Source: Lachnoclostridium sp. An169 (GTDB lineage Bacteria > Bacillota > Clostridia > Lachnospirales > Lachnospiraceae). From it: DNA of 64,000 nt. The stretch covers positions 62,001 through 126,000 of the forward strand of contig NZ_NFKT01000007.1 of NCBI RefSeq assembly GCF_002160525.1. Direction: 5' to 3'. The translations under genes were made by a program, and so were the position numbers. Positions within the stretch are counted from its first letter, which is position 1. Each line of letters starts with the position of its first letter. The notes under the pieces were generated by a model. It was not told where the DNA came from. It ran no database searches and worked only from the letters and a program-made list of their open reading frames with translations. Below are positions 1 through 64,000 of the stretch, in pieces.

Positions 1-1750
1 TCACACCGAATCTGCGGTTCACCTCACGCTCCAGGTTAAATCCCCGTTCCCCGCAGCGGATATACCTGCCGAACGTCATCTTCATCCCCGTAGTGTATTC
101 AAATCCCTTCGTGTGGTGGAACACCGGAAGATGGAAACAGGCGATCTCCGGGAATTTATTGATAATCCGCACCACAGGACCGGTAAATGGCAGCACCTTG
201 TTGACCAGCTTCGTATACCAGGCGTTGGGGTGGTTCATCAGCGGCGTGGGGAAGAAGGCGTAGCTGGTGAACAGACACTGGCCGGACGCAGAGATCATCT
301 CCATCAGATCCTGGAAAAGCATGGTCAGATCCGCCTTGCTGTGATAAGTGGTCTGGTTCATGGACAGTCCCAGTCCTTCCAGAATCACCAGATATCCGCC
401 GTTCAGATGGCATCCTCCCCGGTTGCTGGTGGCATAGCCCAGCCCCAGTCCCACGGCTTTTCTCGGCTCGTACGCCGCAAGCTCCATTCCTTTCGCGTGG
501 ACAGCGAACTCTTTCCCTCCGTATTTCTCCGAGAGCCGCTTACTCCCTAACGCAAGCTCGTCACCGATTCCGCGGCGGTACGCGATATCTTCGAAAATCT
601 TCGAGAGTTCCCCGGTTTCGGAAAATTTCAGTCCGTTGTCCCACAGCCCTTTCTCGTTCGCCTCCATGGCGTAGGAGATGGTGTTGGCACAGGAGATGGT
701 ATCCATTCCCAGTTCGTCCAGCTCATAGTTCCACTTCAGGATAGACTCCAGATCATTATTCAGGATCCCCCCGCCGAGAAGAACCAGGGTCTCAAGCTCC
801 GGTCCCTTGACCTGCTGCCCGTTCACCTCTACCGTGCGGGCGCAGCGGATCGGACAGGTAAGACACCCCTTATTTACAATATTATATTTCTCCGCCAGCT
901 CCTCGCCGCTGACTTTTTCAAACTCATCATACTGCCCATAGGTATAATTCTTCGTGGAAAGAATATGCTTCATCTGCATGGCGCTCACAAGCCCTGCCGT
1001 GCCAAGCTTCGGGAGCTGGCTGCCGGTCAGCGGGTGTTTTCTCAGATACCGGAACCATTTCTGCGTGTGCCGCACCATCTTCTCCCTGTCGTAGACCGGT
1101 ACTTCTTTATTTCCCGACGCGCACACGGCTTTCAAGCGCATCCATCCCATCACCGCCCCGGTTCCGCCGCGCCCGGAGACCCGCTCGTTGGATACGATAC
1201 AGGAATAGAGCACCAGATTCTCCCCTGCCGGACCGATACAGATTTTCCCGTTTTTGCGCACCCGTCCGTTTTTCAGGCGCATTTTCCCGTCCAGCGCCTG
1301 CTGGGTCTCCCCGGTCTTCATCCCCCAGATATCCTGTGCGTCATGGAAAATGACGTTTCCGTTATTGATCTCAATCCAGGACGGCGTCTCGCATCTCCCG
1401 GTCAGGATGAGGGCGTCCAGTCCTGATTTCTTCAGATAATACCCGAAATGGCCGCCGCAGTTGGACGATGTGATATACCCGGTCTGGGGCGACAGGGTGG
1501 AAATATTGAAACGGCTGGAACTTGGAGCTCCGGATCCGGTCATCGGTCCCGTTGTAACCACAAGAAGGTTCTCCTCGGAAAACGCCTTTTCCTTTCCTGT
1601 CAGATGATCTCCCAGAATCTTTGCCGCCATGGTCTTTCCTCCGATAAAAAGCTGTCTTTCCTCATCGGAGAAAGGATACTCCGACACCTCCCGGGTCGTC
1701 AGATTGATCTTCAGTACCTTCCCCATATAGCCGCCGTATTTTGTTGCCAT
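1..1750 (-). CDS. aor: Aldehyde:ferredoxin oxidoreductase (tungsten enzyme), 3' end cut by window
   Basis: Oxidises aldehydes to carboxylic acids with ferredoxin, using a tungsten-bispterin cofactor and one 4Fe-4S cluster in the cytoplasm. About 583 codons are visible from the ATG at 1750; the stop lies beyond base 1. The N-terminus (KYGGYMGKVLKINLT) and the SGRGGTGAVMG stretch are typical of the family. A CLTCPIRC motif puts cluster cysteines at about residues 296, 299 and 303, and the fourth expected cysteine is at about 492. An AGGAGGTG site precedes the ATG, which lies 5 bp after the ThiF-like gene. Downstream placement after MoeA and Tup genes fits a tungsten enzyme. The preferred aldehyde cannot be read from sequence. 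Confidence 0.95.
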   Translation of the reverse strand, partial: MATKYGGYMGKVLKINLTTREVSEYPFSDEERQLFIGGKTMAAKILGDHLTGKEKAFSEENLLVVTTGPMTGSGAPSSSRFNISTLSPQTGYITSSNCGGHFGYYLKKSGLDALILTGRCETPSWIEINNGNVIFHDAQDIWGMKTGETQQALDGKMRLKNGRVRKNGKICIGPAGENLVLYSCIVSNERVSGRGGTGAVMGWMRLKAVCASGNKEVPVYDREKMVRHTQKWFRYLRKHPLTGSQLPKLGTAGLVSAMQMKHILSTKNYTYGQYDEFEKVSGEELAEKYNIVNKGCLTCPIRCARTVEVNGQQVKGPELETLVLLGGGILNNDLESILKWNYELDELGMDTISCANTISYAMEANEKGLWDNGLKFSETGELSKIFEDIAYRRGIGDELALGSKRLSEKYGGKEFAVHAKGMELAAYEPRKAVGLGLGYATSNRGGCHLNGGYLVILEGLGLSMNQTTYHSKADLTMLFQDLMEMISASGQCLFTSYAFFPTPLMNHPNAWYTKLVNKVLPFTGPVVRIINKFPEIACFHLPVFHHTKGFEYTTGMKMTFGRYIRCGERGFNLEREVNRRFGV

Positions 1751-1755
1751 ATTCT

Positions 1756-2448
1756 TCACCTCCTGATCGGGATTCGTTCAAATTCCCCGTTTCTCATGTC
1801 AATCGAGAGCAGTATATTCCGAAGAGACGGTTCCAGTCCCGCGGCTATCTTCAGCGCTTCCGCCGCCTGTATGGACGCCACGGTTCCCGCTGCAGACATG
1901 AGCACCGAAACTGCCGTCTCTTCTGCCTCCCGGTTTCCAAACATCATTTTAAGGATTCCATCTCCCGGGAAGACCACCGCCGCCTGTCCGCACCAGCCTT
2001 CCACACCGCCGTGTATCAGCGGGATCCCCGCCTGTTCCGCCAGCTCTTCCAGACAGAGCCTGGCGGGAATGTTGTCCACACAGTCCAGTACAAGATCCGC
2101 CCCATCCAGAAGAGCTTTCCCGTTCTCCCGGTTCAGGAACACCGGATACACTTTCAGTTTCATCCGGGGGCTGATATCTCCCAGTCGAACGGATAGGACT
2201 TCCGCCTTGAACTGATTCATGGTCAGCACATCCGCACAGATCTGCCGGTTTAAGTTGCCCGGCTCCATGCGGTCTCCGTCTATGAGAATGAGCCGTTCCA
2301 TGCCGCTCCTCGCCAGTTCCTCCGCCGCGAGCTGCCCCAGTGCCCCCAGTCCTACAACCGCTGCCGTGGCTGCGCGGATCCGCGCAGTCTGCTCTGAGGT
2401 GAAAATTTCAGCGTTTCTTCCCAAAGCCGTCTTTTCAGGTAATGACAT
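1756..2448 (-). CDS. ThiF/HesA/MoeB-family adenylyltransferase
   Basis: A short E1-like protein that would adenylate the C-terminus of a ThiS/MoaD-type sulfur carrier. The Rossmann motif GLGALGQLAAEELARSGM is followed by LIDGDRMEPGNLNRQ, the standard ATP-binding layout. Length (230 residues) matches the short HesA-like class. The CXXC zinc pairs of MoeB are not seen. The ATG at 2448 has GGAG nine bases upstream and overlaps the preceding MoeA by 14 bp; a TTG at 2463 is possible but poorly spaced. Its position between MoeA and AOR suggests a role in pterin-cofactor sulfuration. No MoaD partner is in view. Confidence 0.88.
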   Translation of the reverse strand: MSLPEKTALGRNAEIFTSEQTARIRAATAAVVGLGALGQLAAEELARSGMERLILIDGDRMEPGNLNRQICADVLTMNQFKAEVLSVRLGDISPRMKLKVYPVFLNRENGKALLDGADLVLDCVDNIPARLCLEELAEQAGIPLIHGGVEGWCGQAAVVFPGDGILKMMFGNREAEETAVSVLMSAAGTVASIQAAEALKIAAGLEPSLRNILLSIDMRNGEFERIPIRR

Positions 2449-4360
2449 ACCGGATCTCTCCAATCTCCTCCGCCGTGTATCCTCCCAGTTCTTCCAGCTT
2501 CCGCAGGAACTGCGGGCTTTTCAGCACACGCAGGAACTCCTGCACAAGGGGCAGGTCCAGATACTCCGCCCGGGTCACAAAATCATATTCCTCAAACGCC
2601 ACATCGATAAAATCAAGATCCAGGGCGCGGGCACAGGAATAGATTCCCATTCCCACATCTGCATTGTCCTTCTTCACAGCCACCGCCACGCTCATATGGG
2701 TGGCTGCTTCATTTTCATAACCGCAGACCGCCGTCCCGGGGATCCCCTCTTTTTTCAGGAGATAGTCGAAAAGCACCCGGGTTCCCGCGCCCTTCTGCCG
2801 GTTGATATATCGCACCTCCGGGGTAATGTCGGCAAGGCTCCGGATATTCAGGGGATTGCCCTTTTTCACGATGAATCCCTGCCTGCGGCGCACTCCTTTG
2901 ATGAGAACGATATTCTCTCCGGGAAACATCTGCCGGATCACCGCCTCATTGTAACTGCCGTCTTCCCCGCAGAGCAGATGGGACGGCGCCAGGTGTGTCT
3001 CCCTTCTCTTCAGGGCAATCAGTCCGGACATGGAACCCACATGGGTGGATGAAAGCCGCATTCCCGAATGTTCTTCTGTCATCATATCATTCAGCACATC
3101 CAGGATGATATCGTGGCTGCCGATCACCACCAGAGTCTTTTCGATCTGTTCCGGTTTCTCCAGAAGCCTGACCTCCACCTCCCCGTGAGCCATGACACCC
3201 TCGCTGTTCTTCGGGATCACGCAGAAACCGTCTGCTTTTACCAGAGACATGGATGCCCCCGCTCCCCTGCTTAAAGGCGCGGCGATCATCTCTCCATCCA
3301 CGACGCCCAGTTTCACACGGACATACTCCTCATACTTCAGACCGGACATGACGGTTTTCGTCAGTTTCGCCCGCACCCGTTCCCCCTGCTTCTCTCCGCG
3401 AAGAAGGAAACGGTTCATCACCGGTACTGCGAATTCCATAAAGGTCAGCCATGCAGACACCGGGTAGCCCGGCAGCCCGATCACCGGCCGTTCTTTTACT
3501 TTGCCCAGGATCACCGGTTTTCCCGGCTTGATGTCCACTCCGTGGGTGAGCACCTCTCCGATGCTCCGGATCACATGTACCGCATAGTCATCCCGCCCCG
3601 CGCTGGAACCGGCATTGATGATCACCATGTCGCACTCATCTGCAGCCCGGAGCAGTGCCTGCTCCAGAAGTTCCGGCGAATCCGGGACAATCCCGTACCT
3701 TCTGGCCTCACCGCCGTTCTCCCGGACCAGTCCTTCGAACATCCGGGAGTTGGTCTCCACGATACGCCCGTCTTCTGGTCCGTCTGCACCTCCGGATGCC
3801 TCCTCAAAAGAGATCATCTCATCCCCTGTGGGAATAATTCCCACCACAGGCTTTCTCACCACATCGATCCTCCCCACTCCCGCTGCCAGGAGTACAGAGA
3901 CGTCCACTGCACGGATCTCATGGCAGGAGGGGAGCACCATCTCCCCCGCCACAATATCCTCCCCTACTGCGCGCACATGGGCGAAAGGATGCGTGGGTGC
4001 GATGATCTGATATCCTTCCTCCGTCTCGATCAGATCCTCCGCCATAATCACTGCATCATAGGGCGGCAGAATCCTGTCTCCGGTGTCCGCTTCCAGATAG
4101 TCCTCTCCCTCCCGCAGCAGAAGAGGGCTGTTCTCCGACGCTCCCTTTGTATGGCTGCTGATCACCGCGATCCCGTCCATGGCGCAGGAGTTATAGGAAG
4201 GACTGGACCAGCGTGCGAAAACCGCCTCCGCAGTCAACCTGCCCGGACTCTCCGTGACAGGGATATTCTCCCGCCCCGGTTTCACGTTTTCCAGAGACTC
4301 CAGATAATTTTTCAGTGCAGTTTCCCGATCCTGCATATTCAGATAAAGATTGCGTTTCAT
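2435..4360 (-). CDS. MoeA-type molybdopterin molybdenum/tungsten transferase fused to a PBP-like domain
   Basis: The N-terminal ~385 residues are MoeA-like: the PSYNSCAMDGIAV segment, GIIPTGDEM, NAGSSAGRDDYAV and GLPGYPVSAWL, the features that bind adenylylated molybdopterin for metal insertion. The remaining ~255 residues start near EKTLVVIGSHDIILDVL and resemble the MoeA/LysR-type substrate-binding (PBP-like) domain, which could sense or bring the metal or pterin. At 641 residues it is much longer than a plain MoeA. The start overlaps the upstream moeA stop by 4 bp (ATGA), so translation is probably coupled. Its ribosome binding site is weak, and a Met nine residues in is an alternative start. 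This architecture is known from tungsten-enzyme loci. Confidence 0.9.
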   Translation of the reverse strand: MKRNLYLNMQDRETALKNYLESLENVKPGRENIPVTESPGRLTAEAVFARWSSPSYNSCAMDGIAVISSHTKGASENSPLLLREGEDYLEADTGDRILPPYDAVIMAEDLIETEEGYQIIAPTHPFAHVRAVGEDIVAGEMVLPSCHEIRAVDVSVLLAAGVGRIDVVRKPVVGIIPTGDEMISFEEASGGADGPEDGRIVETNSRMFEGLVRENGGEARRYGIVPDSPELLEQALLRAADECDMVIINAGSSAGRDDYAVHVIRSIGEVLTHGVDIKPGKPVILGKVKERPVIGLPGYPVSAWLTFMEFAVPVMNRFLLRGEKQGERVRAKLTKTVMSGLKYEEYVRVKLGVVDGEMIAAPLSRGAGASMSLVKADGFCVIPKNSEGVMAHGEVEVRLLEKPEQIEKTLVVIGSHDIILDVLNDMMTEEHSGMRLSSTHVGSMSGLIALKRRETHLAPSHLLCGEDGSYNEAVIRQMFPGENIVLIKGVRRRQGFIVKKGNPLNIRSLADITPEVRYINRQKGAGTRVLFDYLLKKEGIPGTAVCGYENEAATHMSVAVAVKKDNADVGMGIYSCARALDLDFIDVAFEEYDFVTRAEYLDLPLVQEFLRVLKSPQFLRKLEELGGYTAEEIGEIRYVIT

Positions 4361-5583
4361 AACAGCTCTGCCCAGACCCTTTCTCCTTTTTTCAGCCCTT
4401 CCCTGTCCCTGGGAATCAGCACATACCCGTCTGCCCTCGCAAGCGCCGAAATGCTTCCCGACTTTGCATAGACGGGAACCGCCTCATACCCGTTCTCCGA
4501 CGGGACCAGCCGGACGGGAAGGCATGTCTCTCTTCCCTGGTTGCTCGACACATTGTTTCCCATCACTGCCGGAACATGAAGGGGATCCTTCATCCCCGTT
4601 TTTCTCCGGTGCCACCAGGCAATCAGCAGACGGAACACAAGCACCGCGGCGAGGGGATGCCCGGGCAGTCCGGCGATCAGCGTCTTTCTCTCCCTGTCAT
4701 ATGCAAGAATCGTCGGTTTGCCCGGCTTCAGCGCAAGGCCATGGGTAAATACATTCCCCGTAACCTGCTCAAGCACCTGCTTTGTATAATCCTTATTTCC
4801 CTTGGAACTTCCCCCGGAGAGAAGGACGATGTCACTCTCCTCTGAGGCTTCGCGCACTGCCTGCAGGATCTGCCTTTCGTCATCCCCGGTCCGCATCCGG
4901 GCTGACACCTGCATTCCGCAGTCCCTCACAGCGGCAGAGAGCGTATCGGTATTGATATCCCGGATCTTCCCCGCCGTCAGGATCTCTCCCGGAGCAGCCA
5001 GCTCATCCCCTGTGGATATCACTGTCACAGAGAGCTGCCGGTATACTTCCACCTCCCGGATTCCCAGTCCTGCCAGCATTCCGGTCTCACCAGTCCCGAT
5101 CTTCTGCCCCCGGCAGAGGATCGTCTCGCCTTTCCCGACATCCTCGCCCGCATGAATCACATTTTCTCCCGGGCTGACCGGACGGCAGCATATCATCTCC
5201 CCCGGCGCGTACTCTTCTGTATACTCCGCCATCACTACCGCATCCGCACCTTCCGGAATCATGGAGCCGGTCTGTACCCGGACCGCCTCGCCGGGACCGG
5301 GGATGATCTCTGCTTTCTCCTCGATTCCCACCTGCCCGCATATATGCAGAAAAACCGGGGATGACTCCCCGGCTCCGTAACTCTCCTGTGCCGCCAGGGC
5401 ATAGCCGTCCATGGTGGAACGGTCAAAAGGCGGAATATTTTCCCCGGAAATCAGGTCTCCCGCACTGATTCTGCCCCGGGCTTCTTCCAGATTTACCATA
5501 CATGGATCAATTTCCATCTCTTCCGTGGCGGCAAGCAGCTTTCTCCGCGCTTCCGCCAGGGTATCCGTATGCAGCAGTTCCAT
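4357..5583 (-). CDS. moeA: Molybdopterin molybdenumtransferase MoeA
   Basis: Inserts molybdate or, in this context more likely, tungstate into adenylylated molybdopterin. At 408 residues it has usual MoeA length. Visible motifs are PPFDRSTMDGYAL near residue 50, VISTGDEL near 177, LSGGSSKGNKDYT and GLPGHPLAAVLVF, followed by the C-terminal beta domain. It starts directly after the TupC gene and overlaps the MoeA-PBP fusion by 4 bp. Two different MoeA proteins side by side suggest either a two-step insertion or separate Mo and W roles. Which one handles which metal is not decidable from sequence. Confidence 0.93.
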   Translation of the reverse strand: MELLHTDTLAEARRKLLAATEEMEIDPCMVNLEEARGRISAGDLISGENIPPFDRSTMDGYALAAQESYGAGESSPVFLHICGQVGIEEKAEIIPGPGEAVRVQTGSMIPEGADAVVMAEYTEEYAPGEMICCRPVSPGENVIHAGEDVGKGETILCRGQKIGTGETGMLAGLGIREVEVYRQLSVTVISTGDELAAPGEILTAGKIRDINTDTLSAAVRDCGMQVSARMRTGDDERQILQAVREASEESDIVLLSGGSSKGNKDYTKQVLEQVTGNVFTHGLALKPGKPTILAYDRERKTLIAGLPGHPLAAVLVFRLLIAWWHRRKTGMKDPLHVPAVMGNNVSSNQGRETCLPVRLVPSENGYEAVPVYAKSGSISALARADGYVLIPRDREGLKKGERVWAELL

Positions 5584-5584
5584 C

Positions 5585-6289
5585 TTATACCAACAGCTCC
5601 CCTCCTGTGAATTTTCTCGTCTCTTCTTTGTCCGGATGCGAAAAAAACTTTTCCGCCCCGCACGCCTCCACTACTTTTCCTTCCTTCAGGAGGACAACCT
5701 GATCGGCCAGTCTTCCCGCCTGGGCGAGATCATGGGTGATAATCAGGATAGTCGTCCCCTTCTCCCGCTTTCGTTTCAGCAGCATCTCCTCTATCTCCAG
5801 AGTGGCGTGAGGATCAATACTGGCGCAGGGCTCATCCAGAAACAGAAGCTCCGGTTCAAAGGAAAGCGCCCTTGCCAGCGCTGTTTTCTGCACCTCCCCC
5901 AGAGAGAGCCCCTCTGTCCTCCTTCCAAGGAGATGCGTCAGTCCCAGCTCTGCCGCCAGTGTACCGACCCTGCTGTGGATCTCCTTCCCAGAATACTTCC
6001 GGAGTTTCAGGGGATAGGCTATATTTTTCTCCACGGTGGACGAGATCAGACAGGGCTCCTGAAACACCATGGTCATTTTCTGAAAAGGGATCTCCCTGCT
6101 CCCGCCGTAATACACCTCGCCGTCATCGCTCTTCATAAGCCCGGCAAGAATATTGAGCAACGTGGATTTGCCCGCGCCGTTGGGCCCCACCACAGCCGTA
6201 ATCCCGCCGTCATGAACTGTAAGGCTGCCGATGTCGAGCACTGTATGCGTTCCATATGACTTTCTCAGATTCTGTATTTGAAGTTCCAT
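5585..6289 (-). CDS. tupC: Tungstate ABC transporter ATP-binding protein
   Basis: Cytoplasmic ATPase that powers tungstate import with TupB and TupA. Walker A (GPNGAGKST), the LSLGEVQKTALARAL signature and Walker B (LLFLDEPCASIDP) are intact in a ~234-residue protein of standard single-domain length. There is no C-terminal TOBE extension like that of ModC, which supports a Tup-type assignment. The chosen ATG at 6289 has AAAGG upstream. A further in-frame ATG at 6322 would overlap tupB. The gene ends 2 bp before moeA, tying transport directly to cofactor metal insertion. Confidence 0.9.
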   Translation of the reverse strand: MELQIQNLRKSYGTHTVLDIGSLTVHDGGITAVVGPNGAGKSTLLNILAGLMKSDDGEVYYGGSREIPFQKMTMVFQEPCLISSTVEKNIAYPLKLRKYSGKEIHSRVGTLAAELGLTHLLGRRTEGLSLGEVQKTALARALSFEPELLFLDEPCASIDPHATLEIEEMLLKRKREKGTTILIITHDLAQAGRLADQVVLLKEGKVVEACGAEKFFSHPDKEETRKFTGGELLV

Positions 6290-6305
6290 TCCGTACCTTT
6301 CTGTT

Positions 6306-7031
6306 TCATATGCCGCCGGCATGTCCGCCCCGCAGCTCTTCCCCCGGATCTTTCTGCAGGTAACAGAGAATCGTGTTCACAGTGAAAGAAATGATCAGCA
6401 GGATGATTCCCACCGCCACCGCCCGCTCAAATTCTCCCATTCCCTTGAGCTGGGAGATATAGGTCGTCATGGTCCGGGTCTTACCGTCAATATTTCCTCC
6501 CACGATCATAACCGCACCGACCTCCGAGATTCCCCGGGAGAATCCGGTTATGACCGCAGTGATCAGCCCGAAACGCATTTCAAAGAGGAGCAGCTGCATC
6601 GTCTGCCTCCTGTCCGCCCCCAGCGTCCGTGCCAGGCGGCGGATCTTCCCCTGCCGGTCCCTTGCCGCACTGACAGTAAGGCCTGTGATAATCGGGAAAA
6701 TCAGAAGGGTCTGAACGATAATCATGGCTGTGACCGTATAGTTGAGCCTTAAGCTTCCCAACGGCCCCCTCCTCATAAGAGCAATATATACGAGAAGACC
6801 GCACAGCACCGGTGGCATCCCCATCAGCGTGTAGATCAGGCGCATCAGCAAACGCTTTCCCCGGAATCTGTGACCTGCGATAAAAATCCCGGCAGGAATC
6901 CCGAGAACTCCTGCGATCAGAAGGGATAAAAGGGATACCCGCAGAGACAGTCCGACCACCTCAAACACCTCTTCATCCAGTGAAAAAATCAGCCGGAAAG
7001 CCTCCGCCACACCCTCCATAATTATTTTCAT
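6306..7031 (-). CDS. tupB: Tungstate ABC transporter permease
   Basis: Membrane permease of the tungstate importer. The 241 residues hold several clear hydrophobic helices, and the cytoplasmic EAA-type coupling loop is visible as RTLGADRRQTMQLLLFEM followed by SRGISEVGAVMIVGGNI, a sequence characteristic of TupB/ModB-like permeases. Length fits the family. It lies between tupA and tupC with small gaps, in the usual A-B-C order. A GGAG about ten bases before the ATG serves as ribosome binding site. Confidence 0.92.
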   Translation of the reverse strand: MKIIMEGVAEAFRLIFSLDEEVFEVVGLSLRVSLLSLLIAGVLGIPAGIFIAGHRFRGKRLLMRLIYTLMGMPPVLCGLLVYIALMRRGPLGSLRLNYTVTAMIIVQTLLIFPIITGLTVSAARDRQGKIRRLARTLGADRRQTMQLLLFEMRFGLITAVITGFSRGISEVGAVMIVGGNIDGKTRTMTTYISQLKGMGEFERAVAVGIILLIISFTVNTILCYLQKDPGEELRGGHAGGI

Positions 7032-7120
7032 CTGTACTGTTCTCCATTCTCCGCACTGTTTCCGGCAGCGTCATCCGCCCGGCACGTCATTCCGGGTATC
7101 TGCAGCCTGCCGCGCCTGGT

Positions 7121-8032
7121 TCAGCCCTGCTGCGCATCAGGCGTAAACAGCGGACTTCCAAACTCTTCCACACCGTACTGGCCGATCAGTTCCTGCGTCT
7201 CTTCCGACACGATCCATTTCTGGAACGCCTTTGCGCCCTCATGGTTGATATTCTCATTCTTCTCCGGATTAACGCAGATCACACCGTACTGGTTGTAAAG
7301 GATTCCGCTTTCATCCTTCTCGCACACAATCATCAGATCCTCGTCCAGGCCGAGATTCAGCCAGGTCGCCCTGTCCGACAGGGTGTATCCCAGCATCTCA
7401 TTGGTCATCTCCAGGACAGCGCCCATTCCTGTACCCGCCTCCACGTACCAGTCTTCTTCCGGCTGTATGCCGCAGGCTTCCCAGATCGCGAGTTCTTTCT
7501 GGTGGGTTCCCGACTCATCGCTTCGGGAAATAAACGTGGAACGGGTATCCGCAAGTTTCCGGAAAGCCTCCACAGCATCATCCGGCGCCGACGCGGCAAT
7601 CCCCGCAGGATCATCCTTCGGCCCGACAAGGACAAAATCGTTGTACATCACATCCATCCTGCCGTCTTCATCTGCGTGTCCGCCGGCTACGAATTCTTCC
7701 TCCGCCGCAGGGGAATGTACCAGAAGGACATCCGCCTCCCCGTTCTCTCCCATGGTCATCGCCTCTCCCGAACCTACGGAAACCACACTTACGCTGTATC
7801 CGGTCTCATCCTCGAAAACCGGCAGGATCGCATCCAGAAGACCGCTGTCCTGGGTACTCGTCGTAGTGGCAAGGATGATCTCCTCTCCATTGCCGGAGCC
7901 TGCTTCTGTTTCTTCCTGATTCTGTGCTTCTCCCTGATTCTGCACTTCTCCCTGATTCTGTGTCTCTCCCGCAGAACAGGCACAAAGGAAAAATGCTCCC
8001 GCGCAGAGTGCCGCCGCACATAACTTTTTCAC
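7121..8032 (-). CDS. tupA: Tungstate ABC transporter substrate-binding lipoprotein
   Basis: Extracellular, lipid-anchored binding protein that captures tungstate. It starts with GTG at 8032 behind AAGGAGG. The signal peptide ends in a lipobox (FFLCAC), and the mature protein carries ILATTTSTQDSGLLD, the TupA/PstS-like hallmark that forms the oxyanion pocket. Between lipobox and domain lies a disordered linker with three near-identical QNQGE units, encoded by an 18-bp tandem repeat. Length (303 residues) is typical once the linker is allowed for. Tungstate rather than molybdate is inferred from the TupA motif and the AOR context. Confidence 0.93.
   Translation of the reverse strand: MKKLCAAALCAGAFFLCACSAGETQNQGEVQNQGEAQNQEETEAGSGNGEEIILATTTSTQDSGLLDAILPVFEDETGYSVSVVSVGSGEAMTMGENGEADVLLVHSPAAEEEFVAGGHADEDGRMDVMYNDFVLVGPKDDPAGIAASAPDDAVEAFRKLADTRSTFISRSDESGTHQKELAIWEACGIQPEEDWYVEAGTGMGAVLEMTNEMLGYTLSDRATWLNLGLDEDLMIVCEKDESGILYNQYGVICVNPEKNENINHEGAKAFQKWIVSEETQELIGQYGVEEFGSPLFTPDAQQG
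7915..7968. repeat. 18-bp tandem repeat, three copies, within tupA
   Basis: Three adjacent 18-bp units starting at 7915, 7933 and 7951, each containing CTGATTCTG, encode the Gln-Asn-Gln-Gly-Glu linker after the TupA lipobox. The high identity between copies suggests recent slippage. Copy number could vary between strains and change the distance of the binding domain from the membrane. Confidence 0.85.
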
Positions 8033-8069
8033 ACTATCTCCTCCTTATTTCAGCCTGCATCTTTAAAAT

Positions 8070-8636
8070 CTATCTTATAAAATTCGTCTTGATCTTCTCC
8101 TCCGTCTCCGGCATATCTACGCCATTCTTTCTGCCCGCCTCGATACATTTCAGCAGCCACGCCATATTTCTTCCCAGGATCCGCATAATCTGCATCCCCT
8201 CCTCATCCTGCTGTACTTCATCCGGTGTATTTCCATGAACCATATTCCAGTAATTGGATGACACAATCGGCATCTGATAGAAAGAAAAATATTTTGTCAG
8301 CACTTCCAGAGTTGCTGTTGTTCCTGCGCGACGTGCAGAAGCAACCGCCGCTGCCGGCTTATAGAGCAGGTCGTTTCCCGCCATGGATACGAACTGATCC
8401 ATGAATTCGATGATCTGTCCGGATGGAGACGCCCAGTATACCGGAGATCCCACAACCAGTGCATCCGCCACCTTCATCTTCTGTACCGCAGCTTTTACAT
8501 TTTCCTTATCCGGGTTCCCTGCCTGGAAAATCTCCGTCTCAATTCCCGCTTCATTTAATGTTCTGGCAACTTCCCCCAGAGCTGTAAATGTACATCCTTC
8601 TTTTCTGGGGCTTCCGTTTAAAAGTAATACTTTCAT
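8070..8636 (-). CDS. Flavodoxin-family NAD(P)H-dependent FMN oxidoreductase
   Basis: A cytoplasmic FMN-binding protein of the NADPH-dependent FMN reductase class. The N-terminus MKVLLLNGSPRKEGCTF is the phosphate-binding loop, and GSPVYWASPSGQIIEFMDQF is the second flavin loop typical of these iron-sulfur-flavoprotein-like proteins. The ATG at 8636 follows an AGAAGGA site; an upstream start would add 20 residues without a good site. It ends 37 bp before tupA and may head the tungsten operon, perhaps handling electrons for the enzyme. That link is only positional. Confidence 0.85.
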   Translation of the reverse strand: MKVLLLNGSPRKEGCTFTALGEVARTLNEAGIETEIFQAGNPDKENVKAAVQKMKVADALVVGSPVYWASPSGQIIEFMDQFVSMAGNDLLYKPAAAVASARRAGTTATLEVLTKYFSFYQMPIVSSNYWNMVHGNTPDEVQQDEEGMQIMRILGRNMAWLLKCIEAGRKNGVDMPETEEKIKTNFIR

Positions 8637-8655
8637 GATCCATCCTTCTTTCTGT

Positions 8656-9119
8656 TCATTCTTTTTCCTGAGCGGCGGCAAGTGCTGTCCCGGCAATTTT
8701 CAGCTCCTCATCCGTTGCATCTGTATATTTCCGGATTGCAGATACAGGCAGACCGTCCCGGAGCATTTTCGTAATGATCAACTGTTTTTCCCGGCGCTCG
8801 CCTTCCAGCCTTCCAGCTGCTTCGCCCTCCAGCTTTCCCGCTTTTACCCCATCTGTATAAATATCTTCCAGTGCCTGGCACATATCGTTCCGCTCCTCTC
8901 TTTCTGTTTTTTTCATATCCTTAAGCATCTTTTCCGAATGCAGAAATACCCTCAAAGCCTGATAAGTCTCCACATCCACCTGTCCGAAATATGCCTTGTT
9001 CTCCTGCATATACTGCCGCAGTTTTTCCTTCTGTCCCCTGTATTTTAACATACCGAAAACCTGCTGTAAATCTGTGTGAAAGCGTTTTTCGTCCTCTACA
9101 TTCCCCGCATCGACCAGAT
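8656..9119 (-). pseudogene. Remnant of an Rpn-family (PD-(D/E)XK) transposase-like nuclease
   Basis: The reading frame from 9119 down encodes NLVDAGNVEDEKRFHTDLQQ, then VFGMLKYRGQKEKLRQY and LHSEKMLKDM, which is the conserved C-terminal half of Rpn recombination-promoting nuclease/putative transposase proteins. A TAG stop sits immediately upstream of the Asn codon and the N-terminal nuclease domain is absent, so this is a 5'-truncated relic. A 131-codon frame (ATG at 9051) is still open and could be called as a gene. The break lies right next to the terminator of the upstream gene. Confidence 0.75.
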
Positions 9120-9162
9120 TCTATAAAAAGCGTTGCGCCGGAGTGCAATAGTCTCCGGCGCA
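9120..9162 (-). terminator. Terminator after the URO-D-like gene
   Basis: A perfect 10-bp stem (TGCGCCGGAG with CTCCGGCGCA, 9-nt loop, 9134-9162) is followed on the minus strand by AACGCTTTTTATAG. It ends transcription of the URO-D-like gene and abuts the truncated Rpn relic. Confidence 0.75.
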
Positions 9163-9251
9163 TAAATATAAATTCAACATATTGTTATAAAAAGCAACTT
9201 CCAGAAATTTATTTTGTTATCTGCAGCCTCACATCTCTGGACGGATTTGTT

Positions 9252-10325
9252 TTACACTTTCTTCTGATATGTCCTGCACGCTTCCACATACGCCAGGATA
9301 TTTTCCCAGGGTACTTCCGGTTCGAGAAGATGGGTGGGCGCGACGAACAGTCCGCCCTTTGCCCCTGCGATGTCCAGATTTCCCCGCACATTCTCCTTTA
9401 CTTCCTCCGGGGTTCCGAAAGGCATCACGGTCTGGGTTCCGATTGTTCCGTGGAAGGAGATCTGATCCCCGTATTTCTCATAGATTTCCTTAAATTCCAT
9501 GCACTCTGCCTGAATGGGATTGAGCACATCAACGCCCGCCTCGATCAGGTACTTGATAAAGGGTTCAATGTAACCGCAGGAATGATAGAAGACGATGATA
9601 TCCGGACGGATCTCCTTCACTTTACCGATCAGCCTTTTCAGACGCGGGAACAGCCATTTCACATACAGTTCCTCACTCATCATAATACTGTGCTGCATAC
9701 CGATGTCATCCCCCAGATAGAGGATATCCACTCCTGCCTCCGCGTAGAGCAGCGCCCGGTCTGTGGACATTTTCTCAATCATGCTAAGCATGGCGTCCGC
9801 CATCTCCTCATCGCTTAACATATCCATCATCAGGTTTTCCATCCCCCGGATATACCAGGCGGTTTCCCAGATCGTACACTGCATATTTCCCACGGAAGCA
9901 AGCCCCCGGCTGTGCAGTTCTTTTACCTTGTCTTTCAGCCATTCGTTCTTTTCCCGGGAATACACAGGAATCGGATATGCCTGAATCTCTTCCACTGTCT
10001 CCGCGTCTTCCAGGGGATGGAGCATCTTTGTCATGTGCATGGATGTAGGCGTTGACTCGTGCCCTACGCCCCACTCGTCAATCTCCACATTATCCCCAAC
10101 TTTCCCGCCGTAATAGGGGAGGAACCGGCTACGGTCCTCATCATCAGGGAGAAGTTCTCCAACTCTTCTCCAGGGCATCTGAAAATATTCCATATAATCA
10201 CTGTCCTCTCCTCCGATCTGTTCCCGGAAACTTTTCTCCAGGCTCGGGCAGAGGAAAAATTCTACAGGAACAGACTCGTAGCCTTCCCTTCTTAATAAGT
10301 GAAGCAGATTTTCTCTCGGTGTCAT
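9252..10325 (-). CDS. Uroporphyrinogen decarboxylase-family protein (MtaA/CmuA-like methyltransferase)
   Basis: A TIM-barrel protein of the URO-D superfamily, 357 residues. The FYHSCGYI segment supplies a His-X-Cys pair as used for zinc in MtaA-type corrinoid:coenzyme methyltransferases, so a methyl-transfer role is more likely than haem synthesis; no other haem gene is nearby. VGNMQCTIWETAWYIRG and LGDDIGMQHS also match the family. No corrinoid protein or activating enzyme is adjacent, so the methyl donor and acceptor are unknown. The AraC regulator just upstream on the same strand is its likely controller. Confidence 0.82.
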   Translation of the reverse strand: MTPRENLLHLLRREGYESVPVEFFLCPSLEKSFREQIGGEDSDYMEYFQMPWRRVGELLPDDEDRSRFLPYYGGKVGDNVEIDEWGVGHESTPTSMHMTKMLHPLEDAETVEEIQAYPIPVYSREKNEWLKDKVKELHSRGLASVGNMQCTIWETAWYIRGMENLMMDMLSDEEMADAMLSMIEKMSTDRALLYAEAGVDILYLGDDIGMQHSIMMSEELYVKWLFPRLKRLIGKVKEIRPDIIVFYHSCGYIEPFIKYLIEAGVDVLNPIQAECMEFKEIYEKYGDQISFHGTIGTQTVMPFGTPEEVKENVRGNLDIAGAKGGLFVAPTHLLEPEVPWENILAYVEACRTYQKKV

Positions 10326-10434
10326 TATCAGTCTCCTCTCTTTCCGGCTGTTCCGGACAGTTTATTTTGCTGTCTTTACAGTATACTTATTTCCCGGAAA
10401 TCGCTATGCCAAAACCGAAATCCGCTCCCGGATT

Positions 10435-11295
10435 TTATCCTTTTTGCGAAAAATATCCTGACGGAGGCACGCCCATTATTTTTTTGAAAACTTTCGAGAA
10501 ATGCTGGAGGCTCCCAAATCCTGATTCCATTGCAATATCTGTCAGGGAATATCTTCCCTCCCCCCTGTTCATCAGCTCAATGGCGCGGTTAATTCGGAAA
10601 TATGTGATATAAGAAGAAACATTGATTCCCTGCACTTCCCGGAATATCTGCTCCAGCCTGCGCTGCGAGACTCCGCAGTACTCCGCTATGTCTCCCACTG
10701 TGATCTTCTCCGCGCAGTGCGCTTTCAGATACTCAAGGGCGCTGAGCAGATGCCGGTTTTCCCGAATCCCACCATGCCCGGAATCTCCGATATCCCGGGA
10801 CAGCAGAAGCAGGATCTGGGTGAAATAGAGATCAATGAGCTTCTCGTAATTCGTCTGCTTTTCCACAGCCTCTTCATAGAGGTACTCAATACTGCTGTAC
10901 AGCTGATCAGAACATTTTCCAAGGATATAATTTTTCTGCCCCAGGTTCAGGTCGATCAGAAAAAACAGCTGATTCTCCTGCAGAGTGTCACTGAACAGAT
11001 CGCAAAAAGCGTCTCTCCTGAAATGGAGCTGAAGGATCGCACAGTTTTCCTCCGCCGGAACATCACAGCTGTGGGGATGATCCGGGAGCACTGCGATATA
11101 TTCTCCCTTTCCGATCTCAACCTGCGACTGGCGCACGTTCATTATAATCCGCCCTTCCATACAGACGAACAATTCTGCCGACGGGTGCATATGAGGGCCG
11201 AAATGATAACCTGCCGGAAGTTCCTGGATCTCAGCGCTGTCTATGATCTTTTCCTTTCCGCAGTTCAGCAGAATATTTTTATAGTATTTTGACAT
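10435..11295 (-). CDS. AraC-family transcriptional regulator with cupin sensor
   Basis: A 286-residue regulator. The N-terminal half is a cupin-like ligand domain (GYHFGPHMHPSAELFVCMEG and VLPDHPHSCDVP, rich in histidines). The C-terminal ~100 residues form the two helix-turn-helix motifs, ending with SLTDIAMESGFGSLQHFSKVFKKIMGVPPSGY split over the second motif. It lies upstream of the URO-D-like gene on the same strand, which suggests local activation in response to a small molecule. The inducer is unknown. Confidence 0.88.
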   Translation of the reverse strand: MSKYYKNILLNCGKEKIIDSAEIQELPAGYHFGPHMHPSAELFVCMEGRIIMNVRQSQVEIGKGEYIAVLPDHPHSCDVPAEENCAILQLHFRRDAFCDLFSDTLQENQLFFLIDLNLGQKNYILGKCSDQLYSSIEYLYEEAVEKQTNYEKLIDLYFTQILLLLSRDIGDSGHGGIRENRHLLSALEYLKAHCAEKITVGDIAEYCGVSQRRLEQIFREVQGINVSSYITYFRINRAIELMNRGEGRYSLTDIAMESGFGSLQHFSKVFKKIMGVPPSGYFSQKG

Positions 11296-11368
11296 AAGAT
11301 TTTTCCTCTGATCTTTCTTTCCGAATTATCTGCCGTCATTTTAATGAGAAAATATATCCGCTTATACT

Positions 11369-12292
11369 TTAGCAGTTCCCCGTATAAACATATTTCAGAT
11401 ATTTCCCTGCCACATCCCGCAGCCGGTATACCGTCTCCTTCCTCGTGGGATTCCTGTCCTCCATCCGGTAAGCGGGGAAAAATCTTGTCACATGGAGGAC
11501 AATATCCGGGCCGACCGATGCGATCCACCGTGCCTCTTCCTCCATCTCCGCCTCCGAATCATTTTCTCCCGGAACGATCAGCGTCGTCAGCTCTACATGG
11601 CAGGACTGTGCTGCCCGGACGATAAACGTCTTCACCGTCTCCAGATCGCCGCCAAGCTTCCGGTAATATTCTTCCGAAAAGCCTTTCAGGTCAATATTCA
11701 TGGCATCCACATAAGGAAGGATCTCTTCCAAAACCGGAAGAGTCACACTTCCGTTTGTGACCACCACATTTTTCATTCCCCGCTCCCGGACAATCCGCGC
11801 CGTATCCCGCACAAATTCATACCCCACCAGAGGCTCATTGTAGGTAAATGCCACGCCAATATTCCCGTACTCTCTATAGTGTTCTGCCAGAAGGGCAACT
11901 TTCTCCGGAGATATTTCTTCATAATCAGACGGCGCTTCTCCGCTCTCCGGAGGCGCTTCTCCGCTCTCTGAAGCCGCTTCTCCTCTCCCGGCATGAGATC
12001 TCCCTGCCATGGAGATCTCATGATTCTGACAGAAGGGGCAGGACAGATTGCACCCGTAGCTGCCCACAGAAAGAATCCTGCTGCCCGGATAAAAATGCCG
12101 GAGCGGCTTTTTCTCGATGGGATCAACAGCAAGCGCCGTAATTCTTCCGTAAATATCACAGACAATTTTCCCGTTTTCATTTTTTCTTGCTCCGCACCGA
12201 CCATACTGACCTTCCTTTAAGGCGCAGTGATGCAGGCAGACATGGCAGACGCATTTCCCATTATTTCTGCTGTTTTCCGATTTTCCGTTCAA
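11369..12292 (-). CDS. amrS: AmmeMemoRadiSam system radical SAM enzyme
   Basis: A radical S-adenosylmethionine enzyme with the cluster motif CNLSCPFC (CX3CX2C) and an N-terminal cysteine-rich segment (CHVCLHHCALKEGQYGRC) typical of AmrS. It starts with TTG at 12292, overlapping the stop of the upstream partner (TTGA), so the two are translationally coupled; no other early start exists. Right after the cluster motif there is an unusual insert of about 30 residues rich in Glu, Ser, Gly and Pro, built from a 21-bp repeat. The reaction of this widespread system is not established. Confidence 0.9.
   Translation of the reverse strand: MNGKSENSRNNGKCVCHVCLHHCALKEGQYGRCGARKNENGKIVCDIYGRITALAVDPIEKKPLRHFYPGSRILSVGSYGCNLSCPFCQNHEISMAGRSHAGRGEAASESGEAPPESGEAPSDYEEISPEKVALLAEHYREYGNIGVAFTYNEPLVGYEFVRDTARIVRERGMKNVVVTNGSVTLPVLEEILPYVDAMNIDLKGFSEEYYRKLGGDLETVKTFIVRAAQSCHVELTTLIVPGENDSEAEMEEEARWIASVGPDIVLHVTRFFPAYRMEDRNPTRKETVYRLRDVAGKYLKYVYTGNC
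11931..11993. repeat. 21-bp tandem repeat, about three copies, inside amrS
   Basis: Units begin at 11931, 11952 and 11973 with GGCGCTTCTCCGCTCTC; the third is degenerate. In frame it encodes repeated Pro-(Pro/Glu)-Glu-Ser-Gly-Glu-Ala residues, an acidic flexible insert just after the radical SAM cluster loop. Confidence 0.8.
11992..12022. repeat. 12-bp perfect inverted repeat within amrS
   Basis: CATGAGATCTCC and GGAGATCTCATG are separated by 7 bases. The dyad joins the tandem repeat on its other side and encodes the segment HEISMAGRSH next to the cluster cysteines. Confidence 0.8.
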
Positions 12293-13707
12293 AAATGTCT
12301 CACCACCTCAAACCGCTCCAGACGGATGTCCTCTGCATCCTCCGGAATCCCTGCTTTTCTCTTTGCAATGGCGATCTGCTCTTCCACCGTGTCCACGCCT
12401 TCCAGATTCGGAAGAAGAAGCCCCCTTTTATATCCCCGGCTGACGATAACCCCGTAACGTTTTACATCCAGTTCGTCAGGGGACGAGATCTCCTCCGTCT
12501 CTCCAAGCACATCCACACTGTACACAAGCCGGTCCAGTTCATCCGGCTCCACCGGGTGGAATCTGGGATCCTTCGAAGCCGCACTTATCGCATTCTCCAC
12601 GATCTCCTCCGCAATGTTCTTCCGCGTGGCTGATATTGTGCCGATGCAGCCCCGCAGCCTGCCTTCTTCCTTTAGAGAGACAAACACGCCCGCCTGGCGT
12701 TCGTACATTTCGTCCGGAAGTTTGTCCGCCGGACAATTATCCCCGGCAAGGTCCTCCGGAAGCCGGAGTTTTCTCCCTGTTCTCACATACATTTCCACAG
12801 TCCTGCGTGCAAGGCTTACGTATGCGTCCTCCGATTTTTTTCTGGTCTGCGCCTCTTTCTTTACCTTTTCCTCATACTTCCGCAGGAAATCCCTTCCCTG
12901 CGCTTTCTCCCCAGCTTCATAGATACAGATGCCGTATCCCACTCCGAATGTGCCCTCGTGGGAAAGCCGTTCCGCCTTTACTGCCCGGCGGTCCAGTGTC
13001 CCCGCCATGATGACAAAGGAACGGTGTCCGCACTCTGCTGCCCTGTCGCAGAAATCTTCCGGAAAATCAAAGAGTTCCCCGAAGGCAGCCCTTCCCATGA
13101 CATCCATAATCCGCTCGTCATATTCCGGACCTTCTTTCTGAAATCCGTACGGCCCGTCCTCCTTCAGCTTATGGGAAAGGTCTCCGCTTCCGATTACCAC
13201 GGTATTTCTTCCGAGAATTTCTGCTGTCTTCTGTATGCACTGCCCCAGTTCATAGTGTTTCGAAAGAGGCAGCCCCGACAGCCCGATGCGCACCAGCCGG
13301 TAATCGGTATCATACTGGTTGAGAAAATAAAGCGGCACCATCGTCCCGTGATCCAGTCTCCTGTCCCGCTCTCCCAGAGTTCCCGCCGGAATATCCCGCG
13401 CCTGGGCTTCCTGGGACAGAAGTCCGACAAACTCGGTATCATAATCCACCCGGAATTTCACCTGGGGCGCACGGAACTGTCCGAAATCCCCTTTTGCCCC
13501 GGCTCCCGGAGCTATGTGGAAATAATCGGCGTACATCACCGCATGGGGCGAAATCACCACCACCGTATCCGGCTTCCACTGTGCGATCCGCTCTGCCGCC
13601 CTGCGGTAGGAATCGATTGTTGCCTGAATCTTTCTCTCTTCCCCTCGCCCGATCTCCGGTACTATAATGGGCGGATGGGGAACCATAACTGCTCCTGTCA
13701 CTGCCAT
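12289..13707 (-). CDS. AmmeMemoRadiSam proteins fused: LigB/Memo-like domain plus AMMECR1
   Basis: A ~472-residue two-domain protein. The first ~265 residues are a LigB/Memo-type fold (VMVPHPPIIVPEIGRG, VVISPHAVMYADYFHIAPG, VVIGSGDLSHKLKEDGPYG) with the histidines that bind metal in extradiol dioxygenases. The last ~180 residues are AMMECR1 (GVFVSLKEEGRLRGCIGTI, with the conserved LRGCIG core). Start at ATG 13707 is set by AGGAGGG seven bases upstream; the ATG at 13713 is too close to it. It overlaps amrS by 4 bp. Bacteria often keep these as separate AmrA and AmrB. The pathway is unknown. Confidence 0.9.
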   Translation of the reverse strand: MAVTGAVMVPHPPIIVPEIGRGEERKIQATIDSYRRAAERIAQWKPDTVVVISPHAVMYADYFHIAPGAGAKGDFGQFRAPQVKFRVDYDTEFVGLLSQEAQARDIPAGTLGERDRRLDHGTMVPLYFLNQYDTDYRLVRIGLSGLPLSKHYELGQCIQKTAEILGRNTVVIGSGDLSHKLKEDGPYGFQKEGPEYDERIMDVMGRAAFGELFDFPEDFCDRAAECGHRSFVIMAGTLDRRAVKAERLSHEGTFGVGYGICIYEAGEKAQGRDFLRKYEEKVKKEAQTRKKSEDAYVSLARRTVEMYVRTGRKLRLPEDLAGDNCPADKLPDEMYERQAGVFVSLKEEGRLRGCIGTISATRKNIAEEIVENAISAASKDPRFHPVEPDELDRLVYSVDVLGETEEISSPDELDVKRYGVIVSRGYKRGLLLPNLEGVDTVEEQIAIAKRKAGIPEDAEDIRLERFEVVRHF

Positions 13708-13977
13708 ATGCATCCCTCCTGAATCTCTGTGAACAGCTGATGCTTTTTCTTTCATGATAATACGGGGGATACTCTTTTTTCAACCATTCGTACAAAGAAA
13801 CCTTCCCCGCAACCGATAGTTGCCGGATAGTTTCTGGTATTCTCATCGTCCTTCTATTATAATATGCTCAGAGGCAAAAACATGGACAGAAACAAAAATG
13901 AGGCTGAAAATACATCTGAATGTAAAAGGGCGCAAAAGACAGACTCAGTTCTGCACGAAAAAGAGGAGGTGCCGGTT

Positions 13978-14811
13978 ATGACACTCGGGGAAAGGATAAA
14001 AGAACACAGAAAAGGAAATGGTCTCTCCCAGGAGAAGCTTGCCGAGCTCGCAGGGGTGAGCCGTCAGGCAGTAACAAAATGGGAAAACGGTCAGTCCTCG
14101 CCAAGTACGGAAAATCTCTTCCGTCTGGCAGAAATCTTCGGGACTACTGTGGATCTTCTTCTGAAGCCCGAAGAAAAACAAAATACGGATATTGAAGGAA
14201 TATCAAATACAAAACAGAAAAATATTGAAGAGGAGCAAAATACGAAACAGGAAAATATAAAAGGGGAACAAAATGCGGAACAGAAAAAATCCGCACGGCT
14301 CCTCGCACGCGGGAAGCATAATCTGCTCTCCGCTCTGCTCGTTGCCGCCGGATTTCTCCTGATCTATCTGGCTGAGATTATTCTTGCCGGAGATTTCAGC
14401 TCATACCCCATCATCGGGTTACTGACTGATACCAGCCCGAACCGTTTTCCCTATCTGTTCGGATGGCTTGTGCATCAGCGCCTGTTCTGGATCGCCCTGC
14501 TCATTTCCGCGCTTCCGGCACTCTTTGGAAAATCCTGTTTCTCCCTGAGCACATTTGCCGGATTCTGCGCCGGACTGCTTTTCGGAGAACTCTTCGGCGG
14601 GAATCCCGCCGGGGCTGCATATGGTCACGGGCATTACGGCTGGGCGGTCTGGGGTTCCACTTTCCTCTTCTCCATTGTGATGGGAATCATCCTGGAGAAG
14701 CTGGGCGTGGAGCGCCCGGTTCTCCGCTCGAGAAAATTCCGGATATGGTGCGCGTTCTTTCTGATCGGGATCATCGCGATTCTGCTGTTCGTGCGCCTCA
14801 GTATTCAGTAA
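13978..14811 (+). CDS. XRE-family regulator with C-terminal membrane domain
   Basis: The first ~60 residues are a Cro/C1 helix-turn-helix (MTLGERIKEHRKGNGLSQEK, then SRQAVTKWENGQSSPS). A charged linker of imperfect repeats (QNTKQ/EQN units, roughly 39 bp each) follows, then four or five hydrophobic helices in the last ~165 residues, so DNA binding may be tethered to the membrane. ATG 13978 has GAGGAGG eight bases upstream; in-frame ATGs at 13864 and 13882 would add a low-complexity leader. It is divergent from the AmmeMemoRadiSam pair, and an AT-rich TATTATAAT stretch near 13855-13863 may hold its promoter. Target and signal are unknown. Confidence 0.82.
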   Translation: MTLGERIKEHRKGNGLSQEKLAELAGVSRQAVTKWENGQSSPSTENLFRLAEIFGTTVDLLLKPEEKQNTDIEGISNTKQKNIEEEQNTKQENIKGEQNAEQKKSARLLARGKHNLLSALLVAAGFLLIYLAEIILAGDFSSYPIIGLLTDTSPNRFPYLFGWLVHQRLFWIALLISALPALFGKSCFSLSTFAGFCAGLLFGELFGGNPAGAAYGHGHYGWAVWGSTFLFSIVMGIILEKLGVERPVLRSRKFRIWCAFFLIGIIAILLFVRLSIQ

Positions 14812-16270
14812 ATGCTTTTTGCTTCTCTGCGCACCATAACCCGGCACTTCTTTCGGAAGCAGGCGATTCCGTATTTCAGAACCTCCCGGCACCCTTCCGC
14901 CTCCAGTTCCGCCTCATATTCCTTCGTTTCAATCTGTTCCAGGGCATCCCTGCATGCCTCTTCCAACGCAGCATTCTCAGCATATTTCACTTCAATGATG
15001 ATCCCGATATCCTCATCCTCGATCCGGATCATGATGTCGCTGTATCCATCTCCGGATTCCCGGTTTGACTTCACATACCAGCCATTCTTAAGCCCAAGGA
15101 TCCCAAGAAGGATTCCGTGGTAAAAATTTTCTCTTGTCGGTTTCTGCACAAAAGTATCTCGTATCCCGACTGTTTTCTTCAGATAATCCGCAAACAACCT
15201 TTCCACTTCCCCAGCGTCGCCATTTTCCAGGGCACTGCAGAACGCGCGGAGCATTTCTCCATCCCGCGCCACATTTTCCCGGAACATGACCATAATCTGC
15301 TCGGTAAAAATATTGCGGATCTCCCTGTTCGGAATGGTCAGATTATACCGTTTTCCATCCGGTTTTCCCCTTTGCGTCAGGTACCCCGTCATAAACAGCA
15401 CGCTCCATACATGATCCACAGAGTCATAGAGGTGATTGTAAGTCAGTTCTTCGTGAATTTCCTTTGTTACCGTCTCTCCTGCCGTCAGCGCTTCAATCTC
15501 ACTTTTCGTCAGCCCGTCGCCCACATTTTCCAGAAAATGCCTGACTACCTCATTACCGCTTGTATTGGGCCAGTAATCTCTGGGCTGCGCTTCCGGATCG
15601 TCCAACAGCTCATCGCAGTAATTGATCACATCCCATGGGCAGTACACATCAACATTTCCAAAACGATATCCGTCATACCATTCTTTTATCTCCCCGTAAT
15701 ATCTTTCCAGGCCGTAATACTCCAGCATCTTCCGGACTTCGTCATCCGTAAATCCGAAATATTCATCGAAACGTACTGTCGTAATCGAAAGGATCTTGGG
15801 ATTGTTCAGTCCTGTGAAAATAGATTCCTTTGCAACCCGCAGGCATCCTGTCAGCACGGCGAAATGCAGACTGTCATTCGTCTTAAGCGCCTGCTCAAAC
15901 ATGCCGCGGATCAGACTTACCATCGATCCGTAGTATCCCCGCTCGTTTGCTTTTGACAGCGGGACATCGTACTCGTCGATCAGGATGATAACCTTCGTTC
16001 CATAATGCTTGTAAAGCAGTTCAGAGAGCGTTTTCAGACTGCCCATCAGCACCGGGTCAGACATAGAAAAAAGGCTCTGTCCGGTCGGATCGACTGTAAT
16101 CAGATGACGGTATGTTTCCTTTTCTTCCGCCGTGATCCTGCCGCTCTCCAGCAGAAACGAAAAACGCATTGCTTCATTCCTGTCTTGTCAACATAGTAAA
16201 ACCCCTCATCACGGATTTTACTGAAATTTTCTATTCCTACCGGAAGCTTTTTCTGCTCTCCAACATTCAT
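14805..16270 (-). pseudogene. AAA-ATPase_like/PD-(D/E)XK protein broken by internal deletion
   Basis: Compared with the intact paralog at 27887-29602, the 5' part (ATG 16270, KLPVGIENF and EGFYYVDKTGM) runs straight into MRFSFLLESGRITAEEKE. The region between, about 268 bp by alignment and including the Walker A motif RPRRFGKS, is gone and the frame shifts at the join (about 16164-16174). The deletion ends share AATGA, a likely microhomology. The rest, open from an ATG at 16169, keeps Walker B (VIILIDEYDVPLSKAN) and the C-terminal nuclease-like DIMIRIEDEDIGIIIEVK. Without Walker A it cannot work as an ATPase. It overlaps the XRE gene tail by 7 bp, convergently. Confidence 0.85.
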
Positions 16271-16472
16271 CTTCCAGCACGCTCCTTTCCCTGCCGCATG
16301 ATTCATCAAATCTGTCCTACAAAGATTTTTCTGTTTTTCTACATTCTAATATGCAAAGGACAAATTGGCAAGGAGACTTGCTTTGTCTCTTCGCATTGTG
16401 CATTATGGCGAAATGCAGAACAGAACGGTACTACAACATATGCGCTGACGGACGAACAGCTTTATTTTTGTA

Positions 16473-16514
16473 TAAAAAAAGAGGCGTTGGTATCTTATCA
16501 ACACCAACACCTCT
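16473..16514 (-). terminator. Terminator of the GH3 operon
   Basis: AGAGGTGTTGGT pairs with ACCAACGCCTCT (12 bp, one wobble) and is followed on the minus strand by TTTTTTTATA. It lies directly after the GH3 stop codon. Confidence 0.85.
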
Positions 16515-16519
16515 GAAAT

Positions 16520-19500
16520 TTATCCGAAATCTCTCTCGCTGAATATAGTTGCCACAACAATCGCAAGCTCATACGCCAGTACAAGGATCATGCAGATCAC
16601 TGCCACGATAAAGGTGATCCTCACAAGAAGATTGCCGGAAGATCCCTGTTTCTTTGCCAGCACTTTGGCGATGATCGCGCAGATCAGACCCACAGCCGCA
16701 ATGGCAATTCCTGCCGGGGAGATCCAGATCTCGATGACAAGCCCGATGACATCCACCACCAGTGCGGCGATGCTTAAGATCCTTACGGTTCCTGTCAGCG
16801 GTGCATTTGTCACGATTCCTGCATCCAGCCCTCTGATAATCCTGCGGTTGGAGCGGATAACCAGAACCTCGCCTCCGGCGATTCCCAGTGCGGCAACAAC
16901 GTCAAGGGCAATCAGAATCAGGATGTATACCGGGAACCCGGATGCCGCTGCTGTAGTGAGCGCCGTACTGTTGACAACCATGTAGCCGACATGGTGTGCC
17001 GCATCCTGAAGGGCATGGCGCACATAGTCGCTTGCCGTATCTGTCAGGCGGTTGCTTCCTGTATTGAGCTGCAGATCCGTTCCTGCTGCCAGACACTGAT
17101 CTGCAACCGCATCACCCTCAGAAGTGTAATCTGTGATTACGGCTCCCTGGAAGCCCCATTCATTCCGGAGCGTCTCGGTCAGCAGAGCATAGCTTCCTTT
17201 TGTCTGGCGGAAACCGATACGGTTCATGGATGCCATCACTCCGGTAGCCCCGCCGTCTTTCACTGTAATTTCAAACGGTCTTAAGTAAATCTCGCGGATT
17301 GCCTGCTCCTGCGCCCATGTGCAGACGGAGGAACGGTTCGTCTCCTGGTCGTTGACTGCGAAATGTTTGATATAGCAGTACATTCCTTTTGACATAGCGC
17401 CCTGGACAGTGGCCGCTCCCATCCTTCCGGACAGAATCGGATCTTCCGAGTAATACTCGTGGTTTCTTCCGCTGAACGGAGTTCTGTGAATGTTCATTGC
17501 CGGCGCATACCATCCCTGCGTATTGGAACGAATTCCATCCTCGCCGATGAACTCTCCGTACCGGGTTGCCAGATCCACATTCCATGTGCTGGCGAGCATT
17601 TCCTCGATCGGGTAACCGAAACAGGAATAGCCGCTGATAAAGTTTGTGATACCGTGAGGTCCATCGCTGTCGGTTGTCTTCGGCTTGTCAATGGACTCCA
17701 CTTCCTGGGTCACAAATCCTGCTTTCTGGTAAAGGAGATGAAGTTCGCTGACTTTCATCTGCTCGATGAGCGCCTGCCAGTTTTCATCGTCGTAGTCTGC
17801 TCCTGCCAGATCTTCCAGGGTGAGCCCGCTGTCTGTATCAACCGTTGCGGGTGACGTATCATTTGCCTCCTCCGGACGTCCGGATGCATCCCATCCTGTG
17901 GCGTCGATCTGGCCGATCAGTTCATCGCTCGCCTCAACTGTATTTACCGTACCGGCTGCGTCCGTGGAATAGGAAACGCCCTCTGCCGTGCCGGTTCCGT
18001 AAGTCAGTCCGCCGTTGTCCATGACAGACCAGTTCATTCTGCTTAAATATGTCGCGCCCTCTGCCACAGCATCATCGAAACGGTTTGCGATCTCCGCTCC
18101 TGTGGCAAGGTCTGTGGTGATCATCTGCGTCTCGCCCACATTGTAGACTGCCGTCATGTCCGCATTTCCATCCGCGTCCATGCCGTCCGCTGCCGTATAT
18201 CCCTTTGCAGCCAGTACATTGTTGACCGCTTCATGGGCATCCTGTGCCGCAGTGATGTAGTAGTCGCCTTCATCAAGGATGTACGCCCCGTCCGCCACGC
18301 TGTAGGACTTCATCACATCCTGTGCATCAAAGGTCACTTCCACCGTCTCGGACGCACCCGGATCCAGCATTCCCGTCTTGGCAAATCCGCCCAGTACCAC
18401 TGCCGGTTTCTCGATTCCGTTTTCCTGGTCATACTGTGTATACGGAGCCTGGAAATAAATTTCCACTGCGTCTTTTCCCGCGCGGTCGCCGCTGTTTGTC
18501 ACATTGACAGATGCAGTCACCGTGCCGTCTTCATTTTCCGTAAAGGTAAAATCACTCCATGTAAAATCTGTATAGGACAGTCCGTATCCGAACGGGAACC
18601 GCACTACCTCGCTGTAATTGTATTCGCCCACATTCGGCGTTCCCATCACAACGTCCTCATAGCGTGTCTCATAGTAGCGGTATCCCACATACACGCCTTC
18701 CCCGTAATTGACGTAGCTGTAACCGGAATCCAGTACTTCCCCGCTTGTGGACATATAACGGTTATCCCCGAAGTTCTGCATGGCAGGGGAAGAAAAGCTG
18801 TCGTTTACATAAGTATCCACAAGATGTCCGGACGGATTGACCTCGCCGGAGAGCAGTTTACCGACTTCCTCCACGCCGTTGTATCCGGTTCCTCCTACCC
18901 AGAGGACTGCATCCACACCAAGATCCTCTTCATCCAGGAAAGACATCTCCATGGCATTTCCCGCGTTGATGATCACAACAGTCTTCTCAAATCCTGCATC
19001 CTGGATTCCTCTTAAGATCTCTTTCTCCGTGGAGCTCAGTTCCAGGTAATGCTCGTCTGCAGTTCCGTCGTAACGGGACATTTCTCTGGGCACGTCCGCG
19101 CCCTCGCCGCCGGTACGGGAGATGATCATCACCGCTGCATCACTGTAATCTGCAAAGGAATCACCGCAGGCAGCCTCTACCTCTGACCAGGGATTTTCAT
19201 TCAGTGACCAGTCCGCAGCCTGTCCGCTTCCGCCGGTTCCTCTTCCCTGTCCGTTCTCACCGTAGAAATCCCACAGTGTTTCATTCACGGTAAACCCTGC
19301 ACTTTCCAGAGATGTTTTCAGGTTTCTGTCAGAATACTCGCTTGTAGCTACAGAGCTGGAGCCCGTACCATTCGTGATCCATTCACGGCACGACTGGCTG
19401 AAAATGCTCACAGATGCTCCGGAATCCAGAGGCAGCGCATTCTCATTGTTGTACATCAGTACGGAGCCTTCGTCTACTACCGTATCTGTAAATGCGATCT

Positions 19501-19681
19501 CTGCCGCAAGAAGTTCGTCTTCATTTTCATAGCTCTCGCCCTGTTCGCCGCCGACGCTTCCGAAGAACAGCTCCAGCGCCGTGCTGTAGTTCACAGCCAC
19601 CACATTGATGGCAATCACAGCCACAAGTATAATGGCAAACAGGATATTAAATAACGCAAACCTTACCTTTGTCTTTCTCAT
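16520..19681 (-). CDS. Membrane-anchored GH3 beta-glycosidase with inverted domain order
   Basis: A 1053-residue glycoside hydrolase family 3 protein. Order: N-terminal membrane helix (~8-30), the GH3 C-terminal alpha/beta sandwich first (VLMYNNENALPLDSG near 75 to about 300, with NPSGHLVDTY), then a fibronectin III-like domain (FPFGYGLSYTDFTWSDF onward), then the TIM barrel (TDSDGPHGITNF, YIKHFAVNDQETNRSS, GAVITDYTSEGD). The Asp in VITDY is the expected nucleophile. Four C-terminal helices anchor it again. Inverted order is known for Ruminococcus and Butyrivibrio GH3 enzymes; the added membrane helices are less usual. It overlaps the lipoprotein gene by 4 bp. Substrate unknown. Confidence 0.9.
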   Translation of the reverse strand: MRKTKVRFALFNILFAIILVAVIAINVVAVNYSTALELFFGSVGGEQGESYENEDELLAAEIAFTDTVVDEGSVLMYNNENALPLDSGASVSIFSQSCREWITNGTGSSSVATSEYSDRNLKTSLESAGFTVNETLWDFYGENGQGRGTGGSGQAADWSLNENPWSEVEAACGDSFADYSDAAVMIISRTGGEGADVPREMSRYDGTADEHYLELSSTEKEILRGIQDAGFEKTVVIINAGNAMEMSFLDEEDLGVDAVLWVGGTGYNGVEEVGKLLSGEVNPSGHLVDTYVNDSFSSPAMQNFGDNRYMSTSGEVLDSGYSYVNYGEGVYVGYRYYETRYEDVVMGTPNVGEYNYSEVVRFPFGYGLSYTDFTWSDFTFTENEDGTVTASVNVTNSGDRAGKDAVEIYFQAPYTQYDQENGIEKPAVVLGGFAKTGMLDPGASETVEVTFDAQDVMKSYSVADGAYILDEGDYYITAAQDAHEAVNNVLAAKGYTAADGMDADGNADMTAVYNVGETQMITTDLATGAEIANRFDDAVAEGATYLSRMNWSVMDNGGLTYGTGTAEGVSYSTDAAGTVNTVEASDELIGQIDATGWDASGRPEEANDTSPATVDTDSGLTLEDLAGADYDDENWQALIEQMKVSELHLLYQKAGFVTQEVESIDKPKTTDSDGPHGITNFISGYSCFGYPIEEMLASTWNVDLATRYGEFIGEDGIRSNTQGWYAPAMNIHRTPFSGRNHEYYSEDPILSGRMGAATVQGAMSKGMYCYIKHFAVNDQETNRSSVCTWAQEQAIREIYLRPFEITVKDGGATGVMASMNRIGFRQTKGSYALLTETLRNEWGFQGAVITDYTSEGDAVADQCLAAGTDLQLNTGSNRLTDTASDYVRHALQDAAHHVGYMVVNSTALTTAAASGFPVYILILIALDVVAALGIAGGEVLVIRSNRRIIRGLDAGIVTNAPLTGTVRILSIAALVVDVIGLVIEIWISPAGIAIAAVGLICAIIAKVLAKKQGSSGNLLVRITFIVAVICMILVLAYELAIVVATIFSERDFG

Positions 19682-20412
19682 TCTGCCGCCTCCTCACTCT
19701 CTGTACTGTCGTCAGCAGATGTGTCAGTCTCAACATCGTCGGATGTATCCATCAGGAACTCAAAAGATCCGTCCTCTCTGTTGATCTGTACCTGCTGCGC
19801 CTGGGTTCCGGTATTGAAATGGTAATCCATGATCGGTCCGTAGAAAGTACCAAGAGCCGGACTCTCCGGATCCACAACACCGCCTTCTTCCGTATAATTG
19901 TAGTGCTCGTAGCCATCGCCGTAGAAGAGCACGTAGGAAGCCCAGTCCGGAGAATTCAGGGTAATCACATCCCCGTCATAGGTGAATGATCCGTAGAATG
20001 CGCCCCAGTGGTGAATGCCTCGTGAAGAAATGTACATCTCTTTCACCAGCTCATATCTCTGGGAACTTCCATCCACATACGGGAGATTGCCCGTTCTGTT
20101 GGACGTGTCTCCGTTGTCATAGAGAATCAGCGTATTGTCCTCCCACAGCGTATCGATATCACCATACAGCATTACAAGGGAAGTTACTGTTCCCATCAGA
20201 TCATTCGCATCCAGATGCTGATGATAATGTCCGAGGACAGAGAAATCTCCTTCATCCCCCGCTGCTGTCTGACTTCCGCCCTCTGCCTGTGTCTCACTTC
20301 TGTTGTCTGTCCTGCCGCCGTTTCCGACCTGTGCAAGACGTGTGCTCGCGCATCCCGTTATGGCAGTCAGCGTCAGAAATGCGACCATAACTGATACGAT
20401 TCTTTTTTTCAT
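19678..20412 (-). CDS. Putative lipoprotein of unknown function
   Basis: About 244 residues. A signal peptide (MKKRIVSVMVAFLTL) ends in a lipobox TAITGC, so export and lipid anchoring are likely. The mature part starts with a low-complexity linker, then a compact domain rich in Asp, Tyr and Gly, and ends in an acidic tail. Start ATG 20412 has AAGGAGG upstream. I do not recognise the domain. Its stop overlaps the start of the GH3 gene, so both proteins probably act together at the cell surface. Confidence 0.75.
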   Translation of the reverse strand: MKKRIVSVMVAFLTLTAITGCASTRLAQVGNGGRTDNRSETQAEGGSQTAAGDEGDFSVLGHYHQHLDANDLMGTVTSLVMLYGDIDTLWEDNTLILYDNGDTSNRTGNLPYVDGSSQRYELVKEMYISSRGIHHWGAFYGSFTYDGDVITLNSPDWASYVLFYGDGYEHYNYTEEGGVVDPESPALGTFYGPIMDYHFNTGTQAQQVQINREDGSFEFLMDTSDDVETDTSADDSTESEEAAE

Positions 20413-20479
20413 AAATATCCTCCTTCTTTTCTCATTCACTTTGCGCGCCTGTCCGAATGATTTTTGATTTATTCATACG

Positions 20480-21886
20480 TTAACATACTTTTTCTGTCTG
20501 TGCGGATTCTGGCATACTTTGCACTTTTCCTGCATACTTTGCATCTGCATCCCTCTGTTTCTCATGTTCCGGGACATCCTGTTTCCCCGGGATCAGAACA
20601 TGCAGTTCAAACCAGTTCTCCTTCAGGCTCACCGATGCTCTCCCTCCGTATTTTTCCGCTGAATAACAGATGCTCTTAAGGCCGAATCCATGATTTTTCC
20701 GGTCGCTCTTTGTGGATTCGGGAAGTTTTCCCTTCTCCCATTCAAGATTCTCCTCGCAGTAGTTTGTGATTTCTATGTAAATGAAATTTCTCTGCGCCGT
20801 TACAGATATATCGATCAGTCTTTTCTGGGGATCCGCTGTCATCATCACACTGAGCACCGCATTGTCCAGGGCATTTCCGAAGATCGAACAGATGTCCGTC
20901 ACATGCATAAAGTCCAGAAGTGCGCCGTCGATCACCGTTGTAAAACGGATGCCGTTTTTTCTGCCGTAAAGGATCTTTCTCCCTATCAGGGCGTCCAGCA
21001 CCCGGTTTCCCGTATGCAGAAGCGGTCCGCTCATCTCCAGCTCGTTCTCCATGGCATCAATCCACCGGCTCCGCTCGTCCTCACTGCCCAGTGACCGGAG
21101 CATTGCAATCTGATGCTTCAGATCATGATACTTTATGTGAAGCAGTTCCAGACTGTCCTGATAGCTTCTGTACTGTTCGTACTGCATGTTCAGCGCCGCC
21201 TGCACTGCATCCGCTTCCTTCTCCGCAAGACACTCGCACACCCGGCTCTGGAACGCACAGAGTACCGCAAGCCCGCCCATGTCCGCCACCGTCCGCATCA
21301 CAAGGATATCGGACTGAAACTCGCTGTTAAACGGCGTATTTCTCACGACAAAGGCAAAATTACTGAATGTAAAGACTACCACTGCGATGCCCGCAGCGGA
21401 CACAAATTCTTTCAGGGAAATCTGCGACAGGTACTCATTTGCAAAAAAAGACTTCGTAAGCCGGACCGCTCCGGCCATTACCGATATATAGACTGCCAGA
21501 AGAACCAGAATCATCCACTGCCATTCGCTGATCCCCACAGAGAACAGCCAGACCTGTATCTGCCATTCCAGAGACGCCGCGAATTCCGCCACAAGGAACG
21601 CCCATGCACAGCAATATCCTGCTTCCAGAGGACGCATTTCACAGATACACAGAATCAGCAGATACATCAGGCCCACCGCCATGGCCATACAAGGAATCCA
21701 CCATGCAATGGGAAGGTCATCCGTTACCACAAGAAACACTGTCTGGGCGGCAAGAAAGCTGCCCGCCGTTGCCGCTGTAATTTTCCCGGAGAAGCGCCTC
21801 TGCGATACAAAGATCCAGGAGCAGCATGCCGCCCATTCCGCAAGCGCTGTATAAACTCTCGGGATATCCATATACATTTCGTTCAT
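20480..21886 (-). CDS. GHKL-type sensor histidine kinase (LytS/AgrC-like)
   Basis: The first ~200 residues contain about six hydrophobic helices that would form the sensor. After a coiled segment comes the phosphoacceptor region YHDLKHQIAML, then the ATP-binding N box (FGNALDNAVLS) and G box (HGFGLKSICYSAEKYGG). Length (468 residues) matches quorum-sensing or LytTR-partner kinases. It begins 1 bp after the response regulator stop, so the two form one transcript. No peptide-signal gene is visible nearby. It may control the lipoprotein/GH3 genes directly downstream. Confidence 0.9.
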   Translation of the reverse strand: MNEMYMDIPRVYTALAEWAACCSWIFVSQRRFSGKITAATAGSFLAAQTVFLVVTDDLPIAWWIPCMAMAVGLMYLLILCICEMRPLEAGYCCAWAFLVAEFAASLEWQIQVWLFSVGISEWQWMILVLLAVYISVMAGAVRLTKSFFANEYLSQISLKEFVSAAGIAVVVFTFSNFAFVVRNTPFNSEFQSDILVMRTVADMGGLAVLCAFQSRVCECLAEKEADAVQAALNMQYEQYRSYQDSLELLHIKYHDLKHQIAMLRSLGSEDERSRWIDAMENELEMSGPLLHTGNRVLDALIGRKILYGRKNGIRFTTVIDGALLDFMHVTDICSIFGNALDNAVLSVMMTADPQKRLIDISVTAQRNFIYIEITNYCEENLEWEKGKLPESTKSDRKNHGFGLKSICYSAEKYGGRASVSLKENWFELHVLIPGKQDVPEHEKQRDADAKYAGKVQSMPESAQTEKVC

Positions 21887-22597
21887 TCAGCGGATCACCT
21901 CACTCATATGTTCCAGAAGCGCATCCATAAATTTCTTCCGCTTCCCTCTGCTTACCGGCAGGCTCTCTCCGCGGATGACACAGCAGTTGCTCTGAACTCC
22001 GTCCACATATTTCATATTCACGAGGAAACTGTTTCCGATCCGGAAGAAATCATAGGGGACAAACATCTTTTCCAGCTCTTTCATTGTCCCCCGCGATGCA
22101 TACTCCCGGTCTTCCGTGTGGTATACCATACTGTGCGCCCGGCTCTCCACATAGTAGATATCATTCAGATCTATTTTCTGCATTCCTTCCCTGAGCGGAA
22201 TTGAGAGCCAGTAATGTTCCTCCCGTTTTATTCTGCTGACAGCCCGGTCCATTTTCCGGGAAAACGAAAAGTACTCCACCGGTTTTACCATATAATCGAG
22301 AGCGTCCACCTGATATCCCCGGATGGCATACTGTGTCATGTTGGTGATAAAAAGTATGACTACCTGCCGGTCCAGGGCCCGGATCTCCTCCGCCGCGGAC
22401 ATTCCGTCCATCAGCTTCATCTGAATGTCCATCAGGATAATGTCATAGTCTCCCCGGTAATTCTCCACCAGTTCCGCTCCGTCCGTGTATCTGTCGATCC
22501 GGAAGGTCTTTCCCGTTTCCTTCTGGTACTTCTCCAGATACTCCGTCAGTTTCTCCGCATAGATATCTTCATCTTCCACAATCGCCAAACGTATCAT
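21887..22597 (-). CDS. LytTR-family response regulator
   Basis: A 236-residue regulator. The receiver domain has the acidic pair at residues 8-10 and the phosphorylation site D57 in DIILMDIQM. From about residue 135 a LytTR DNA-binding domain follows (LNDIYYVESRAHSMVYHTED, FFRIGNSFLVNMKYVD). Phosphotransfer from the adjacent GHKL kinase is expected. LytTR proteins bind paired direct repeats; I could not identify such a pair upstream with confidence. Confidence 0.92.
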   Translation of the reverse strand: MIRLAIVEDEDIYAEKLTEYLEKYQKETGKTFRIDRYTDGAELVENYRGDYDIILMDIQMKLMDGMSAAEEIRALDRQVVILFITNMTQYAIRGYQVDALDYMVKPVEYFSFSRKMDRAVSRIKREEHYWLSIPLREGMQKIDLNDIYYVESRAHSMVYHTEDREYASRGTMKELEKMFVPYDFFRIGNSFLVNMKYVDGVQSNCCVIRGESLPVSRGKRKKFMDALLEHMSEVIR

Positions 22598-22611
22598 TTT
22601 TTCTCCCCGTA

Positions 22612-23616
22612 TTATTTCTTCACATCCAGCAGCTTCGTTCCCTCCGGAGGATTGGAGTCTATCGCGCCTACAATCCTGTGGGGCAGATATGGCTCCTCCA
22701 GAAAGGCAATGTCTTCCTCTGTCAGTTTCACCGAAAACGCCCCGGCGGCATCATCAAAATGGGAGGCTTTCGTAGCTCCGATAATCGGCGCCGTCACCCC
22801 TTTTGCCCATTCCCATGCGAGAGCGATCTGCTGCATTTTTACGCCATATTTTTCTGCCAGGGAGTGAACTCTGCGGACAATTTCCATGTCCTGCTCCTGA
22901 GTCCGGTCATATTTTCCCATCGCCGCCCGGTCTGTCCGGCTGCGGAGCGAATCCGAATTCCATTCCGGCCGGGTCAGATGTCCTGCTGCCAGAGGACTGT
23001 AGGGCATGAGGGATACATTCATCTGACGGCAGATGGGAATCAGCTCACGCTCGTCTTCCCGATAAAGAAGATTGTAATGGTTCTCCATGGCCACAAACTG
23101 TGCCCATCCGTGATCCCGTGCAGCAAGCTGCATATTATAGAACTGGTAGCCGTACATGGCCGACGCGCCAATGGCACGTACTTTTCCGGATACCACCAGG
23201 TCATTCAGGGCTTCCATAGTCTCCTCTATCGGCGTATCATAGTCAAAACGATGAATGATGTACAGATCCAGATAGTCTGTGCCAAGCCTTTTCAGGCTGC
23301 CTTCGATTTCCCGGTGGATTGCCTCAGAAGAAAGCCTTCCGGGATTAAAATAGACTTTAGAAGCAATAACCAGTTTGTCTCTTGAAACATTTTTTCTGAG
23401 TGCATTTCCAAGATATTCCTCACTGGTTCCTTCCGAGTATCCGTTTGCAGTATCAAAAAAATTAATTCCCAGGTCAAGCGCATGTTTTACGATTTCCTCT
23501 GTCCCCTTTTCATCCAGTGTCCAGTCATGCAGCGTTCCCGGTTTTCCGAAGCTCATGCAGCCTACGCAGAGTTTCGACACCTCGATATCCGTGTTTCCAA
23601 GTTTTGCATATTCCAT
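22612..23616 (-). CDS. Aldo/keto reductase
   Basis: NADPH-dependent reduction of aldehydes or ketones by a TIM-barrel enzyme of ~334 residues. Visible features: GCMSFG near the start, FFDTANGYSEGTSEEYLGNAL (catalytic Asp and Tyr, split across the motif), KLVIASKVYF, LDLYIIHRFD and the cofactor segment PIIGATKASHFDDAAGAF. The start at ATG 23616 is favoured by GGAG ten bases upstream; the longer frame begins with extra Met residues. It lies in a run of redox genes on the same strand. Confidence 0.93.
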   Translation of the reverse strand: MEYAKLGNTDIEVSKLCVGCMSFGKPGTLHDWTLDEKGTEEIVKHALDLGINFFDTANGYSEGTSEEYLGNALRKNVSRDKLVIASKVYFNPGRLSSEAIHREIEGSLKRLGTDYLDLYIIHRFDYDTPIEETMEALNDLVVSGKVRAIGASAMYGYQFYNMQLAARDHGWAQFVAMENHYNLLYREDERELIPICRQMNVSLMPYSPLAAGHLTRPEWNSDSLRSRTDRAAMGKYDRTQEQDMEIVRRVHSLAEKYGVKMQQIALAWEWAKGVTAPIIGATKASHFDDAAGAFSVKLTEEDIAFLEEPYLPHRIVGAIDSNPPEGTKLLDVKK

Positions 23617-23679
23617 ATTCACCCGCTCCTTTGCCATAATTGCCATCATTCTGTAAAATTGTTTCCAGAGCTGCAGGTT

Positions 23680-24213
23680 CTACAGCTGATTGCCGAGTTT
23701 ATACGCCAGATCCGGATACTTGCTGTGCTTTGTCATCGACGGAGTTCCGCATCCTCTTCCAAGTATCATTCCCTGATCCTGCAGATCCAGATATCTGACC
23801 TGCGTGCGGTAATGACTTTCCAGCGCGTCAAATGTCCAGTTATCACTGTTCCATGCCACCGCGAGCAGAGCTGACTTCATATGCTTTGCAGTGATGCTGC
23901 TGTTATAGGCGCAGAACCGGTCAATCACGGTTTTAAGCTGCGCCGACATTCCATAATAATAAAGCGGTGTCGCAAAGACGATCATATCAGCGCCCAGGAC
24001 GGCCTCCCTTATTTTCTGATTGTCATCATGCAGCACACAGGGGCCTTCATATCCGCATGCCACACATCCGGTACATGGACGGATATTCATTTCCGCAAGA
24101 TCAAACCTTACGACGCTGTGCCCTGCCGCTTCCGCTCCCTGGCTGAAACTCTCAGCCAAAATATTTGTGGAGCCCTTTTTATTTGGACTCCCCTGTAATA
24201 TTACAATCTTCAT
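23680..24213 (-). CDS. Flavodoxin-family NAD(P)H-dependent oxidoreductase
   Basis: A 177-residue FMN-binding protein: MKIVILQGSPNKKGSTN forms the phosphate loop and FATPLYYYGMSAQLKTVIDRF the second flavin loop. Four cysteines in RPCTGCVACGYEGPC resemble the compact cluster site of iron-sulfur flavoproteins, so it may carry a 4Fe-4S centre. It sits 33 bp after the flavin reductase gene in the same direction, which suggests a shared electron-transfer function. Confidence 0.88.
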   Translation of the reverse strand: MKIVILQGSPNKKGSTNILAESFSQGAEAAGHSVVRFDLAEMNIRPCTGCVACGYEGPCVLHDDNQKIREAVLGADMIVFATPLYYYGMSAQLKTVIDRFCAYNSSITAKHMKSALLAVAWNSDNWTFDALESHYRTQVRYLDLQDQGMILGRGCGTPSMTKHSKYPDLAYKLGNQL

Positions 24214-24246
24214 CCGGCCTCTTCTCCTTTTTCTCCTGACTTTCTG

Positions 24247-24789
24247 CTATTTGCTGATGTTCATGCATTTTCCTATCACATCGCCTGTGCGGAGATATTC
24301 ATAAGTGGGCATCTCAAAAAGAACCGGTTTCAGTATATGGTAATCAATCTTTCCCGCTTCGTTTAATACGCTCTCTTCCGCATAAACGCCGTCGATCTTG
24401 CAGATAAAGCTCTCAAATCCTTCCGTCTCATAAATATCATCCACCACACAGTCCATCACAACCGGCGCCTCGCCAATCACCGGCGCTCCGGTCCCCTCTG
24501 TGTGGTAAGCAAACATGCCGGATTTATCTACCTTGTTGCCGCTGACGCATCCCGCCCGGTCTGCCTTTTCCAGCATTGCCTCATCTACGATATTTACAGT
24601 CAGGGCGTGGGTCTCTTTGATCCCCTGGTTCGTATAATGCGGTTTTGCAAGGCTCACCATAATCCGGTCGTGGCCGATAATTCCCACATGTCCTGCCAGT
24701 ACGTAATTCGGTTTTCCATTTACCATAGTTCCTACCACAACAAGCGGAGTGGGATAAAGTGCAAGGCTTTTTCCTATATTCTTTTTCAT
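24247..24789 (-). CDS. Flavin reductase-like (FMN-binding split barrel) protein
   Basis: A 180-residue protein of the flavin reductase/DIM6-NTAB class. It has the typical opening (LYPTPLVVVGTMVNGKPNYV), the VSLAKPHYTNQGI segment and an EGFESFICKIDGVYAEE region. Such proteins bind FMN and pass electrons to partners or to iron. It is the first gene after the LysR regulator, with its own promoter-like sequence at 24857-24886, so LysR control is likely. Confidence 0.88.
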   Translation of the reverse strand: MKKNIGKSLALYPTPLVVVGTMVNGKPNYVLAGHVGIIGHDRIMVSLAKPHYTNQGIKETHALTVNIVDEAMLEKADRAGCVSGNKVDKSGMFAYHTEGTGAPVIGEAPVVMDCVVDDIYETEGFESFICKIDGVYAEESVLNEAGKIDYHILKPVLFEMPTYEYLRTGDVIGKCMNISK

Positions 24790-24856
24790 GGTCTTTTCCT
24801 TCCTCTCAATTTCTGTTTATTTCGGCATTTCGCCGTTCTTTTTTGTTTTCATGTAT

Positions 24857-24899
24857 ATTGTAAGATGAATCAGCCCCTGCGTCTAATGCCTGTTCATTA
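24857..24899 (-). promoter_or_regulatory. Promoter of the flavin-reductase operon with a dyad at -35
   Basis: On the minus strand TTAGAC (24881-24886) and TACAAT (24857-24862) are 18 bp apart. A TAATG-N6-CATTA dyad (24884-24899) overlaps the -35 hexamer and is a candidate binding site for the LysR protein encoded just upstream. Confidence 0.55.
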
Positions 24900-24925
24900 T
24901 GAAAGATCATACCTTCTCCGTATGA

Positions 24926-24976
24926 TGAAAATGGTTATGGCATCAGCCGTATCTGCTGATGCCATAACCATTTTCA
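24926..24976 (-). terminator. Long perfect hairpin after the LysR gene
   Basis: A 21-bp perfect stem (24927-24947 with 24955-24975, 7-nt loop) that begins with the LysR stop codon. The A-rich outer left arm gives a T-rich right arm in either direction (CCATTTTC), but no long T run follows. Probably a terminator, possibly bidirectional. Confidence 0.6.
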
Positions 24977-25846
24977 ATGTTCCTGTATTGTCTGTACGAA
25001 AAGTGAAGCTGCCCGGGAAAACAGATGATTCTTTTTCCACAGGATCACACTCCTGGTGATATGTGCCGGAAGGATCTGCCGGAAGCAGAGTTCCGGATCC
25101 GCGTGTATGGACAGGGCCCCATCCAGGCAGACCGCACATCCCATTCCCGCTTCCACAAGCAGTGCTGCGTTGGAAAGTATATTATAATATGCCGGGATAT
25201 TCAGCTGGCTTTCTTCGCACTGCATCCAGTGAAGAATCTCGTTTTTTGCATTTTCTCTTCCCGGCATGATCAGGGGATACTGCTTTATGTCATCCATCGT
25301 TACTGTCTCTTTTTCTGCGAGCTTATGATCCCGGCGGATCAGAATACCCCAGGTTTCCCTCTGGGGAAGTCTTACATATTCAAATTTTACAGTATCGATA
25401 GGCTCCATCACAAGTCCCAGATCAAGCAGCCCCCGCTCAATCATCTCTTTTACATCATCTGCCATTCCATTATAAAGATCAAACTGAACGTCCGGATATT
25501 TCTCCCTGAATTCTTTCATGTGCGCTGCCAGCGTCCTGCCTCCCACCGCTTCCGTGGCGCCGATCCGGATCGTGCCACATACGACATCCTTCTGATCTGT
25601 AAATGTATGCTCCAGTTTGTCTGCAAGTTCCACAATTGTTTCCGCCTGCTGTTTAAACAAAAAACCTTCGTCCGTCAGTGTAACCGAACGCTTTCCCCTG
25701 ATCAGCAGCGACGTCCCCATTTCATCCTCCAGCTCCATCAGCTGACGGCTGAGTGTGGGCTGGGTAACATGAAGAATATCTGCGGCTCTCGTAATATTGC
25801 CTTCATCCGCTACTGTCAAAAAATATTTCAGTACACGCAGTTCCAT
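24974..25846 (-). CDS. LysR-family transcriptional regulator
   Basis: A ~290-residue regulator. The N-terminal winged helix is clear (MELRVLKYFLTVADEGNITR, ILHVTQPTLSRQLMELE), followed by the two-lobed effector domain (GTIRIGATEAVGGRTLA, LDLGLVMEPID, YPLIMPGRENAKNE). ATG 25846 with AGGAGG ten bases upstream matches the family start; the longer frame adds 16 unrelated residues. It is transcribed in the same direction as the redox genes that follow, and its stop codon lies inside a long hairpin. Confidence 0.92.
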   Translation of the reverse strand: MELRVLKYFLTVADEGNITRAADILHVTQPTLSRQLMELEDEMGTSLLIRGKRSVTLTDEGFLFKQQAETIVELADKLEHTFTDQKDVVCGTIRIGATEAVGGRTLAAHMKEFREKYPDVQFDLYNGMADDVKEMIERGLLDLGLVMEPIDTVKFEYVRLPQRETWGILIRRDHKLAEKETVTMDDIKQYPLIMPGRENAKNEILHWMQCEESQLNIPAYYNILSNAALLVEAGMGCAVCLDGALSIHADPELCFRQILPAHITRSVILWKKNHLFSRAASLFVQTIQEH

Positions 25847-26061
25847 CTTGCTTATTTCCTCCTGCCAATATCTCCCGTAAATGAATGAGTGCATGATATA
25901 TAACCAATTAGATAAATTATATCATCATCGCGTCACAGTATCAAATTACAATATTTTTTCAGGTTCTCTATATAGACTTTTTGCGCATTTTGTCTCATTT
26001 TGGAATTTCAGCCCCGGGAAAACTGCCGGGGAAAATAATGGAAAAATAGTTTGAAAAAAAT

Positions 26062-26090
26062 TTGACGAATCCGAAGAATTCTGGTATAAT
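26062..26090 (+). promoter_or_regulatory. Strong promoter of tRNA-Cys
   Basis: TTGACG (26062-26067) and TATAAT (26085-26090) with a 17-bp spacer. The start would be about 70 bp before the tRNA; the leader contains an AGCGACC/GGTCGCT hairpin (about 26131-26152). The stretch from 25847 to 26061 holds no gene that I can see. Confidence 0.85.
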
Positions 26091-26166
26091 GCAGGAGATG
26101 TGTGAATATAATATCTATGCATCGCACGTAAGCGACCAAAAGACGGTCGCTAAGTGCTTGTAGCCA

Positions 26167-26238
26167 GGCGCAGTAGCCAAGTGGTAAGGCGTGGGTCTGC
26201 AACACCCTGATTCACCGGTTCAAATCCGGTCTGCGCCT
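26167..26238 (+). tRNA. tRNA-Cys (GCA)
   Basis: The 72-nt cloverleaf has acceptor GGCGCAG paired with CTGCGCC, a D arm GCCAAGTGGTAAGGC, anticodon loop CTGCAAC with anticodon GCA, and a T arm CCGGTTCAAATCCGG. The 3' CCA is not encoded and must be added. A promoter and a terminator flank it, so it is a single-gene unit. Confidence 0.95.
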
Positions 26239-26252
26239 CTTGCGAAAGACTT

Positions 26253-26296
26253 CCCCATAATGCTTTTTTCAAGCACTATGGGGTGTTTTTATTTTC
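26253..26296 (+). terminator. Terminator of tRNA-Cys
   Basis: CCCCATAATGCTT pairs with AGCACTATGGGG across a short T-rich loop, followed by TGTTTTTATTTT. It begins 15 bases after the tRNA 3' end. Confidence 0.9.
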
Positions 26297-26376
26297 AGAA
26301 TATCAATTGTTTTCGCTCCATTTGTTACAATAAATCGAAAAATATACATCTATATAAAAGAAAAAACAGCCCGTGT

Positions 26377-26478
26377 TCAGGGCTGATCATCTTCACGAAA
26401 AGCAACTATGTCATTTGGCGTACAGTCCAAAAGACGGCAGAGCTTTTCGAGAGTAAGTAATGTTAAACGGTATCCGTC
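26377..26478 (-). pseudogene. C-terminal remnant of a Cro/C1-type regulator
   Basis: The minus strand encodes LTLEKLCRLLDCTPNDIVAF before a TGA at 26377. This is the conserved end of small Cro/C1 helix-turn-helix proteins. A TGA lies only 13 codons upstream of this motif and no start or first half of the domain is present, so it is a truncated relic. The rest of the 26297-26669 interval has no other gene that I can support. Confidence 0.6.
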
Positions 26479-26562
26479 TCAGATTATCGTATCAGATAAA
26501 AGGAAGTGAAGAAAGAAGTGATCTGTATGTGTATCAACACGCAAAAAAGGAATAAAGCTTCT

Positions 26563-26635
26563 CTCCATGCAAAGCCAGCAGATTGCGACAATTGCATGGA
26601 GTAAAAAACAGTCGCAAAATAAAAATGCCGGCTTT
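26563..26635 (+). other. Interleaved inverted repeats (possible RNA pseudoknot) before the CD3324-like gene
   Basis: CTCCATGCAA (26563-26572) pairs with TTGCATGGAG (26592-26601). Inside its loop, AAAGCCAGCA plus TTGCGAC (26571-26589) pairs with GTCGCAA (26611-26617) and TGCCGGCTTT (26626-26635; 9 of 10). The two stems interleave, as in an H-type pseudoknot, and end 35 bases before the ATG. A function is not shown. Confidence 0.4.
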
Positions 26636-26669
26636 GCTGCCTGACTATCATATCAAGGAGGAAGCCCGC

Positions 26670-26933
26670 ATGAAATATCTTAATGCACAGGTTATTCTTC
26701 CGGAGGCATTGGTAGAAGAGCTGCAAACCTATGTCCAGGGCGGATATATCTATGTTCCTGTCAAACAGGAACAGCAAAAACACTGGGGAGAAGTTTCCGG
26801 CTATCGCCAGGAATTAGATCAGCGCAATCAACAGATAAAAGCGGAGTATCAACGTGGTATTTCCATGGAGTGTCTGTCTGAAAAATACTGCTTATCTTTA
26901 TATGCTGTCCGGAAAATTATATATCAAAAGTAA
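26670..26933 (+). CDS. Small CD3324-like putative DNA-binding protein
   Basis: An 87-residue protein resembling the CD3324 family of Clostridia: MKYLNAQVILPEALVEELQT, QGGYIYVPVK and a C-terminal helix-turn-helix-like part (SMECLSEKYCLSLYAVRKII). The C-terminal pattern suggests nucleic acid binding. Start ATG 26670 has AAGGAGG eight bases upstream; the 29-codon upstream extension crosses the inverted repeats and is unlikely. Codon use is AT-richer than the surrounding genes. Role unknown. Confidence 0.75.
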   Translation: MKYLNAQVILPEALVEELQTYVQGGYIYVPVKQEQQKHWGEVSGYRQELDQRNQQIKAEYQRGISMECLSEKYCLSLYAVRKIIYQK

Positions 26934-26937
26934 CTGT

Positions 26938-26967
26938 AAGGGGCTGCCAGGTGCAGCCTCTTATTTT
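26938..26967 (+). terminator. Terminator after the CD3324-like gene
   Basis: AAGGGGCTGC pairs with GCAGCCTCTT over a 5-nt loop, followed by ATTTTATA. Confidence 0.75.
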
Positions 26968-27078
26968 ATACCAATCATTTCGGTATTATACAGTGTATAG
27001 ACGGTCTGCCCGGATGCCTGTAAACTGATAAATATCAGAAATTTGCTTTTCCATTTGCATAACATGAAAGGAGCAGCC

Positions 27079-27699
27079 ATGCCACAGAAAATTTATCCCC
27101 GCTCAAAAGACAAAGAAACTGTTTACTTGAAAAATGTCATTAACAATCCCAGTATCATAATCGGCGATTACACAATATATAATGATTTTGTCAGGGACCC
27201 GCAAGATTTTGAGAAAAATAATGTTCTGTATCAGTACCCGATCAACCAGGACAAACTGATAATCGGTAAGTTTTGCTCGATTGCCTGCGGAGCAAAATTC
27301 CTGTTCAACAGTGCAAACCACAGCTTATCTTCGCTTTCTACCTATCCATTCCCCATTTTTTTCGAAGAGTGGGATTTGGATATAAAGGATATTAAAAAAG
27401 CGTGGGATAACAAAGGTGATATTGTTATCGGGAATGATGTCTGGATCGGTTATGAAGCAGTCATTTTAGCAGGTGTTACGATTGGAGACGGCGCTGTAAT
27501 CGGGACCCGCGCTGTTGTTACCAAAGATGTTCCTCCATATACAATCGTCGGCGGTGTTCCGGCAAAGCCTATAAGAAAGCGTTTTTCTCAGGAAACCATA
27601 GATTCTCTGCTGAAAATGAAGTGGTGGAATTGGTCAGAAGAGCTCATCCGACAGCATATAGGCGAAATACAGTCTGGAAAGCTTGACCATTTACGCTAA
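27079..27699 (+). CDS. Vat/CatB-type xenobiotic O-acetyltransferase
   Basis: A left-handed beta-helix acetyltransferase of ~206 residues. It has the hexapeptide run and family signature [20 protein letters not shown], then [20 protein letters not shown], and the catalytic-type His in NSANHSLSS. The layout closely follows streptogramin A acetyltransferases (Vat) and CatB-like enzymes, which transfer acetyl from acetyl-CoA to an antibiotic hydroxyl. Whether it confers resistance cannot be told; many chromosomal relatives act on unknown substrates. ATG 27079 is set by AAAGGAG. It lies in the AT-rich patch after tRNA-Cys. Confidence 0.85.
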
Positions 27700-27762
27700 T
27701 TTGCTGCATGACATCAAAAGAAAGTTTCATTGATTTTACGAACCTGTTTTCTCCTGTGCCCC

Positions 27763-27791
27763 TTGTCCTTTCCCTGATCCGATGGTAAAAT
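27763..27791 (+). promoter_or_regulatory. Promoter of the AAA-ATPase_like gene
   Basis: TTGTCC (27763-27768) and TAAAAT (27786-27791) with a 17-bp spacer, about 96 bp before the start codon. Confidence 0.6.
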
Positions 27792-27886
27792 CTAGGATAT
27801 AGATAAGCAACAGCAATTTACCGGTTTCCGACCTGCTGTCGAAACGGCAGATACTTTGCAGCCGGGGAAAGGAGAAGCTTGAGAAT

Positions 27887-29602
27887 ATGCCGGGGATCAT
27901 GGATAAAAAACTTCCAATCGGAATAGAAAACTTTGATGAACTTATGACAGAAGGATTTTACTATGTAGATAAGACTGGAATGATCCGGGATCTGCTGTAC
28001 AATTGGGGCAAAGTAAATCTGTTTACCCGTCCGAGGCGATTCGGTAAGTCTCTGAATATGAGCATGCTGAAGTGCTTCTTCGAGATCGGCGTAAAGAAAG
28101 AGTTATTCGATGGGCTTGCAATAGCGGAAGAGACAGAACTGTGTGAAGAATATATGGGAAAATTTCCGGTGATCTCTGTCAGCCTGAAAAGTGTAAATGG
28201 TCTTGACTACGGGACTGCCCGGGAGATGATGTGTTCTGTGATCGGCAATGAGGCCATGCGTTTCCAGTTTCTTCTTGAAAGCAACCGCCTTACAGCGAAG
28301 GAAAAGGAAATGTATAATCAGCTCACTACGATAGGGAAAGCTGATGAGGATGCTTTTATCATGTCGGACGGCATACTGATGGGCAGTCTCTATACACTTT
28401 CTTCGCTGCTGAAAAAGCATTATAACAAAAATGTGATCATTCTGATTGACGAATATGACGTACCGCTCGCAAAAGCAAATGAAGGCGGATATTACGATCA
28501 GATGGTACTGCTGATCCGTAATATATTCGAACGCGCACTTAAGACAAATGATAATCTCCACTTTGCCGTGCTGACAGGGTGCCTGCGCGTAGCCAAAGAG
28601 AGCATTTTTACCGGATTAAATAATTTTAAAGTTCTCTCCATTATGGACGTGCGTTTTAATGAATATTTCGGTTTTACAGATAAAGAGGTACTGGAACTTC
28701 TGAATTATTTTGGTCTTTCAGGACTCTACGGCACAGTAAAGGAATGGTATGATGGATACCGCTTCGGCAATGTAGACGTATATTGTCCCTGGGATGTAAT
28801 CTGCTATGTAGACAAGGCACGGCTGAATCCCGGTGCTCAGCCGGAATCTTTCTGGTCTAATACAAGTGACAACTCTGTGATCCGCCACTTTCTCGAAGAT
28901 GCGCGGTCGATTACCAAGCAGGAGATAGAGCGTCTGATCTCCGGCGAAAGCATTGTGAAAACAATCCGGCAGGAACTGACATATAAGGATATGTATGCTT
29001 CCGTGGATAATATCTGGAGCCTGCTCTTTACTACAGGATATCTGACCCAGAGAGGAGAACCGGAAGGAAACAGGATCAGACTTTCCATCCCCAACCGCGA
29101 GATCAAAAATATCTTTGAGGAACAGATAACCGAGTGGTTTCAGACCACCGCACGCAAAGACGGGACATCCCTGGACGCCTTCTGTGAGTCTTTTAAAAAT
29201 GGAGATCCTGCAGGCGCCGAAAAAAAATTCAACGAATATCTGAGCCGCACGATCAGCATCCGTGATACGGCAGTAAGAAAGGAAATGAAAGAAAACTATT
29301 TTCACGGACTTCTTCTTGGCCTGCTCAGCTATAAAGATAACTGGTATGTAGCTTCAAACAGAGAATCCGGAGACGGTTACTGTGATATTCTGATGGAGAT
29401 TGATACAGAAGAAATCGGAATCGTCATAGAAGTAAAGTATGCAGAAAACGGAGATCTTGATAAAGCGTGCCAAAAGGCGCTCTCACAGATCGAGGAACGC
29501 CATTATGAAGAACAGCTCCGCGAGGATGGAATGCAGAAGATCCTGAAATATGGCGTTGCATGTTACAGGAAAAAGTGCAGGATTATTCTAAAAGAGGAAT
29601 AG
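27887..29602 (+). CDS. AAA-ATPase_like protein with C-terminal PD-(D/E)XK domain
   Basis: A 571-residue protein of the DUF1703/AAA-ATPase_like class, common in gut Clostridia and Bacteroidetes. It has KLPIGIENFDELMTEGFYYV, Walker A as RPRRFGKS (48-55), Walker B as VIILIDEYDVPLAKAN near residue 185, and a C-terminal nuclease-like core with GDGYCDILME and GIVIEVKYAENG. Nuclease activity is inferred from fold only. It stands alone with its own promoter and terminator. It is the intact counterpart of the broken copy at 14805-16270. Its cellular role is unknown, perhaps mobile-element or defence related. Confidence 0.9.
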   Translation: MPGIMDKKLPIGIENFDELMTEGFYYVDKTGMIRDLLYNWGKVNLFTRPRRFGKSLNMSMLKCFFEIGVKKELFDGLAIAEETELCEEYMGKFPVISVSLKSVNGLDYGTAREMMCSVIGNEAMRFQFLLESNRLTAKEKEMYNQLTTIGKADEDAFIMSDGILMGSLYTLSSLLKKHYNKNVIILIDEYDVPLAKANEGGYYDQMVLLIRNIFERALKTNDNLHFAVLTGCLRVAKESIFTGLNNFKVLSIMDVRFNEYFGFTDKEVLELLNYFGLSGLYGTVKEWYDGYRFGNVDVYCPWDVICYVDKARLNPGAQPESFWSNTSDNSVIRHFLEDARSITKQEIERLISGESIVKTIRQELTYKDMYASVDNIWSLLFTTGYLTQRGEPEGNRIRLSIPNREIKNIFEEQITEWFQTTARKDGTSLDAFCESFKNGDPAGAEKKFNEYLSRTISIRDTAVRKEMKENYFHGLLLGLLSYKDNWYVASNRESGDGYCDILMEIDTEEIGIVIEVKYAENGDLDKACQKALSQIEERHYEEQLREDGMQKILKYGVACYRKKCRIILKEE

Positions 29603-29629
29603 CATATACATTTGACCTGACATCCCCCA

Positions 29630-29681
29630 AAAAATGCCGGCATACAGAAGGCAGCATCCCTCCTGCACGCCGGCACTTTTC
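29630..29681. terminator. Shared terminator between convergent genes
   Basis: AAAAAATGCCGGC pairs with GCCGGCACTTTT, with a smaller GCAG/CTGC stem inside. T-rich ends on both strands serve the AAA-ATPase_like gene and the acyl-ligase operon. Confidence 0.75.
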
Positions 29682-31190
29682 TTAAAATCTCTTGATCTTC
29701 CTTGTCGTTGTCTTCTCGAACTCTTTGTCTCTGACGATCAGGCTGTATATCTTCTTCTGCGGTGCGGCAGTGCGGTTGTACTCGTCGATAACCTCCTGCA
29801 GCTTCGCGCGCACATCTTTGATCTTTTTCTTCTTCACGTAATCCTGATCCGGATAGATCTCCGCCTCAATCACACCGTTATGTTCACGGACAAGCACCTC
29901 TCCCACCAGGCGGTTGGAGCTCAGGGCATTCTCCAGTTCCTCCGGGGAAACGTTCTCACCGTTCTTTGTGATAATCAGATTCTTCTTTCTTCCGGTCAGG
30001 TAGACGAAGCCTTCCTCATCTACGTATCCCAGATCTCCGGTTTTGAGCCAGCCGTCCTCCAGAGTTTCGGCGGTCTCCTCTGGCATCTTATAATATCCCT
30101 GCATGACGCTGCTGCCCTTCACCCAGAGCTCGCCGTCCACCGTCTTTGCCTCGCAGTTGGGCACAAGCTGTCCCACAGAATCTTTGCGGATATTCCATCT
30201 CTGGGAAATGCTGATAACCGGGGAACACTCGGTCATGCCGTAGCCCTGCTGGATCACGATGTCATATTTCCGGAACATGTCGATATACTTGGGATCCAGG
30301 TATGCGCCTCCGCTGCAGATCGTGTGGAACTGTTTGCCGAACACCTGGTTCTTCACGATCTTTGCCGGCAGGAGGGATGCCTCCTCCAGTTTCTTCGCCA
30401 TGGTCTCGATCATCAGCGGCACCATCAGGATCATCTCCGGCTTAAAGAGCTTGATATTCTTCGCCACACGCATGAGCGAATCGTTAATGCAGATCACTGC
30501 TCCCAGGGACACACCTTTTAATATGTCCATACTCAGGCAGTATGCGTGATGGATCGGAAGCACTGTCATAATGACAATGCGCTCCGGAATCTTCATATCA
30601 AGGCAGGTCGCATTCTCCGCCACATTCCGGTGGGTCAGCATAACTCCCTTGCTCTTTCCGGTCGTACCGGAAGTGAACATGATCGTGCAGAGCTGATCCG
30701 GCTGCGGCTCATAGTCAAAGCTTCCCCCATGCTCCTCAAGCAGTTTCCAGAAAGCATACGCATGATCATCGTGCGCCTCCTGCTGCATGGAAATCATGTA
30801 TTTCAACTGCGGGCAGCGCTCTTTTGCGATGGCAGCCACGTCTTTTCTCACCTCGTCATAGACAAGGACCGTGGAATCCGAACGGGCGATCAGATCGCAC
30901 ACATCCTCCGCCGGAAGGTTTACATCCAGAGGCACCACCACGCTGCCGCTGTTCACGGTGCCGAAATAGGACACAAGCCACGGATAGGAGGTCATACCGA
31001 TCACCGCGATATGATTTCCCTGCTCTCCCAGATCGGCGAGGACGCGGGAAAAGCTCTCGCTGTCTTCCTTTAACCGGGTATAAGATTTTGCTTCGATCTC
31101 ATTTTTGCTGATCTTGTAGCGGATGGCGTCCTCCGGACCGTATTTCTTCTCTGTATTTGTCAGTATCTCTCGAACTGTGCTGCAAAGCAT
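29682..31190 (-). CDS. AMP-dependent acyl-CoA/acyl-ACP synthetase
   Basis: An adenylate-forming enzyme of ~502 residues that would activate a carboxylic acid and load it on CoA or on the adjacent acyl carrier protein. Visible motifs are the ATP loop TIMFTSGTTGKSKGVMLTHR, QQGYGMTECSPVISIS, the WLKTGDLGYVDEEGFVYLTG hinge region and the C-terminal lysine segment ETTTRKIKRF. ATG 31190 has AAAGGA nine bases upstream. It is the last gene of a five-gene operon and is followed by a terminator. The acid substrate is unknown, though an ACP 25 bp upstream favours acyl-ACP formation. Confidence 0.9.
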   Translation of the reverse strand: MLCSTVREILTNTEKKYGPEDAIRYKISKNEIEAKSYTRLKEDSESFSRVLADLGEQGNHIAVIGMTSYPWLVSYFGTVNSGSVVVPLDVNLPAEDVCDLIARSDSTVLVYDEVRKDVAAIAKERCPQLKYMISMQQEAHDDHAYAFWKLLEEHGGSFDYEPQPDQLCTIMFTSGTTGKSKGVMLTHRNVAENATCLDMKIPERIVIMTVLPIHHAYCLSMDILKGVSLGAVICINDSLMRVAKNIKLFKPEMILMVPLMIETMAKKLEEASLLPAKIVKNQVFGKQFHTICSGGAYLDPKYIDMFRKYDIVIQQGYGMTECSPVISISQRWNIRKDSVGQLVPNCEAKTVDGELWVKGSSVMQGYYKMPEETAETLEDGWLKTGDLGYVDEEGFVYLTGRKKNLIITKNGENVSPEELENALSSNRLVGEVLVREHNGVIEAEIYPDQDYVKKKKIKDVRAKLQEVIDEYNRTAAPQKKIYSLIVRDKEFEKTTTRKIKRF

Positions 31191-31215
31191 ACTCCACATT
31201 CCTTTCCCGGCCGAC

Positions 31216-31443
31216 TTACGCCGTCAGTTTTTCCAGATAGTCAACCGCTTCCTGTACCGTGCGGATATTGGCAGCTTCAGTCTGCTCCACTTCCACATCG
31301 AACTCATCCTCGATCTCTCCGAGCATGCTCATGAAGTCAAAAGATGTAAATCCGAGATCTTCCATAAAACGTGATTCCGGATGAATGTTCTCCGGCTCTA
31401 CTTCCACATAGTTGCAGATAATATTTACCAATTTCTCAAACAT
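31216..31443 (-). CDS. Free-standing acyl carrier protein
   Basis: A 75-residue acidic four-helix carrier. The phosphopantetheine site is S34 in DLGFTSFDFM, which differs from the DSL of the fatty-acid ACP, so this is probably a dedicated carrier for a secondary pathway. AAAGGAG precedes the ATG. It lies between a condensation-like protein and an acyl ligase, the natural donor and acceptor pair for a tethered acyl group. A phosphopantetheinyl transferase is not in the window. Confidence 0.93.
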   Translation of the reverse strand: MFEKLVNIICNYVEVEPENIHPESRFMEDLGFTSFDFMSMLGEIEDEFDVEVEQTEAANIRTVQEAVDYLEKLTA

Positions 31444-31455
31444 GATTCTTCTCCT

Positions 31456-32862
31456 TTACACTAACTTGATGATATCTCCGATTGTCAGGTCCGGGTTCTC
31501 CGCGCCCTTGAACATGATCTTGCACAGATAGTAGTACAGATACTCCAGTTCATCCCTGGAAACCGCCTTGATCTGGTGTTCAAAGTTAAAGTCGAGTCCG
31601 TTGTCTTCCGGGCGGTGCATAACGGTCAGGTACATTGCCTGTGCGGTCATGCCGTTGGGATACCACTTCGTCTTATAGCGGATATCTCCGAGCTGATCCA
31701 GTCCTTTCTCCTTGAGTGTCAGCGGCTGGTAGGTCAGAGAGATCGGCTCATAAGTCAGGCCTGCGTGCGGCTGCGGATAGGTCTTTGACCGGTATGCAAA
31801 ATATGCCGTCGGATCATAGTTTGCATGACGGAAATACTCATTCTGCTTGTCGCGGATCGCATAGACCGCATCGATGAATTTCATATCCTCCGGGAAAATC
31901 GTGCGGAACGGGAAGGAGTGGATCCTTGTGCCGCCGGATTTCTTTTCCTTCAATGTCGCCCGTCTTGCGATCGCTGTGTTGATCGATACATCTTCGAATC
32001 CGTTCATCTTCTGGAAGTATGTGCGCAGTCCCATGAGGAGCAGACATGCCAGGGATACATGATATTTCTCGCAGAAATCCATGAGGCGTTTCGTCGGCTC
32101 CGCTTCCAGATGGAAGATATCCAGGGCAGACGTGGTATCGTCCGACGCGTTGAATGCAGTCCGGAGATTTGGGTTTTTAAACATCTTACGGGCAGCCTCC
32201 AGCTTGTCCGTTCCGTGAATACCGTTGTAAATCGGCTCGGAAGACTCGATCTCCTTCTGGAAGTATACGGTATCTCTCTGCTGCGCCCTGCTTCCCGCCT
32301 CGTATGCCAGATCTCTCTGAATCTGCTCGATGTATGAGCACATATCCTTCGGATAAGGCACACCTTCGTATTTTGCATTACAGTACAGCTCGATGATGTC
32401 TTTCAGAAAACAGATCAACGACTGGGCGTCCACGATCATGTGATGCCCCAGGAAATAAACGCCGTTGAATCCATCCGGCATTCTGATCATGACGATTCTT
32501 GTCAGCTGGGTATCTTCCAGTTTGAACGGCACTCTCGTCCACTCCGTCATCTTCGCCTCGGCTTCTTCCATGGTTCCATTGGAAAAATCAACAAACTCAA
32601 TGTCCTGATCCTCATGTTTTACAACGTACTGATAATAATTGCCCTCTTTGTCCTTTGCAAAGCGGACTCTCATTCCTTCGCTTCTCTCATATGCCTTATT
32701 GATGGATTTCTTCAGCAGATCCCAGTCCAGTTCCACCTCGATGGTCAGGCTTGTTCCGATGTTGAGCACCGCCGCGCTCGGACAGAACGGCAGGTAGTAA
32801 AGGTGGAACTTCTGTGCTACGGTCAGCGGATACACTTTGTAACCTTTTCTTGTCTTCATCAT
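31456..32862 (-). CDS. Condensation-domain-like acyltransferase
   Basis: A stand-alone 468-residue protein with the condensation/acyltransferase fold. The catalytic motif is HHMIVDA at residues 140-146 (HHxxxD), as in NRPS condensation domains and PapA/wax-ester-synthase acyltransferases. It would join an ACP-bound acyl group to an alcohol or amine. GGAGG lies nine bases before the ATG, which overlaps the hydrolase stop by 4 bp. The final residue of the motif is Ala rather than Gly. The acceptor is unknown. Confidence 0.82.
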   Translation of the reverse strand: MMKTRKGYKVYPLTVAQKFHLYYLPFCPSAAVLNIGTSLTIEVELDWDLLKKSINKAYERSEGMRVRFAKDKEGNYYQYVVKHEDQDIEFVDFSNGTMEEAEAKMTEWTRVPFKLEDTQLTRIVMIRMPDGFNGVYFLGHHMIVDAQSLICFLKDIIELYCNAKYEGVPYPKDMCSYIEQIQRDLAYEAGSRAQQRDTVYFQKEIESSEPIYNGIHGTDKLEAARKMFKNPNLRTAFNASDDTTSALDIFHLEAEPTKRLMDFCEKYHVSLACLLLMGLRTYFQKMNGFEDVSINTAIARRATLKEKKSGGTRIHSFPFRTIFPEDMKFIDAVYAIRDKQNEYFRHANYDPTAYFAYRSKTYPQPHAGLTYEPISLTYQPLTLKEKGLDQLGDIRYKTKWYPNGMTAQAMYLTVMHRPEDNGLDFNFEHQIKAVSRDELEYLYYYLCKIMFKGAENPDLTIGDIIKLV

Positions 32863-33803
32863 TTCATTATTCCTCCGATAAATGTGTCCAGGGCCCCTTC
32901 ATATGCCTCCGTATCCTTGTAGTAGCTCTCAGCGTGGCCCGCATCCTTGACAATCAGTTTCGTTTTCGGCGATGCGCAGTTTTTATAGATCTCCTCGCAC
33001 ATCCAGCAGGGAACAAAGATGTCTTTGTCTCCGTGGATAAACAGGATCGGCACTTTTGCCTTTCTTACTTCTCTGGCTGCGTTGCACTCATCCAGACCAT
33101 ACCCTGCATTTCTCCGGTTCAGCTTATCTGCGATCTGGATCATCGGAAATGCCGGAAGATGGTACATGCTGTGAAGCACGTGGGTAAACACATCCTTCGC
33201 AGAGGTGAACGCGCAGTCAGATACGATTCCCTTCACCTGTTCCGGAAGCTTAAGTCCGCTCATCATGCAGACAGTGGCGCCTCCCATGGAATTACCGTGG
33301 AGAAGGATCTGCACATCCTCTCCCGCCTCCTGAATCATCCAGCGGATCCACTCCATTCCGTCCAGCCGGTCCATGGTGCCGAAGCCGATGTAGGTTCCCT
33401 CGCTTTCTCCGTGCGCCCGCTCATCGATCAGAAGCATCCGGAAACCGTGTTTCAGGTAATACCAGGAAAGGCTGCCGTAATCATTGAGTCCCTTGCTCGT
33501 GTAGCCGTGGAAACAGATGACCGCCTTGTTTCCTCCGTCTCCTTTGAAATATGTAGCGTGGAGCTTCAGCCCGTCATGGGAAGTAATCCACACATCTTCA
33601 TGGGGCTGTTCCATCATCCAGGCGCTTCTCTCATGCATCAGCGGGAAATACTTTTCCCAGTCCACTCCGGACATCTTGATGGTCCGCTCTGTCTTCGCAT
33701 TGTAGCGCATCATGGTTCTTCTGTAGAAATATGCGGTTCCGCCGGCCTCCGCCGCTGCCGCCAGTCCGAGGAGAGCCGCCGCGCCTTTTAAAATTCTGCT
33801 CAT
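32859..33803 (-). CDS. Membrane-anchored alpha/beta hydrolase
   Basis: A 314-residue serine hydrolase. Residues ~7-27 form a hydrophobic anchor. The nucleophile elbow is GNSMGG with S172, the oxyanion side is AVICFHGYTSKG, and the acid and base are likely in HGDKDIFVP and DAGHAESYY. It may release, transfer or trim the acyl product of the operon at the membrane. Thioesterase, lipase and peptidase activities are all possible. It overlaps the condensation-like gene by 4 bp. Confidence 0.87.
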   Translation of the reverse strand: MSRILKGAAALLGLAAAAEAGGTAYFYRRTMMRYNAKTERTIKMSGVDWEKYFPLMHERSAWMMEQPHEDVWITSHDGLKLHATYFKGDGGNKAVICFHGYTSKGLNDYGSLSWYYLKHGFRMLLIDERAHGESEGTYIGFGTMDRLDGMEWIRWMIQEAGEDVQILLHGNSMGGATVCMMSGLKLPEQVKGIVSDCAFTSAKDVFTHVLHSMYHLPAFPMIQIADKLNRRNAGYGLDECNAAREVRKAKVPILFIHGDKDIFVPCWMCEEIYKNCASPKTKLIVKDAGHAESYYKDTEAYEGALDTFIGGIMK

Positions 33804-33832
33804 GCCTTCCGCCTCCGTTTCTGAGTCTTCGG

Positions 33833-34165
33833 TTATTTTCTCTTGCTCGCTATCAGCTCTTTCAGTTTCAGAGCCTTGTCAATATTTCCTTCCACTTTCA
33901 GTTTTCCAAGAGTCACTGCCAGGATCGGGTCCATCTTTCCATCTGCAATCTTGAACAGGGTCTCCGCAGAGCAGGTGAACATCGCATCTCTGTCGAAATA
34001 TTCATAAGGCTCCACAAACAGCTCGCCGTCTTTTACTTCTGCATAAAAGATGCCCTCCGCCTCGCCTGTCACATTAAACTGGTATGCCAGATGTTCATGG
34101 ATATCGCTCACATCCGCCCCCACCAGCATGCCTTTTACCTTTGAAAACATATCCGCGTACGTCAT
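33833..34165 (-). CDS. SCP2 sterol-carrier-domain protein
   Basis: A 110-residue single SCP2 domain, which forms a hydrophobic tunnel for lipids or acyl-CoA. Typical parts are YQFNVTGEAEGIFYAEV, ADGKMDPILAVTLGKLKVEG and the closing DKALKLKELI. It is the first gene of the operon, with AAAAGGAGG upstream. It would suit a shuttle for the lipid-like substrate or product of the following enzymes. Stand-alone SCP2 proteins in bacteria have few known functions. Confidence 0.88.
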   Translation of the reverse strand: MTYADMFSKVKGMLVGADVSDIHEHLAYQFNVTGEAEGIFYAEVKDGELFVEPYEYFDRDAMFTCSAETLFKIADGKMDPILAVTLGKLKVEGNIDKALKLKELIASKRK

Positions 34166-34190
34166 AAAATCCTCCTTTTCGACCTATTTC

Positions 34191-34247
34191 GACCAGTGGT
34201 CATATCGTTTACTCTGTTAGATTAACACTATTTCGACCGATGGTCAA
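34191..34247 (-). promoter_or_regulatory. Promoter of the SCP2-acyl operon with paired TetR operators
   Basis: On the minus strand TTGACC (34242-34247) and TAATCT (34219-34224) are 17 bp apart. Two near-identical dyads read TTTCGACC-N3-GGTCA on the plus strand: GACCAGTGGTC (34191-34201) lies just after the predicted start and GACCGATGGTC (34235-34245) overlaps the -35. Their centres are 44 bp apart, about four helical turns. A further half-site TTTTCGACC overlaps the SCP2 ribosome binding site. The divergent TetR protein is the obvious ligand. Confidence 0.8.
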
Positions 34248-34393
34248 TCGTCGTTCCTATCAAAAAGCGGTCCCGAAATTTTCTTTTTTTTGGCAGATTT
34301 TCTTTCTGGTTCTTTTCTGCCCGGTGTGCTATACTGTTTTATAATTTCCTGTGAAACATATTGAATCTGATACAGAAAAGAAAGGCATTAACA

Positions 34394-35005
34394 ATGGCAA
34401 ATCAACTGAAATACAACCGGATTCTGGACGCGATGCAGGAACTGCTGAAAAACCGGAGCGTACAGACCATATCCGTCAGCGAAATCGCCCACACCGCCGG
34501 GATCGGGAAAGGAAGCATCTACTATTATTTTCCTTCCAAGGACGCGATCTATGAAGCGCTTGTGGAGCGCAATTACGAGAAACCGCTTAAGACTGCGCAG
34601 AACCTTTCCTCGCAGACAGAGATCTCCCCTTTTACAAGGATGGCAATGATCTTCCAGGCCTGCCGGAATTCTTCCGCCGAATACATGAAGTCGGAAGAGG
34701 GGTCGGTCGCAGGGGCGCAGGAGGAGGCATATCTGCACCGGAAATATATCAACCACCTGATCGTTGAACTGAAGCCTGTTCTGGCTGAGATTATCCGCCA
34801 GGGAATCGACAGCGGAGAGATTCATTTTGACCGGCCGGACGCCCTTGCGGAGATTGTACTGATCGTTCTTACCATAAAGATGGACAACACCCTGATTCCA
34901 TCCTCCAAAGAAGAAATCGAGGACACCATTGCAGGCCTGATCAGCCTGCTGGAAAAAGGGACGGAGAATCCCCCGGGATCTCTGAATTTCCTGATGTCCT
35001 ACTGA
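34394..35005 (+). CDS. TetR-family transcriptional regulator
   Basis: A ~203-residue repressor with the N-terminal helix-turn-helix (ISVSEIAHTAGIGKGSIYYY) and an all-helical ligand domain. ATG 34394 follows AAAGG; the longer frame starts before it. TGCTATACT (extended -10) near 34327-34337 may be its promoter. It is divergent from the SCP2/acyl-ligase operon and the two operator-like dyads in the shared interval lie over the operon promoter, so it most likely represses that operon until an acyl or lipid effector binds. Confidence 0.9.
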   Translation: MANQLKYNRILDAMQELLKNRSVQTISVSEIAHTAGIGKGSIYYYFPSKDAIYEALVERNYEKPLKTAQNLSSQTEISPFTRMAMIFQACRNSSAEYMKSEEGSVAGAQEEAYLHRKYINHLIVELKPVLAEIIRQGIDSGEIHFDRPDALAEIVLIVLTIKMDNTLIPSSKEEIEDTIAGLISLLEKGTENPPGSLNFLMSY

Positions 35006-35103
35006 CCTTTGACGGGTCTTCTGGAGCCCTGGCGCCAGACAGCAGATCCGCTGCGGGGAATTATAAAATTTTTATGCATACCGGAGATTCCATCCCGCGG
35101 CAC

Positions 35104-35132
35104 TTGACAGAGAACCTTTTTTATGCTAATTT
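35104..35132 (+). promoter_or_regulatory. Promoter of lon
   Basis: TTGACA (35104-35109) and TAATTT (35127-35132), 17-bp spacer, with a TG two bases before the -10. The start would be near 35139, placing the CIRCE element in the 5' leader. Confidence 0.7.
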
Positions 35133-35135
35133 TCT

Positions 35136-35170
35136 TATAGCGAATAACTGGGCTTATTCGCTATATTTTT
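35136..35170 (+). other. 12-bp inverted repeat at the lon transcription start
   Basis: TATAGCGAATAA and TTATTCGCTATA flank CTGGGC, followed by TTTTT. It may be the terminator of the TetR gene, a stabilising 5' hairpin of the lon mRNA, or an operator. Its place between the lon promoter and CIRCE makes read-through termination (attenuation) conceivable. Confidence 0.6.
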
Positions 35171-35179
35171 ACAGATGTC

Positions 35180-35206
35180 TTAGCACTCGTTTTTGTCGAG
35201 TGCTGA
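35180..35206 (+). promoter_or_regulatory. CIRCE element (HrcA operator) upstream of lon
   Basis: TTAGCACTC-N9-GAGTGCTGA matches the CIRCE consensus (TTAGCACTC-N9-GAGTGCTAA) in 17 of 18 positions with the exact 9-bp spacer. It lies 54 bp before the lon start codon. HrcA normally controls groESL and dnaK, so lon would join the class I heat-shock regulon here. Confidence 0.92.
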
Positions 35207-35260
35207 TAAAAGCAGGTCAGCAAACCTGAACAAATATAAAAGGAAGGAGAATGAGCTACG

Positions 35261-37531
35261 ATGATTGTACGTCCCATTTATAATATACTGCTCCTCCCGG
35301 ATGTATCCTATTACTTCCGGAAAGAGTTTTTTGCCGATTTTGCCGAAGAGCCGATCGAGGCAGGCACGCAGATCCTTTTTGTATTTCTGAAGCATGAGAT
35401 AAATGAAGGCACGGAGATCAGCCCGGACGATCTCTGCCCGGTGGGTATCTCCGCACGGGTCGAAGCTCCGGGCGAGGAAGATACCATCCAGGTGCGCACG
35501 CTGGAGCGGATCGATATTACAGGCGCATCTGTAGAGAACGGCCAGCTCACCGCAGAGACTTCCATTCGTCCCGAAGTTGAGGATATCTCTGAAGAGGAAG
35601 AAAAAGAGCTCTTTAACCGGCTGAGAGCTGCCCTGCTCAAATTCGTCCAGGGTTACCAGTGGGGTCTCTGGGCGCGCGGCTTCATCCTCCAGAGGAAGAA
35701 TATATATGATATGGCTTCCGCGCTCTCGGATTATCTGAACTTAACCGCGGAGGAAAAATATGCCATTATCGCCGCAGATTCCCGGCGTGAGCGCTGTACT
35801 CTGATCGAGAAAGCCATCAGCGAATTTATGGAGGTGGCGCGTGTCTCCGAAGAAGCGCAGGAAGCACAGAAAGGCGATCAGGAACAGCTCTACCGGGAAG
35901 CTGCCATCAAAAAGCAGATCGATTACCTGCAGAGGGAACTGGATGAGATGCACCCGGAAAATATTTCCGATGTCCGCAGATTCGAGAAGAAGATCGAAGA
36001 ATCCGGCATGAACAAAGAAGCACGCCGGGAAGCGGAGAAAGTGCTCAACCGCATGCGCCAGGAAGGAAGCGAGAGCCATGAGTACGGACTGCTCTACGAC
36101 TATCTGGACTTTGTTACCAGCCTGTCCTGGAAGGCTCCGGAATTTACGCCCATTGATCTGGAAAAGGCTGAGAAGATTCTGGATGAAGACCATTACGGGC
36201 TGAAGAAAGTAAAGGAACGAATCATCCAGCAGCTTGCAGTCATGGCTCTGAACCGCAAACAGTACGGCTCCATCCTGCTCTTTGTGGGAGCTCCCGGCAC
36301 AGGCAAAACCAGTATCGGACAGAGCATCGCCCGGGCGCTGGGGAGAGAATATGTGCGGATCAGCCTGGGCGGCGTCCGGGATGAGGCGGAGATCCGCGGA
36401 CACCGGCGCACCTATATCGGCGCAATGCCCGGAAGGATCATGGAGGGAATGAAGCGCAGCGGCGTTTCCAATCCGGTTATGGTCCTTGACGAGGTGGACA
36501 AGCTCGCCAAGGATTACGGCGGAGATCCGGCAAGTGCACTGCTCGAAGTGCTTGACCCGGAACAGAACAGCACATTCACAGATCACTATATGAACGTGCC
36601 ATATGATCTCTCCAACGTCCTTTTCGTCTGCACGGCAAACACCACGGATACCATCCCGGAACCTCTCCTGAACCGTATGGAGGTCATCAATTTCCCGGGA
36701 TACACCGCTGTGGAGAAATACCATATTGCAAAGAAGCACCTGCTGCCCCGCGCCATGGACACCATGGGAATCAAAAAGGGAATGCTGAAAGTCAGCGACA
36801 GCGCGCTGAAAAAAATCATTGCCGAATATACCATGGAAGCGGGCGTCCGGGATCTGAAAAAGCAGATCGATACGCTCTGCCGCACCGCTGCCGTGAAGCT
36901 GGTGAAAAAAGAAGGGGCAGTTCTTTCCATCACGAAGAATAACGTAGCAGATTACCTGGGAAGGAGACAGCTCCACCACGACCAGAAACTGGAGTCCGCC
37001 ACGCCGGGCGTCGTAACCGGACTCGCCTGGACAAGAGCCGGAGGAGAGATCCTCTTTATCGAGAGCAAGCTGACAAACGGAAAGGGCAATGTGCTCATCA
37101 CCGGACAGCTCGGCGACGTGATGAAGGAATCTGTACAGATTGCCTTAAGCCTTGTCAAGTCACTCTATCCGGAGGAGAGCAAAGTCTTTGCGGATCATGA
37201 CCTGCATATCCACGTGCCTGCCGGAGCCGTTCCGAAAGATGGTCCGTCCGCCGGCATCACGCTGACCACTGCGCTTGCCTCCCTAGTCACCGGGAAGGCT
37301 GTCAGCCCGGAGTATGCCATGACCGGCGAGGTTTCCCTGCGGGGAGGAGTCATGCCCATCGGAGGACTGCCGGAGAAACTGATGGCAGCCCAGAGGGCAG
37401 GCATCACAAAAGTACTGATTCCCGCGGATAATGTAGAGGATCTGGAAGATGTGGCGGATGAGGTGAAAGAGAAGCTGGAGATCATCCCGGTGAAGAAAGT
37501 CACCGAGGTGCTGAAAAAAGTGCTGAAGTAA
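35261..37531 (+). CDS. lon: ATP-dependent Lon protease
   Basis: Cytoplasmic AAA+ protease that degrades misfolded and regulatory proteins. Order: N-terminal substrate domain (~1-190), coiled helices (~195-300), AAA module with Walker A GAPGTGKTS (343-351) and Walker B VMVLDEVDK (~406-414), then the Ser-Lys protease domain. The catalytic pair is S663 (PKDGPSAG) and K706 (GGLPEK), 43 residues apart as in E. coli Lon. At 756 residues it is near the usual bacterial length. The ribosome binding site AAGGAG is rather far (about 12 bases) from the ATG. A CIRCE element lies upstream. Confidence 0.97.
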   Translation: MIVRPIYNILLLPDVSYYFRKEFFADFAEEPIEAGTQILFVFLKHEINEGTEISPDDLCPVGISARVEAPGEEDTIQVRTLERIDITGASVENGQLTAETSIRPEVEDISEEEEKELFNRLRAALLKFVQGYQWGLWARGFILQRKNIYDMASALSDYLNLTAEEKYAIIAADSRRERCTLIEKAISEFMEVARVSEEAQEAQKGDQEQLYREAAIKKQIDYLQRELDEMHPENISDVRRFEKKIEESGMNKEARREAEKVLNRMRQEGSESHEYGLLYDYLDFVTSLSWKAPEFTPIDLEKAEKILDEDHYGLKKVKERIIQQLAVMALNRKQYGSILLFVGAPGTGKTSIGQSIARALGREYVRISLGGVRDEAEIRGHRRTYIGAMPGRIMEGMKRSGVSNPVMVLDEVDKLAKDYGGDPASALLEVLDPEQNSTFTDHYMNVPYDLSNVLFVCTANTTDTIPEPLLNRMEVINFPGYTAVEKYHIAKKHLLPRAMDTMGIKKGMLKVSDSALKKIIAEYTMEAGVRDLKKQIDTLCRTAAVKLVKKEGAVLSITKNNVADYLGRRQLHHDQKLESATPGVVTGLAWTRAGGEILFIESKLTNGKGNVLITGQLGDVMKESVQIALSLVKSLYPEESKVFADHDLHIHVPAGAVPKDGPSAGITLTTALASLVTGKAVSPEYAMTGEVSLRGGVMPIGGLPEKLMAAQRAGITKVLIPADNVEDLEDVADEVKEKLEIIPVKKVTEVLKKVLK

Positions 37532-37555
37532 GCAGTAAAAAAACGGATTATACAG

Positions 37556-37583
37556 GGAGCCGCACTGATATCAGTGCGGCTCC
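37556..37583. terminator. 28-bp perfect palindrome between lon and the ABC operon
   Basis: The 28 bases at 37556-37583 are fully self-complementary, centred on GATATC. They cover the last codons and stop of the convergent ABC ATPase gene. A run of seven T follows on the minus strand about 12 bases later. Probably a bidirectional terminator. Confidence 0.6.
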
Positions 37584-38308
37584 TCCTCTGTTCCCGTCAG
37601 TTCCCGGACAAAATCATCCGCCGGGTGGCTCCGGATCATCTCCGGCGTATCCAGCTGGGCGATCCTGCCCTGTTCCATGACGAGCACCCGGTTTCCCAGA
37701 CGCATTGCCTCCCGGATATCATGAGTGATAAACACGATCGTCATCTGCAGTTTTTTCTGAAGATTGAGGACTTCCTTCTGCATGGACCGCTTCGTGATCT
37801 CGTCCAGAGCGCCGAACGGTTCATCCATAAGCAGAAGCTTTGTCTCTGCCGCCAGTGCCCTGGCAATCCCTACTCTCTGCTGCTGCCCGCCGGAAAGCTC
37901 CGACGGATAGCGGTCGAGCATGGACGCGTCAAGTCCTACCAGTTCCAGAAGGCGGAGCGCCGTCTGACGGTTTTCTTTTTTGTTCTTTTTCCCGCTGATA
38001 ACCGGAACGTAAGTAATGTTCTTCTCCACAGTCATGTGGGGGAACAGCCCCTTGTTCTGGATCACATATCCGATCCTGCGGCGCAGGGCGGTCAGATCCG
38101 TACTTCCGACCTCTTCCCCTTCCACATACACCTTCCCGGAGTCCGGCATTTCCAGACCGTTGATCATCTTCAGCATGGTGGTCTTTCCGCAGCCGGAGCG
38201 CCCGATCACCGTAAGGATCTCTCCCTCGTTTACCGCAAGGGAAAAATCGTCAAGCACTCTCTGATCCCCGAAGGATTTTGTCACATGTTCAAATCGAATG
38301 ATTTCCAT
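37571..38308 (-). CDS. Osmoprotectant (glycine betaine/choline) ABC transporter ATPase
   Basis: Energy subunit of an OpuC/OsmV-like importer. Walker A GRSGCGKTT, signature LSGGQQQRVGIARAL and Walker B LLLMDEPFGALD are intact. At 245 residues it lacks the C-terminal CBS pair that senses ionic strength in OpuCA/OpuAA, so osmotic gating may be missing or lie elsewhere. It is the last gene after the binding protein and permease on the same strand. The substrate class is inferred from the partners. Confidence 0.88.
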   Translation of the reverse strand: MEIIRFEHVTKSFGDQRVLDDFSLAVNEGEILTVIGRSGCGKTTMLKMINGLEMPDSGKVYVEGEEVGSTDLTALRRRIGYVIQNKGLFPHMTVEKNITYVPVISGKKNKKENRQTALRLLELVGLDASMLDRYPSELSGGQQQRVGIARALAAETKLLLMDEPFGALDEITKRSMQKEVLNLQKKLQMTIVFITHDIREAMRLGNRVLVMEQGRIAQLDTPEMIRSHPADDFVRELTGTEEEPH

Positions 38309-38344
38309 CTGTATCTTCTCCGTAAAACAATTCTCCGTAAAACG

Positions 38345-39310
38345 CTATTCCTCAATCAGCCCGGCGGATACAAGGAACTCTTCCGCCACGTCAGCCTCAT
38401 CCCTGCCTTCGACTTCCACCTGATAGTTCAGTTCCGCCATCTTCTGATCCGTGAGGATTCCATCCATCATTTCCAGAGTCTCCTCCAGTTTCGGATACTT
38501 CTCCAGGGCATCTTCCCTTACAACCGTAGAGCAGTAATAATTCACCTGATACCCCAGATCGTCCTCCAGAACCTTCAGGTCATCCCTGCTGATCTGGGCG
38601 TCCGTCGTATATCCGTTGGTCACATCGATGTCCCCGCTCCGGAGCGCTTCGTATTTCAGTCCGATATCAATATCCACAATATCCTTGAACTCATACCCGT
38701 AAGCCTCGGAGAGGCCCGGCAGGCCGTCCGCCCGCTCAATATAGTCCGGATTTCCTCCGAACACAAGCTGATCCGACACTTTCGCCAGATCCGAGCATGT
38801 CTCAAGTCCATACTCCTCTGCCGTATCCGTCCGCACGACCACTGCGTAGGTATTGTTCTGTCCGTAAAGCCCGATCCATGTCATATCGAATTTTTCCTGA
38901 TATTCCTCCTGAAGCTTCGCCAGAATCTCATCATCACTCACCTCGCCGGCTTTATGCCCAAGCACAAGCACCCATCCGCTTGAAGTATACTCCGGATACA
39001 GGTCAAATTCCCCTGCTTCCATGGCGGGCTGGATATTGCTCGTTCCTCCGCCGATTCCTTTTGTAAGCTCTACCTTGTATCCCGCGTGATCCTCGATCAG
39101 CTTCTTCAGCATCTCTCCCAGGATAAACTGCTCCGTCATGGGTTTTGTGGCGATCTTCACCGGTTCATCCGGCGCGCCGTCCCCTTCCGCACTGCTCCCG
39201 CTCCCGTTTCCGGAATTGCCCGTATTCGCTCCGCTTCCGCCGGCGCATCCCGCCATGGTAAATATCATCGCGCCTGCAAGAAGTACTGCCATAAACTGTT
39301 TCATTTTCAT
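38345..39310 (-). CDS. Osmoprotectant ABC transporter substrate-binding lipoprotein
   Basis: A 321-residue lipoprotein with signal peptide and lipobox (FTMAGC, Cys22), a Gly/Ser-rich linker, and a type II binding fold of the OpuCC/OsmX class (GIGGGTSNIQPAMEAGEFDL, LYPEYTSSGW, DIDVTNGYTTDAQI). The aromatic and Asp residues of that class bind quaternary amines such as betaine, choline or carnitine. Its start overlaps the permease stop by 4 bp. Confidence 0.9.
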   Translation of the reverse strand: MKMKQFMAVLLAGAMIFTMAGCAGGSGANTGNSGNGSGSSAEGDGAPDEPVKIATKPMTEQFILGEMLKKLIEDHAGYKVELTKGIGGGTSNIQPAMEAGEFDLYPEYTSSGWVLVLGHKAGEVSDDEILAKLQEEYQEKFDMTWIGLYGQNNTYAVVVRTDTAEEYGLETCSDLAKVSDQLVFGGNPDYIERADGLPGLSEAYGYEFKDIVDIDIGLKYEALRSGDIDVTNGYTTDAQISRDDLKVLEDDLGYQVNYYCSTVVREDALEKYPKLEETLEMMDGILTDQKMAELNYQVEVEGRDEADVAEEFLVSAGLIEE

Positions 39311-39954
39311 AACTCGTGTCTCCCTTTTTTTATCTTTTTCTCCAACAGTCCGAGCAGGAGATCACTGATCAGCGCAATCAGTGCGATCAGAAGGCTCCCG
39401 CTGAACGTCATTGCCGTATCATAAATCGTAATTCCTCTGTATATCGCCACTCCGAGGCCACCCGCCCCGATAAATGAAGCGATCGCCGTTGTGGAAATCG
39501 TCATAACCACCATATTTCTGACTCCGGCGATGATCACCCCGAGGGCAAGAGGCAGCTTGATCTTTGTCATAATCTGGAAGCGGGTGCTTCCCATTCCCTC
39601 TGCCGCCATGACAATCTCCGGGCTCACTCCCGTGATTCCCGCATATGTATTGCGCACCATGGGCATAATCCCGTAAATCGTCAGCGCCACAATCGCCGTG
39701 TTGTTTCCGATTCCCAGCACCGGAATCAGCATTCCCAGCAGGGATATGGACGGAATCGTATAGCAGACATTTGCCACAGCCAGCACGGGAGCCGCCGCCC
39801 TTCTATGCTCGGAAATCCAGATTCCAAGAAGCAGCCCGATCACTCCCGCAAGGCAGACCGCCACAGCCGAAAGCCCGATATGGGCAAGGATCAGCTCCAG
39901 GAACCAGTCTTTCCTCTCAATATACAGATTGAAAACCTTTGTAAAAAACTCCAC
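39307..39954 (-). CDS. Osmoprotectant ABC transporter permease
   Basis: A 215-residue membrane protein with about five or six helices. The coupling loop is visible as AAEGMGSTRFQIMTKIKLPLA and the family segment GAGGLGVAIYRGI follows. It starts with GTG at 39954 behind AAAGGA. Only one permease gene is present, while OpuC-type systems often have two, so this one may form a homodimer. It is the first of three transporter genes. Confidence 0.9.
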   Translation of the reverse strand: MEFFTKVFNLYIERKDWFLELILAHIGLSAVAVCLAGVIGLLLGIWISEHRRAAAPVLAVANVCYTIPSISLLGMLIPVLGIGNNTAIVALTIYGIMPMVRNTYAGITGVSPEIVMAAEGMGSTRFQIMTKIKLPLALGVIIAGVRNMVVMTISTTAIASFIGAGGLGVAIYRGITIYDTAMTFSGSLLIALIALISDLLLGLLEKKIKKGRHEL

Positions 39955-39999
39955 TTTTGTATTATCCTTTCCATCTGAAGGTCTTTCCGTCTAAACGGT

Positions 40000-40356
40000 T
40001 CAATTCTCCTCCGGCACGTCCTCTCCCAGATAAAACACCCGGAAGAACAGCTCCAGCGACTCGAACAGCTCCATCTTGGTCTGCTGAAGCTGCTTGATCT
40101 TCAGCACGCTTCCGATCTCGTCAAAGAAGAAATCCCCCTCCTCATGATCCACTTTCAGCTCCAGATTGCCCTCCTCATCAAATACAAGCAGCAGAATACC
40201 GCCCACGTCTTCCGTGTACGTCACACACATAATCTGCAGCTCTTCCTTCACGGAATCCGGAAGCCCTTCAAATTCCGGATTCAGATAATATTTCTGTTCA
40301 TAAGCATTGGCGCCGCACAATACCATCTCTTCATTCTCATCTGTAAAACCTGCCAT
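40000..40356 (-). CDS. Small conserved acidic protein (DUF6145-like)
   Basis: A 118-residue soluble acidic protein without signal peptide or membrane helix. Segments such as LCGANAYEQKYYLNPEF and YTEDVGGILLLVFDEEGNLEL resemble a family found mainly in Lachnospiraceae, which I believe is DUF6145; that label is from memory. It lies between birA and the transporter genes on the same strand. No function is known. Confidence 0.65.
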   Translation of the reverse strand: MAGFTDENEEMVLCGANAYEQKYYLNPEFEGLPDSVKEELQIMCVTYTEDVGGILLLVFDEEGNLELKVDHEEGDFFFDEIGSVLKIKQLQQTKMELFESLELFFRVFYLGEDVPEEN

Positions 40357-40375
40357 TCATCCATCCTCCTGCTTC

Positions 40376-41356
40376 TTACACATATCCGTACACGCCGCGC
40401 ACGGAGACCTCGCCCGCGTACACCGCTTCTTCCGTTCCATCCTCGCGGCGCACGATCAGCTCACCTGTATTGTTGATTCCGACAGCATATGCCTTATATT
40501 CTTCCTTTGCTCCCAGAACCATCACTTCTTTGCCCTGATTTACAAGCAGGCTGCTGTACTTTTCCATCAGCCCCGACATATCCTCCGTCTGCAGGAATAT
40601 CCCGTAATTCTGCTCCAACCGCTCCATAATCGCGGCGATCAGCCGTGCCCGTTTTACTACATGCCCCGTCTCCAGCCGCAGAGACGTAGCGGTGCCGCGG
40701 ATCTCTTCGGGAAATTCCGTCATATTCACATTAATGCCCACGCCCACAGTAACGTGGTTGATATAGTCAATCTGCGTGCTCATCTCCGTCAGGATCCCCA
40801 CCAGTTTCCTGCCGTTGATAATAATATCGTTGGGCCACTTGATCTGAACTTTTACATCCTCGCAGTCCATGATCCCCTCCGCCACGCTGCACGCCATGAC
40901 AAGCGTCAGCATGGGAGCTCTGTCCGGCAGAATCCGGGGGCGCAGCAGCACTGACATATAGATGCTCGAACCCGCCGGGGAGTCCCAGGTTCTTCCTCTT
41001 CTTCCCCTTCCGGCGCTCTGGCTGTCCGCCACGGCAAGGGTTCCCTCCGGCGCGCCTTCATCTCCGAGCTGCTTGATCCTCAGATTAGTGGAATCGGTTT
41101 CTTTATAATATACAATATTTCTTCCCGCCCAACGGGTTCTCATCAGGCTTTTCAGTTCTTCCTCCGTCATTACATCCGGACTGTCCACGATACGGTATCC
41201 TTTATTCCGGACAGCCTCCACCTGATATCCTTCCTCCTGCAGACGCCGGATCACCTTCCAGACCGCAGTTCTGGATACGCCGAATTTCTCACAGATCTGC
41301 TGTCCCGAGATATATCCGCCGCTTTCGCGGAGCATTTTCAAAACCTCTGCTTTCAT
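40376..41356 (-). CDS. birA: Bifunctional biotin ligase/biotin operon repressor
   Basis: Joins biotin to acceptor lysines (for example on carboxylases or decarboxylases) through biotinyl-AMP. The N-terminal ~60 residues are a winged helix (YISGQQICEKFGVSRTAVWK), so it can also act as repressor. The ligase core has GRGRRGRTWDSPAGSSIYMS, KWPNDIIINGRKLVGIL and the C-terminal SH3-like domain. Length (326 residues) matches BirA. A TATAAT sequence about 30 bp upstream (41383-41388) may be its -10. No bio gene is in view. Confidence 0.95.
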   Translation of the reverse strand: MKAEVLKMLRESGGYISGQQICEKFGVSRTAVWKVIRRLQEEGYQVEAVRNKGYRIVDSPDVMTEEELKSLMRTRWAGRNIVYYKETDSTNLRIKQLGDEGAPEGTLAVADSQSAGRGRRGRTWDSPAGSSIYMSVLLRPRILPDRAPMLTLVMACSVAEGIMDCEDVKVQIKWPNDIIINGRKLVGILTEMSTQIDYINHVTVGVGINVNMTEFPEEIRGTATSLRLETGHVVKRARLIAAIMERLEQNYGIFLQTEDMSGLMEKYSSLLVNQGKEVMVLGAKEEYKAYAVGINNTGELIVRREDGTEEAVYAGEVSVRGVYGYV

Positions 41357-41475
41357 CTTCCTCTTTCAGCCTCCCGGTTCTTCATTATACACCATCCCCA
41401 CTTTCCGGTACAGACTGAAAAAATTTTTTCTGCCCGAATACCGGCAGTTACTTGTCACAGTTCTGTCGGTCGTCC

Positions 41476-41614
41476 GGCTGTGCCGCCCCCTGCTGCCACG
41501 GCGACCGCGCTTTCGCTCGGGAGTGGAACGCAGCGGTGCTAAGGCTGCAAAGGACGCAGCCTAAGAACCGGCGTTCCACTACGGGTCTTCGTGGCAGCAG
41601 GGGGCGGCACAGCC
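41476..41614. repeat. 139-nt near-perfect hairpin element between birA and argF
   Basis: Outer arms of 25 bp (starting GGCTGTGCCGCCCCCTGCTG) pair perfectly across the whole element. After an asymmetric internal loop, AGTGGAACGC pairs with GCGTTCCACT, and an inner stem of 13/15 pairs closes over loop AAAGGAC. It is GC-rich, intergenic and has no plausible coding potential. It resembles a dispersed palindromic element or a structured RNA. The remainder of 41357-41837 holds no gene that I can see. Confidence 0.8.
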
Positions 41615-41693
41615 TGGGAACTGGCGGGGGAGTGAAAAGTATGCCGGGATTCGGGCAGGAGCAAAAGTGAGAGGAAAGGTAAGCAGTCATGAA

Positions 41694-41762
41694 AACAGGG
41701 GCAGTCTGCACGGGGTCCGGCATAAAATGCCGGTTCCCGTACAATTCTGCCCCTGTTCTGTT
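41694..41762. terminator. Terminator-like hairpin downstream of argF
   Basis: AACAGGGGCAG pairs with CTGCCCCTGTT around an inner CCGGCAT/ATGCCGG hairpin. A TTTTT run follows on the plus strand and a TTTTC on the minus strand. It probably ends argF transcription and shields the adjacent hairpin element. Confidence 0.6.
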
Positions 41763-41837
41763 TTTATTTATCTTTGTGTGCCGTAAGAATTCATCCTGAA
41801 TCCCCGGATATCTGACTCTCCGGGAATTTCCTGCTGC

Positions 41838-42830
41838 TTAATTCTCTCCCAGAGTTGCCATCATCACAGCCTTGATCGTGTGCATCCGGTTTTCCGCCTC
41901 GTCAAACACTTTCGACTGTTCTGATTCGAACACTTCGTCCGTCACTTCCATATCCGTAATACCGAAACGTTCTCCCATCTCTTTTCCGATCTTTGTCTTC
42001 AGATCGTGGAACGCCGGCAGGCAATGCAGGAAGATCGCCTCTTTCTTTGCATTTGCCATGACATCTTTTGTCACTTTGTAGGGAGAGAGCTCGCGGATCC
42101 GCTTCTCCCATACCTCATCCGGTTCCCCCATGGAAACCCACACATCGGTATAAATAACATCCGCATCTTTCGTGCCTTCTTTTACATCCTCAGTGAGCGT
42201 GATCGTGGCGCCCGATTCCTTCGCATATCCCCGGCATATCTCCACCAGTTCCTCATTCGGGAAATACTCCTTCGTCGTGCAGGCAACGAAATCCATCCCC
42301 ATCTTGGAGCAGGCAATCATCAGGGAATTTCCCATATTGTAACGGGCATCTCCCATGTATACCAGCTTGATGCCTTTCAGCTTTCCGAAATTCTCCCGGA
42401 TGGTCAGAAGGTCTGCAAGCATCTGGGTAGGATGGTATTCGTTTGTCAGGCCGTTCCACACCGGAACTCCCGCATATTTAGCAAGTTCCTCCACAATCTC
42501 CTGACCGAATCCGCGGTACTCGATACCGTCATACATTCTTCCCAGAACCCGTGCCGTATCCTCGATGCTCTCCTTCTTCCCGATCTGGGATCCGGAAGGC
42601 CCCAGATACGTGGAGCCCATTCCCATATCACTGGCAGCCACCTCGAATGCACAGCGCGTTCTCGTACTGTCTTTCTCAAAAATCAGGGCAATATTCTTCC
42701 CGTGATAATTGTCCACCGGGATCCCCTTCTTCTTCTTTTCCTTTACATCTGCCGCCAGATCAAGCAGATAGGCAATCTCCTCCGGTGTAAAATCTTTCAG
42801 CGTCAGAAAATTCCTTCCTTTTAAATTCAT
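41838..42830 (-). CDS. argF: Ornithine carbamoyltransferase
   Basis: Makes citrulline from ornithine and carbamoyl phosphate in arginine synthesis. At 330 residues it is full length, with the carbamoyl phosphate site [42 protein letters not shown] and the ornithine loop [10 protein letters not shown]. The anabolic assignment (argF rather than arcB) rests on two ARG-box-like sites at its promoter and the absence of arcA or arcC. It stands alone here, with no other arg gene near. Confidence 0.95.
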
Positions 42831-42908
42831 TTCTCTGTTTCACTCCATTTCCATAAATATATCGTATACACAAACTCCGTTAATTCCTGTTTTGGTACGT
42901 CGCAGTTA

Positions 42909-42959
42909 AGTATACTACTTCTTGCATAAAAATGCAAGTTTTATGAAAAATTATGCATA
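42909..42959 (-). promoter_or_regulatory. argF promoter with two ARG-box-like operators
   Basis: On the minus strand TTGCAT (42932-42937) and TATACT (42909-42914) are 17 bp apart. The palindrome TTGCATAAAAATGCAA (42922-42937) covers the -35 and spacer. A second, weaker site TATGAAAAATTATGCATA (42942-42959) lies about two helical turns upstream. Both resemble ArgR/AhrC boxes, so arginine-dependent repression is likely. Confidence 0.75.
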
Positions 42960-42994
42960 TTTCTTATTCATTTGTCTAATCGGCTTCGCATTCA

Positions 42995-43774
42995 TCAGCC
43001 ATTTCGCCGCTGTCTTGCTGCCTCGAACATGAGAACTGACGCCGCCACAGCCGCATTCAGCGACTCTGCCTGCCCTGCCATGGGAATCCGGATCCGGCAG
43101 TCCGCACACGCCGCAACTTCATCCCGGAGTCCGTTTCCCTCGTTGCCGATCAGGAAGGCGCATCCCGACCGGTAATCTTCCCTGTCGTAAGGATTCTTTC
43201 CCTCCAAGTGCGCTGCATAAATACGCAGTCCATTTTTCTTGAGCTCCTCGATCCCCGCAGTCAGGTCTTCCACATAGAGAAAGGGCAGACGGAACACCGC
43301 CCCCATAGTTGAACGGATCACTTTGGGATTATATATATCTACGCACTCTCTTCCAAGCAGAATGCCCGTAGCCCCGGCAGCCTCCGCTGACCGGAAAATG
43401 GTTCCCAGATTGCCCGGGTCCTGGAGACAGTCCAGTACCAGAACGTGGGGCGTGCCGCTTCCGAGAATATTCCCGAAACCATATTCCATCCGCCGCACAA
43501 CCGCCAGAATTCCCTGAGGAGTCTTTGTATCCGAGATATGTGCAAACACCTGATCTGAAAGGATCTCATACCTGGCTTTCATCCCACTCAGGAAATCTCC
43601 GTTTTTCTCCGCAAAGCTCTCTGAGACATAGAGCTTCTCAAGCCTGTCATGGGGGATCTCCTCCGCCATACGGATTCCCTCAATAATAAACACTCCCGCC
43701 TCGTCCCGGGCGCGGCTTTTCTTCATAAGTCGCATCAGGTCTTTGACCTGCGCGTTCGATGTACTTGTAATCAT
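42995..43774 (-). CDS. TrmH/SpoU-family RNA 2'-O-methyltransferase
   Basis: A SPOUT-class methyltransferase of 259 residues that uses SAM to methylate ribose in rRNA or tRNA. The N-terminal substrate domain (GVFIIEGIRMAEE) is followed by the knotted core with motif 1 (LDCLQDPGNLGTIFRSAEAA), motif 2 (FLIGNEGNGL) and motif 3 (AESLNAAVAASVLMFEA). The target nucleotide cannot be assigned. It lies between argF and the potassium genes with its own ribosome binding site. Confidence 0.92.
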   Translation of the reverse strand: MITSTSNAQVKDLMRLMKKSRARDEAGVFIIEGIRMAEEIPHDRLEKLYVSESFAEKNGDFLSGMKARYEILSDQVFAHISDTKTPQGILAVVRRMEYGFGNILGSGTPHVLVLDCLQDPGNLGTIFRSAEAAGATGILLGRECVDIYNPKVIRSTMGAVFRLPFLYVEDLTAGIEELKKNGLRIYAAHLEGKNPYDREDYRSGCAFLIGNEGNGLRDEVAACADCRIRIPMAGQAESLNAAVAASVLMFEAARQRRNG

Positions 43775-43824
43775 TTCAAACCTTCTTCCATCCTCTTCGG
43801 TCCCCTCTCCATTCCGCGGGACTG

Positions 43825-44478
43825 CTATTTTGTAGAATCAAACTTCTCCAGTATCTTATCCGCGCCGATCATAATCAGTATCCCGCCACGGGGCAGGGGC
43901 TTCAGCGGATCCAGTGTCACATCTACCTCGCCGCCGAAGATCATACCCACCACATTGATCCCGAACCGCTCACGGATCTTTAACTCCGCCAGGCTCTTTC
44001 CGATCCATTTCTCCGGGACGACCGTCTCCACCATACTGTAGTCGTTTGACAGGGCAATCCAGTCTGTAAACTCTCTTGCCACCAGATTCTTCGCCACCCG
44101 GCTCCCCATCTCGATCTCCGGATATACAACCGAGTCCGCTCCCACTTTCTCGAGAATTGTCCCCTGAAGGTCATCCTTTGCCTTTGCTACAACCTTCGGG
44201 ATCCCCATCTCCTTGCAGAGCATGGTTGCCATGACACTTGCCTCAAAATTTTCCGAGACAGCCACAATCGCGCCGTCCAGATTCCTTCCTCCCAGGGCCT
44301 CCAGTGCCTCCGGATCCGTCACGTCAGCTTTGATCGCGTAGGATACATTCTCCGAAATCTCCTGAATCTTTTCATAGGAATCATCTACCACGAGCACATC
44401 GCACCCCATATTCGTCAGGGTCATCGCCACACTCCATCCAAAACTTCCAAGTCCCAGAACTGCAAACTGCTTATTCAT
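43825..44478 (-). CDS. Trk/Ktr potassium uptake regulatory subunit (TrkA/KtrA)
   Basis: Cytoplasmic gating ring protein for a potassium channel-like transporter. The RCK_N Rossmann fold starts with QFAVLGLGSFGWSVAMTL and has the acidic end VVDDSYEKI; the RCK_C part covers roughly 135-217. At ~217 residues it is the short single-RCK KtrA type, which forms an octamer and senses ATP/ADP or cyclic di-AMP. ATG 44478 follows AAAGGAAG. It lies 61 bp after the membrane subunit gene. Confidence 0.93.
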   Translation of the reverse strand: MNKQFAVLGLGSFGWSVAMTLTNMGCDVLVVDDSYEKIQEISENVSYAIKADVTDPEALEALGGRNLDGAIVAVSENFEASVMATMLCKEMGIPKVVAKAKDDLQGTILEKVGADSVVYPEIEMGSRVAKNLVAREFTDWIALSNDYSMVETVVPEKWIGKSLAELKIRERFGINVVGMIFGGEVDVTLDPLKPLPRGGILIMIGADKILEKFDSTK

Positions 44479-44539
44479 AATAATCTTACTTCCTTTCCCG
44501 TATACATTCATCCGGCATTATCCGGTTATTGTCTGTTTT

Positions 44540-45928
44540 TTATCCGATCATGATCCGCTTCTCCGGTAAATCACGGAACTGAGAGAATTTCTCCGATTTC
44601 CCGGAAAATACAAGCGCCATCGTCAGAGGCCCGATTCTCCCGATATACATCAGGAGCATGAGCACGATATGGCTTCCCCTGCTCAGCACCGGCGTGAGAT
44701 CTGCGGACAGACCTACTGTACCAAGCGCCGACGAGACCTCGTACATCACATTCAGGAATTCTGCCTGCGGATCAAACGCTGTAACCGCCGCCACTCCGAT
44801 CAGCCAGCATGTAAACGTGATCAGCGAAATCGTGATTCCTGATCTGACAATATCATTCTCCACTCTCCGCCCGTAACATTCCGTGTCCTTGCGGCCGCGG
44901 AGCACACACACGACAGTGAGGATCAGCATCGCCGCTGTGGTCGTCTTGATACCGCCTGCCGTACCTGCCGGTGAACCGCCGATAAACATCAGGATACACC
45001 CCAGAAGTCTGGAGTTCTCATACAGCCCGGACTGGGACACTGTAGCATAGCCCGCTGTTCTCGTCGTAACCGACTGGAAAGCCGACGCCATGAGTTTTTC
45101 CGGAACACTCATATCTCCCATGGTTGCCGGGTTGCCGTATTCTATTACGAAAAAACCGAGTGTGCCCAGAAGAATCAGGGCTGCCGTCATGGTCAGCACG
45201 ATCTTGCTCTGCAGCCCCAGTCTGCTGAGCAGCCATCTCTTCGGGCGCTTCCCGCGCACAACTTCTTTTGTATTGCGGAACAGATCATACCAGACCGGAA
45301 ATCCCAGACCTCCCATGACAATCAGGAACATGGTAGTAAAATTCACCAGGGGGGAGTCCGCATATTTTATGAAACTGGTGCTTCCCAGAATGTCAATCCC
45401 CGCGTTGCAGAACGCAGAAACAGAATGGAATATGCCGTAACCGATTCCCCGGACAAATCCATACTCCGGAACAAACTGAAACGCAAACAGCACTGCGCCG
45501 ATTCCCTCTACAAGGAACGTTCCCTTCAGAATCCGGATGATAAATTTTACCATTCCGGACAGGGTATCCAGGCCATATGCCTCCTGGATCAGTATTCTTC
45601 CTTTCATCGTGATCTTCTTTCCCAGCAGGAGAAAGAAGGATACCGTACAGGCGATCACACCCAGACCGCCGATCTGGATGAGAATCAGCATGACAATCTG
45701 TCCTGCCAGCGTAAACTGCTCTGCCGGCACAACCGTCACGAGCCCTGTCACGCAGACACAGGTAACGGATGTAAACAACGCATCAAGAAATTCAATGGGC
45801 TTCTGATTGCAGAACGGAAGATAAAGGATGATGCCTCCCAGGAAGATCACTCCAAAAAAAGCAAGCGCTACGATCTGCATGGTACTCAGACTGACCTTTC
45901 TCGTACTTTTCATGTTCTCTCTTCTCAC
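44540..45928 (-). CDS. Trk/Ktr potassium transporter membrane subunit (TrkH/KtrB)
   Basis: A ~462-residue membrane protein with the four M1-P-M2 repeats of TrkH/KtrB, seen as repeated hydrophobic hairpins with short glycine-bearing pore loops (SVTCVCVTGL, SVSAFCNAGI, SVTTRTAGYA, VSSALGTVGL). These loops select potassium. A GTG at 45928 has AGGAGA at good spacing and is preferred; ATG at 45949 lacks a site and ATG 45913 is weaker. It forms a unit with the RCK protein downstream. Confidence 0.93.
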   Translation of the reverse strand: MRRENMKSTRKVSLSTMQIVALAFFGVIFLGGIILYLPFCNQKPIEFLDALFTSVTCVCVTGLVTVVPAEQFTLAGQIVMLILIQIGGLGVIACTVSFFLLLGKKITMKGRILIQEAYGLDTLSGMVKFIIRILKGTFLVEGIGAVLFAFQFVPEYGFVRGIGYGIFHSVSAFCNAGIDILGSTSFIKYADSPLVNFTTMFLIVMGGLGFPVWYDLFRNTKEVVRGKRPKRWLLSRLGLQSKIVLTMTAALILLGTLGFFVIEYGNPATMGDMSVPEKLMASAFQSVTTRTAGYATVSQSGLYENSRLLGCILMFIGGSPAGTAGGIKTTTAAMLILTVVCVLRGRKDTECYGRRVENDIVRSGITISLITFTCWLIGVAAVTAFDPQAEFLNVMYEVSSALGTVGLSADLTPVLSRGSHIVLMLLMYIGRIGPLTMALVFSGKSEKFSQFRDLPEKRIMIG

Positions 45929-46032
45929 AATGCCTCTCCTGTCTTTCATTTCTATTAAAATTTCGGCTGATTTTCTGCCGTAAGGCTATCCTAACACGGA
46001 GAGGTGGAATAGTAAAGTAACAATCCTGTTAA

Positions 46033-46077
46033 GAAAACGGAACGTGTCCCGAAGGTCACATTCCGTTTTCTTTAAAC
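46033..46077. terminator. Terminator at the end of the GntR gene
   Basis: AAGAAAACGGAACGTG pairs with CACATTCCGTTTTCTT. The stem includes the last codons and stop of the GntR gene. T runs occur on both sides, so it can also end transcription from the opposite direction. Confidence 0.75.
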
Positions 46078-46799
46078 ACAATATCATATTCATCCGGGAG
46101 AAAGTAAAACTTGCATCTGGCAATCGCATTTTTCTCTTTGTCATAAAAAATTTCTTCTATAAATATCAGTGGCGTCTCCCGGGGCACTTTGAGATAGGCA
46201 GTGATATAATCCTCCGCACAGACGAGCTTGATTGCCATCTGAACCCGCTCCGACATCTGAAAAATCTGACGGTTCAGCAGATCTTTTACATCTTCTTCCA
46301 TATTCAGATCCACGTTCAGTCCATCGATAAACTTAACCGGAATCTGCATAAAAGAATGCCCCACAGGTTTTCCACCCGTATAGTACACATTGTTTCCCGC
46401 CAGAACAATCTCGCTGGGCCGCAGTCCCAGCTTTCTCTGCCCGATCTCTGTTGCAGGTCCGAAATTGTAATATATATCGATCTTGTCAACGGCAGACCTG
46501 CAGCAGGCAATCATGGGGTTATAGAGTCCCTGAGGCTCCTCCGCTCTGTTTCCGTCATAGGTAACAAAAGTTCCCTTCCCCTGAACTTTCGCCACCAGAC
46601 CGTCCTCTACGAGAACGGTCAGTGCCTGACGAACCGTATTTCTGCTCACATCATATTTTTCCGCCAGCACAGCCTCCCCCGGCAGCTTTGAACCGTTTTC
46701 ATATACACCGTTCATAATATCCGAATAAAGCCTGTCATAGATCGGCACATAAGACGGCACTTTGCTGTTTGCAAATGAATTAATCTGGTAATGTTCCAT
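46056..46799 (-). CDS. GntR/HutC-family regulator with UTRA domain
   Basis: A ~247-residue regulator. The N-terminal winged helix (YDRLYSDIMNGVYENGSKLP, YDVSRNTVRQALTVL) is followed by a UTRA ligand domain. ATG 46799 has GGAG nine bases upstream; a TTG lies one codon before it. It is the last gene of the ECF-transporter/DUF62 operon and probably controls it in answer to the transported compound or its hydrolysis product. An AACATGTT-centred dyad near 52680-52692, between the operon promoter and its first gene, is a possible operator. Confidence 0.9.
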   Translation of the reverse strand: MEHYQINSFANSKVPSYVPIYDRLYSDIMNGVYENGSKLPGEAVLAEKYDVSRNTVRQALTVLVEDGLVAKVQGKGTFVTYDGNRAEEPQGLYNPMIACCRSAVDKIDIYYNFGPATEIGQRKLGLRPSEIVLAGNNVYYTGGKPVGHSFMQIPVKFIDGLNVDLNMEEDVKDLLNRQIFQMSERVQMAIKLVCAEDYITAYLKVPRETPLIFIEEIFYDKEKNAIARCKFYFLPDEYDIVFKENGM

Positions 46800-46811
46800 C
46801 AATTACTGCTC

Positions 46812-47639
46812 CTAGCCTGAATTTCTTTCCAGCGTCATCCATCCTCCCAGACTTTCAAATCCAAGACGCTCAAAAAATGCATGCGCTCCTTCTCCCGAGA
46901 ACAGGCAGGGAATCTTTCCCTGTTCGAGGATCATCTCCGCAAGACGGGACACCACCATTGAAGCATAGCCGTTCCTTCTGTGAGCAGGATCTGTCGCCAC
47001 TCCGCCGATCATTACCGTATCATCGGAACCGGTTGTACTGTTTCCGTGCGAAACAATCCGACTGCCCCGACGTATGATAAGATGCGTTCCGTCCCGGCTG
47101 GCAATTCTGTCACGGATCATGTCCTTTGAACGGTACAACCCACGGATCTGAGGAATACTTCCAAGAAATTCATAAATATCATCCACATCTTCCAGACCCG
47201 CCTGAACCACACTGCAGTGCTCCTCATGGTCTGCACTTTCCTGCTGTCTTTCTCTTCTGTCCGTACCACAGAGATTCTCTCTCGTTCCCAATCTGTATAA
47301 CTGTTTACTGCTGCTTTTATACCTGTCTCCGAATACTGCTCCCATTTCTGAGAGCAGTCCACTTTTTCCCATTATAACAAAGATCTGACAGTTTTTCAAA
47401 ATGTATTCCATACTTTCCGGATTCAAAGCTCCTTCCCTGCTGTAAACAAGAAGGTTATTGTAAAACCGCAGATATACACAGGTACACCGGCCATCCTCCC
47501 AGTCCATCCACACATCCTGACATTCACTGTCAAATCCATAGGTCTTCAGATCTGCAAGCAGAAACGTGTTGTACTCTTTCTCCGCACCGAGATATTCCGT
47601 CAGCATCTGTTCATCCCGGTTTCCACATTTCTTAAGCAT
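46812..47639 (-). CDS. GNAT-family acetyltransferase
   Basis: A 275-residue protein. The C-terminal half is a GNAT fold with the acetyl-CoA loop VATDPAHRRNGYASMVVSRL and the closing HAFFERLGFESLGGW. The N-terminal half (ADLKTYGFDSECQDVWMDWE) looks like a second, degenerate GNAT-like domain. It overlaps the second DUF62 gene by 8 bp, so it belongs to the operon. It may acetylate a product of that pathway, or detoxify an analogue. Substrate unknown. Confidence 0.85.
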   Translation of the reverse strand: MLKKCGNRDEQMLTEYLGAEKEYNTFLLADLKTYGFDSECQDVWMDWEDGRCTCVYLRFYNNLLVYSREGALNPESMEYILKNCQIFVIMGKSGLLSEMGAVFGDRYKSSSKQLYRLGTRENLCGTDRRERQQESADHEEHCSVVQAGLEDVDDIYEFLGSIPQIRGLYRSKDMIRDRIASRDGTHLIIRRGSRIVSHGNSTTGSDDTVMIGGVATDPAHRRNGYASMVVSRLAEMILEQGKIPCLFSGEGAHAFFERLGFESLGGWMTLERNSG

Positions 47640-48582
47640 CCTCTTCCCTCTCTATCTGTCTTTCCTCCATACGGCTTTCTTTTTCCGCATATCCTTCTTT
47701 CGTTATCCGGATCGTCCAGCCCGCTCCGCCTTTGATCCCGTATTTTTCCGCAAAGCTTCTCTGGTTCAGCCCAACTGCCATGAACGATGCCAGTCCGTTG
47801 AAGAGCACCGGCTTCCCGATTTCTACAAAACCGAAAGATCTGTGATACAATACAGAGTCATCATATACTGCAGTTCCATCATGATAAATTCTGACACGCA
47901 CCGTCTCCCCTTCCCGGATTCCTGTTTTCCGGAAATCTTCGATCAGAATATTGGTACTGATGTTTCCAAATTTCTCCAGCGCCTCATCAATCTGACCTTC
48001 TGCTACGCCTTCACTGACAGTTCCATAAACCAGCTCATGTACAATAATCTCCTCCGTCGGATATGCCGGACCGACCTCCTCAAAAGTAATAATTCCGGAA
48101 GCCAGACGCGCTGCACAGTAGGCAAACAGATCTCTCCCATGAAAAACATTTACCCCCTCTGAGCCTGGATAACGGTTCACGCTCTCATCGATCTCCCTCA
48201 CCTCATCAATCCCGTACATTGCCTTCACATGAGTCAGCGTTCCGTTATCCGGCGTAACGATATAGTAGCCATTGGAAGTCCTTGCCACACATGCCCTTCT
48301 CGGTGTGCCAACCCCGGGATCCACAACCGAAACAAACACGGTTCCCACCGGCCAGTATTTTATCGTATACTGCAGGCATCCGGACGCTGCCATCGTATTG
48401 AACTGTTCAATCGTATGCGAAAGATCAAAGATCTCAAGGCGCGGATCCACCTGCTTACACACCCCGTACATGGATGCCACGGCTCCCCAGTTCAGCCCGA
48501 AATCGGTCTGCAGCACAACAAAAGCTCTTCCTGTATCATTTTCCCGCAGCACTCCGCCACCTGTTTCTCTTTCTCTGCTCAT
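47632..48582 (-). CDS. SAM hydroxide adenosyltransferase (DUF62), second paralog
   Basis: DUF62 proteins split S-adenosylmethionine with water into adenosine and methionine. This 316-residue copy keeps the catalytic set of hydrolases: DPGVGTPRR (Asp and Arg) and FHGRD (His), plus VTPDNGTLTHV. Those residues argue against a halogenase. The ribose-binding Asp in QTDFG is present, but the second Asp of the usual TDFGxxD motif is Trp (TDFGLNW). The C-terminus ends in a charged tail. It lies 15 bp after a close paralog and overlaps the GNAT gene. Confidence 0.9.
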   Translation of the reverse strand: MSRERETGGGVLRENDTGRAFVVLQTDFGLNWGAVASMYGVCKQVDPRLEIFDLSHTIEQFNTMAASGCLQYTIKYWPVGTVFVSVVDPGVGTPRRACVARTSNGYYIVTPDNGTLTHVKAMYGIDEVREIDESVNRYPGSEGVNVFHGRDLFAYCAARLASGIITFEEVGPAYPTEEIIVHELVYGTVSEGVAEGQIDEALEKFGNISTNILIEDFRKTGIREGETVRVRIYHDGTAVYDDSVLYHRSFGFVEIGKPVLFNGLASFMAVGLNQRSFAEKYGIKGGAGWTIRITKEGYAEKESRMEERQIEREEDA

Positions 48583-48597
48583 AGGCCGCCTTCCTCC

Positions 48598-49446
48598 CTA
48601 ATTCTTCACCTTCCGGAAGGAGATCTTCCAGTCCGGTCCCTGTCCGATCCCGTACACTTTCACAAAATTCCGCAGATTCAGGGCAATCTGCACAGTCAGC
48701 GATTCACTGGTCATCACCACCGGATCTCCCTCAGGCACAAAACCAAAAGATTTGAAATATTTCGCCTCGCCATGATACTTTTCTTCCTCTTTATGCCGGA
48801 TGACAACCTCCAGGGTATCTCCATAACTCACCCCGGTATCCTCCAGCATTTTATAAGGGATATTTGAGGATACAAGTCCGAAATGTTCTCCGGATCCCTG
48901 AATCATACCGGACACGGTTCCATCTTCACCACATACCGGTTCCACCAGAGGAATCTGCACGACCTCCTCCACCGGATACGCCGGTCCCACTTCCTCATAG
49001 CTGATAATCCCGGACGCTAGTCTCGCCGCACAGTAGGAAAACAGATCTCTTCCGTGGAAGATACTGCATGCCACTGTCGGTTTCCAACGGTTAATCGTCT
49101 CATCGATCTCCCGGACTTCCTCAATTCCCGGCTTTTTCGCTACATGAGTCAGTGTCCCATTGTCCGGTGTCACCACATACTGTCCGTTTTTCAGTTTTGC
49201 CACACATGCTTTTCTCGATGTCCCCACTCCCGGGTCCACAACGGATACAAATACGGTTCCCTCAGGCCAGAAATCCACCACATAGTCCAGATTACAGGAC
49301 GCGCAGAAGATATCAAAACTTGGGATCGCGTGATTGTTATTAAATATCCTGAGCTCCGGATCCACCATCTGGCAGACTCCGTACATGGTACATACCGCAC
49401 TGGTGTCCGCTGTAAAATCTGTCTGCATTACAATTGCCGGTTTCAT
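48598..49446 (-). CDS. SAM hydroxide adenosyltransferase (DUF62), first paralog
   Basis: A 282-residue DUF62 protein, related to the next gene along its whole length. It has the same DPGVGTSRK, VTPDNGTLTHV and FHGRDLFSYCAARLASG segments, so the Asp-Arg-His set for activating water is complete. The first motif reads QTDFTADTS, which keeps the first Asp but moves the second by one position. ATG 49446 has AAGGAGGAG upstream; a longer frame from 49581 would run into the permease gene. Two copies in one operon suggest a heteromeric enzyme or two related substrates. Confidence 0.9.
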   Translation of the reverse strand: MKPAIVMQTDFTADTSAVCTMYGVCQMVDPELRIFNNNHAIPSFDIFCASCNLDYVVDFWPEGTVFVSVVDPGVGTSRKACVAKLKNGQYVVTPDNGTLTHVAKKPGIEEVREIDETINRWKPTVACSIFHGRDLFSYCAARLASGIISYEEVGPAYPVEEVVQIPLVEPVCGEDGTVSGMIQGSGEHFGLVSSNIPYKMLEDTGVSYGDTLEVVIRHKEEEKYHGEAKYFKSFGFVPEGDPVVMTSESLTVQIALNLRNFVKVYGIGQGPDWKISFRKVKN

Positions 49447-49511
49447 AATATAATCTCCTCCTTTTTCCGCCGCCTGTTGCGGCATATGTAATCCGCCTGG
49501 TATACTCCGCT

Positions 49512-50363
49512 TTATGCAAACGGATACCAGAGCTGCAGATATCCCGGCGCAAGCATCTTGTACGCAATATACGCGACACATATCAGCGCTATCACGATGT
49601 ATACCACCCGGAAAACTTTATCCGCTTTTGTCATCTCATGTTCCGCATAATAAGAACGTTTCTTCTTCTTTCCGTATCCTCTCAGGTCCATGGCGTTGGC
49701 GATATTCCCGACTTTGTCAAAGGACGAAAGAAGCAGCGGGACGATAATCATCACCATCTGCTTAAGCCGCTTAAATGCCGACACCTTCTTCGGATCCATC
49801 TCCACACCCCTTGCCTGCATACTTGTGGAAATATTCTGATAATCCCGTACAATGTCCGGGATACAGCGGTAGGCAAGTTCTACCACTGTACAGATCTTGT
49901 AAGGCACTTTCACCGAATTCAGTCCCGCTGCAAACTCCGACGGCGTGATCGAGAGAATAAAAATAATCGAGATCAGAAATGATGAAAGGATCTTAATAAA
50001 ACGGGTAAAAAGATACCAGAGCGTCTCCCCGCTCAAGTAGAGATATCCGGGAAGATCCGCAAGCACCGTCCTGGAATTACAGAATTTTGTTCCGATATCC
50101 GGATCTGCAATAAAAAACAGGAACAGATTGAACAGGTTTAAAATAATCACAAAAGCAAGCATGAACTTAATCGGTTTCCAGTTCGGCTTCATAGAGATAA
50201 TCCCAATGATCCCCGCCACCGTTACCGGAAGGATCAGCCGCAGATCCCAGGACATGATCAAATATACCGTAAAAATGATAAACATCCTTACTTTCGTCGT
50301 CCCGGTCAGCTTATGCAGCATCGTGCTTCCCGGCTGAAAATTAATAATAAATTTGTTATTCAC
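49512..50363 (-). CDS. ecfT: ECF transporter transmembrane subunit (EcfT)
   Basis: Membrane scaffold of an energy-coupling factor importer, 283 residues with about five or six helices. The two coupling-helix motifs that touch the ATPases are seen as ISTSMQARGVEMD and ANAMDLRGYGKKKK (the A-R-G pattern). GTG at 50363 overlaps the ATPase gene by 8 bp. It follows S and A subunit genes in one operon, so it is a dedicated (group I) module. Confidence 0.92.
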   Translation of the reverse strand: MNNKFIINFQPGSTMLHKLTGTTKVRMFIIFTVYLIMSWDLRLILPVTVAGIIGIISMKPNWKPIKFMLAFVIILNLFNLFLFFIADPDIGTKFCNSRTVLADLPGYLYLSGETLWYLFTRFIKILSSFLISIIFILSITPSEFAAGLNSVKVPYKICTVVELAYRCIPDIVRDYQNISTSMQARGVEMDPKKVSAFKRLKQMVMIIVPLLLSSFDKVGNIANAMDLRGYGKKKKRSYYAEHEMTKADKVFRVVYIVIALICVAYIAYKMLAPGYLQLWYPFA

Positions 50364-52068
50364 CCGCTTTGCCCCTCCTTTCGCAGGAAATGAAGTGAGC
50401 GATGAATTCCTCCGGAGAGACGCCGATCATACACGCCAGTGTATAGAGTGAGGTCTGCTTCAGGCTCGCCCTGCTGATTACAGTATCATCCGAAAGTACC
50501 CGGAACACTCTGTCGTCTGCGATCAGCTCACCGTCCGAGAACACAACTGCCCGGTCTGTATTTTCGATGGCCAGATGCATATCATGGGTGATCAGAATCA
50601 CGGTTTTCCCATAACGTGAATTCAGTTCATTAATAAACTCGATGATCTCCACATAATGCCTGTAGTCCTGTCCTGCAGTGGGCTCATCCAGAATGATCAC
50701 ATCCGGTTCCAGAGCCAGTACAGAAGCGATCGTAATCCGCTTTCTCTGTCCGTAGCTCACAGAGCTGACCGGCCAGTTTCTCATCGAATACAGGTCACAC
50801 ATCTCAAGCGCCTTCTTTGCCCGCTCCTCAACGATCTCCTGACTGTAGCCCCGCAGTTCCAGCGCCATCTTCACTTCCGCGATGATCACATCTTTTACAA
50901 GCATCTGGTTCGGATTCTGCATTACATATCCGATGAACTCTCCGATCTCCTTGATGGAGAGTACCGAGTAATCCTGTCCCCTAAGCCGGATCTGTCCGCT
51001 GACCGGACGGTTCACTCCGCAGATCAGCCTGGCAAGAGTTGTCTTTCCTGCTCCGTTTTTCCCGATCAGAGCAATTCTCTCTCCTTTTCGTATCGTGCAG
51101 TTCACGTCTCTAAGAACCGGCTTATCCTCGTATGCGAACGTCACATCGTCCACCTCGATCACCGGCTCGCCCGGAACCGGTTCATATTCCATAACTTCCT
51201 CCTGGAAAAACCGCTCCAGACACTCTTTATTTTCAGCCGTCAGTTCCATGTGCTCCAGATCCGCCAGATTCTCCTGTTCTTCCAGGCGGCACCCGGCATA
51301 TTTCATGGCTGTCAGATAGAGCGGTTCCCGGATTCCGTGCTCTTTGAGAAGATCGGACCGAAGCAGCTCATCCGGCTTCGTATCCGCTACGATCCGTCCC
51401 TTCGCCATCAGGATCACACGGTCCACAGGGCGGTAGAGGACGTCCTCGAGGCGGTGCTCGATAATGAGCGCCGTCCGGTTCTGATCACGGCAGATCCGGT
51501 CGATCAGGTCAACCGCAACCATTCCCATATGCGGATCCAGCGCCGCAAGGGGCTCGTCAAAGATCAGCACCTTCACATCATCGTGAATGACGCCCGCCAG
51601 AGCTACCTTCTGTTTCTGCCCTCCGGAGAGCGCATATGGAAGATGTTCAAGGAATTCTCCCATTCCTACCAGATCCGCAGCTTCCTGCACCCGGGGGATC
51701 ATCTCGCTGCGGGGCATGTTTTCATTTTCCAGGGCAAAGGCAATGTCCTCGCCCACGGAAAGACCCACAAACTGGGCGTCCGAATCCTGCAGCACGGTTC
51801 CCACTTTTTTGCTAAGCTTAAAGATGCTTGCCTCTTTCGTCTCCATCCCGTCCACTTTCAGGGAGCCTTTGATGGTCCCCTTCTCCGAAAACGGGATCAG
51901 CCCGTTGATGCAGTTGGAAAGCGTAGATTTTCCGCTTCCACTGGGTCCTAAGATCAGCACCTTCTCCCCCTCATATATGGTCAGATTAATGTCATGAAGC
52001 GTCGGTTTTGACTGGCTTTTGTACTGAAAACTAAAATCTTTAAACTCTATAACCGCTGTTTTCTCCAT
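50356..52068 (-). CDS. ECF transporter fused double ATPase (EcfA-EcfA')
   Basis: A 570-residue protein with two complete ABC domains in tandem. Domain 1 has GPSGSGKST, LSGGQKQKVALAGV and VLIFDEPLAALDP; domain 2 has GKNGAGKTT, VSYGQRKRITIASV and VIILDEPTAGQDY. The second signature begins with VSYGQ instead of LSGGQ. Such duplicated ATPases drive several predicted ECF transporters whose S component belongs to the UPF0397-like class. It lies between the S and T genes. Confidence 0.93.
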   Translation of the reverse strand: MEKTAVIEFKDFSFQYKSQSKPTLHDINLTIYEGEKVLILGPSGSGKSTLSNCINGLIPFSEKGTIKGSLKVDGMETKEASIFKLSKKVGTVLQDSDAQFVGLSVGEDIAFALENENMPRSEMIPRVQEAADLVGMGEFLEHLPYALSGGQKQKVALAGVIHDDVKVLIFDEPLAALDPHMGMVAVDLIDRICRDQNRTALIIEHRLEDVLYRPVDRVILMAKGRIVADTKPDELLRSDLLKEHGIREPLYLTAMKYAGCRLEEQENLADLEHMELTAENKECLERFFQEEVMEYEPVPGEPVIEVDDVTFAYEDKPVLRDVNCTIRKGERIALIGKNGAGKTTLARLICGVNRPVSGQIRLRGQDYSVLSIKEIGEFIGYVMQNPNQMLVKDVIIAEVKMALELRGYSQEIVEERAKKALEMCDLYSMRNWPVSSVSYGQRKRITIASVLALEPDVIILDEPTAGQDYRHYVEIIEFINELNSRYGKTVILITHDMHLAIENTDRAVVFSDGELIADDRVFRVLSDDTVISRASLKQTSLYTLACMIGVSPEEFIAHFISCERRGKAGE

Positions 52069-52077
52069 ATCCGTTTC

Positions 52078-52653
52078 CTATTCTTCTGTCAGGTTCGTCC
52101 TGGATGCATACCGTTTTGCCAGGAGGAACAGCACCGGGATTCCCACAATCAGAAGCACAGCAATATTTCCGGCACAGGCAAATCCCGCCATGATAAAGGT
52201 CACTTTCAGCTCGCCGCCGTAGAACAGGTACGTGAAAATCGGCGTCACAACTCCAAAGGCAATGATGTTTCCGATAATACAGAGAACCGCATAGATCACA
52301 GCGTGTTTCACTTTAAAGATTCCCTCTGTAATGTAAGCCCCGTATACCGGAAGCAGCCCTACAAAGAAGCCGAGCACCGCGTTTCCGATAGACCAGTCAA
52401 ACCACATCCCGTTACCTGCGATCAAATCAGCGATAATGTTGCCGATCAGAAGTGTCAGGCTGCATGGCAGCGCCCCGTACATCGCTCCTACGACAACCGG
52501 CACGATCATTGCAGTTGAGAGGTTTGTCATGGAGAAGATCGGAATTCCTCCATAAACCATCAGCACTCCAAACAGTGCTGCCCCCACAGCCATGGTGACG
52601 ATTGTCTTTGTACTCCATTCACCTACGAGCGCTTTCCCAATTCCTTTTTTCAT
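52078..52653 (-). CDS. ECF transporter substrate-binding (S) component
   Basis: A 191-residue membrane protein with about five or six helices, resembling the UPF0397/ECF S-component group (STKTIVTMAVGAALFGVLMV, then a GAMYGALPCSLTLLIGN helix pair). S components bind the vitamin or metabolite. The ligand cannot be read, but two SAM-hydrolysing enzymes in the operon point to an adenosyl- or methionine-related compound. ATG 52653 has AAGG upstream. It is the first gene after a strong promoter. Confidence 0.85.
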   Translation of the reverse strand: MKKGIGKALVGEWSTKTIVTMAVGAALFGVLMVYGGIPIFSMTNLSTAMIVPVVVGAMYGALPCSLTLLIGNIIADLIAGNGMWFDWSIGNAVLGFFVGLLPVYGAYITEGIFKVKHAVIYAVLCIIGNIIAFGVVTPIFTYLFYGGELKVTFIMAGFACAGNIAVLLIVGIPVLFLLAKRYASRTNLTEE

Positions 52654-52704
52654 TTCAATGCACCTTCCTTTCATGTTGTTGAACATGTTTAATAAGTTAC
52701 CTTC

Positions 52705-52733
52705 ATTGTATTCACTTTCAGGGCAGATGTCAA
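52705..52733 (-). promoter_or_regulatory. Promoter of the ECF/DUF62 operon
   Basis: On the minus strand TTGACA (52728-52733) and TACAAT (52705-52710) with a 17-bp spacer. Downstream, AACATGTT within TTGAACATGTTTAA (about 52679-52692) is a dyad between the start and the first gene and may be the GntR operator. Confidence 0.8.
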
Positions 52734-52854
52734 TTAATTTGTCGGTAATTGTAAAATCTTTGTGAAATTACACTAATACCTTCTGTGATTTGATCACAGA
52801 CACTCTCCTTCTTTTGATGTATTATCAGATAAACAAATCGAGAGGAAAATTACT

Positions 52855-53064
52855 ATGGTCAAAAACAGAAAAAAGCGAAAAGCGCTTGTCCAACAGTCAT
52901 ACTGTGTTGCCTGCGGCTGCTGTGTCAAAGTATGTCCGGTAGGAGCAATCCAGATAATGAATGGCATAACAGCTCAGGCAGATCCGTCAACATGTATAGG
53001 CTGCGGGAAATGTGCTAAGGAGTGTCCTGCCAGCGTGATCGAGATCCAGGAGGTGGAAGATTGA
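52855..53064 (+). CDS. 2[4Fe-4S] ferredoxin
   Basis: A 69-residue electron carrier with two cluster motifs, CVACGCCVKVCPVGAI and CIGCGKCAKECPASVI (CX2CX2CX3CP twice). A short basic N-terminus (KNRKKRKA) precedes the first motif. AGAGG lies before the ATG. It overlaps the next gene, a NapH-like membrane protein, so the two likely form an electron-transfer pair at the membrane. Confidence 0.93.
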   Translation: MVKNRKKRKALVQQSYCVACGCCVKVCPVGAIQIMNGITAQADPSTCIGCGKCAKECPASVIEIQEVED

Positions 53065-53645
53065 ACATGAAAAGTATGAAAAAACACTGGTATGATTATT
53101 TGTGGATCTTTTCCCTGACTTATCTGATTCTGGGATTCTTCAACATCCTGTTCGCCTGGTTGGGCCTGATCTGCTTCTTTGTTCCTCTGCTTATCTCACT
53201 TGTAAAAGGGACAAAAGGATACTGCAACCGTTACTGCGGAAGAGGTCAGTTATTTGGACTACTGGGCGGCCGGTTCGGGCTTTCCCGCAAAAAAGATATT
53301 CCGGTATGGATGAAAAGCAACTGGTTCCGATATGGCTTCTTAGCATTCTTTTTTGTAATGTTCTTCCTGATGCTGTGGAATACTTATCTGGTATTTGCAG
53401 GAGCACAGGGTCTGAAACAGGCAGTGACATTACTGTGGACCTTCAAGGTACCCTGGCAGTGGGCTTATCACGGCACACTGTTTCATGCGGGCGTGGCTCA
53501 GTTTGCCTTTGGCTTTTACAGCGTCATGCTCACATCAACCCTACTCGGGCTGATCACCATGGTACTGTTCAAGCCCCGGAGCTGGTGCGTCTACTGTCCC
53601 ATGGGTACGATGACACATCTGATCTGCAAAGCGAAAAATCGATAA
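53061..53645 (+). CDS. NapH/NosR-like membrane protein with cysteine motifs
   Basis: A ~194-residue protein with four or five membrane helices. Cysteines lie in GYCNRYCGRGQ and SWCVYCPMGTM, half-motifs (CX3C, CX2CP) of the polyferredoxin-like NapH/RnfB/NosR group, close to the membrane face. It may take electrons from the quinone pool or pass them to the adjacent ferredoxin. A TTG at 53061 has AGGAGG seven bases upstream; the ATG at 53067 is the alternative. No terminal reductase gene follows, so its partner is unknown. Confidence 0.78.
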   Translation: MNMKSMKKHWYDYLWIFSLTYLILGFFNILFAWLGLICFFVPLLISLVKGTKGYCNRYCGRGQLFGLLGGRFGLSRKKDIPVWMKSNWFRYGFLAFFFVMFFLMLWNTYLVFAGAQGLKQAVTLLWTFKVPWQWAYHGTLFHAGVAQFAFGFYSVMLTSTLLGLITMVLFKPRSWCVYCPMGTMTHLICKAKNR

Positions 53646-53655
53646 TTATATAGTT

Positions 53656-53692
53656 AAAAGGCCGGAAGCTGCTATCTCTCCCGGCCTTTTAT
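53656..53692. terminator. Terminator after the ferredoxin unit
   Basis: AAAAGGCCGG pairs with CCGGCCTTTT across a 15-nt loop. Symmetric A and T tails serve both converging transcripts. Confidence 0.85.
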
Positions 53693-53757
53693 CCACAGAT
53701 CTACTATTTTACACGTTCATACTATTCTCTCAGACTTTTCCAAACATATATCCTGTC

Positions 53758-55146
53758 TCACCTCATCTCCACCGCATAAATCCCATACACCTCTTCCATC
53801 TCATTCAATTCAAGCAGCGCCTCCTTCGTCCCCTGGCAGGCGAAACCATAGACCGTCAGTCCGTTCTCCCGCACGTAATCTGCCGCCGCAGCCAGAGTCT
53901 CCGGCGCTGTCGTACCGATTCCATTCATGCCACCCAGCATCTCCAGAAATTCATCCTGTTCAGACATATAATCCAGCATCACTGCAAAGTGCTCCGCAGC
54001 GAAATCCTCATCTTTCATGTTCTCCCGCACCTCGTCCCAGCGGTACTCTCCGTCTGCGTCGTTTGCCCAGAGCACAAGATCCGGATATTTTTCCCTGTTC
54101 CAATCCAGTGAGAGGGCTCCCACACTCAGGTCTGTGTAGAATCCCAGATTCCGGATCCTCAACATATTGCTGATTCCTGCATCCTCTGTCTCTGCATCTC
54201 CTGCCTCTGCATCTTCTTCCGCGCCGTTTTCCCAGGCTTCCGTCACCGGAGCACACCAGAGATCCGCCAGTCCTGCCCCCTGTCCATCTTCCAGATTTTC
54301 AACCTGCTCTGCAAATGCAATGTAATCTTCATAAGGCATCAGATTATCCAGAGTCACGTAAGCCAGATATCTGGCATCATCATCCAGGGCATTCAGCGTC
54401 TCCGTGGACTGTTCCCGGTCCCCCGCCGCGCCGAAGAAATGTCCGCTGTTTTCTTCAATCAGCCGGGACAGGCTTTTCCCGTCCTGAGGAGACATCTGGA
54501 ACCACCCGAAAGCATTTCCGGTGGGGAGTTGGAGCTGACCGGGATCATACAGATTTAATTTTCCTTTTTCCACCCGCCCCGCAACATTGTTAAAGCGTCC
54601 TGTGAAGCTTAAGGTCTGCTGAATCAGAATATCATAATCCCCATAGCCCCGGTCCTCCACCTGCACCTCTGTCCGGTAGTATCCGGGAAGCATCAGCTCC
54701 GAATACACCGCCATATCCAGGCTCATCTGGTTCGTTGTCCCATATTCATCCTTCCCCGCCGTCTTTCCCGGATCGTAGTAGAACAGGGAAACCGCCTCAG
54801 GCAGCACAAATATAACCAGAAGCACAACCACCAGTACTACAGCCCCCACAACTGTGCCCATTTTAATAAAAGCCCTGCGGATGGAGCGGTTCACCCTGCG
54901 GGTAAATTCTTCGCTGTCCGGTATTCTCAGATCCGGATCTGCTGCTTTTTCAGAATCAGCTTCCTCTCCTCTCATCTCCCGGTCATCTCCCCCCAGCCCG
55001 CGAATTGCCTCATTTTCCGCTTCATCCCGGTCGAAGAGATATTCGCTGATCGCCTCCTGGCGCTCAATATCCTTTTCAACCCGATGCATCTCTTCCTCGC
55101 TCAACTCTTTTTTCTTATACAGTTCGATCAGTTCATGGTATTTCAT
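53758..55146 (-). CDS. Membrane anti-sigma factor (sigma-regulator type)
   Basis: A 462-residue protein. The cytoplasmic N-terminus (YHELIELYKKKELSEEEMHR) resembles the sigma factor regulator N-terminal domain. A single membrane helix lies near residues 96-120, and a large outer domain follows that resembles the sigma-regulator C-terminal domain. An acidic low-complexity insert (EDAEAGDAETEDAG) lies in that domain. It overlaps the sigma factor gene by 4 bp, the standard arrangement for an anti-sigma. It would hold the sigma factor until an envelope signal arrives. Confidence 0.8.
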   Translation of the reverse strand: MKYHELIELYKKKELSEEEMHRVEKDIERQEAISEYLFDRDEAENEAIRGLGGDDREMRGEEADSEKAADPDLRIPDSEEFTRRVNRSIRRAFIKMGTVVGAVVLVVVLLVIFVLPEAVSLFYYDPGKTAGKDEYGTTNQMSLDMAVYSELMLPGYYRTEVQVEDRGYGDYDILIQQTLSFTGRFNNVAGRVEKGKLNLYDPGQLQLPTGNAFGWFQMSPQDGKSLSRLIEENSGHFFGAAGDREQSTETLNALDDDARYLAYVTLDNLMPYEDYIAFAEQVENLEDGQGAGLADLWCAPVTEAWENGAEEDAEAGDAETEDAGISNMLRIRNLGFYTDLSVGALSLDWNREKYPDLVLWANDADGEYRWDEVRENMKDEDFAAEHFAVMLDYMSEQDEFLEMLGGMNGIGTTAPETLAAAADYVRENGLTVYGFACQGTKEALLELNEMEEVYGIYAVEMR

Positions 55147-55655
55147 ATCTGTTCACCCCGTTCCATAATTCTGCGCAGTTCCTTTTTCGCCCGGCAGCTT
55201 AATACTCTCGCATTTTCATGGGAGATTCCCATTCTTTCCGCGGCTTCGCGCAGAGTCAGATTTTCAAAATACTGAAGGAGGAGCACTTCCCGCTTTCTCC
55301 CTTCCAGTTCCTGCAAGGCACGCTTCACCTGTTCTCTTTCCTCCCGGCGCAGCACCGCATCTTCTCCGCCGTCCGTCCGGCATGCTTCCCGGTTCAGAAG
55401 ATCCGTGCCGCTCTCCGGCAGTTCCCGTTTCTTCCGCTTCATCTCATTGAGCATCAGGTTGCGCCCCACCTGATACAGCCATGCCCGTATGTTCGGATGG
55501 GAGGCAGGGAGAGCCAGCAGCGCTTTGCAAAAAGTTTCCTGCAGGATGTCCTCAGCCATCATCCTGTCACGGCAGAGGGTATACAGATAGCGGTACAGTT
55601 CCTGTCCGTATATTTGATACAGTTCTTTTAACAGATCACTTTCCACATGCCTCAC
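55143..55655 (-). CDS. ECF RNA polymerase sigma factor
   Basis: A 170-residue extracytoplasmic-function sigma factor. Region 2 (YRYLYTLCRDRMMAEDILQE, then IRAWLYQVGRNLMLNE) and region 4 (LLLQYFENLTLREAAERMGI, SHENARVLSCRAKKEL) are clear. It starts with GTG. Downstream lies its probable anti-sigma factor. AAAAATCTT repeats lie upstream (about 55777-55800), but no promoter could be fixed. Confidence 0.93.
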   Translation of the reverse strand: MRHVESDLLKELYQIYGQELYRYLYTLCRDRMMAEDILQETFCKALLALPASHPNIRAWLYQVGRNLMLNEMKRKKRELPESGTDLLNREACRTDGGEDAVLRREEREQVKRALQELEGRKREVLLLQYFENLTLREAAERMGISHENARVLSCRAKKELRRIMERGEQI

Positions 55656-55812
55656 CCCCCCTCGCGCTGCTGCGCTTTTTTTCTGCGTCCTGCGCTGATT
55701 CCTGCTCCGTTGATTCTTCTTTCAATAATATAACATTTTACAAAGCCGGACTGTTACACCTCCGGAATAAAAATCTTAAAAATCTTAAAAATCTCAAATA
55801 CCTCAGAAACAC

Positions 55813-55896
55813 AAAAAAGACTGCCGGCAGTTCTGATCTCTTTCCGGTTCTCACCGGAAGATGGTGTTCATCAGATACTGCGCGGCAGTCTTTTTT
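55813..55896 (-). terminator. Terminator of the OmpR-type two-component operon
   Basis: AAAAAAGACTGCC pairs with GGCAGTCTTTTTT around an inner CTTCCGGT/ACCGGAAAG hairpin. It follows the response regulator stop directly and has T runs on both strands. Confidence 0.8.
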
Positions 55897-55900
55897 CTTC

Positions 55901-56593
55901 TTATACCTTAAACCGGTATCCCACACCCCAGATCGTCTCAATGTACTGCGGATGGGACGTATCGTACTCGATCTTCTCCCGGATCTTCTTGATATGCACC
56001 GTAACCGTGGCGATATCCCCGATGGATTCCATATCCCAGATCTCACGGAAAAGCTGTTCTTTCGTATAAACGTGGTTCGGATGGCTGGCGAGAAATGCCA
56101 GCAGATCGAATTCCTTCGTCGTAAACGACCGTTCCTCTCCGTTCACCCAGACACGGCGCGCCGTCTTATCAATCTTGAGCCCGCGGATCTCAATCACCTC
56201 ATTGACCTCCGCGCTGCTGCCGATCAGGCGGTCATATCTTGCCAGATGTGCCTTCACACGGGCAACGAGCTCGCTCGGGCTGAAAGGCTTTGTCATATAA
56301 TCATCCGCGCCGAGTCCCAGCCCACGGATCTTGTCAATATCATCCTTCTTCGCGGAAACCATGATAATCGGAGTATTCTTCTGTCCCCGGATCTGGCGGC
56401 AGATCTCAAATCCGTCCACCCCCGGCAGCATCAGATCAAGAATGATCAGGTCGAAATCTTCCTGAAGCCCTTTCTCAAGCCCGGTCTCGCCGTCATTTGC
56501 GACTTCCACTTCAAAACCGCTCAGCTCCAGATAATCTTTCTCAAGATCTGCAATACTTTCTTCATCTTCAACAATCAAAATACGCTTACTCAT
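55901..56593 (-). CDS. OmpR/PhoB-family response regulator
   Basis: A ~230-residue regulator with receiver domain (ILIVEDEESIADLEKDYLEL; phosphorylation site D53 in LIILDLMLPGVDG) and C-terminal winged helix (TKEFDLLAFLASHPNHVYTK, ATVTVHIKKIREKIE). The ATG at 56593 lies nine bases after AGGAGG and overlaps the kinase gene by 8 bp; a TTG one codon earlier is possible. Target genes are not evident. Confidence 0.95.
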   Translation of the reverse strand: MSKRILIVEDEESIADLEKDYLELSGFEVEVANDGETGLEKGLQEDFDLIILDLMLPGVDGFEICRQIRGQKNTPIIMVSAKKDDIDKIRGLGLGADDYMTKPFSPSELVARVKAHLARYDRLIGSSAEVNEVIEIRGLKIDKTARRVWVNGEERSFTTKEFDLLAFLASHPNHVYTKEQLFREIWDMESIGDIATVTVHIKKIREKIEYDTSHPQYIETIWGVGYRFKV

Positions 56594-57641
56594 CAATGGG
56601 TACCTCCTGATATTTTCTGATTACAAAATACATTGTCGTCCCGACACCCTCTTCACTGGTGGCCCAGATATTGCCGCCGTGCTCCTCCACGATCTTCTTG
56701 ACGATGGAAAGCCCGATTCCGCTTCCTCCCTTGGAAGAATTCCGGGAAGCGTCCGTCCGGTAGAAACGGTCAAAAATGAAAGGCAGATCCTTTGCCGCGA
56801 TTCCCTTTCCATTATCGCCCAGTTCTACCTGGATAAAATCACCCACATCCTTCAGGTCCATTGTAATCTTCGCCTGCCGTTTGTCCATATATTTCAGCGA
56901 GTTGGATACAATGTTATTGATAACTCTTCGGAGCTGCTCCGGATCCACGATCACCTTACAGTCCTCTTCCATAAAATTGCGGTAGGTAAACTCAACATTC
57001 TTCGCCTCCAGCTCCATATGAAGGTCCTCCGCGCAGTCCGCAAAATATTCCTTTGCGGAAATAGTCGTAAAATTGTACGGGATTCTGTTCGTGTCGATCT
57101 TGGAATACAGTGTCAGCTCGTTGATGAGAAGATCCATCTCATTAGCTTTATTATAAATGGTACGGATGTATCTGTCCATCTTTTCCGGCGTATCCGCCAC
57201 TCCGTCCATGATTCCTTCCACATAGCCCTTGATCGCAGTGATAGGCGTCTTCAGATCATGGGAAATATTACTGATAAGTTCCTTGTTTTCCCGGTCAAAC
57301 GCCACCTTCTCCTCCGCGTTTGCCTTCAGCCTCAGACGCATCTCCTCAAAATCCTGGCAGAGCTGCCCGATCTCATCGTCCGTATCCTGCCTGATCTCGA
57401 AATCCAGATTGCCTTCCTTGATATTTCTGGCTGCTTTCTGAAGCTTCGCCAGTGGCACCGAGATCGTCCTGTATATCCACCATGTCAGGATCGCCGTCGT
57501 GATAAATACAACAATCAGCGACAGCTGCTGCATCTCGCTCGCTTTCTGGGGAGCGAGCATGTGCATCGCCGCACTTGTGAAGATCGTTGACAGGATAATC
57601 GCCGCCAGAAATACAATGATCAGTTTTGTTCTAAGCTTCAT
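56586..57641 (-). CDS. Sensor histidine kinase (HAMP, HisKA, HATPase)
   Basis: A 351-residue kinase with two membrane helices (about 7-27 and 40-60) and almost no outer loop between them, then HAMP (62-115), HisKA with H128 in SNISHDLKTPITAIKGY, and an ATPase domain with N box (VINNIVSNSLKY), DNGKGI and GGSGIGLSIVKKIVEEHGG. The very short sensor loop suggests sensing inside the membrane or of cell-wall stress, as in short-loop kinases that respond to antimicrobials. It is the first gene of the pair. Confidence 0.95.
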   Translation of the reverse strand: MKLRTKLIIVFLAAIILSTIFTSAAMHMLAPQKASEMQQLSLIVVFITTAILTWWIYRTISVPLAKLQKAARNIKEGNLDFEIRQDTDDEIGQLCQDFEEMRLRLKANAEEKVAFDRENKELISNISHDLKTPITAIKGYVEGIMDGVADTPEKMDRYIRTIYNKANEMDLLINELTLYSKIDTNRIPYNFTTISAKEYFADCAEDLHMELEAKNVEFTYRNFMEEDCKVIVDPEQLRRVINNIVSNSLKYMDKRQAKITMDLKDVGDFIQVELGDNGKGIAAKDLPFIFDRFYRTDASRNSSKGGSGIGLSIVKKIVEEHGGNIWATSEEGVGTTMYFVIRKYQEVPIDE

Positions 57642-57743
57642 TCATTATTGCAGCTCCTTTCCGTTTCAGAATATTTTACAAATATTTCTGCGTTGCGTCA
57701 ACCTTATGCGGGGTTTGTTTATACAGATTTTATGATTACACTC

Positions 57744-57772
57744 TTGACATTTTTCTCTATCCGTTGTAGAGT
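57744..57772 (+). promoter_or_regulatory. Promoter of the metK leader
   Basis: TTGACA (57744-57749) and a weak TAGAGT (57767-57772), 17-bp spacer, about 40 bp before the S-box. The stretch 57642-58013 holds only this promoter, the riboswitch and its terminator. Confidence 0.6.
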
Positions 57773-57810
57773 CTTTACTGGAACTAATACAAATTAATAA
57801 TGGAAACTTT

Positions 57811-57908
57811 CTCTTATTCAGAGCAGTGGAGATACAAAGGATCTGTGAAGCTGCGGCAACCCCTTTCAGGAAGGTGCCAACCTGAGCGAGTAATTCGAAC
57901 AATAAGAG
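57811..57908 (+). promoter_or_regulatory. SAM-I (S-box) riboswitch controlling metK
   Basis: Closing helix P1 is CTCTTATT with AATAAGAG. The core has the family sequence AGAGCAGTGGAG, GTGAAGCTGCGGCAACC, AAGGTGCCAACCTGAGCGA, matching the S-box layout. Binding of S-adenosylmethionine stabilises P1 and lets the following terminator form, so metK is switched off when SAM is plentiful. Confidence 0.95.
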
Positions 57909-57926
57909 GATTGTTACGATAGATTG

Positions 57927-57960
57927 ACAGTCCGCTTTCGCGGGCTGTTTTCATTTTTAC
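57927..57960 (+). terminator. Riboswitch-controlled terminator before metK
   Basis: ACAGTCCGC pairs with GCGGGCTGT (one wobble) over TTTC, followed by TTTCATTTTT. It is the OFF element of the S-box expression platform. Confidence 0.85.
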
Positions 57961-58013
57961 CAAAGGTATACTGAAAGCAGCCTCAGAAGAGAAAGTGAAG
58001 AAAGGAGATTCCT

Positions 58014-59201
58014 ATGGAAAAAATTTTATTTACCTCAGAGTCAGTAACCGAAGGCCATCCGGACAAAATGTGCGACCAGATTTCCGACGCGATCCTGGAC
58101 GCTCTTATGGAGCAGGATCCAATGAGCCGTGTTGCATGTGAGACATGCTGTACAACCGGAATGGTTATGGTTATGGGTGAGATCACTACCAAAGCTTATG
58201 TAGACATCCCGAAAATCGTGCGCGATACCGTCCGCGAGATCGGATACACACGCGGAAAATACGGCTTTGACGCTGACACATGCGGTGTGATCACCACTAT
58301 TGACGAACAGTCGGCAGACATTGCCCTGGGCGTTGACAAGGCTCTGGAGGCAAAAGAGCATACCATGTCAGAGGATGACATTGAAGCAATCGGCGCCGGA
58401 GATCAGGGAATGATGTTCGGATACGCTTCCGATGAGACCGAAGAGTATATGCCCTATCCCATCGCCATGGCTCACAAGCTCGCCCGCCAGCTTACCAAAG
58501 TCAGAAAGGACGGAACGCTTCCTTACCTTCGTCCCGACGGCAAAACACAGGTTACGGTAGAGTATAATGAAGACGGCACCCCAAAGCGCCTGGATGCGGT
58601 TGTTCTCTCCACCCAGCACGATCCGGAAGTAACACAGGAACAGATCCATGAAGATATCAAAAAATATGTATTCGATGAGATTCTCCCGGCAGAGATGGTG
58701 GATGATGAAACAAAATTCTTCATCAACCCGACAGGCAGATTCGTCATCGGCGGACCTCACGGCGACAGCGGACTGACCGGCCGCAAGATCATCGTAGACA
58801 CATACGGAGGAATGGCTCGCCACGGCGGCGGCGCATTTTCCGGCAAAGACTGCACAAAAGTTGACCGTTCCGCGGCTTACGCTGCCCGCTATGCAGCAAA
58901 GAACATCGTTGCCGCAGGTCTTGCAAAGAAATGTGAGATCCAGCTTTCCTATGCTATCGGCGTAGCACAGCCGACTTCGATCTCCGTTGAGACATTCGGA
59001 ACCGGAAAAGTTTCCGACACTAAACTGGTGGAGATCATCCGCGAGAACTTCGACCTCCGTCCGGCAGGAATCATCCGGATGCTTGACCTGAGAAGACCGA
59101 TCTACAAACAGACAGCAGCTTACGGACATTTCGGCCGTCATGATCTGGATCTTCCGTGGGAGAAACTGGATAAAGTGGATGCACTGAAGAAGTATCTGTA
59201 A
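58014..59201 (+). CDS. metK: S-adenosylmethionine synthetase
   Basis: Makes SAM from methionine and ATP. The 395 residues have usual MetK length, with [20 protein letters not shown] at the start, the ATP motif [12 protein letters not shown], and [15 protein letters not shown] (the phosphate loop). AAAGGAG lies before the ATG. Control is by the S-box riboswitch upstream. The two DUF62 SAM hydrolases about 9 kb away act on its product, though no physical link is implied. Confidence 0.98.
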
Positions 59202-59234
59202 AAGAATAACCCACGCCCCCAACGGGCACCAAAA

Positions 59235-59292
59235 AAACTGCGCCGGCAGTCACATCATCCGTTGTTCTGTGACTGCCGGCGCAGTTTATATT
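59235..59292. terminator. Bidirectional terminator between metK and murA
   Basis: AAACTGCGCCGGCAGTCAC pairs perfectly with GTGACTGCCGGCGCAGTTT (19 bp). A and T stretches flank it on both sides, serving the convergent metK and murA genes. Confidence 0.88.
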
Positions 59293-59304
59293 TTCCTCTT
59301 AACT

Positions 59305-60597
59305 TCAGCCGACTTTCAGTTTGAACTTCTGTATCTCTTTCTCACTGGATACTTTCTCGATCATGCCTCCGAGGCTTCTCAGTTTCTCCTCAAAGCGCTC
59401 ATAACCACGCTGGATATACACGATATCATCCACAATCGTTATTCCCTCTGCTGCCAGTCCCGCAATACAGAGTGCTGCTCCTGCGCGAAGATCCGGAGCG
59501 CTCACACGAGCTCCCGAGAACTTCTCAACGCCTTCGATGGTAGCTGAATTTCCTTCCACCTTCGTCACCGCGCCCATGCGGGCAAGTTCGCCCAGATATT
59601 TGAAACGATTCTCGAAAATACTCTCCGTAATCGTGCTGGTTCCTTTTGCCAGAGCGAGTGTCACGCCGATCTGCGGCTGCATATCCGTAGGATATCCCGG
59701 GTAGGGAAGGGTCTTCACCTGTGTGCTTCTCAGCCGCCCTTTCGCCACCACGCGAACCGCATCATCAAACTCCTCCACCTCGCATCCCATATCGATCAGC
59801 TTGGAAATCGTGGCGTCCAGATGCTTCGGAATCACATTGAGCACCGTAACATCGCCTTTCGTCGCCGCGGCAGCGAACATAAACGTTCCCGCCTCGATCT
59901 GATCCGGAATGATGGAATATTCCGTCTTGTGGAACTTCTTCACGCCGCGGATGCGGATCACATCCGTTCCCGCACCTCTGATATTCGCGCCCATGCTGTT
60001 AAGGAAGTTCGCCACATCCACGACATGCGGCTCCTTCGCAACATTTTCCATAATGGTGAGGCTGTCTGCCATGGCCGCCGCCATCATAACGTTAATCGTA
60101 GCTCCTACGCTCACCACATCAAAATAGATGTGCGTCCCATGGAGATTCTCCGCTTCTGCGACAATCTTCCCATGCTCGATATCCACATCCGCACCGAGCG
60201 CCCGGAATCCTTTGAGATGCTGGTCGATCGGCCTGCTGCCGATATTGCATCCTCCCGGAAGCGCTACCTCCGCGCGCCTGTATTTGCCGAGCAGGGCGCC
60301 CAGAAGATAGTAAGACGCTCTGATCTTTTTAATATAATCATACTCAATGTTAAAGTCTCCGATCGTACTCCCGTTGATCTTCGCTGTATGCCTGTCAATG
60401 CGCTGCACCATGGCTCCGATCCCGCTGATCGCCTCAAGCATCACATTGACGTCGTTGACGTCCGGCAGGTTCTCCACCAGAACCGTCTCGTCCGTCATAA
60501 TCGCCGCTGCCAGAATGGCAAGTGCCGCATTCTTGGCTCCGCCGATCTCCACTTCCCCTACAAGCGGATTTCCGCCCTTAATTATATATTGCTCCAT
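59305..60597 (-). CDS. murA: UDP-N-acetylglucosamine 1-carboxyvinyltransferase
   Basis: Catalyses the first committed step of peptidoglycan synthesis, adding enolpyruvate to UDP-GlcNAc. The protein has ~430 residues, with KNAALAILAA near the start and the mobile loop LPGGCNIGSRPIDQHLKGF, whose Cys117 is the expected catalytic residue and fosfomycin target (so not the naturally resistant Cys-to-Asp form). ATG 60597 follows GAGGTG; a longer frame adds 14 residues without family match. Many Bacillota have a second murA elsewhere. Confidence 0.96.
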   Translation of the reverse strand: MEQYIIKGGNPLVGEVEIGGAKNAALAILAAAIMTDETVLVENLPDVNDVNVMLEAISGIGAMVQRIDRHTAKINGSTIGDFNIEYDYIKKIRASYYLLGALLGKYRRAEVALPGGCNIGSRPIDQHLKGFRALGADVDIEHGKIVAEAENLHGTHIYFDVVSVGATINVMMAAAMADSLTIMENVAKEPHVVDVANFLNSMGANIRGAGTDVIRIRGVKKFHKTEYSIIPDQIEAGTFMFAAAATKGDVTVLNVIPKHLDATISKLIDMGCEVEEFDDAVRVVAKGRLRSTQVKTLPYPGYPTDMQPQIGVTLALAKGTSTITESIFENRFKYLGELARMGAVTKVEGNSATIEGVEKFSGARVSAPDLRAGAALCIAGLAAEGITIVDDIVYIQRGYERFEEKLRSLGGMIEKVSSEKEIQKFKLKVG

Positions 60598-60702
60598 TTT
60601 GCACCTCGACCCCGATTTTATTATCCGGTAAATTCTCACTATGTCCGGGCATATTATACCACAAAAACAGGATTTGTAAAATTCTTTTTTGCCATCTGTA
60701 CG

Positions 60703-61221
60703 CTAATGGCGGTTTTTCCGATACTCCTCGACCGCGCTTATCACATTCTCGATCGTCTCTTCAATCCGGCATCCGTCCTCGCACACCGTAATATCCGCAT
60801 ACTTTTCGAAATACGGAATGCGTTCGTTATACAGATCCCGCAGAGTCTGTCCATCTCTGAGGACGACTCCTCTCTTTTTCGGACTGCGGATTCGCCTTTT
60901 TATTGTTTGATAAGAAGCTTTCAAATATACCACAGTTCCGATCTCTTTAAAATGTTTCATGGCCTCTGCACCGTAAATGGCGCTTCCGCCCGGCGATATG
61001 ACAGAATTTTCCGCCTGTATCCCCGCATTGACCCGGTTTTCAATTTCCAGGAATCCGTCGCTTCCCACATCCGCGATAATCTCCCGGAGCAGCTTCTTCT
61101 CCTGCTCCTGGATCACCAGGTCCGTATCAATAAACCGCATTCCCAGGCGTTTTGCCACGACAACGCCTACCGTACTCTTCCCCACGGCGGGCATGCCGAT
61201 AAAAATAAGATTATTTTTCAT
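60703..61221 (-). CDS. aroK: Shikimate kinase
   Basis: Phosphorylates shikimate in aromatic amino-acid synthesis. At 172 residues it is a typical stand-alone kinase: Walker A GMPAVGKST (9-17), DTD at ~33-35 in FIDTDLVIQ, and the lid region with RRIRSPKKRGVVL. The shikimate-binding GGG motif reads SPGGSAIY, so the third Gly is Ser, a small departure. TATACT about 70 bp upstream may be its -10, and a GAAAGCGGA/TCCGCTTTTC hairpin lies in the leader. No other aro gene is adjacent. Confidence 0.9.
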   Translation of the reverse strand: MKNNLIFIGMPAVGKSTVGVVVAKRLGMRFIDTDLVIQEQEKKLLREIIADVGSDGFLEIENRVNAGIQAENSVISPGGSAIYGAEAMKHFKEIGTVVYLKASYQTIKRRIRSPKKRGVVLRDGQTLRDLYNERIPYFEKYADITVCEDGCRIEETIENVISAVEEYRKNRH

Positions 61222-61337
61222 ATGTATTTAAGTCCTTTTCTGTTCAGGCTGATCTCTGCTCATTGAAAAGCGGAACTTTCCGTCCGCTTTCCAGAATAGT
61301 ATAACATGAAATCTTCTTTCACGAAACCCCATTTCCT

Positions 61338-61715
61338 TCAGTAAATCCTTCTGCACCTGCGCCGGTGGTCGCAGCGCCGTTTATACAGCTCCTGATACAG
61401 CATGACTTCCACCAGGTCCTCAAGCCAGCTGTCTTCTGCCTTTGCCGCTGCGGTAATCCCTTTTTCCTGCTTTCTCACATTCCTGCAGATCCTCCCGCGC
61501 ATCAGCCGGAGCTGCAGCTTATCCGGGTACTCGTCATAGATCATGCTGCCTGCATGTTCCATACGGTCGCATTCCTCCTCCACATAGGGCAGAATCTTTT
61601 TCGGAACCTCCGGATACATGCTCTTTAAGTACTCAAAATCCATCCTCTCCGTTTTGTCCTCATCAAATGCCAGCGGCATCGGATACGCCATGTAATAGGG
61701 CAGTTTCTGATTCAT
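61338..61715 (-). CDS. Hypothetical protein, basic C-terminus
   Basis: A 125-residue soluble protein that I do not recognise. It opens with a Pro/Tyr-rich segment (LPYYMAYPMPLAFDEDKT), has a helical acidic middle (VPKKILPYVEEECDRMEHAG) and ends with a strongly basic cluster (CDHRRRCRRIY), which could bind nucleic acid or a membrane. Codon use resembles the neighbours, so it is probably a real gene. It lies upstream of aroK on the same strand. Confidence 0.65.
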   Translation of the reverse strand: MNQKLPYYMAYPMPLAFDEDKTERMDFEYLKSMYPEVPKKILPYVEEECDRMEHAGSMIYDEYPDKLQLRLMRGRICRNVRKQEKGITAAAKAEDSWLEDLVEVMLYQELYKRRCDHRRRCRRIY

Positions 61716-61808
61716 ACTGTCTCACTCCCAGACCCACGTTATATACTGTAATATATGCATTTTCGCGGCCGGCGTGAATCCGCCCGTATCCGCGCATCCG
61801 GACCTGCG

Positions 61809-61867
61809 CCGGTAAAACAGCGGCAGCCGGAGAAGCACAGATATCCGGAAAAACAGCGGCAGCCGGA
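61809..61867. repeat. Direct repeat of 23 bp, 36-bp period
   Basis: Two copies sharing AAAACAGCGGCAGCCGGA with CCGG and one variable base before it lie at 61809-61831 and 61845-61867. They sit between the FHA gene and the hypothetical gene. The second copy runs into the terminator stem. Confidence 0.75.
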
Positions 61868-61892
61868 CATTCCCTTCCGGGAATTCCGGCTG
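61849..61892 (-). terminator. Terminator of the FHA gene
   Basis: On the minus strand CAGCCGGAATTCCC pairs with GGGAATGTCCGGCTG (one mismatch), followed by CCGCTGTTTTT. The T run belongs to the direct-repeat copy. Confidence 0.7.
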
Positions 61893-61910
61893 TCTTAACG
61901 CTGCTGTATT

Positions 61911-62516
61911 CTATTGATCGCTCTCCCGCATAATCCTCTGAATTTCGAGCCTTGTGCCGCCCACACCGATAATATCATCCTTCTGTATCACAATAGGATC
62001 ATAGACCCGCTCTCCGTTCAGATACGTGCCGTTTCTCGAATTCTGATCCCGCAGATACAGTTTATCGCCTCTGCTTGCAATCACACAGTGCTGTTTCGAC
62101 ACACGCCCGTCATTCACAAGCGGAAGATACTTTTCATACATGCTTCCGTCTTTCCCTCTTCCGATACCGACAGTGTCATAGAAAATGAAACTGTACTTCT
62201 CCCAGCTGTCAATATCTTCGAGAATAATCTTCCACTGACGTTTCCTCTTTTTCGGGCTGCGTGACTCTGCCGGGCGCGGCCTCTCTGCCGATCTGGCAGG
62301 CGCCTGTCGTTTTTTCCTGCCCGCCGGCCTGTCATAGTCCTCATCGTCCGGTTCGTCGTAGTCATACTCATCTTCTTCGTCGTAGTCTCTCGCCCTGCGC
62401 CTTGATGCCCGTTTTCCGGGCACCTCAGAATCTCCCTTTTTTATCCTGATATAAGATCCTGCAAGAAGAGCCAGGCTCCCGGCGATCAGCAGGATCATTG
62501 CAATCCAGTACCACAT
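61911..62516 (-). CDS. Membrane-anchored FHA-domain protein
   Basis: A 201-residue protein: N-terminal membrane helix (about 4-22), an acidic then basic disordered linker (YDEEDEYDYDEPDDEDYD; RKKRQAPARSAERPRP), and a C-terminal FHA domain from about 115 (VGIGRG, VSKQHCVIAS, RDQNSRNGTYLNGERV). FHA domains bind phosphothreonine, so it probably takes part in Ser/Thr kinase signalling at the envelope. No kinase or phosphatase gene is adjacent. It lies alone, followed by its own terminator. Confidence 0.88.
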   Translation of the reverse strand: MWYWIAMILLIAGSLALLAGSYIRIKKGDSEVPGKRASRRRARDYDEEDEYDYDEPDDEDYDRPAGRKKRQAPARSAERPRPAESRSPKKRKRQWKIILEDIDSWEKYSFIFYDTVGIGRGKDGSMYEKYLPLVNDGRVSKQHCVIASRGDKLYLRDQNSRNGTYLNGERVYDPIVIQKDDIIGVGGTRLEIQRIMRESDQ

Positions 62517-62599
62517 ATTAATATCACTCCTTTAAGTCCTTATGGTACTATACTTTTCACTCGGGGGCAAGCATCAATAACAAAATTTGTTGGATTTTG

Positions 62600-63469
62600 T
62601 CAGCTGTTTCTCTCTTTCCCGGTCAGCATCCACAGATATTTCTCATATTCCACGCCTTCATTTCTCGGCACATTCTCCGCCGCCGAGTCTCTCATCGCCT
62701 GTTCAATCATTCTCCCCGCCAGATCGATGGACGCCTCAAGGGAATCCCCTCTGGCTTTCGCACCCGCAATCACCGAAGCAAAAAGATCCCCTGTGCCGGA
62801 AAAGCTTTCTCCTACAAAGGAAAACGCCGAAAATGTGGTCTTGTTTTTCTTCACCGCAAGATTTCCGATCTTTTCTTCCCCATCCCCGGCATCCCGATAG
62901 CGGACTCCGGTGACAACGATCTCCGAAGGACCTTTTGCCATGACATTTTTCGCCATCTGTTCCACAATGGTGAGCATGTGTTTCTCATCTGTCATCTGAT
63001 TGATCAGACGGTAATCCGTATCCGTCAGCAAACACAGCTCCGTCAGATTCGGCGTAATGATATCAGCGCGGAATACAAGCTCCCGCATGGCAGAGAGGAA
63101 CTCCGGCGTACACATTCCGAAACGCCTGCCCTCGTCTCCCAAGATCGGATCCACCAGAAGGAAGGTCTTTTTTCCGCAGAATGTATCCAGCACCTTCTCC
63201 GTCTGCCCGATCTGCTTCCGGTCGGCCATGAATCCCGTATAGATTCCGTCAAAATGCGGCTCCATCTTTTTCCACTCTCTGCGTATCTCTTCCATCCGTT
63301 CTGTATAATTGTCATAAAAATAGCTCGGATACCCCGTCTGCGCCGAGAGGATCGCGGTCGGCAGGGGACAGGGCTGCACGCCCATCGCCGATATCACTGA
63401 GATTGCAGCCACAAGGGAACACCTGCCGAATCCTGACAGGTCATTTATAACCGCTATTTTTTTTGTCAT
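62600..63469 (-). CDS. pdxY: Pyridoxamine/pyridoxal kinase
   Basis: Phosphorylates vitamin B6 forms for salvage. A 289-residue ribokinase-fold enzyme with NDLSGFGRCSLVAAISVIS at the start, LVDPILGDEGR, TPNLTELCLLT and the anion-hole region SGTGDLFASVIAGA, where the Asp is the catalytic base. It matches the PdxY class of Clostridia. It is followed on the minus strand by the FHA gene and preceded by a GH13 gene; no functional link is evident. Confidence 0.92.
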   Translation of the reverse strand: MTKKIAVINDLSGFGRCSLVAAISVISAMGVQPCPLPTAILSAQTGYPSYFYDNYTERMEEIRREWKKMEPHFDGIYTGFMADRKQIGQTEKVLDTFCGKKTFLLVDPILGDEGRRFGMCTPEFLSAMRELVFRADIITPNLTELCLLTDTDYRLINQMTDEKHMLTIVEQMAKNVMAKGPSEIVVTGVRYRDAGDGEEKIGNLAVKKNKTTFSAFSFVGESFSGTGDLFASVIAGAKARGDSLEASIDLAGRMIEQAMRDSAAENVPRNEGVEYEKYLWMLTGKERNS

Positions 63470-63517
63470 TTTCTTCTCCGCCTTTCTGTTCTTTTACAGC
63501 AGAAAGGAATGCCGCTG

Positions 63518-64000
63518 TCATATTTTCCATGTCGGCTCAATGGGTTTGAGCACAATCGCCGAATGTCTTCCCATATTGAGGACCAGCTCGCCGTTCTCTA
63601 CAATGTACTCGTCATATGCCGTCGTATATCCCTGTTCATAGGAATAGATCAGCCGCTTCATCCTGCCGTTCATCGGTACGCCGCACAGCCAGACCGGGAC
63701 TGTCACTTCCCGCAGTTCCTTGCTGTTATTCAGCACCACAACAATCTGTTCCTCCCCCTGAAATCTGCCGTAAGACAGAAGATTTGTTTCCGCGCACAGA
63801 AGCTTGATGGATCCTTTTCTCAGAGGTTTCTCCGTCTTGTGTATGCGGATCATCTCTTTGTGGAACTCAAGCAGTTCCTTATCCTCATTTCCCCACGGAT
63901 AGGTCCGCCGGTTATCCGGATCGGTAAACCCGACCATTCCCACTTCATCGCCGTAGTAGATGGTCGGTGCTCCTACCCATGTCATCTGTACCGTCACCGC
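63518..64000 (-). CDS. GH13 alpha-glycosidase, 5' part outside window
   Basis: The last ~160 codons of an alpha-amylase-family enzyme; the start lies beyond base 64000. VGAPTIYYGDEVGMVGFTDP and NRRTYPWGNED form the end of the catalytic barrel (the segment after the third acid, as in neopullulanase and cyclomaltodextrinase), then a C-terminal beta-sandwich with VVVLNNSKELREVTVPV. No secretion signal can be judged. The substrate is probably a maltodextrin-type glucan. Confidence 0.88.
   Translation of the reverse strand, partial: AVTVQMTWVGAPTIYYGDEVGMVGFTDPDNRRTYPWGNEDKELLEFHKEMIRIHKTEKPLRKGSIKLLCAETNLLSYGRFQGEEQIVVVLNNSKELREVTVPVWLCGVPMNGRMKRLIYSYEQGYTTAYDEYIVENGELVLNMGRHSAIVLKPIEPTWKI

Follow-up and report, generated by a model that had tools for sequence, protein, structure and literature searches.

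A conserved Lachnospiraceae operon with a divergent TetR gene that probably captures fatty acids as N-acyl amines

Genes and control elements of the locus

Herein we analysed a 64,000-nucleotide stretch of DNA from Lachnoclostridium sp. An169 (the window), whose list of open reading frames (ORFs) holds five that are co-directional and tightly packed on the minus strand at 29682..34247, with intergenic gaps of 29, −4, 12 and 16 bases from the SCP2 gene to the ligase gene. Each of the five proteins passed its Pfam cut-off, and the five tightly linked genes that an earlier note had reported here were thus recovered in place and on the same strand. The host, described in that note as a gut Clostridium, belongs to the Lachnospiraceae, for which "Clostridium" is a loose name. 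Together with the elements that flank them, the genes are as follows:

29629..29681, minus strand: terminator-like hairpin immediately following the stop codon of the ligase gene
29682-31199, minus strand: AMP-forming fatty-acyl ligase, putatively loading the acyl carrier protein (ACP); PF00501 207.5 bits, PF23562 26 bits
31216-31443, minus strand: free ACP, 75 aa; PF00550 (PP-binding) 49.2 bits
31456-32862, minus strand: stand-alone condensation-type enzyme, predicted N-acyltransferase; PF00668 129.3 bits
32859-33803, minus strand: alpha/beta hydrolase with N-terminal hydrophobic helix; Abhydrolase_1 56.3 bits
33833-34165, minus strand: SCP2-fold predicted lipid carrier, 110 aa, operon gene 1; PF02036 49.2 bits
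34191..34201, no strand assigned: predicted TetR operator 2, 44 bp from operator 1 and downstream of the −10 box
34219..34247, minus strand: likely operon promoter (TTGACC, 17 nt, TAATCT), read from the sequence
34235..34245, no strand assigned: predicted TetR operator 1, GACC-N3-GGTC, TTGACCATCGGTCGAA on the minus strand, overlapping the operon −35 box
34394..35005, plus strand: divergent TetR-family repressor gene with ATG at 34394; PF00440 45.8 bits

The end position given in the earlier note, 34247, coincides with the first base of the probable −35 box, and the TetR ORF as listed starts earlier, with a TTG at 34361.

Of 95 distinct intergenic regions, 92 have at least one exact GACC-N3-GGTC site before the SCP2 gene, and 89 have exactly two sites (up to one mismatch), usually ~44 bp apart. 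The sequence TTGACCnnnGGTC occurs in 47 of these regions, and TTGACC with a 17-nt spacer and TAnnnT was counted 42 times among them. A TetR_N domain next to an inverted repeat that is conserved between divergent genes suggests a local operator pair to which the repressor would bind; calling the pathway "minimal", as had been done, overlooks both the TetR gene and the paired operators. A wide TetR regulon in this genome is not supported, the extended operator (up to one mismatch) having three matches in the draft genome, two of them in this gap and one a single site elsewhere. The reversed control pattern gave seven genome-wide matches, and the genome-wide operator count is therefore no evidence by itself. 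The hairpin at the ligase end has a 23-pair stem (−38.8 kcal/mol, z −6.57 vs 200 shuffles). Our general promoter scan gave 4 promoters against 5.0 expected, hence no excess, and the proposed one was not among them; the terminator scan (loops of 3–8, own rules) gave 3 against 4.4 expected and likewise did not pick up the hairpin.

The first gene encodes an SCP2 protein by both profile (49.2 bits, cut-off 21.3) and fold (structure model with pLDDT 86.9), and the 50 fold matches listed include SCP2 folds, among them mosquito SCP2 (1pz4) with a bound C16 fatty acid; lipid binding by the window's protein is predicted. Apart from SCP2, Pfam gave a sub-threshold match to an alkylsulfatase C-terminal domain and no others. 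The hydrolase had been described as anchored, which agrees with a hydrophobic stretch near its N-terminus, where mean hydropathy over 17 residues peaks at 1.52; residues 2-30 form a helix in the structure model, at low confidence in that part. Its S172, D261 and H290, each at least 98% conserved in 124 aligned sequences, are likely the catalytic triad. The top fold match is the esterase Pf2001, and the 50 matches listed also include feruloyl esterases and monoacylglycerol lipases; the protein is distant from every solved structure (23% identity to the top match). A type II thioesterase was considered and rejected for this gene: PF00975, which we take to be the thioesterase profile, is not among the seven families at E ≤ 0.001, which are led by Abhydrolase_1 and Hydrolase_4.

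Conservation of the gene order in relatives

By the earlier note, its reading would fall if the genes were not kept together in relatives, and the operon withstood this check. Among 80 named close relatives, the best of 542, the complete order TetR/SCP2-hydrolase-condensation-ACP-ligase was found in 73, and the TetR gene was present and divergent in 75. The conserved six-gene order leads us to reject a chance neighbourhood. The named relatives are a biased sample, none of them below 73% identity, and the set is therefore silent on distant clades. SCP2 is absent from three loci (L168, L091, L196) with more than 5 kb upstream searched, and TetR from seven (L167, L169, L091, L092, L075, L196, L079) with more than 4 kb upstream searched, meaning that neither gene is essential to the core. 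In locus L212, SCP2 is kept without the adjoining operon. Outside the clade, BLAST with the window's SCP2 found no SCP2 in 30 rows, of which L205, L054 and L062 have less than 2 kb upstream.

Of the 115 distinct sequences of the clade, 114 are accompanied by an ACP, with the fragmentary L081 as the exception, and 98 by a ligase; in the remaining 17 the retrieved DNA ends too early. The pantetheine serine of the ACP (S34, in DLGFTSFD) is at least 98% conserved in 123 rows, as are the ligase motifs TSGTTG and GYGMTE in 102 rows, and the genome encodes an AcpS-type transferase.

Condensation protein and its kinship to OaaC

The HHxxxD and FTSFD motifs claimed in the earlier note are both present in the translations, as HHMIVDA (residues 140-146 of the condensation protein) and DLGFTSFD. 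The claimed absence of a nonribosomal peptide synthetase (NRPS) module also holds: the PF00668 search found a single Condensation match in the whole draft genome, hence no further NRPS condensation domain, and no acceptor carrier or NRPS module. In the window as in its relatives, a free-standing condensation protein is encoded together with an ACP and an acyl ligase, and the view of one operon whose products activate an acid, load it onto the ACP and transfer it through a stand-alone condensation enzyme was judged right. The pathway is not "undescribed", since the ligase-ACP-condensation core is that of the fatty-acid-amide (FAA, or "CTA") pathway of gut Clostridia, which Chang et al. 2021 reportedly also treat. 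The earlier observation is thus confirmed and its interpretation partly supported.

According to PMC13142362, which reports both a structure (PDB 12KH) and an assay, OaaC is the FAA synthase of Coprococcus eutactus and converts acyl-ACP and a free amine to fatty acid amides in vitro. The window's condensation protein matched 12KH with 385.9 bits (E = 2.5e-114, residues 9-467), the next PDB match scoring 37.6 bits, and the two are 41% identical over 461 columns, i.e., over the full length; a wholly undescribed pathway is ruled out by this match. The region of a helix found in OaaC aligns ungapped in the window's protein; the modular condensation domain used for comparison is without that helix. 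By its sequence, the condensation protein carries the motif type of the FAA (OaaC) family, (D/H)HxxxD with mostly S or A next rather than HHxxxDG, with differences in detail. All 124 rows of the window's clade have xHxxxDA, and HHxxxD shows no variation at its second His or its Asp, while the first position varies (D 66, H 28, N 24, Q 4, S 2). DS was found instead in all 7 rows at 41-51% identity and in 17 of the 19 at 30-41%. The OaaC motif is given as (D/H)HxxxDS, the last place being S in 42%, A in 36% and G in 17% of 127 FAA sequences (PMC13142362). The tree resolves the window's clade (50 rows, support 94/94) and the OaaC clade (19 rows, 100/100) as separate, both apart from two modular NRPS domains, with outgroups that are few and a warning of long branches from the tool.

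The operon therefore resembles the OaaA-OaaACP-OaaC set of C. eutactus in its free-standing ligase, ACP and condensation protein without an acceptor carrier protein, as well as in the full-length likeness (41%) and the (D/H)HxxxD(S/A) motif, but it belongs to a separate clade with DA rather than DS and adds SCP2, the hydrolase and TetR with its paired operator-like sites. Hydrolases also lie near OaaC-side condensation genes (30-35% identity), upstream in L053, L056, L057 and L060 and downstream and convergent in L059; these are without the RAHGxS...GFG motif and are not clearly of the same subfamily as the window's hydrolase. Three OaaC-side condensation proteins (L065, L066, L068) had no ACP or ligase match in the 14 kb of DNA retrieved. 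A CTA operon has been reported in 36 species of Lachnospiraceae including B. wexlerae; acyl amines were measured in live cultures, and bacteria with the three-gene core produced more of them than bacteria without it (PMC13060934). That operon shares with the window the three-gene core, the ACP between the condensation and ligase genes and the bacterial family. Neither of the two FAA papers (PMC13142362, PMC13060934) refers to an SCP2-hydrolase-TetR frame in its main text. The core is already known, and the conserved TetR/SCP2/hydrolase frame is absent from the published three-gene set.

Proposed function and its rivals

We consider it probable that the locus is a TetR-repressed operon whose products capture fatty acids and convert them to N-acyl amines, also called fatty acid amides. 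In this scheme the ligase would use ATP to activate free fatty acid and load it onto the pantetheine arm of the ACP. The condensation protein would then take over this acyl group and attach it to a small, freely diffusing amine, without the help of a second carrier protein. The membrane-held hydrolase would probably supply the fatty acid by cleaving acyl esters, and SCP2 would probably carry acyl chains or the amide product between the membrane and the enzymes. TetR would sit on two operators over the promoter, probably to be released as fatty acid or acyl thioester accumulates. Amide formation is suggested by kinship to an assayed enzyme, OaaC, that is of the other clade and has DS, not DA.

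Several observations count against the amide reading, namely the clade's DA vs the DS of OaaC, the variable first motif residue, the placement of OaaC in another clade, the loci free of SCP2 or TetR, the SCP2 that stands alone in L212, the 23% identity of the hydrolase to its top structural match, and a TetR protein that is weakly like fatty-acid regulators (40.7 bits against the FadR model, cut-off 200). The first three would suit an operon in which the same machinery acylates a non-amine (an alcohol, lysolipid, bile acid or sterol) to yield an ester or conjugate not yet described, and SCP2 and a probably membrane-bound hydrolase also point to hydrophobic partners. We regard this as unlikely, given that the core, the kind of motif and the extra helix region are as in OaaC and that the studied enzyme of such kind uses a small amine (PMC13142362). 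That the DA clade, with its SCP2, membrane-held hydrolase and TetR switch, has a pathway of its own that cleaves lipids of the host or the diet, moves them on SCP2 and captures them as an acyl conjugate of a bulky hydrophobic acceptor (sterol, bile acid, lysolipid) instead of a simple amine appears decidedly improbable. Fatty-acid detoxification or membrane-lipid upkeep, in which excess free fatty acid is removed and the product is incidental, is compatible with amide chemistry and may be entertained as a tentative possibility; the weak likeness of TetR to FadR speaks for it, as does the rescue by amines of B. wexlerae growth in fatty acid (PMC13060934), but by Pfam none of the five genes is one for desaturation, export or beta-oxidation.

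The sterol reading draws on Blautia hominis HA2291, whose SCP2-like protein RS03310 was up in cholesterol cultures (checked by qPCR) and was reported to bind cholesterol and to form NADH, a signal that two altered forms lost, with a predicted link to the condensation protein RS03300 (PMC13029680). The two genes are two tag steps of five apart, and all 12 residues named for RS03310 occur in the SCP2 of L194, which heads an operon of the present type, so that RS03310 looks like the first gene of such an operon. The main text of PMC13029680 treats it, unlike our reading, as a cholesterol gene, and mentions no operon, gene cluster, N-acyl or fatty acid amide; among the matches listed, no other paper was found that joins SCP2 to FAA or condensation genes. 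The proposal made for RS03310, by which SCP2 binds or oxidises cholesterol and the remaining genes serve to modify it, is nevertheless very unlikely to hold for the window. The RS03310 values come from refolded protein (Kd 0.56 mg/mL, about 1.4 mM by our own arithmetic; activity 5.7 nmol/min/mg), neither Pfam nor the 50 fold matches listed give the window's SCP2 an NAD-binding oxidoreductase domain, and Pfam finds no oxidoreductase among the five genes. The window's SCP2 has 5 of the 12 residues, the commonest score in 116 rows, and the RS03310 pocket as described is thus not what the operon conserves.

The operon joins two literatures, with the FAA papers concerned with the last three genes and the cholesterol study with the apparent first gene; neither side mentions the other in the main texts (PMC13142362 and PMC13060934 vs PMC13029680). 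If SCP2 of the RS03310 type serves amide synthesis, the cholesterol claim would need re-examination; were the bulky-acceptor pathway true, the reported B. hominis cholesterol effect would be a first glimpse of it. Fatty acid amides of gut Clostridia act on human receptors (PMC13142362), and it therefore matters how large this gene family is and how it is controlled. A conserved and apparently switchable version, with lipid-handling genes, in many Lachnospiraceae would provide a testable rule for when amides are produced.

Layout of the locus and kinship of its core

The five minus-strand open reading frames that the earlier note had placed at this locus proved exact in position, and each scored above a Pfam cut-off. 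They are separated by gaps of 29, −4, 12 and 16 bases, and directly 3' of the ligase stop codon lies a terminator-like hairpin (23 pairs, −38.8 kcal/mol, z −6.57).

Features of the operon and its borders (window positions)
27887-29602, plus strand: AAA-ATPase-like protein with a PDDEXK_9 nuclease domain, next gene beyond the operon, adjoining the hairpin
29682-34165, minus strand: operon of five genes, by Pfam SCP2, alpha/beta hydrolase, condensation domain, ACP and AMP-binding ligase
34191-34201: candidate operator 2, GACC-N3-GGTC
34224-34219: promoter-like box TAATCT
34235-34245: candidate operator 1, GACC-N3-GGTC
34247-34242: promoter-like box TTGACC
34394 or 34361 (start) to 35005 (end): TetR-family gene, divergent, upstream of the operon

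Also in the window are a Lon protease (35261-37531) immediately beyond the TetR gene, a hexapeptide-repeat acyltransferase (PF00132, 27043-27699), which we take to resemble acetyltransferases such as those modifying drugs, and a tRNA gene (26167-26238; RF00005, 64.5 bits), the sole Rfam match above gathering score in 26000-38000. The window's draft genome holds a single match each for the condensation protein, SCP2 and an AcpS-type protein.

The condensation protein matched PDB entry 12KH at 385.9 bits over residues 9-467, with the next PDB entry at 37.6. This structure is OaaC, the fatty-acid-amide (FAA) synthase of Coprococcus eutactus (187/461 residues identical, 41%), which works in an NRPS-like trio of free-standing proteins and joins oleoyl-ACP to aminovaleric acid (PMC13142362); the same paper names Chang et al. 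2021 as the study that uncovered several clusters of this type in gut Clostridia. A three-gene ‘CTA’ operon (ligase, ACP and condensation protein) is described in 36 Lachnospiraceae species, and cultures of organisms that carry it contained more acyl amines than those of organisms without it (PMC13060934). Given the OaaC match and this published operon, the core is already known in kind, and the earlier note's description of an undescribed pathway therefore does not hold for it.

The frame around the core in relatives

At E up to 1e-20, a condensation-protein match was found in 60 of 397 Lachnospiraceae genomes, and the 61 tabulated matches lie at ≥52% (39, one being a 253-residue fragment in genome G237), 32-38% (16) and 23-28% identity (6); a class-level search at E up to 1e-40 gave a match in 20 of 391 genomes. 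Of the 58 genomes in the window's own genus, 41 encode the condensation protein and 43 an SCP2, and all 41 are among the 43. The two with SCP2 alone are G439, where it sits close to the start of a contig, and G435, where an operon-type SCP2 (L212:4586-4963) is solitary among other genes with no operon beside it. In a tree of 81 rows, OaaC and 18 other rows form one clade (support 100/100) and the window falls in another of 50 rows (94/94), with long branches on several outer rows for which the tool cautions on false joins. One genome, G149, carries both a window-type operon (L076) and an OaaC-side condensation protein (L066).

To count gene content, we took as the window's clade all rows at least 51% identical to its condensation protein (124 rows, 115 distinct sequences, window counted). 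The hydrolase accompanies all 115 and the ACP 114, the lone exception being L081 from the fragmentary G237. A ligase was scored in 98, including L156, where a ligase-like gene elsewhere in the locus was scored and its own is cut off; the other 17 each have a partial ligase match cut by the end of the fetched stretch. SCP2 is found with 110 of the 115, being truly absent from L168, L091 and L196 (>5 kb searched upstream), while L158 and L080 have <1 kb upstream. TetR is found in 89; of the 26 without it, seven (L167, L169, L091, L092, L075, L196, L079) have >4 kb upstream and the others <1 kb. Among 80 named loci, biased to close kin as the best 80 of 542, TetR is present in 75 and the order TetR-SCP2-hydrolase-C-ACP-ligase (C, condensation protein), with TetR divergent, in 73.

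Beyond this clade, BLAST searches using the SCP2 and TetR of the window returned neither in 30 rows, with <2 kb of upstream sequence in three of them. Hydrolase-C-ACP-ligase occurs in four loci of family f20 and two of f53 (C 44-48% identical), as well as in L196 of f43 (C at 54%). Four f14 loci and one further f20 locus (L204) carry C-ACP-ligase alone. For L065, L066 and L068, the fetched 14 kb gave no match to ACP or ligase; their condensation proteins (32-34% identity, motif DHRIMDS) may use carriers encoded elsewhere or perform a different reaction.

Candidate operators in the TetR-SCP2 region

We collected 120 TetR-SCP2 intergenic regions, 95 of them distinct. An exact GACC-N3-GGTC is present in 92 of the 95, against 0.1 in mononucleotide shuffles, and every other gap length between 0 and 8 is absent except gap 5, seen in three regions. 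With one mismatch allowed, 89 regions have two sites, three have three and three have one; paired sites are spaced 44 bp apart 76 times and 43 bp 15 times. TTGACCnnnGGTC is present in 47 of the 95, and TTGACC followed by 17 nt and TAnnnT was counted 42 times. In the window's draft genome, TTGACCNNNGGTCGAA with up to one mismatch has three matches, two being the window's operator pair (of which operator 1 is the sole exact match), and the reversed control pattern has seven. The case for the operators is one of cross-species conservation, not of a single-genome count. The TetR protein appears to be a repressor dedicated to this locus.

Accessory proteins and proposed function

The SCP2 model (pLDDT 86.9) matches SCP2 folds, including a fatty-acid-bound insect SCP2, and alkylsulfatases. 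Among the 50 fold matches listed for the hydrolase model (pLDDT 84.0; residues 1-14 under 50), esterase Pf2001 is closest at 23% identity, and feruloyl esterases and monoacylglycerol lipases also appear. The flank after the hydrolase's N-terminal hydrophobic stretch is the more positive one in 113 of 119 rows. As the positively charged flank of a membrane segment marks its cytoplasmic side (the positive-inside rule), this puts the predicted catalytic domain in the cytoplasm.

An SCP2-like protein of Blautia hominis, RS03310, has been published as a cholesterol gene: it is up with cholesterol and is reported to bind cholesterol (Kd given as 0.56 mg/mL) and to form NADH, 12 of its residue positions are named, and its predicted partner is a condensation protein, RS03300 (PMC13029680). 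By our own arithmetic, the Kd is about 1.4 mM. All 12 residues occur in one of 116 scored SCP2 rows, L194 (runners-up 10 and 9, commonest score 5), which stands at the head of a TetR-SCP2-hydrolase-C-ACP-ligase locus in G460, a genome from the same GTDB genus as Blautia sp. An81. By residue match alone, L194 looks like the counterpart of RS03310, and the one-gene space between the two tags (03305) would fit the hydrolase. Since the window's SCP2 shares just 5 of these 12 residues, conservation in the operon does not extend to the pocket as the paper names it. The RS03310 model is stated to be 63% identical to rabbit SCP2 1C44 (PMC13029680); our fold search gave 29% for the window's SCP2.

We consider it probable that these genes form a regulated FAA operon. 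The ligase, ACP and condensation steps would follow from homology; the hydrolase may supply acyl groups, SCP2 may carry the acyl chain or the product, and TetR would bind the candidate operators, with an acyl compound as its possible inducer. The main texts of the FAA papers (PMC13142362, PMC13060934) leave SCP2, sterol and hydrolase unmentioned, as that of PMC13029680 does operon, gene cluster, N-acyl and fatty acid amide. As far as the text of the FAA papers goes, the conserved SCP2-hydrolase-TetR frame and its operator pair are new, and so remains the link from the operon to the cholesterol paper.
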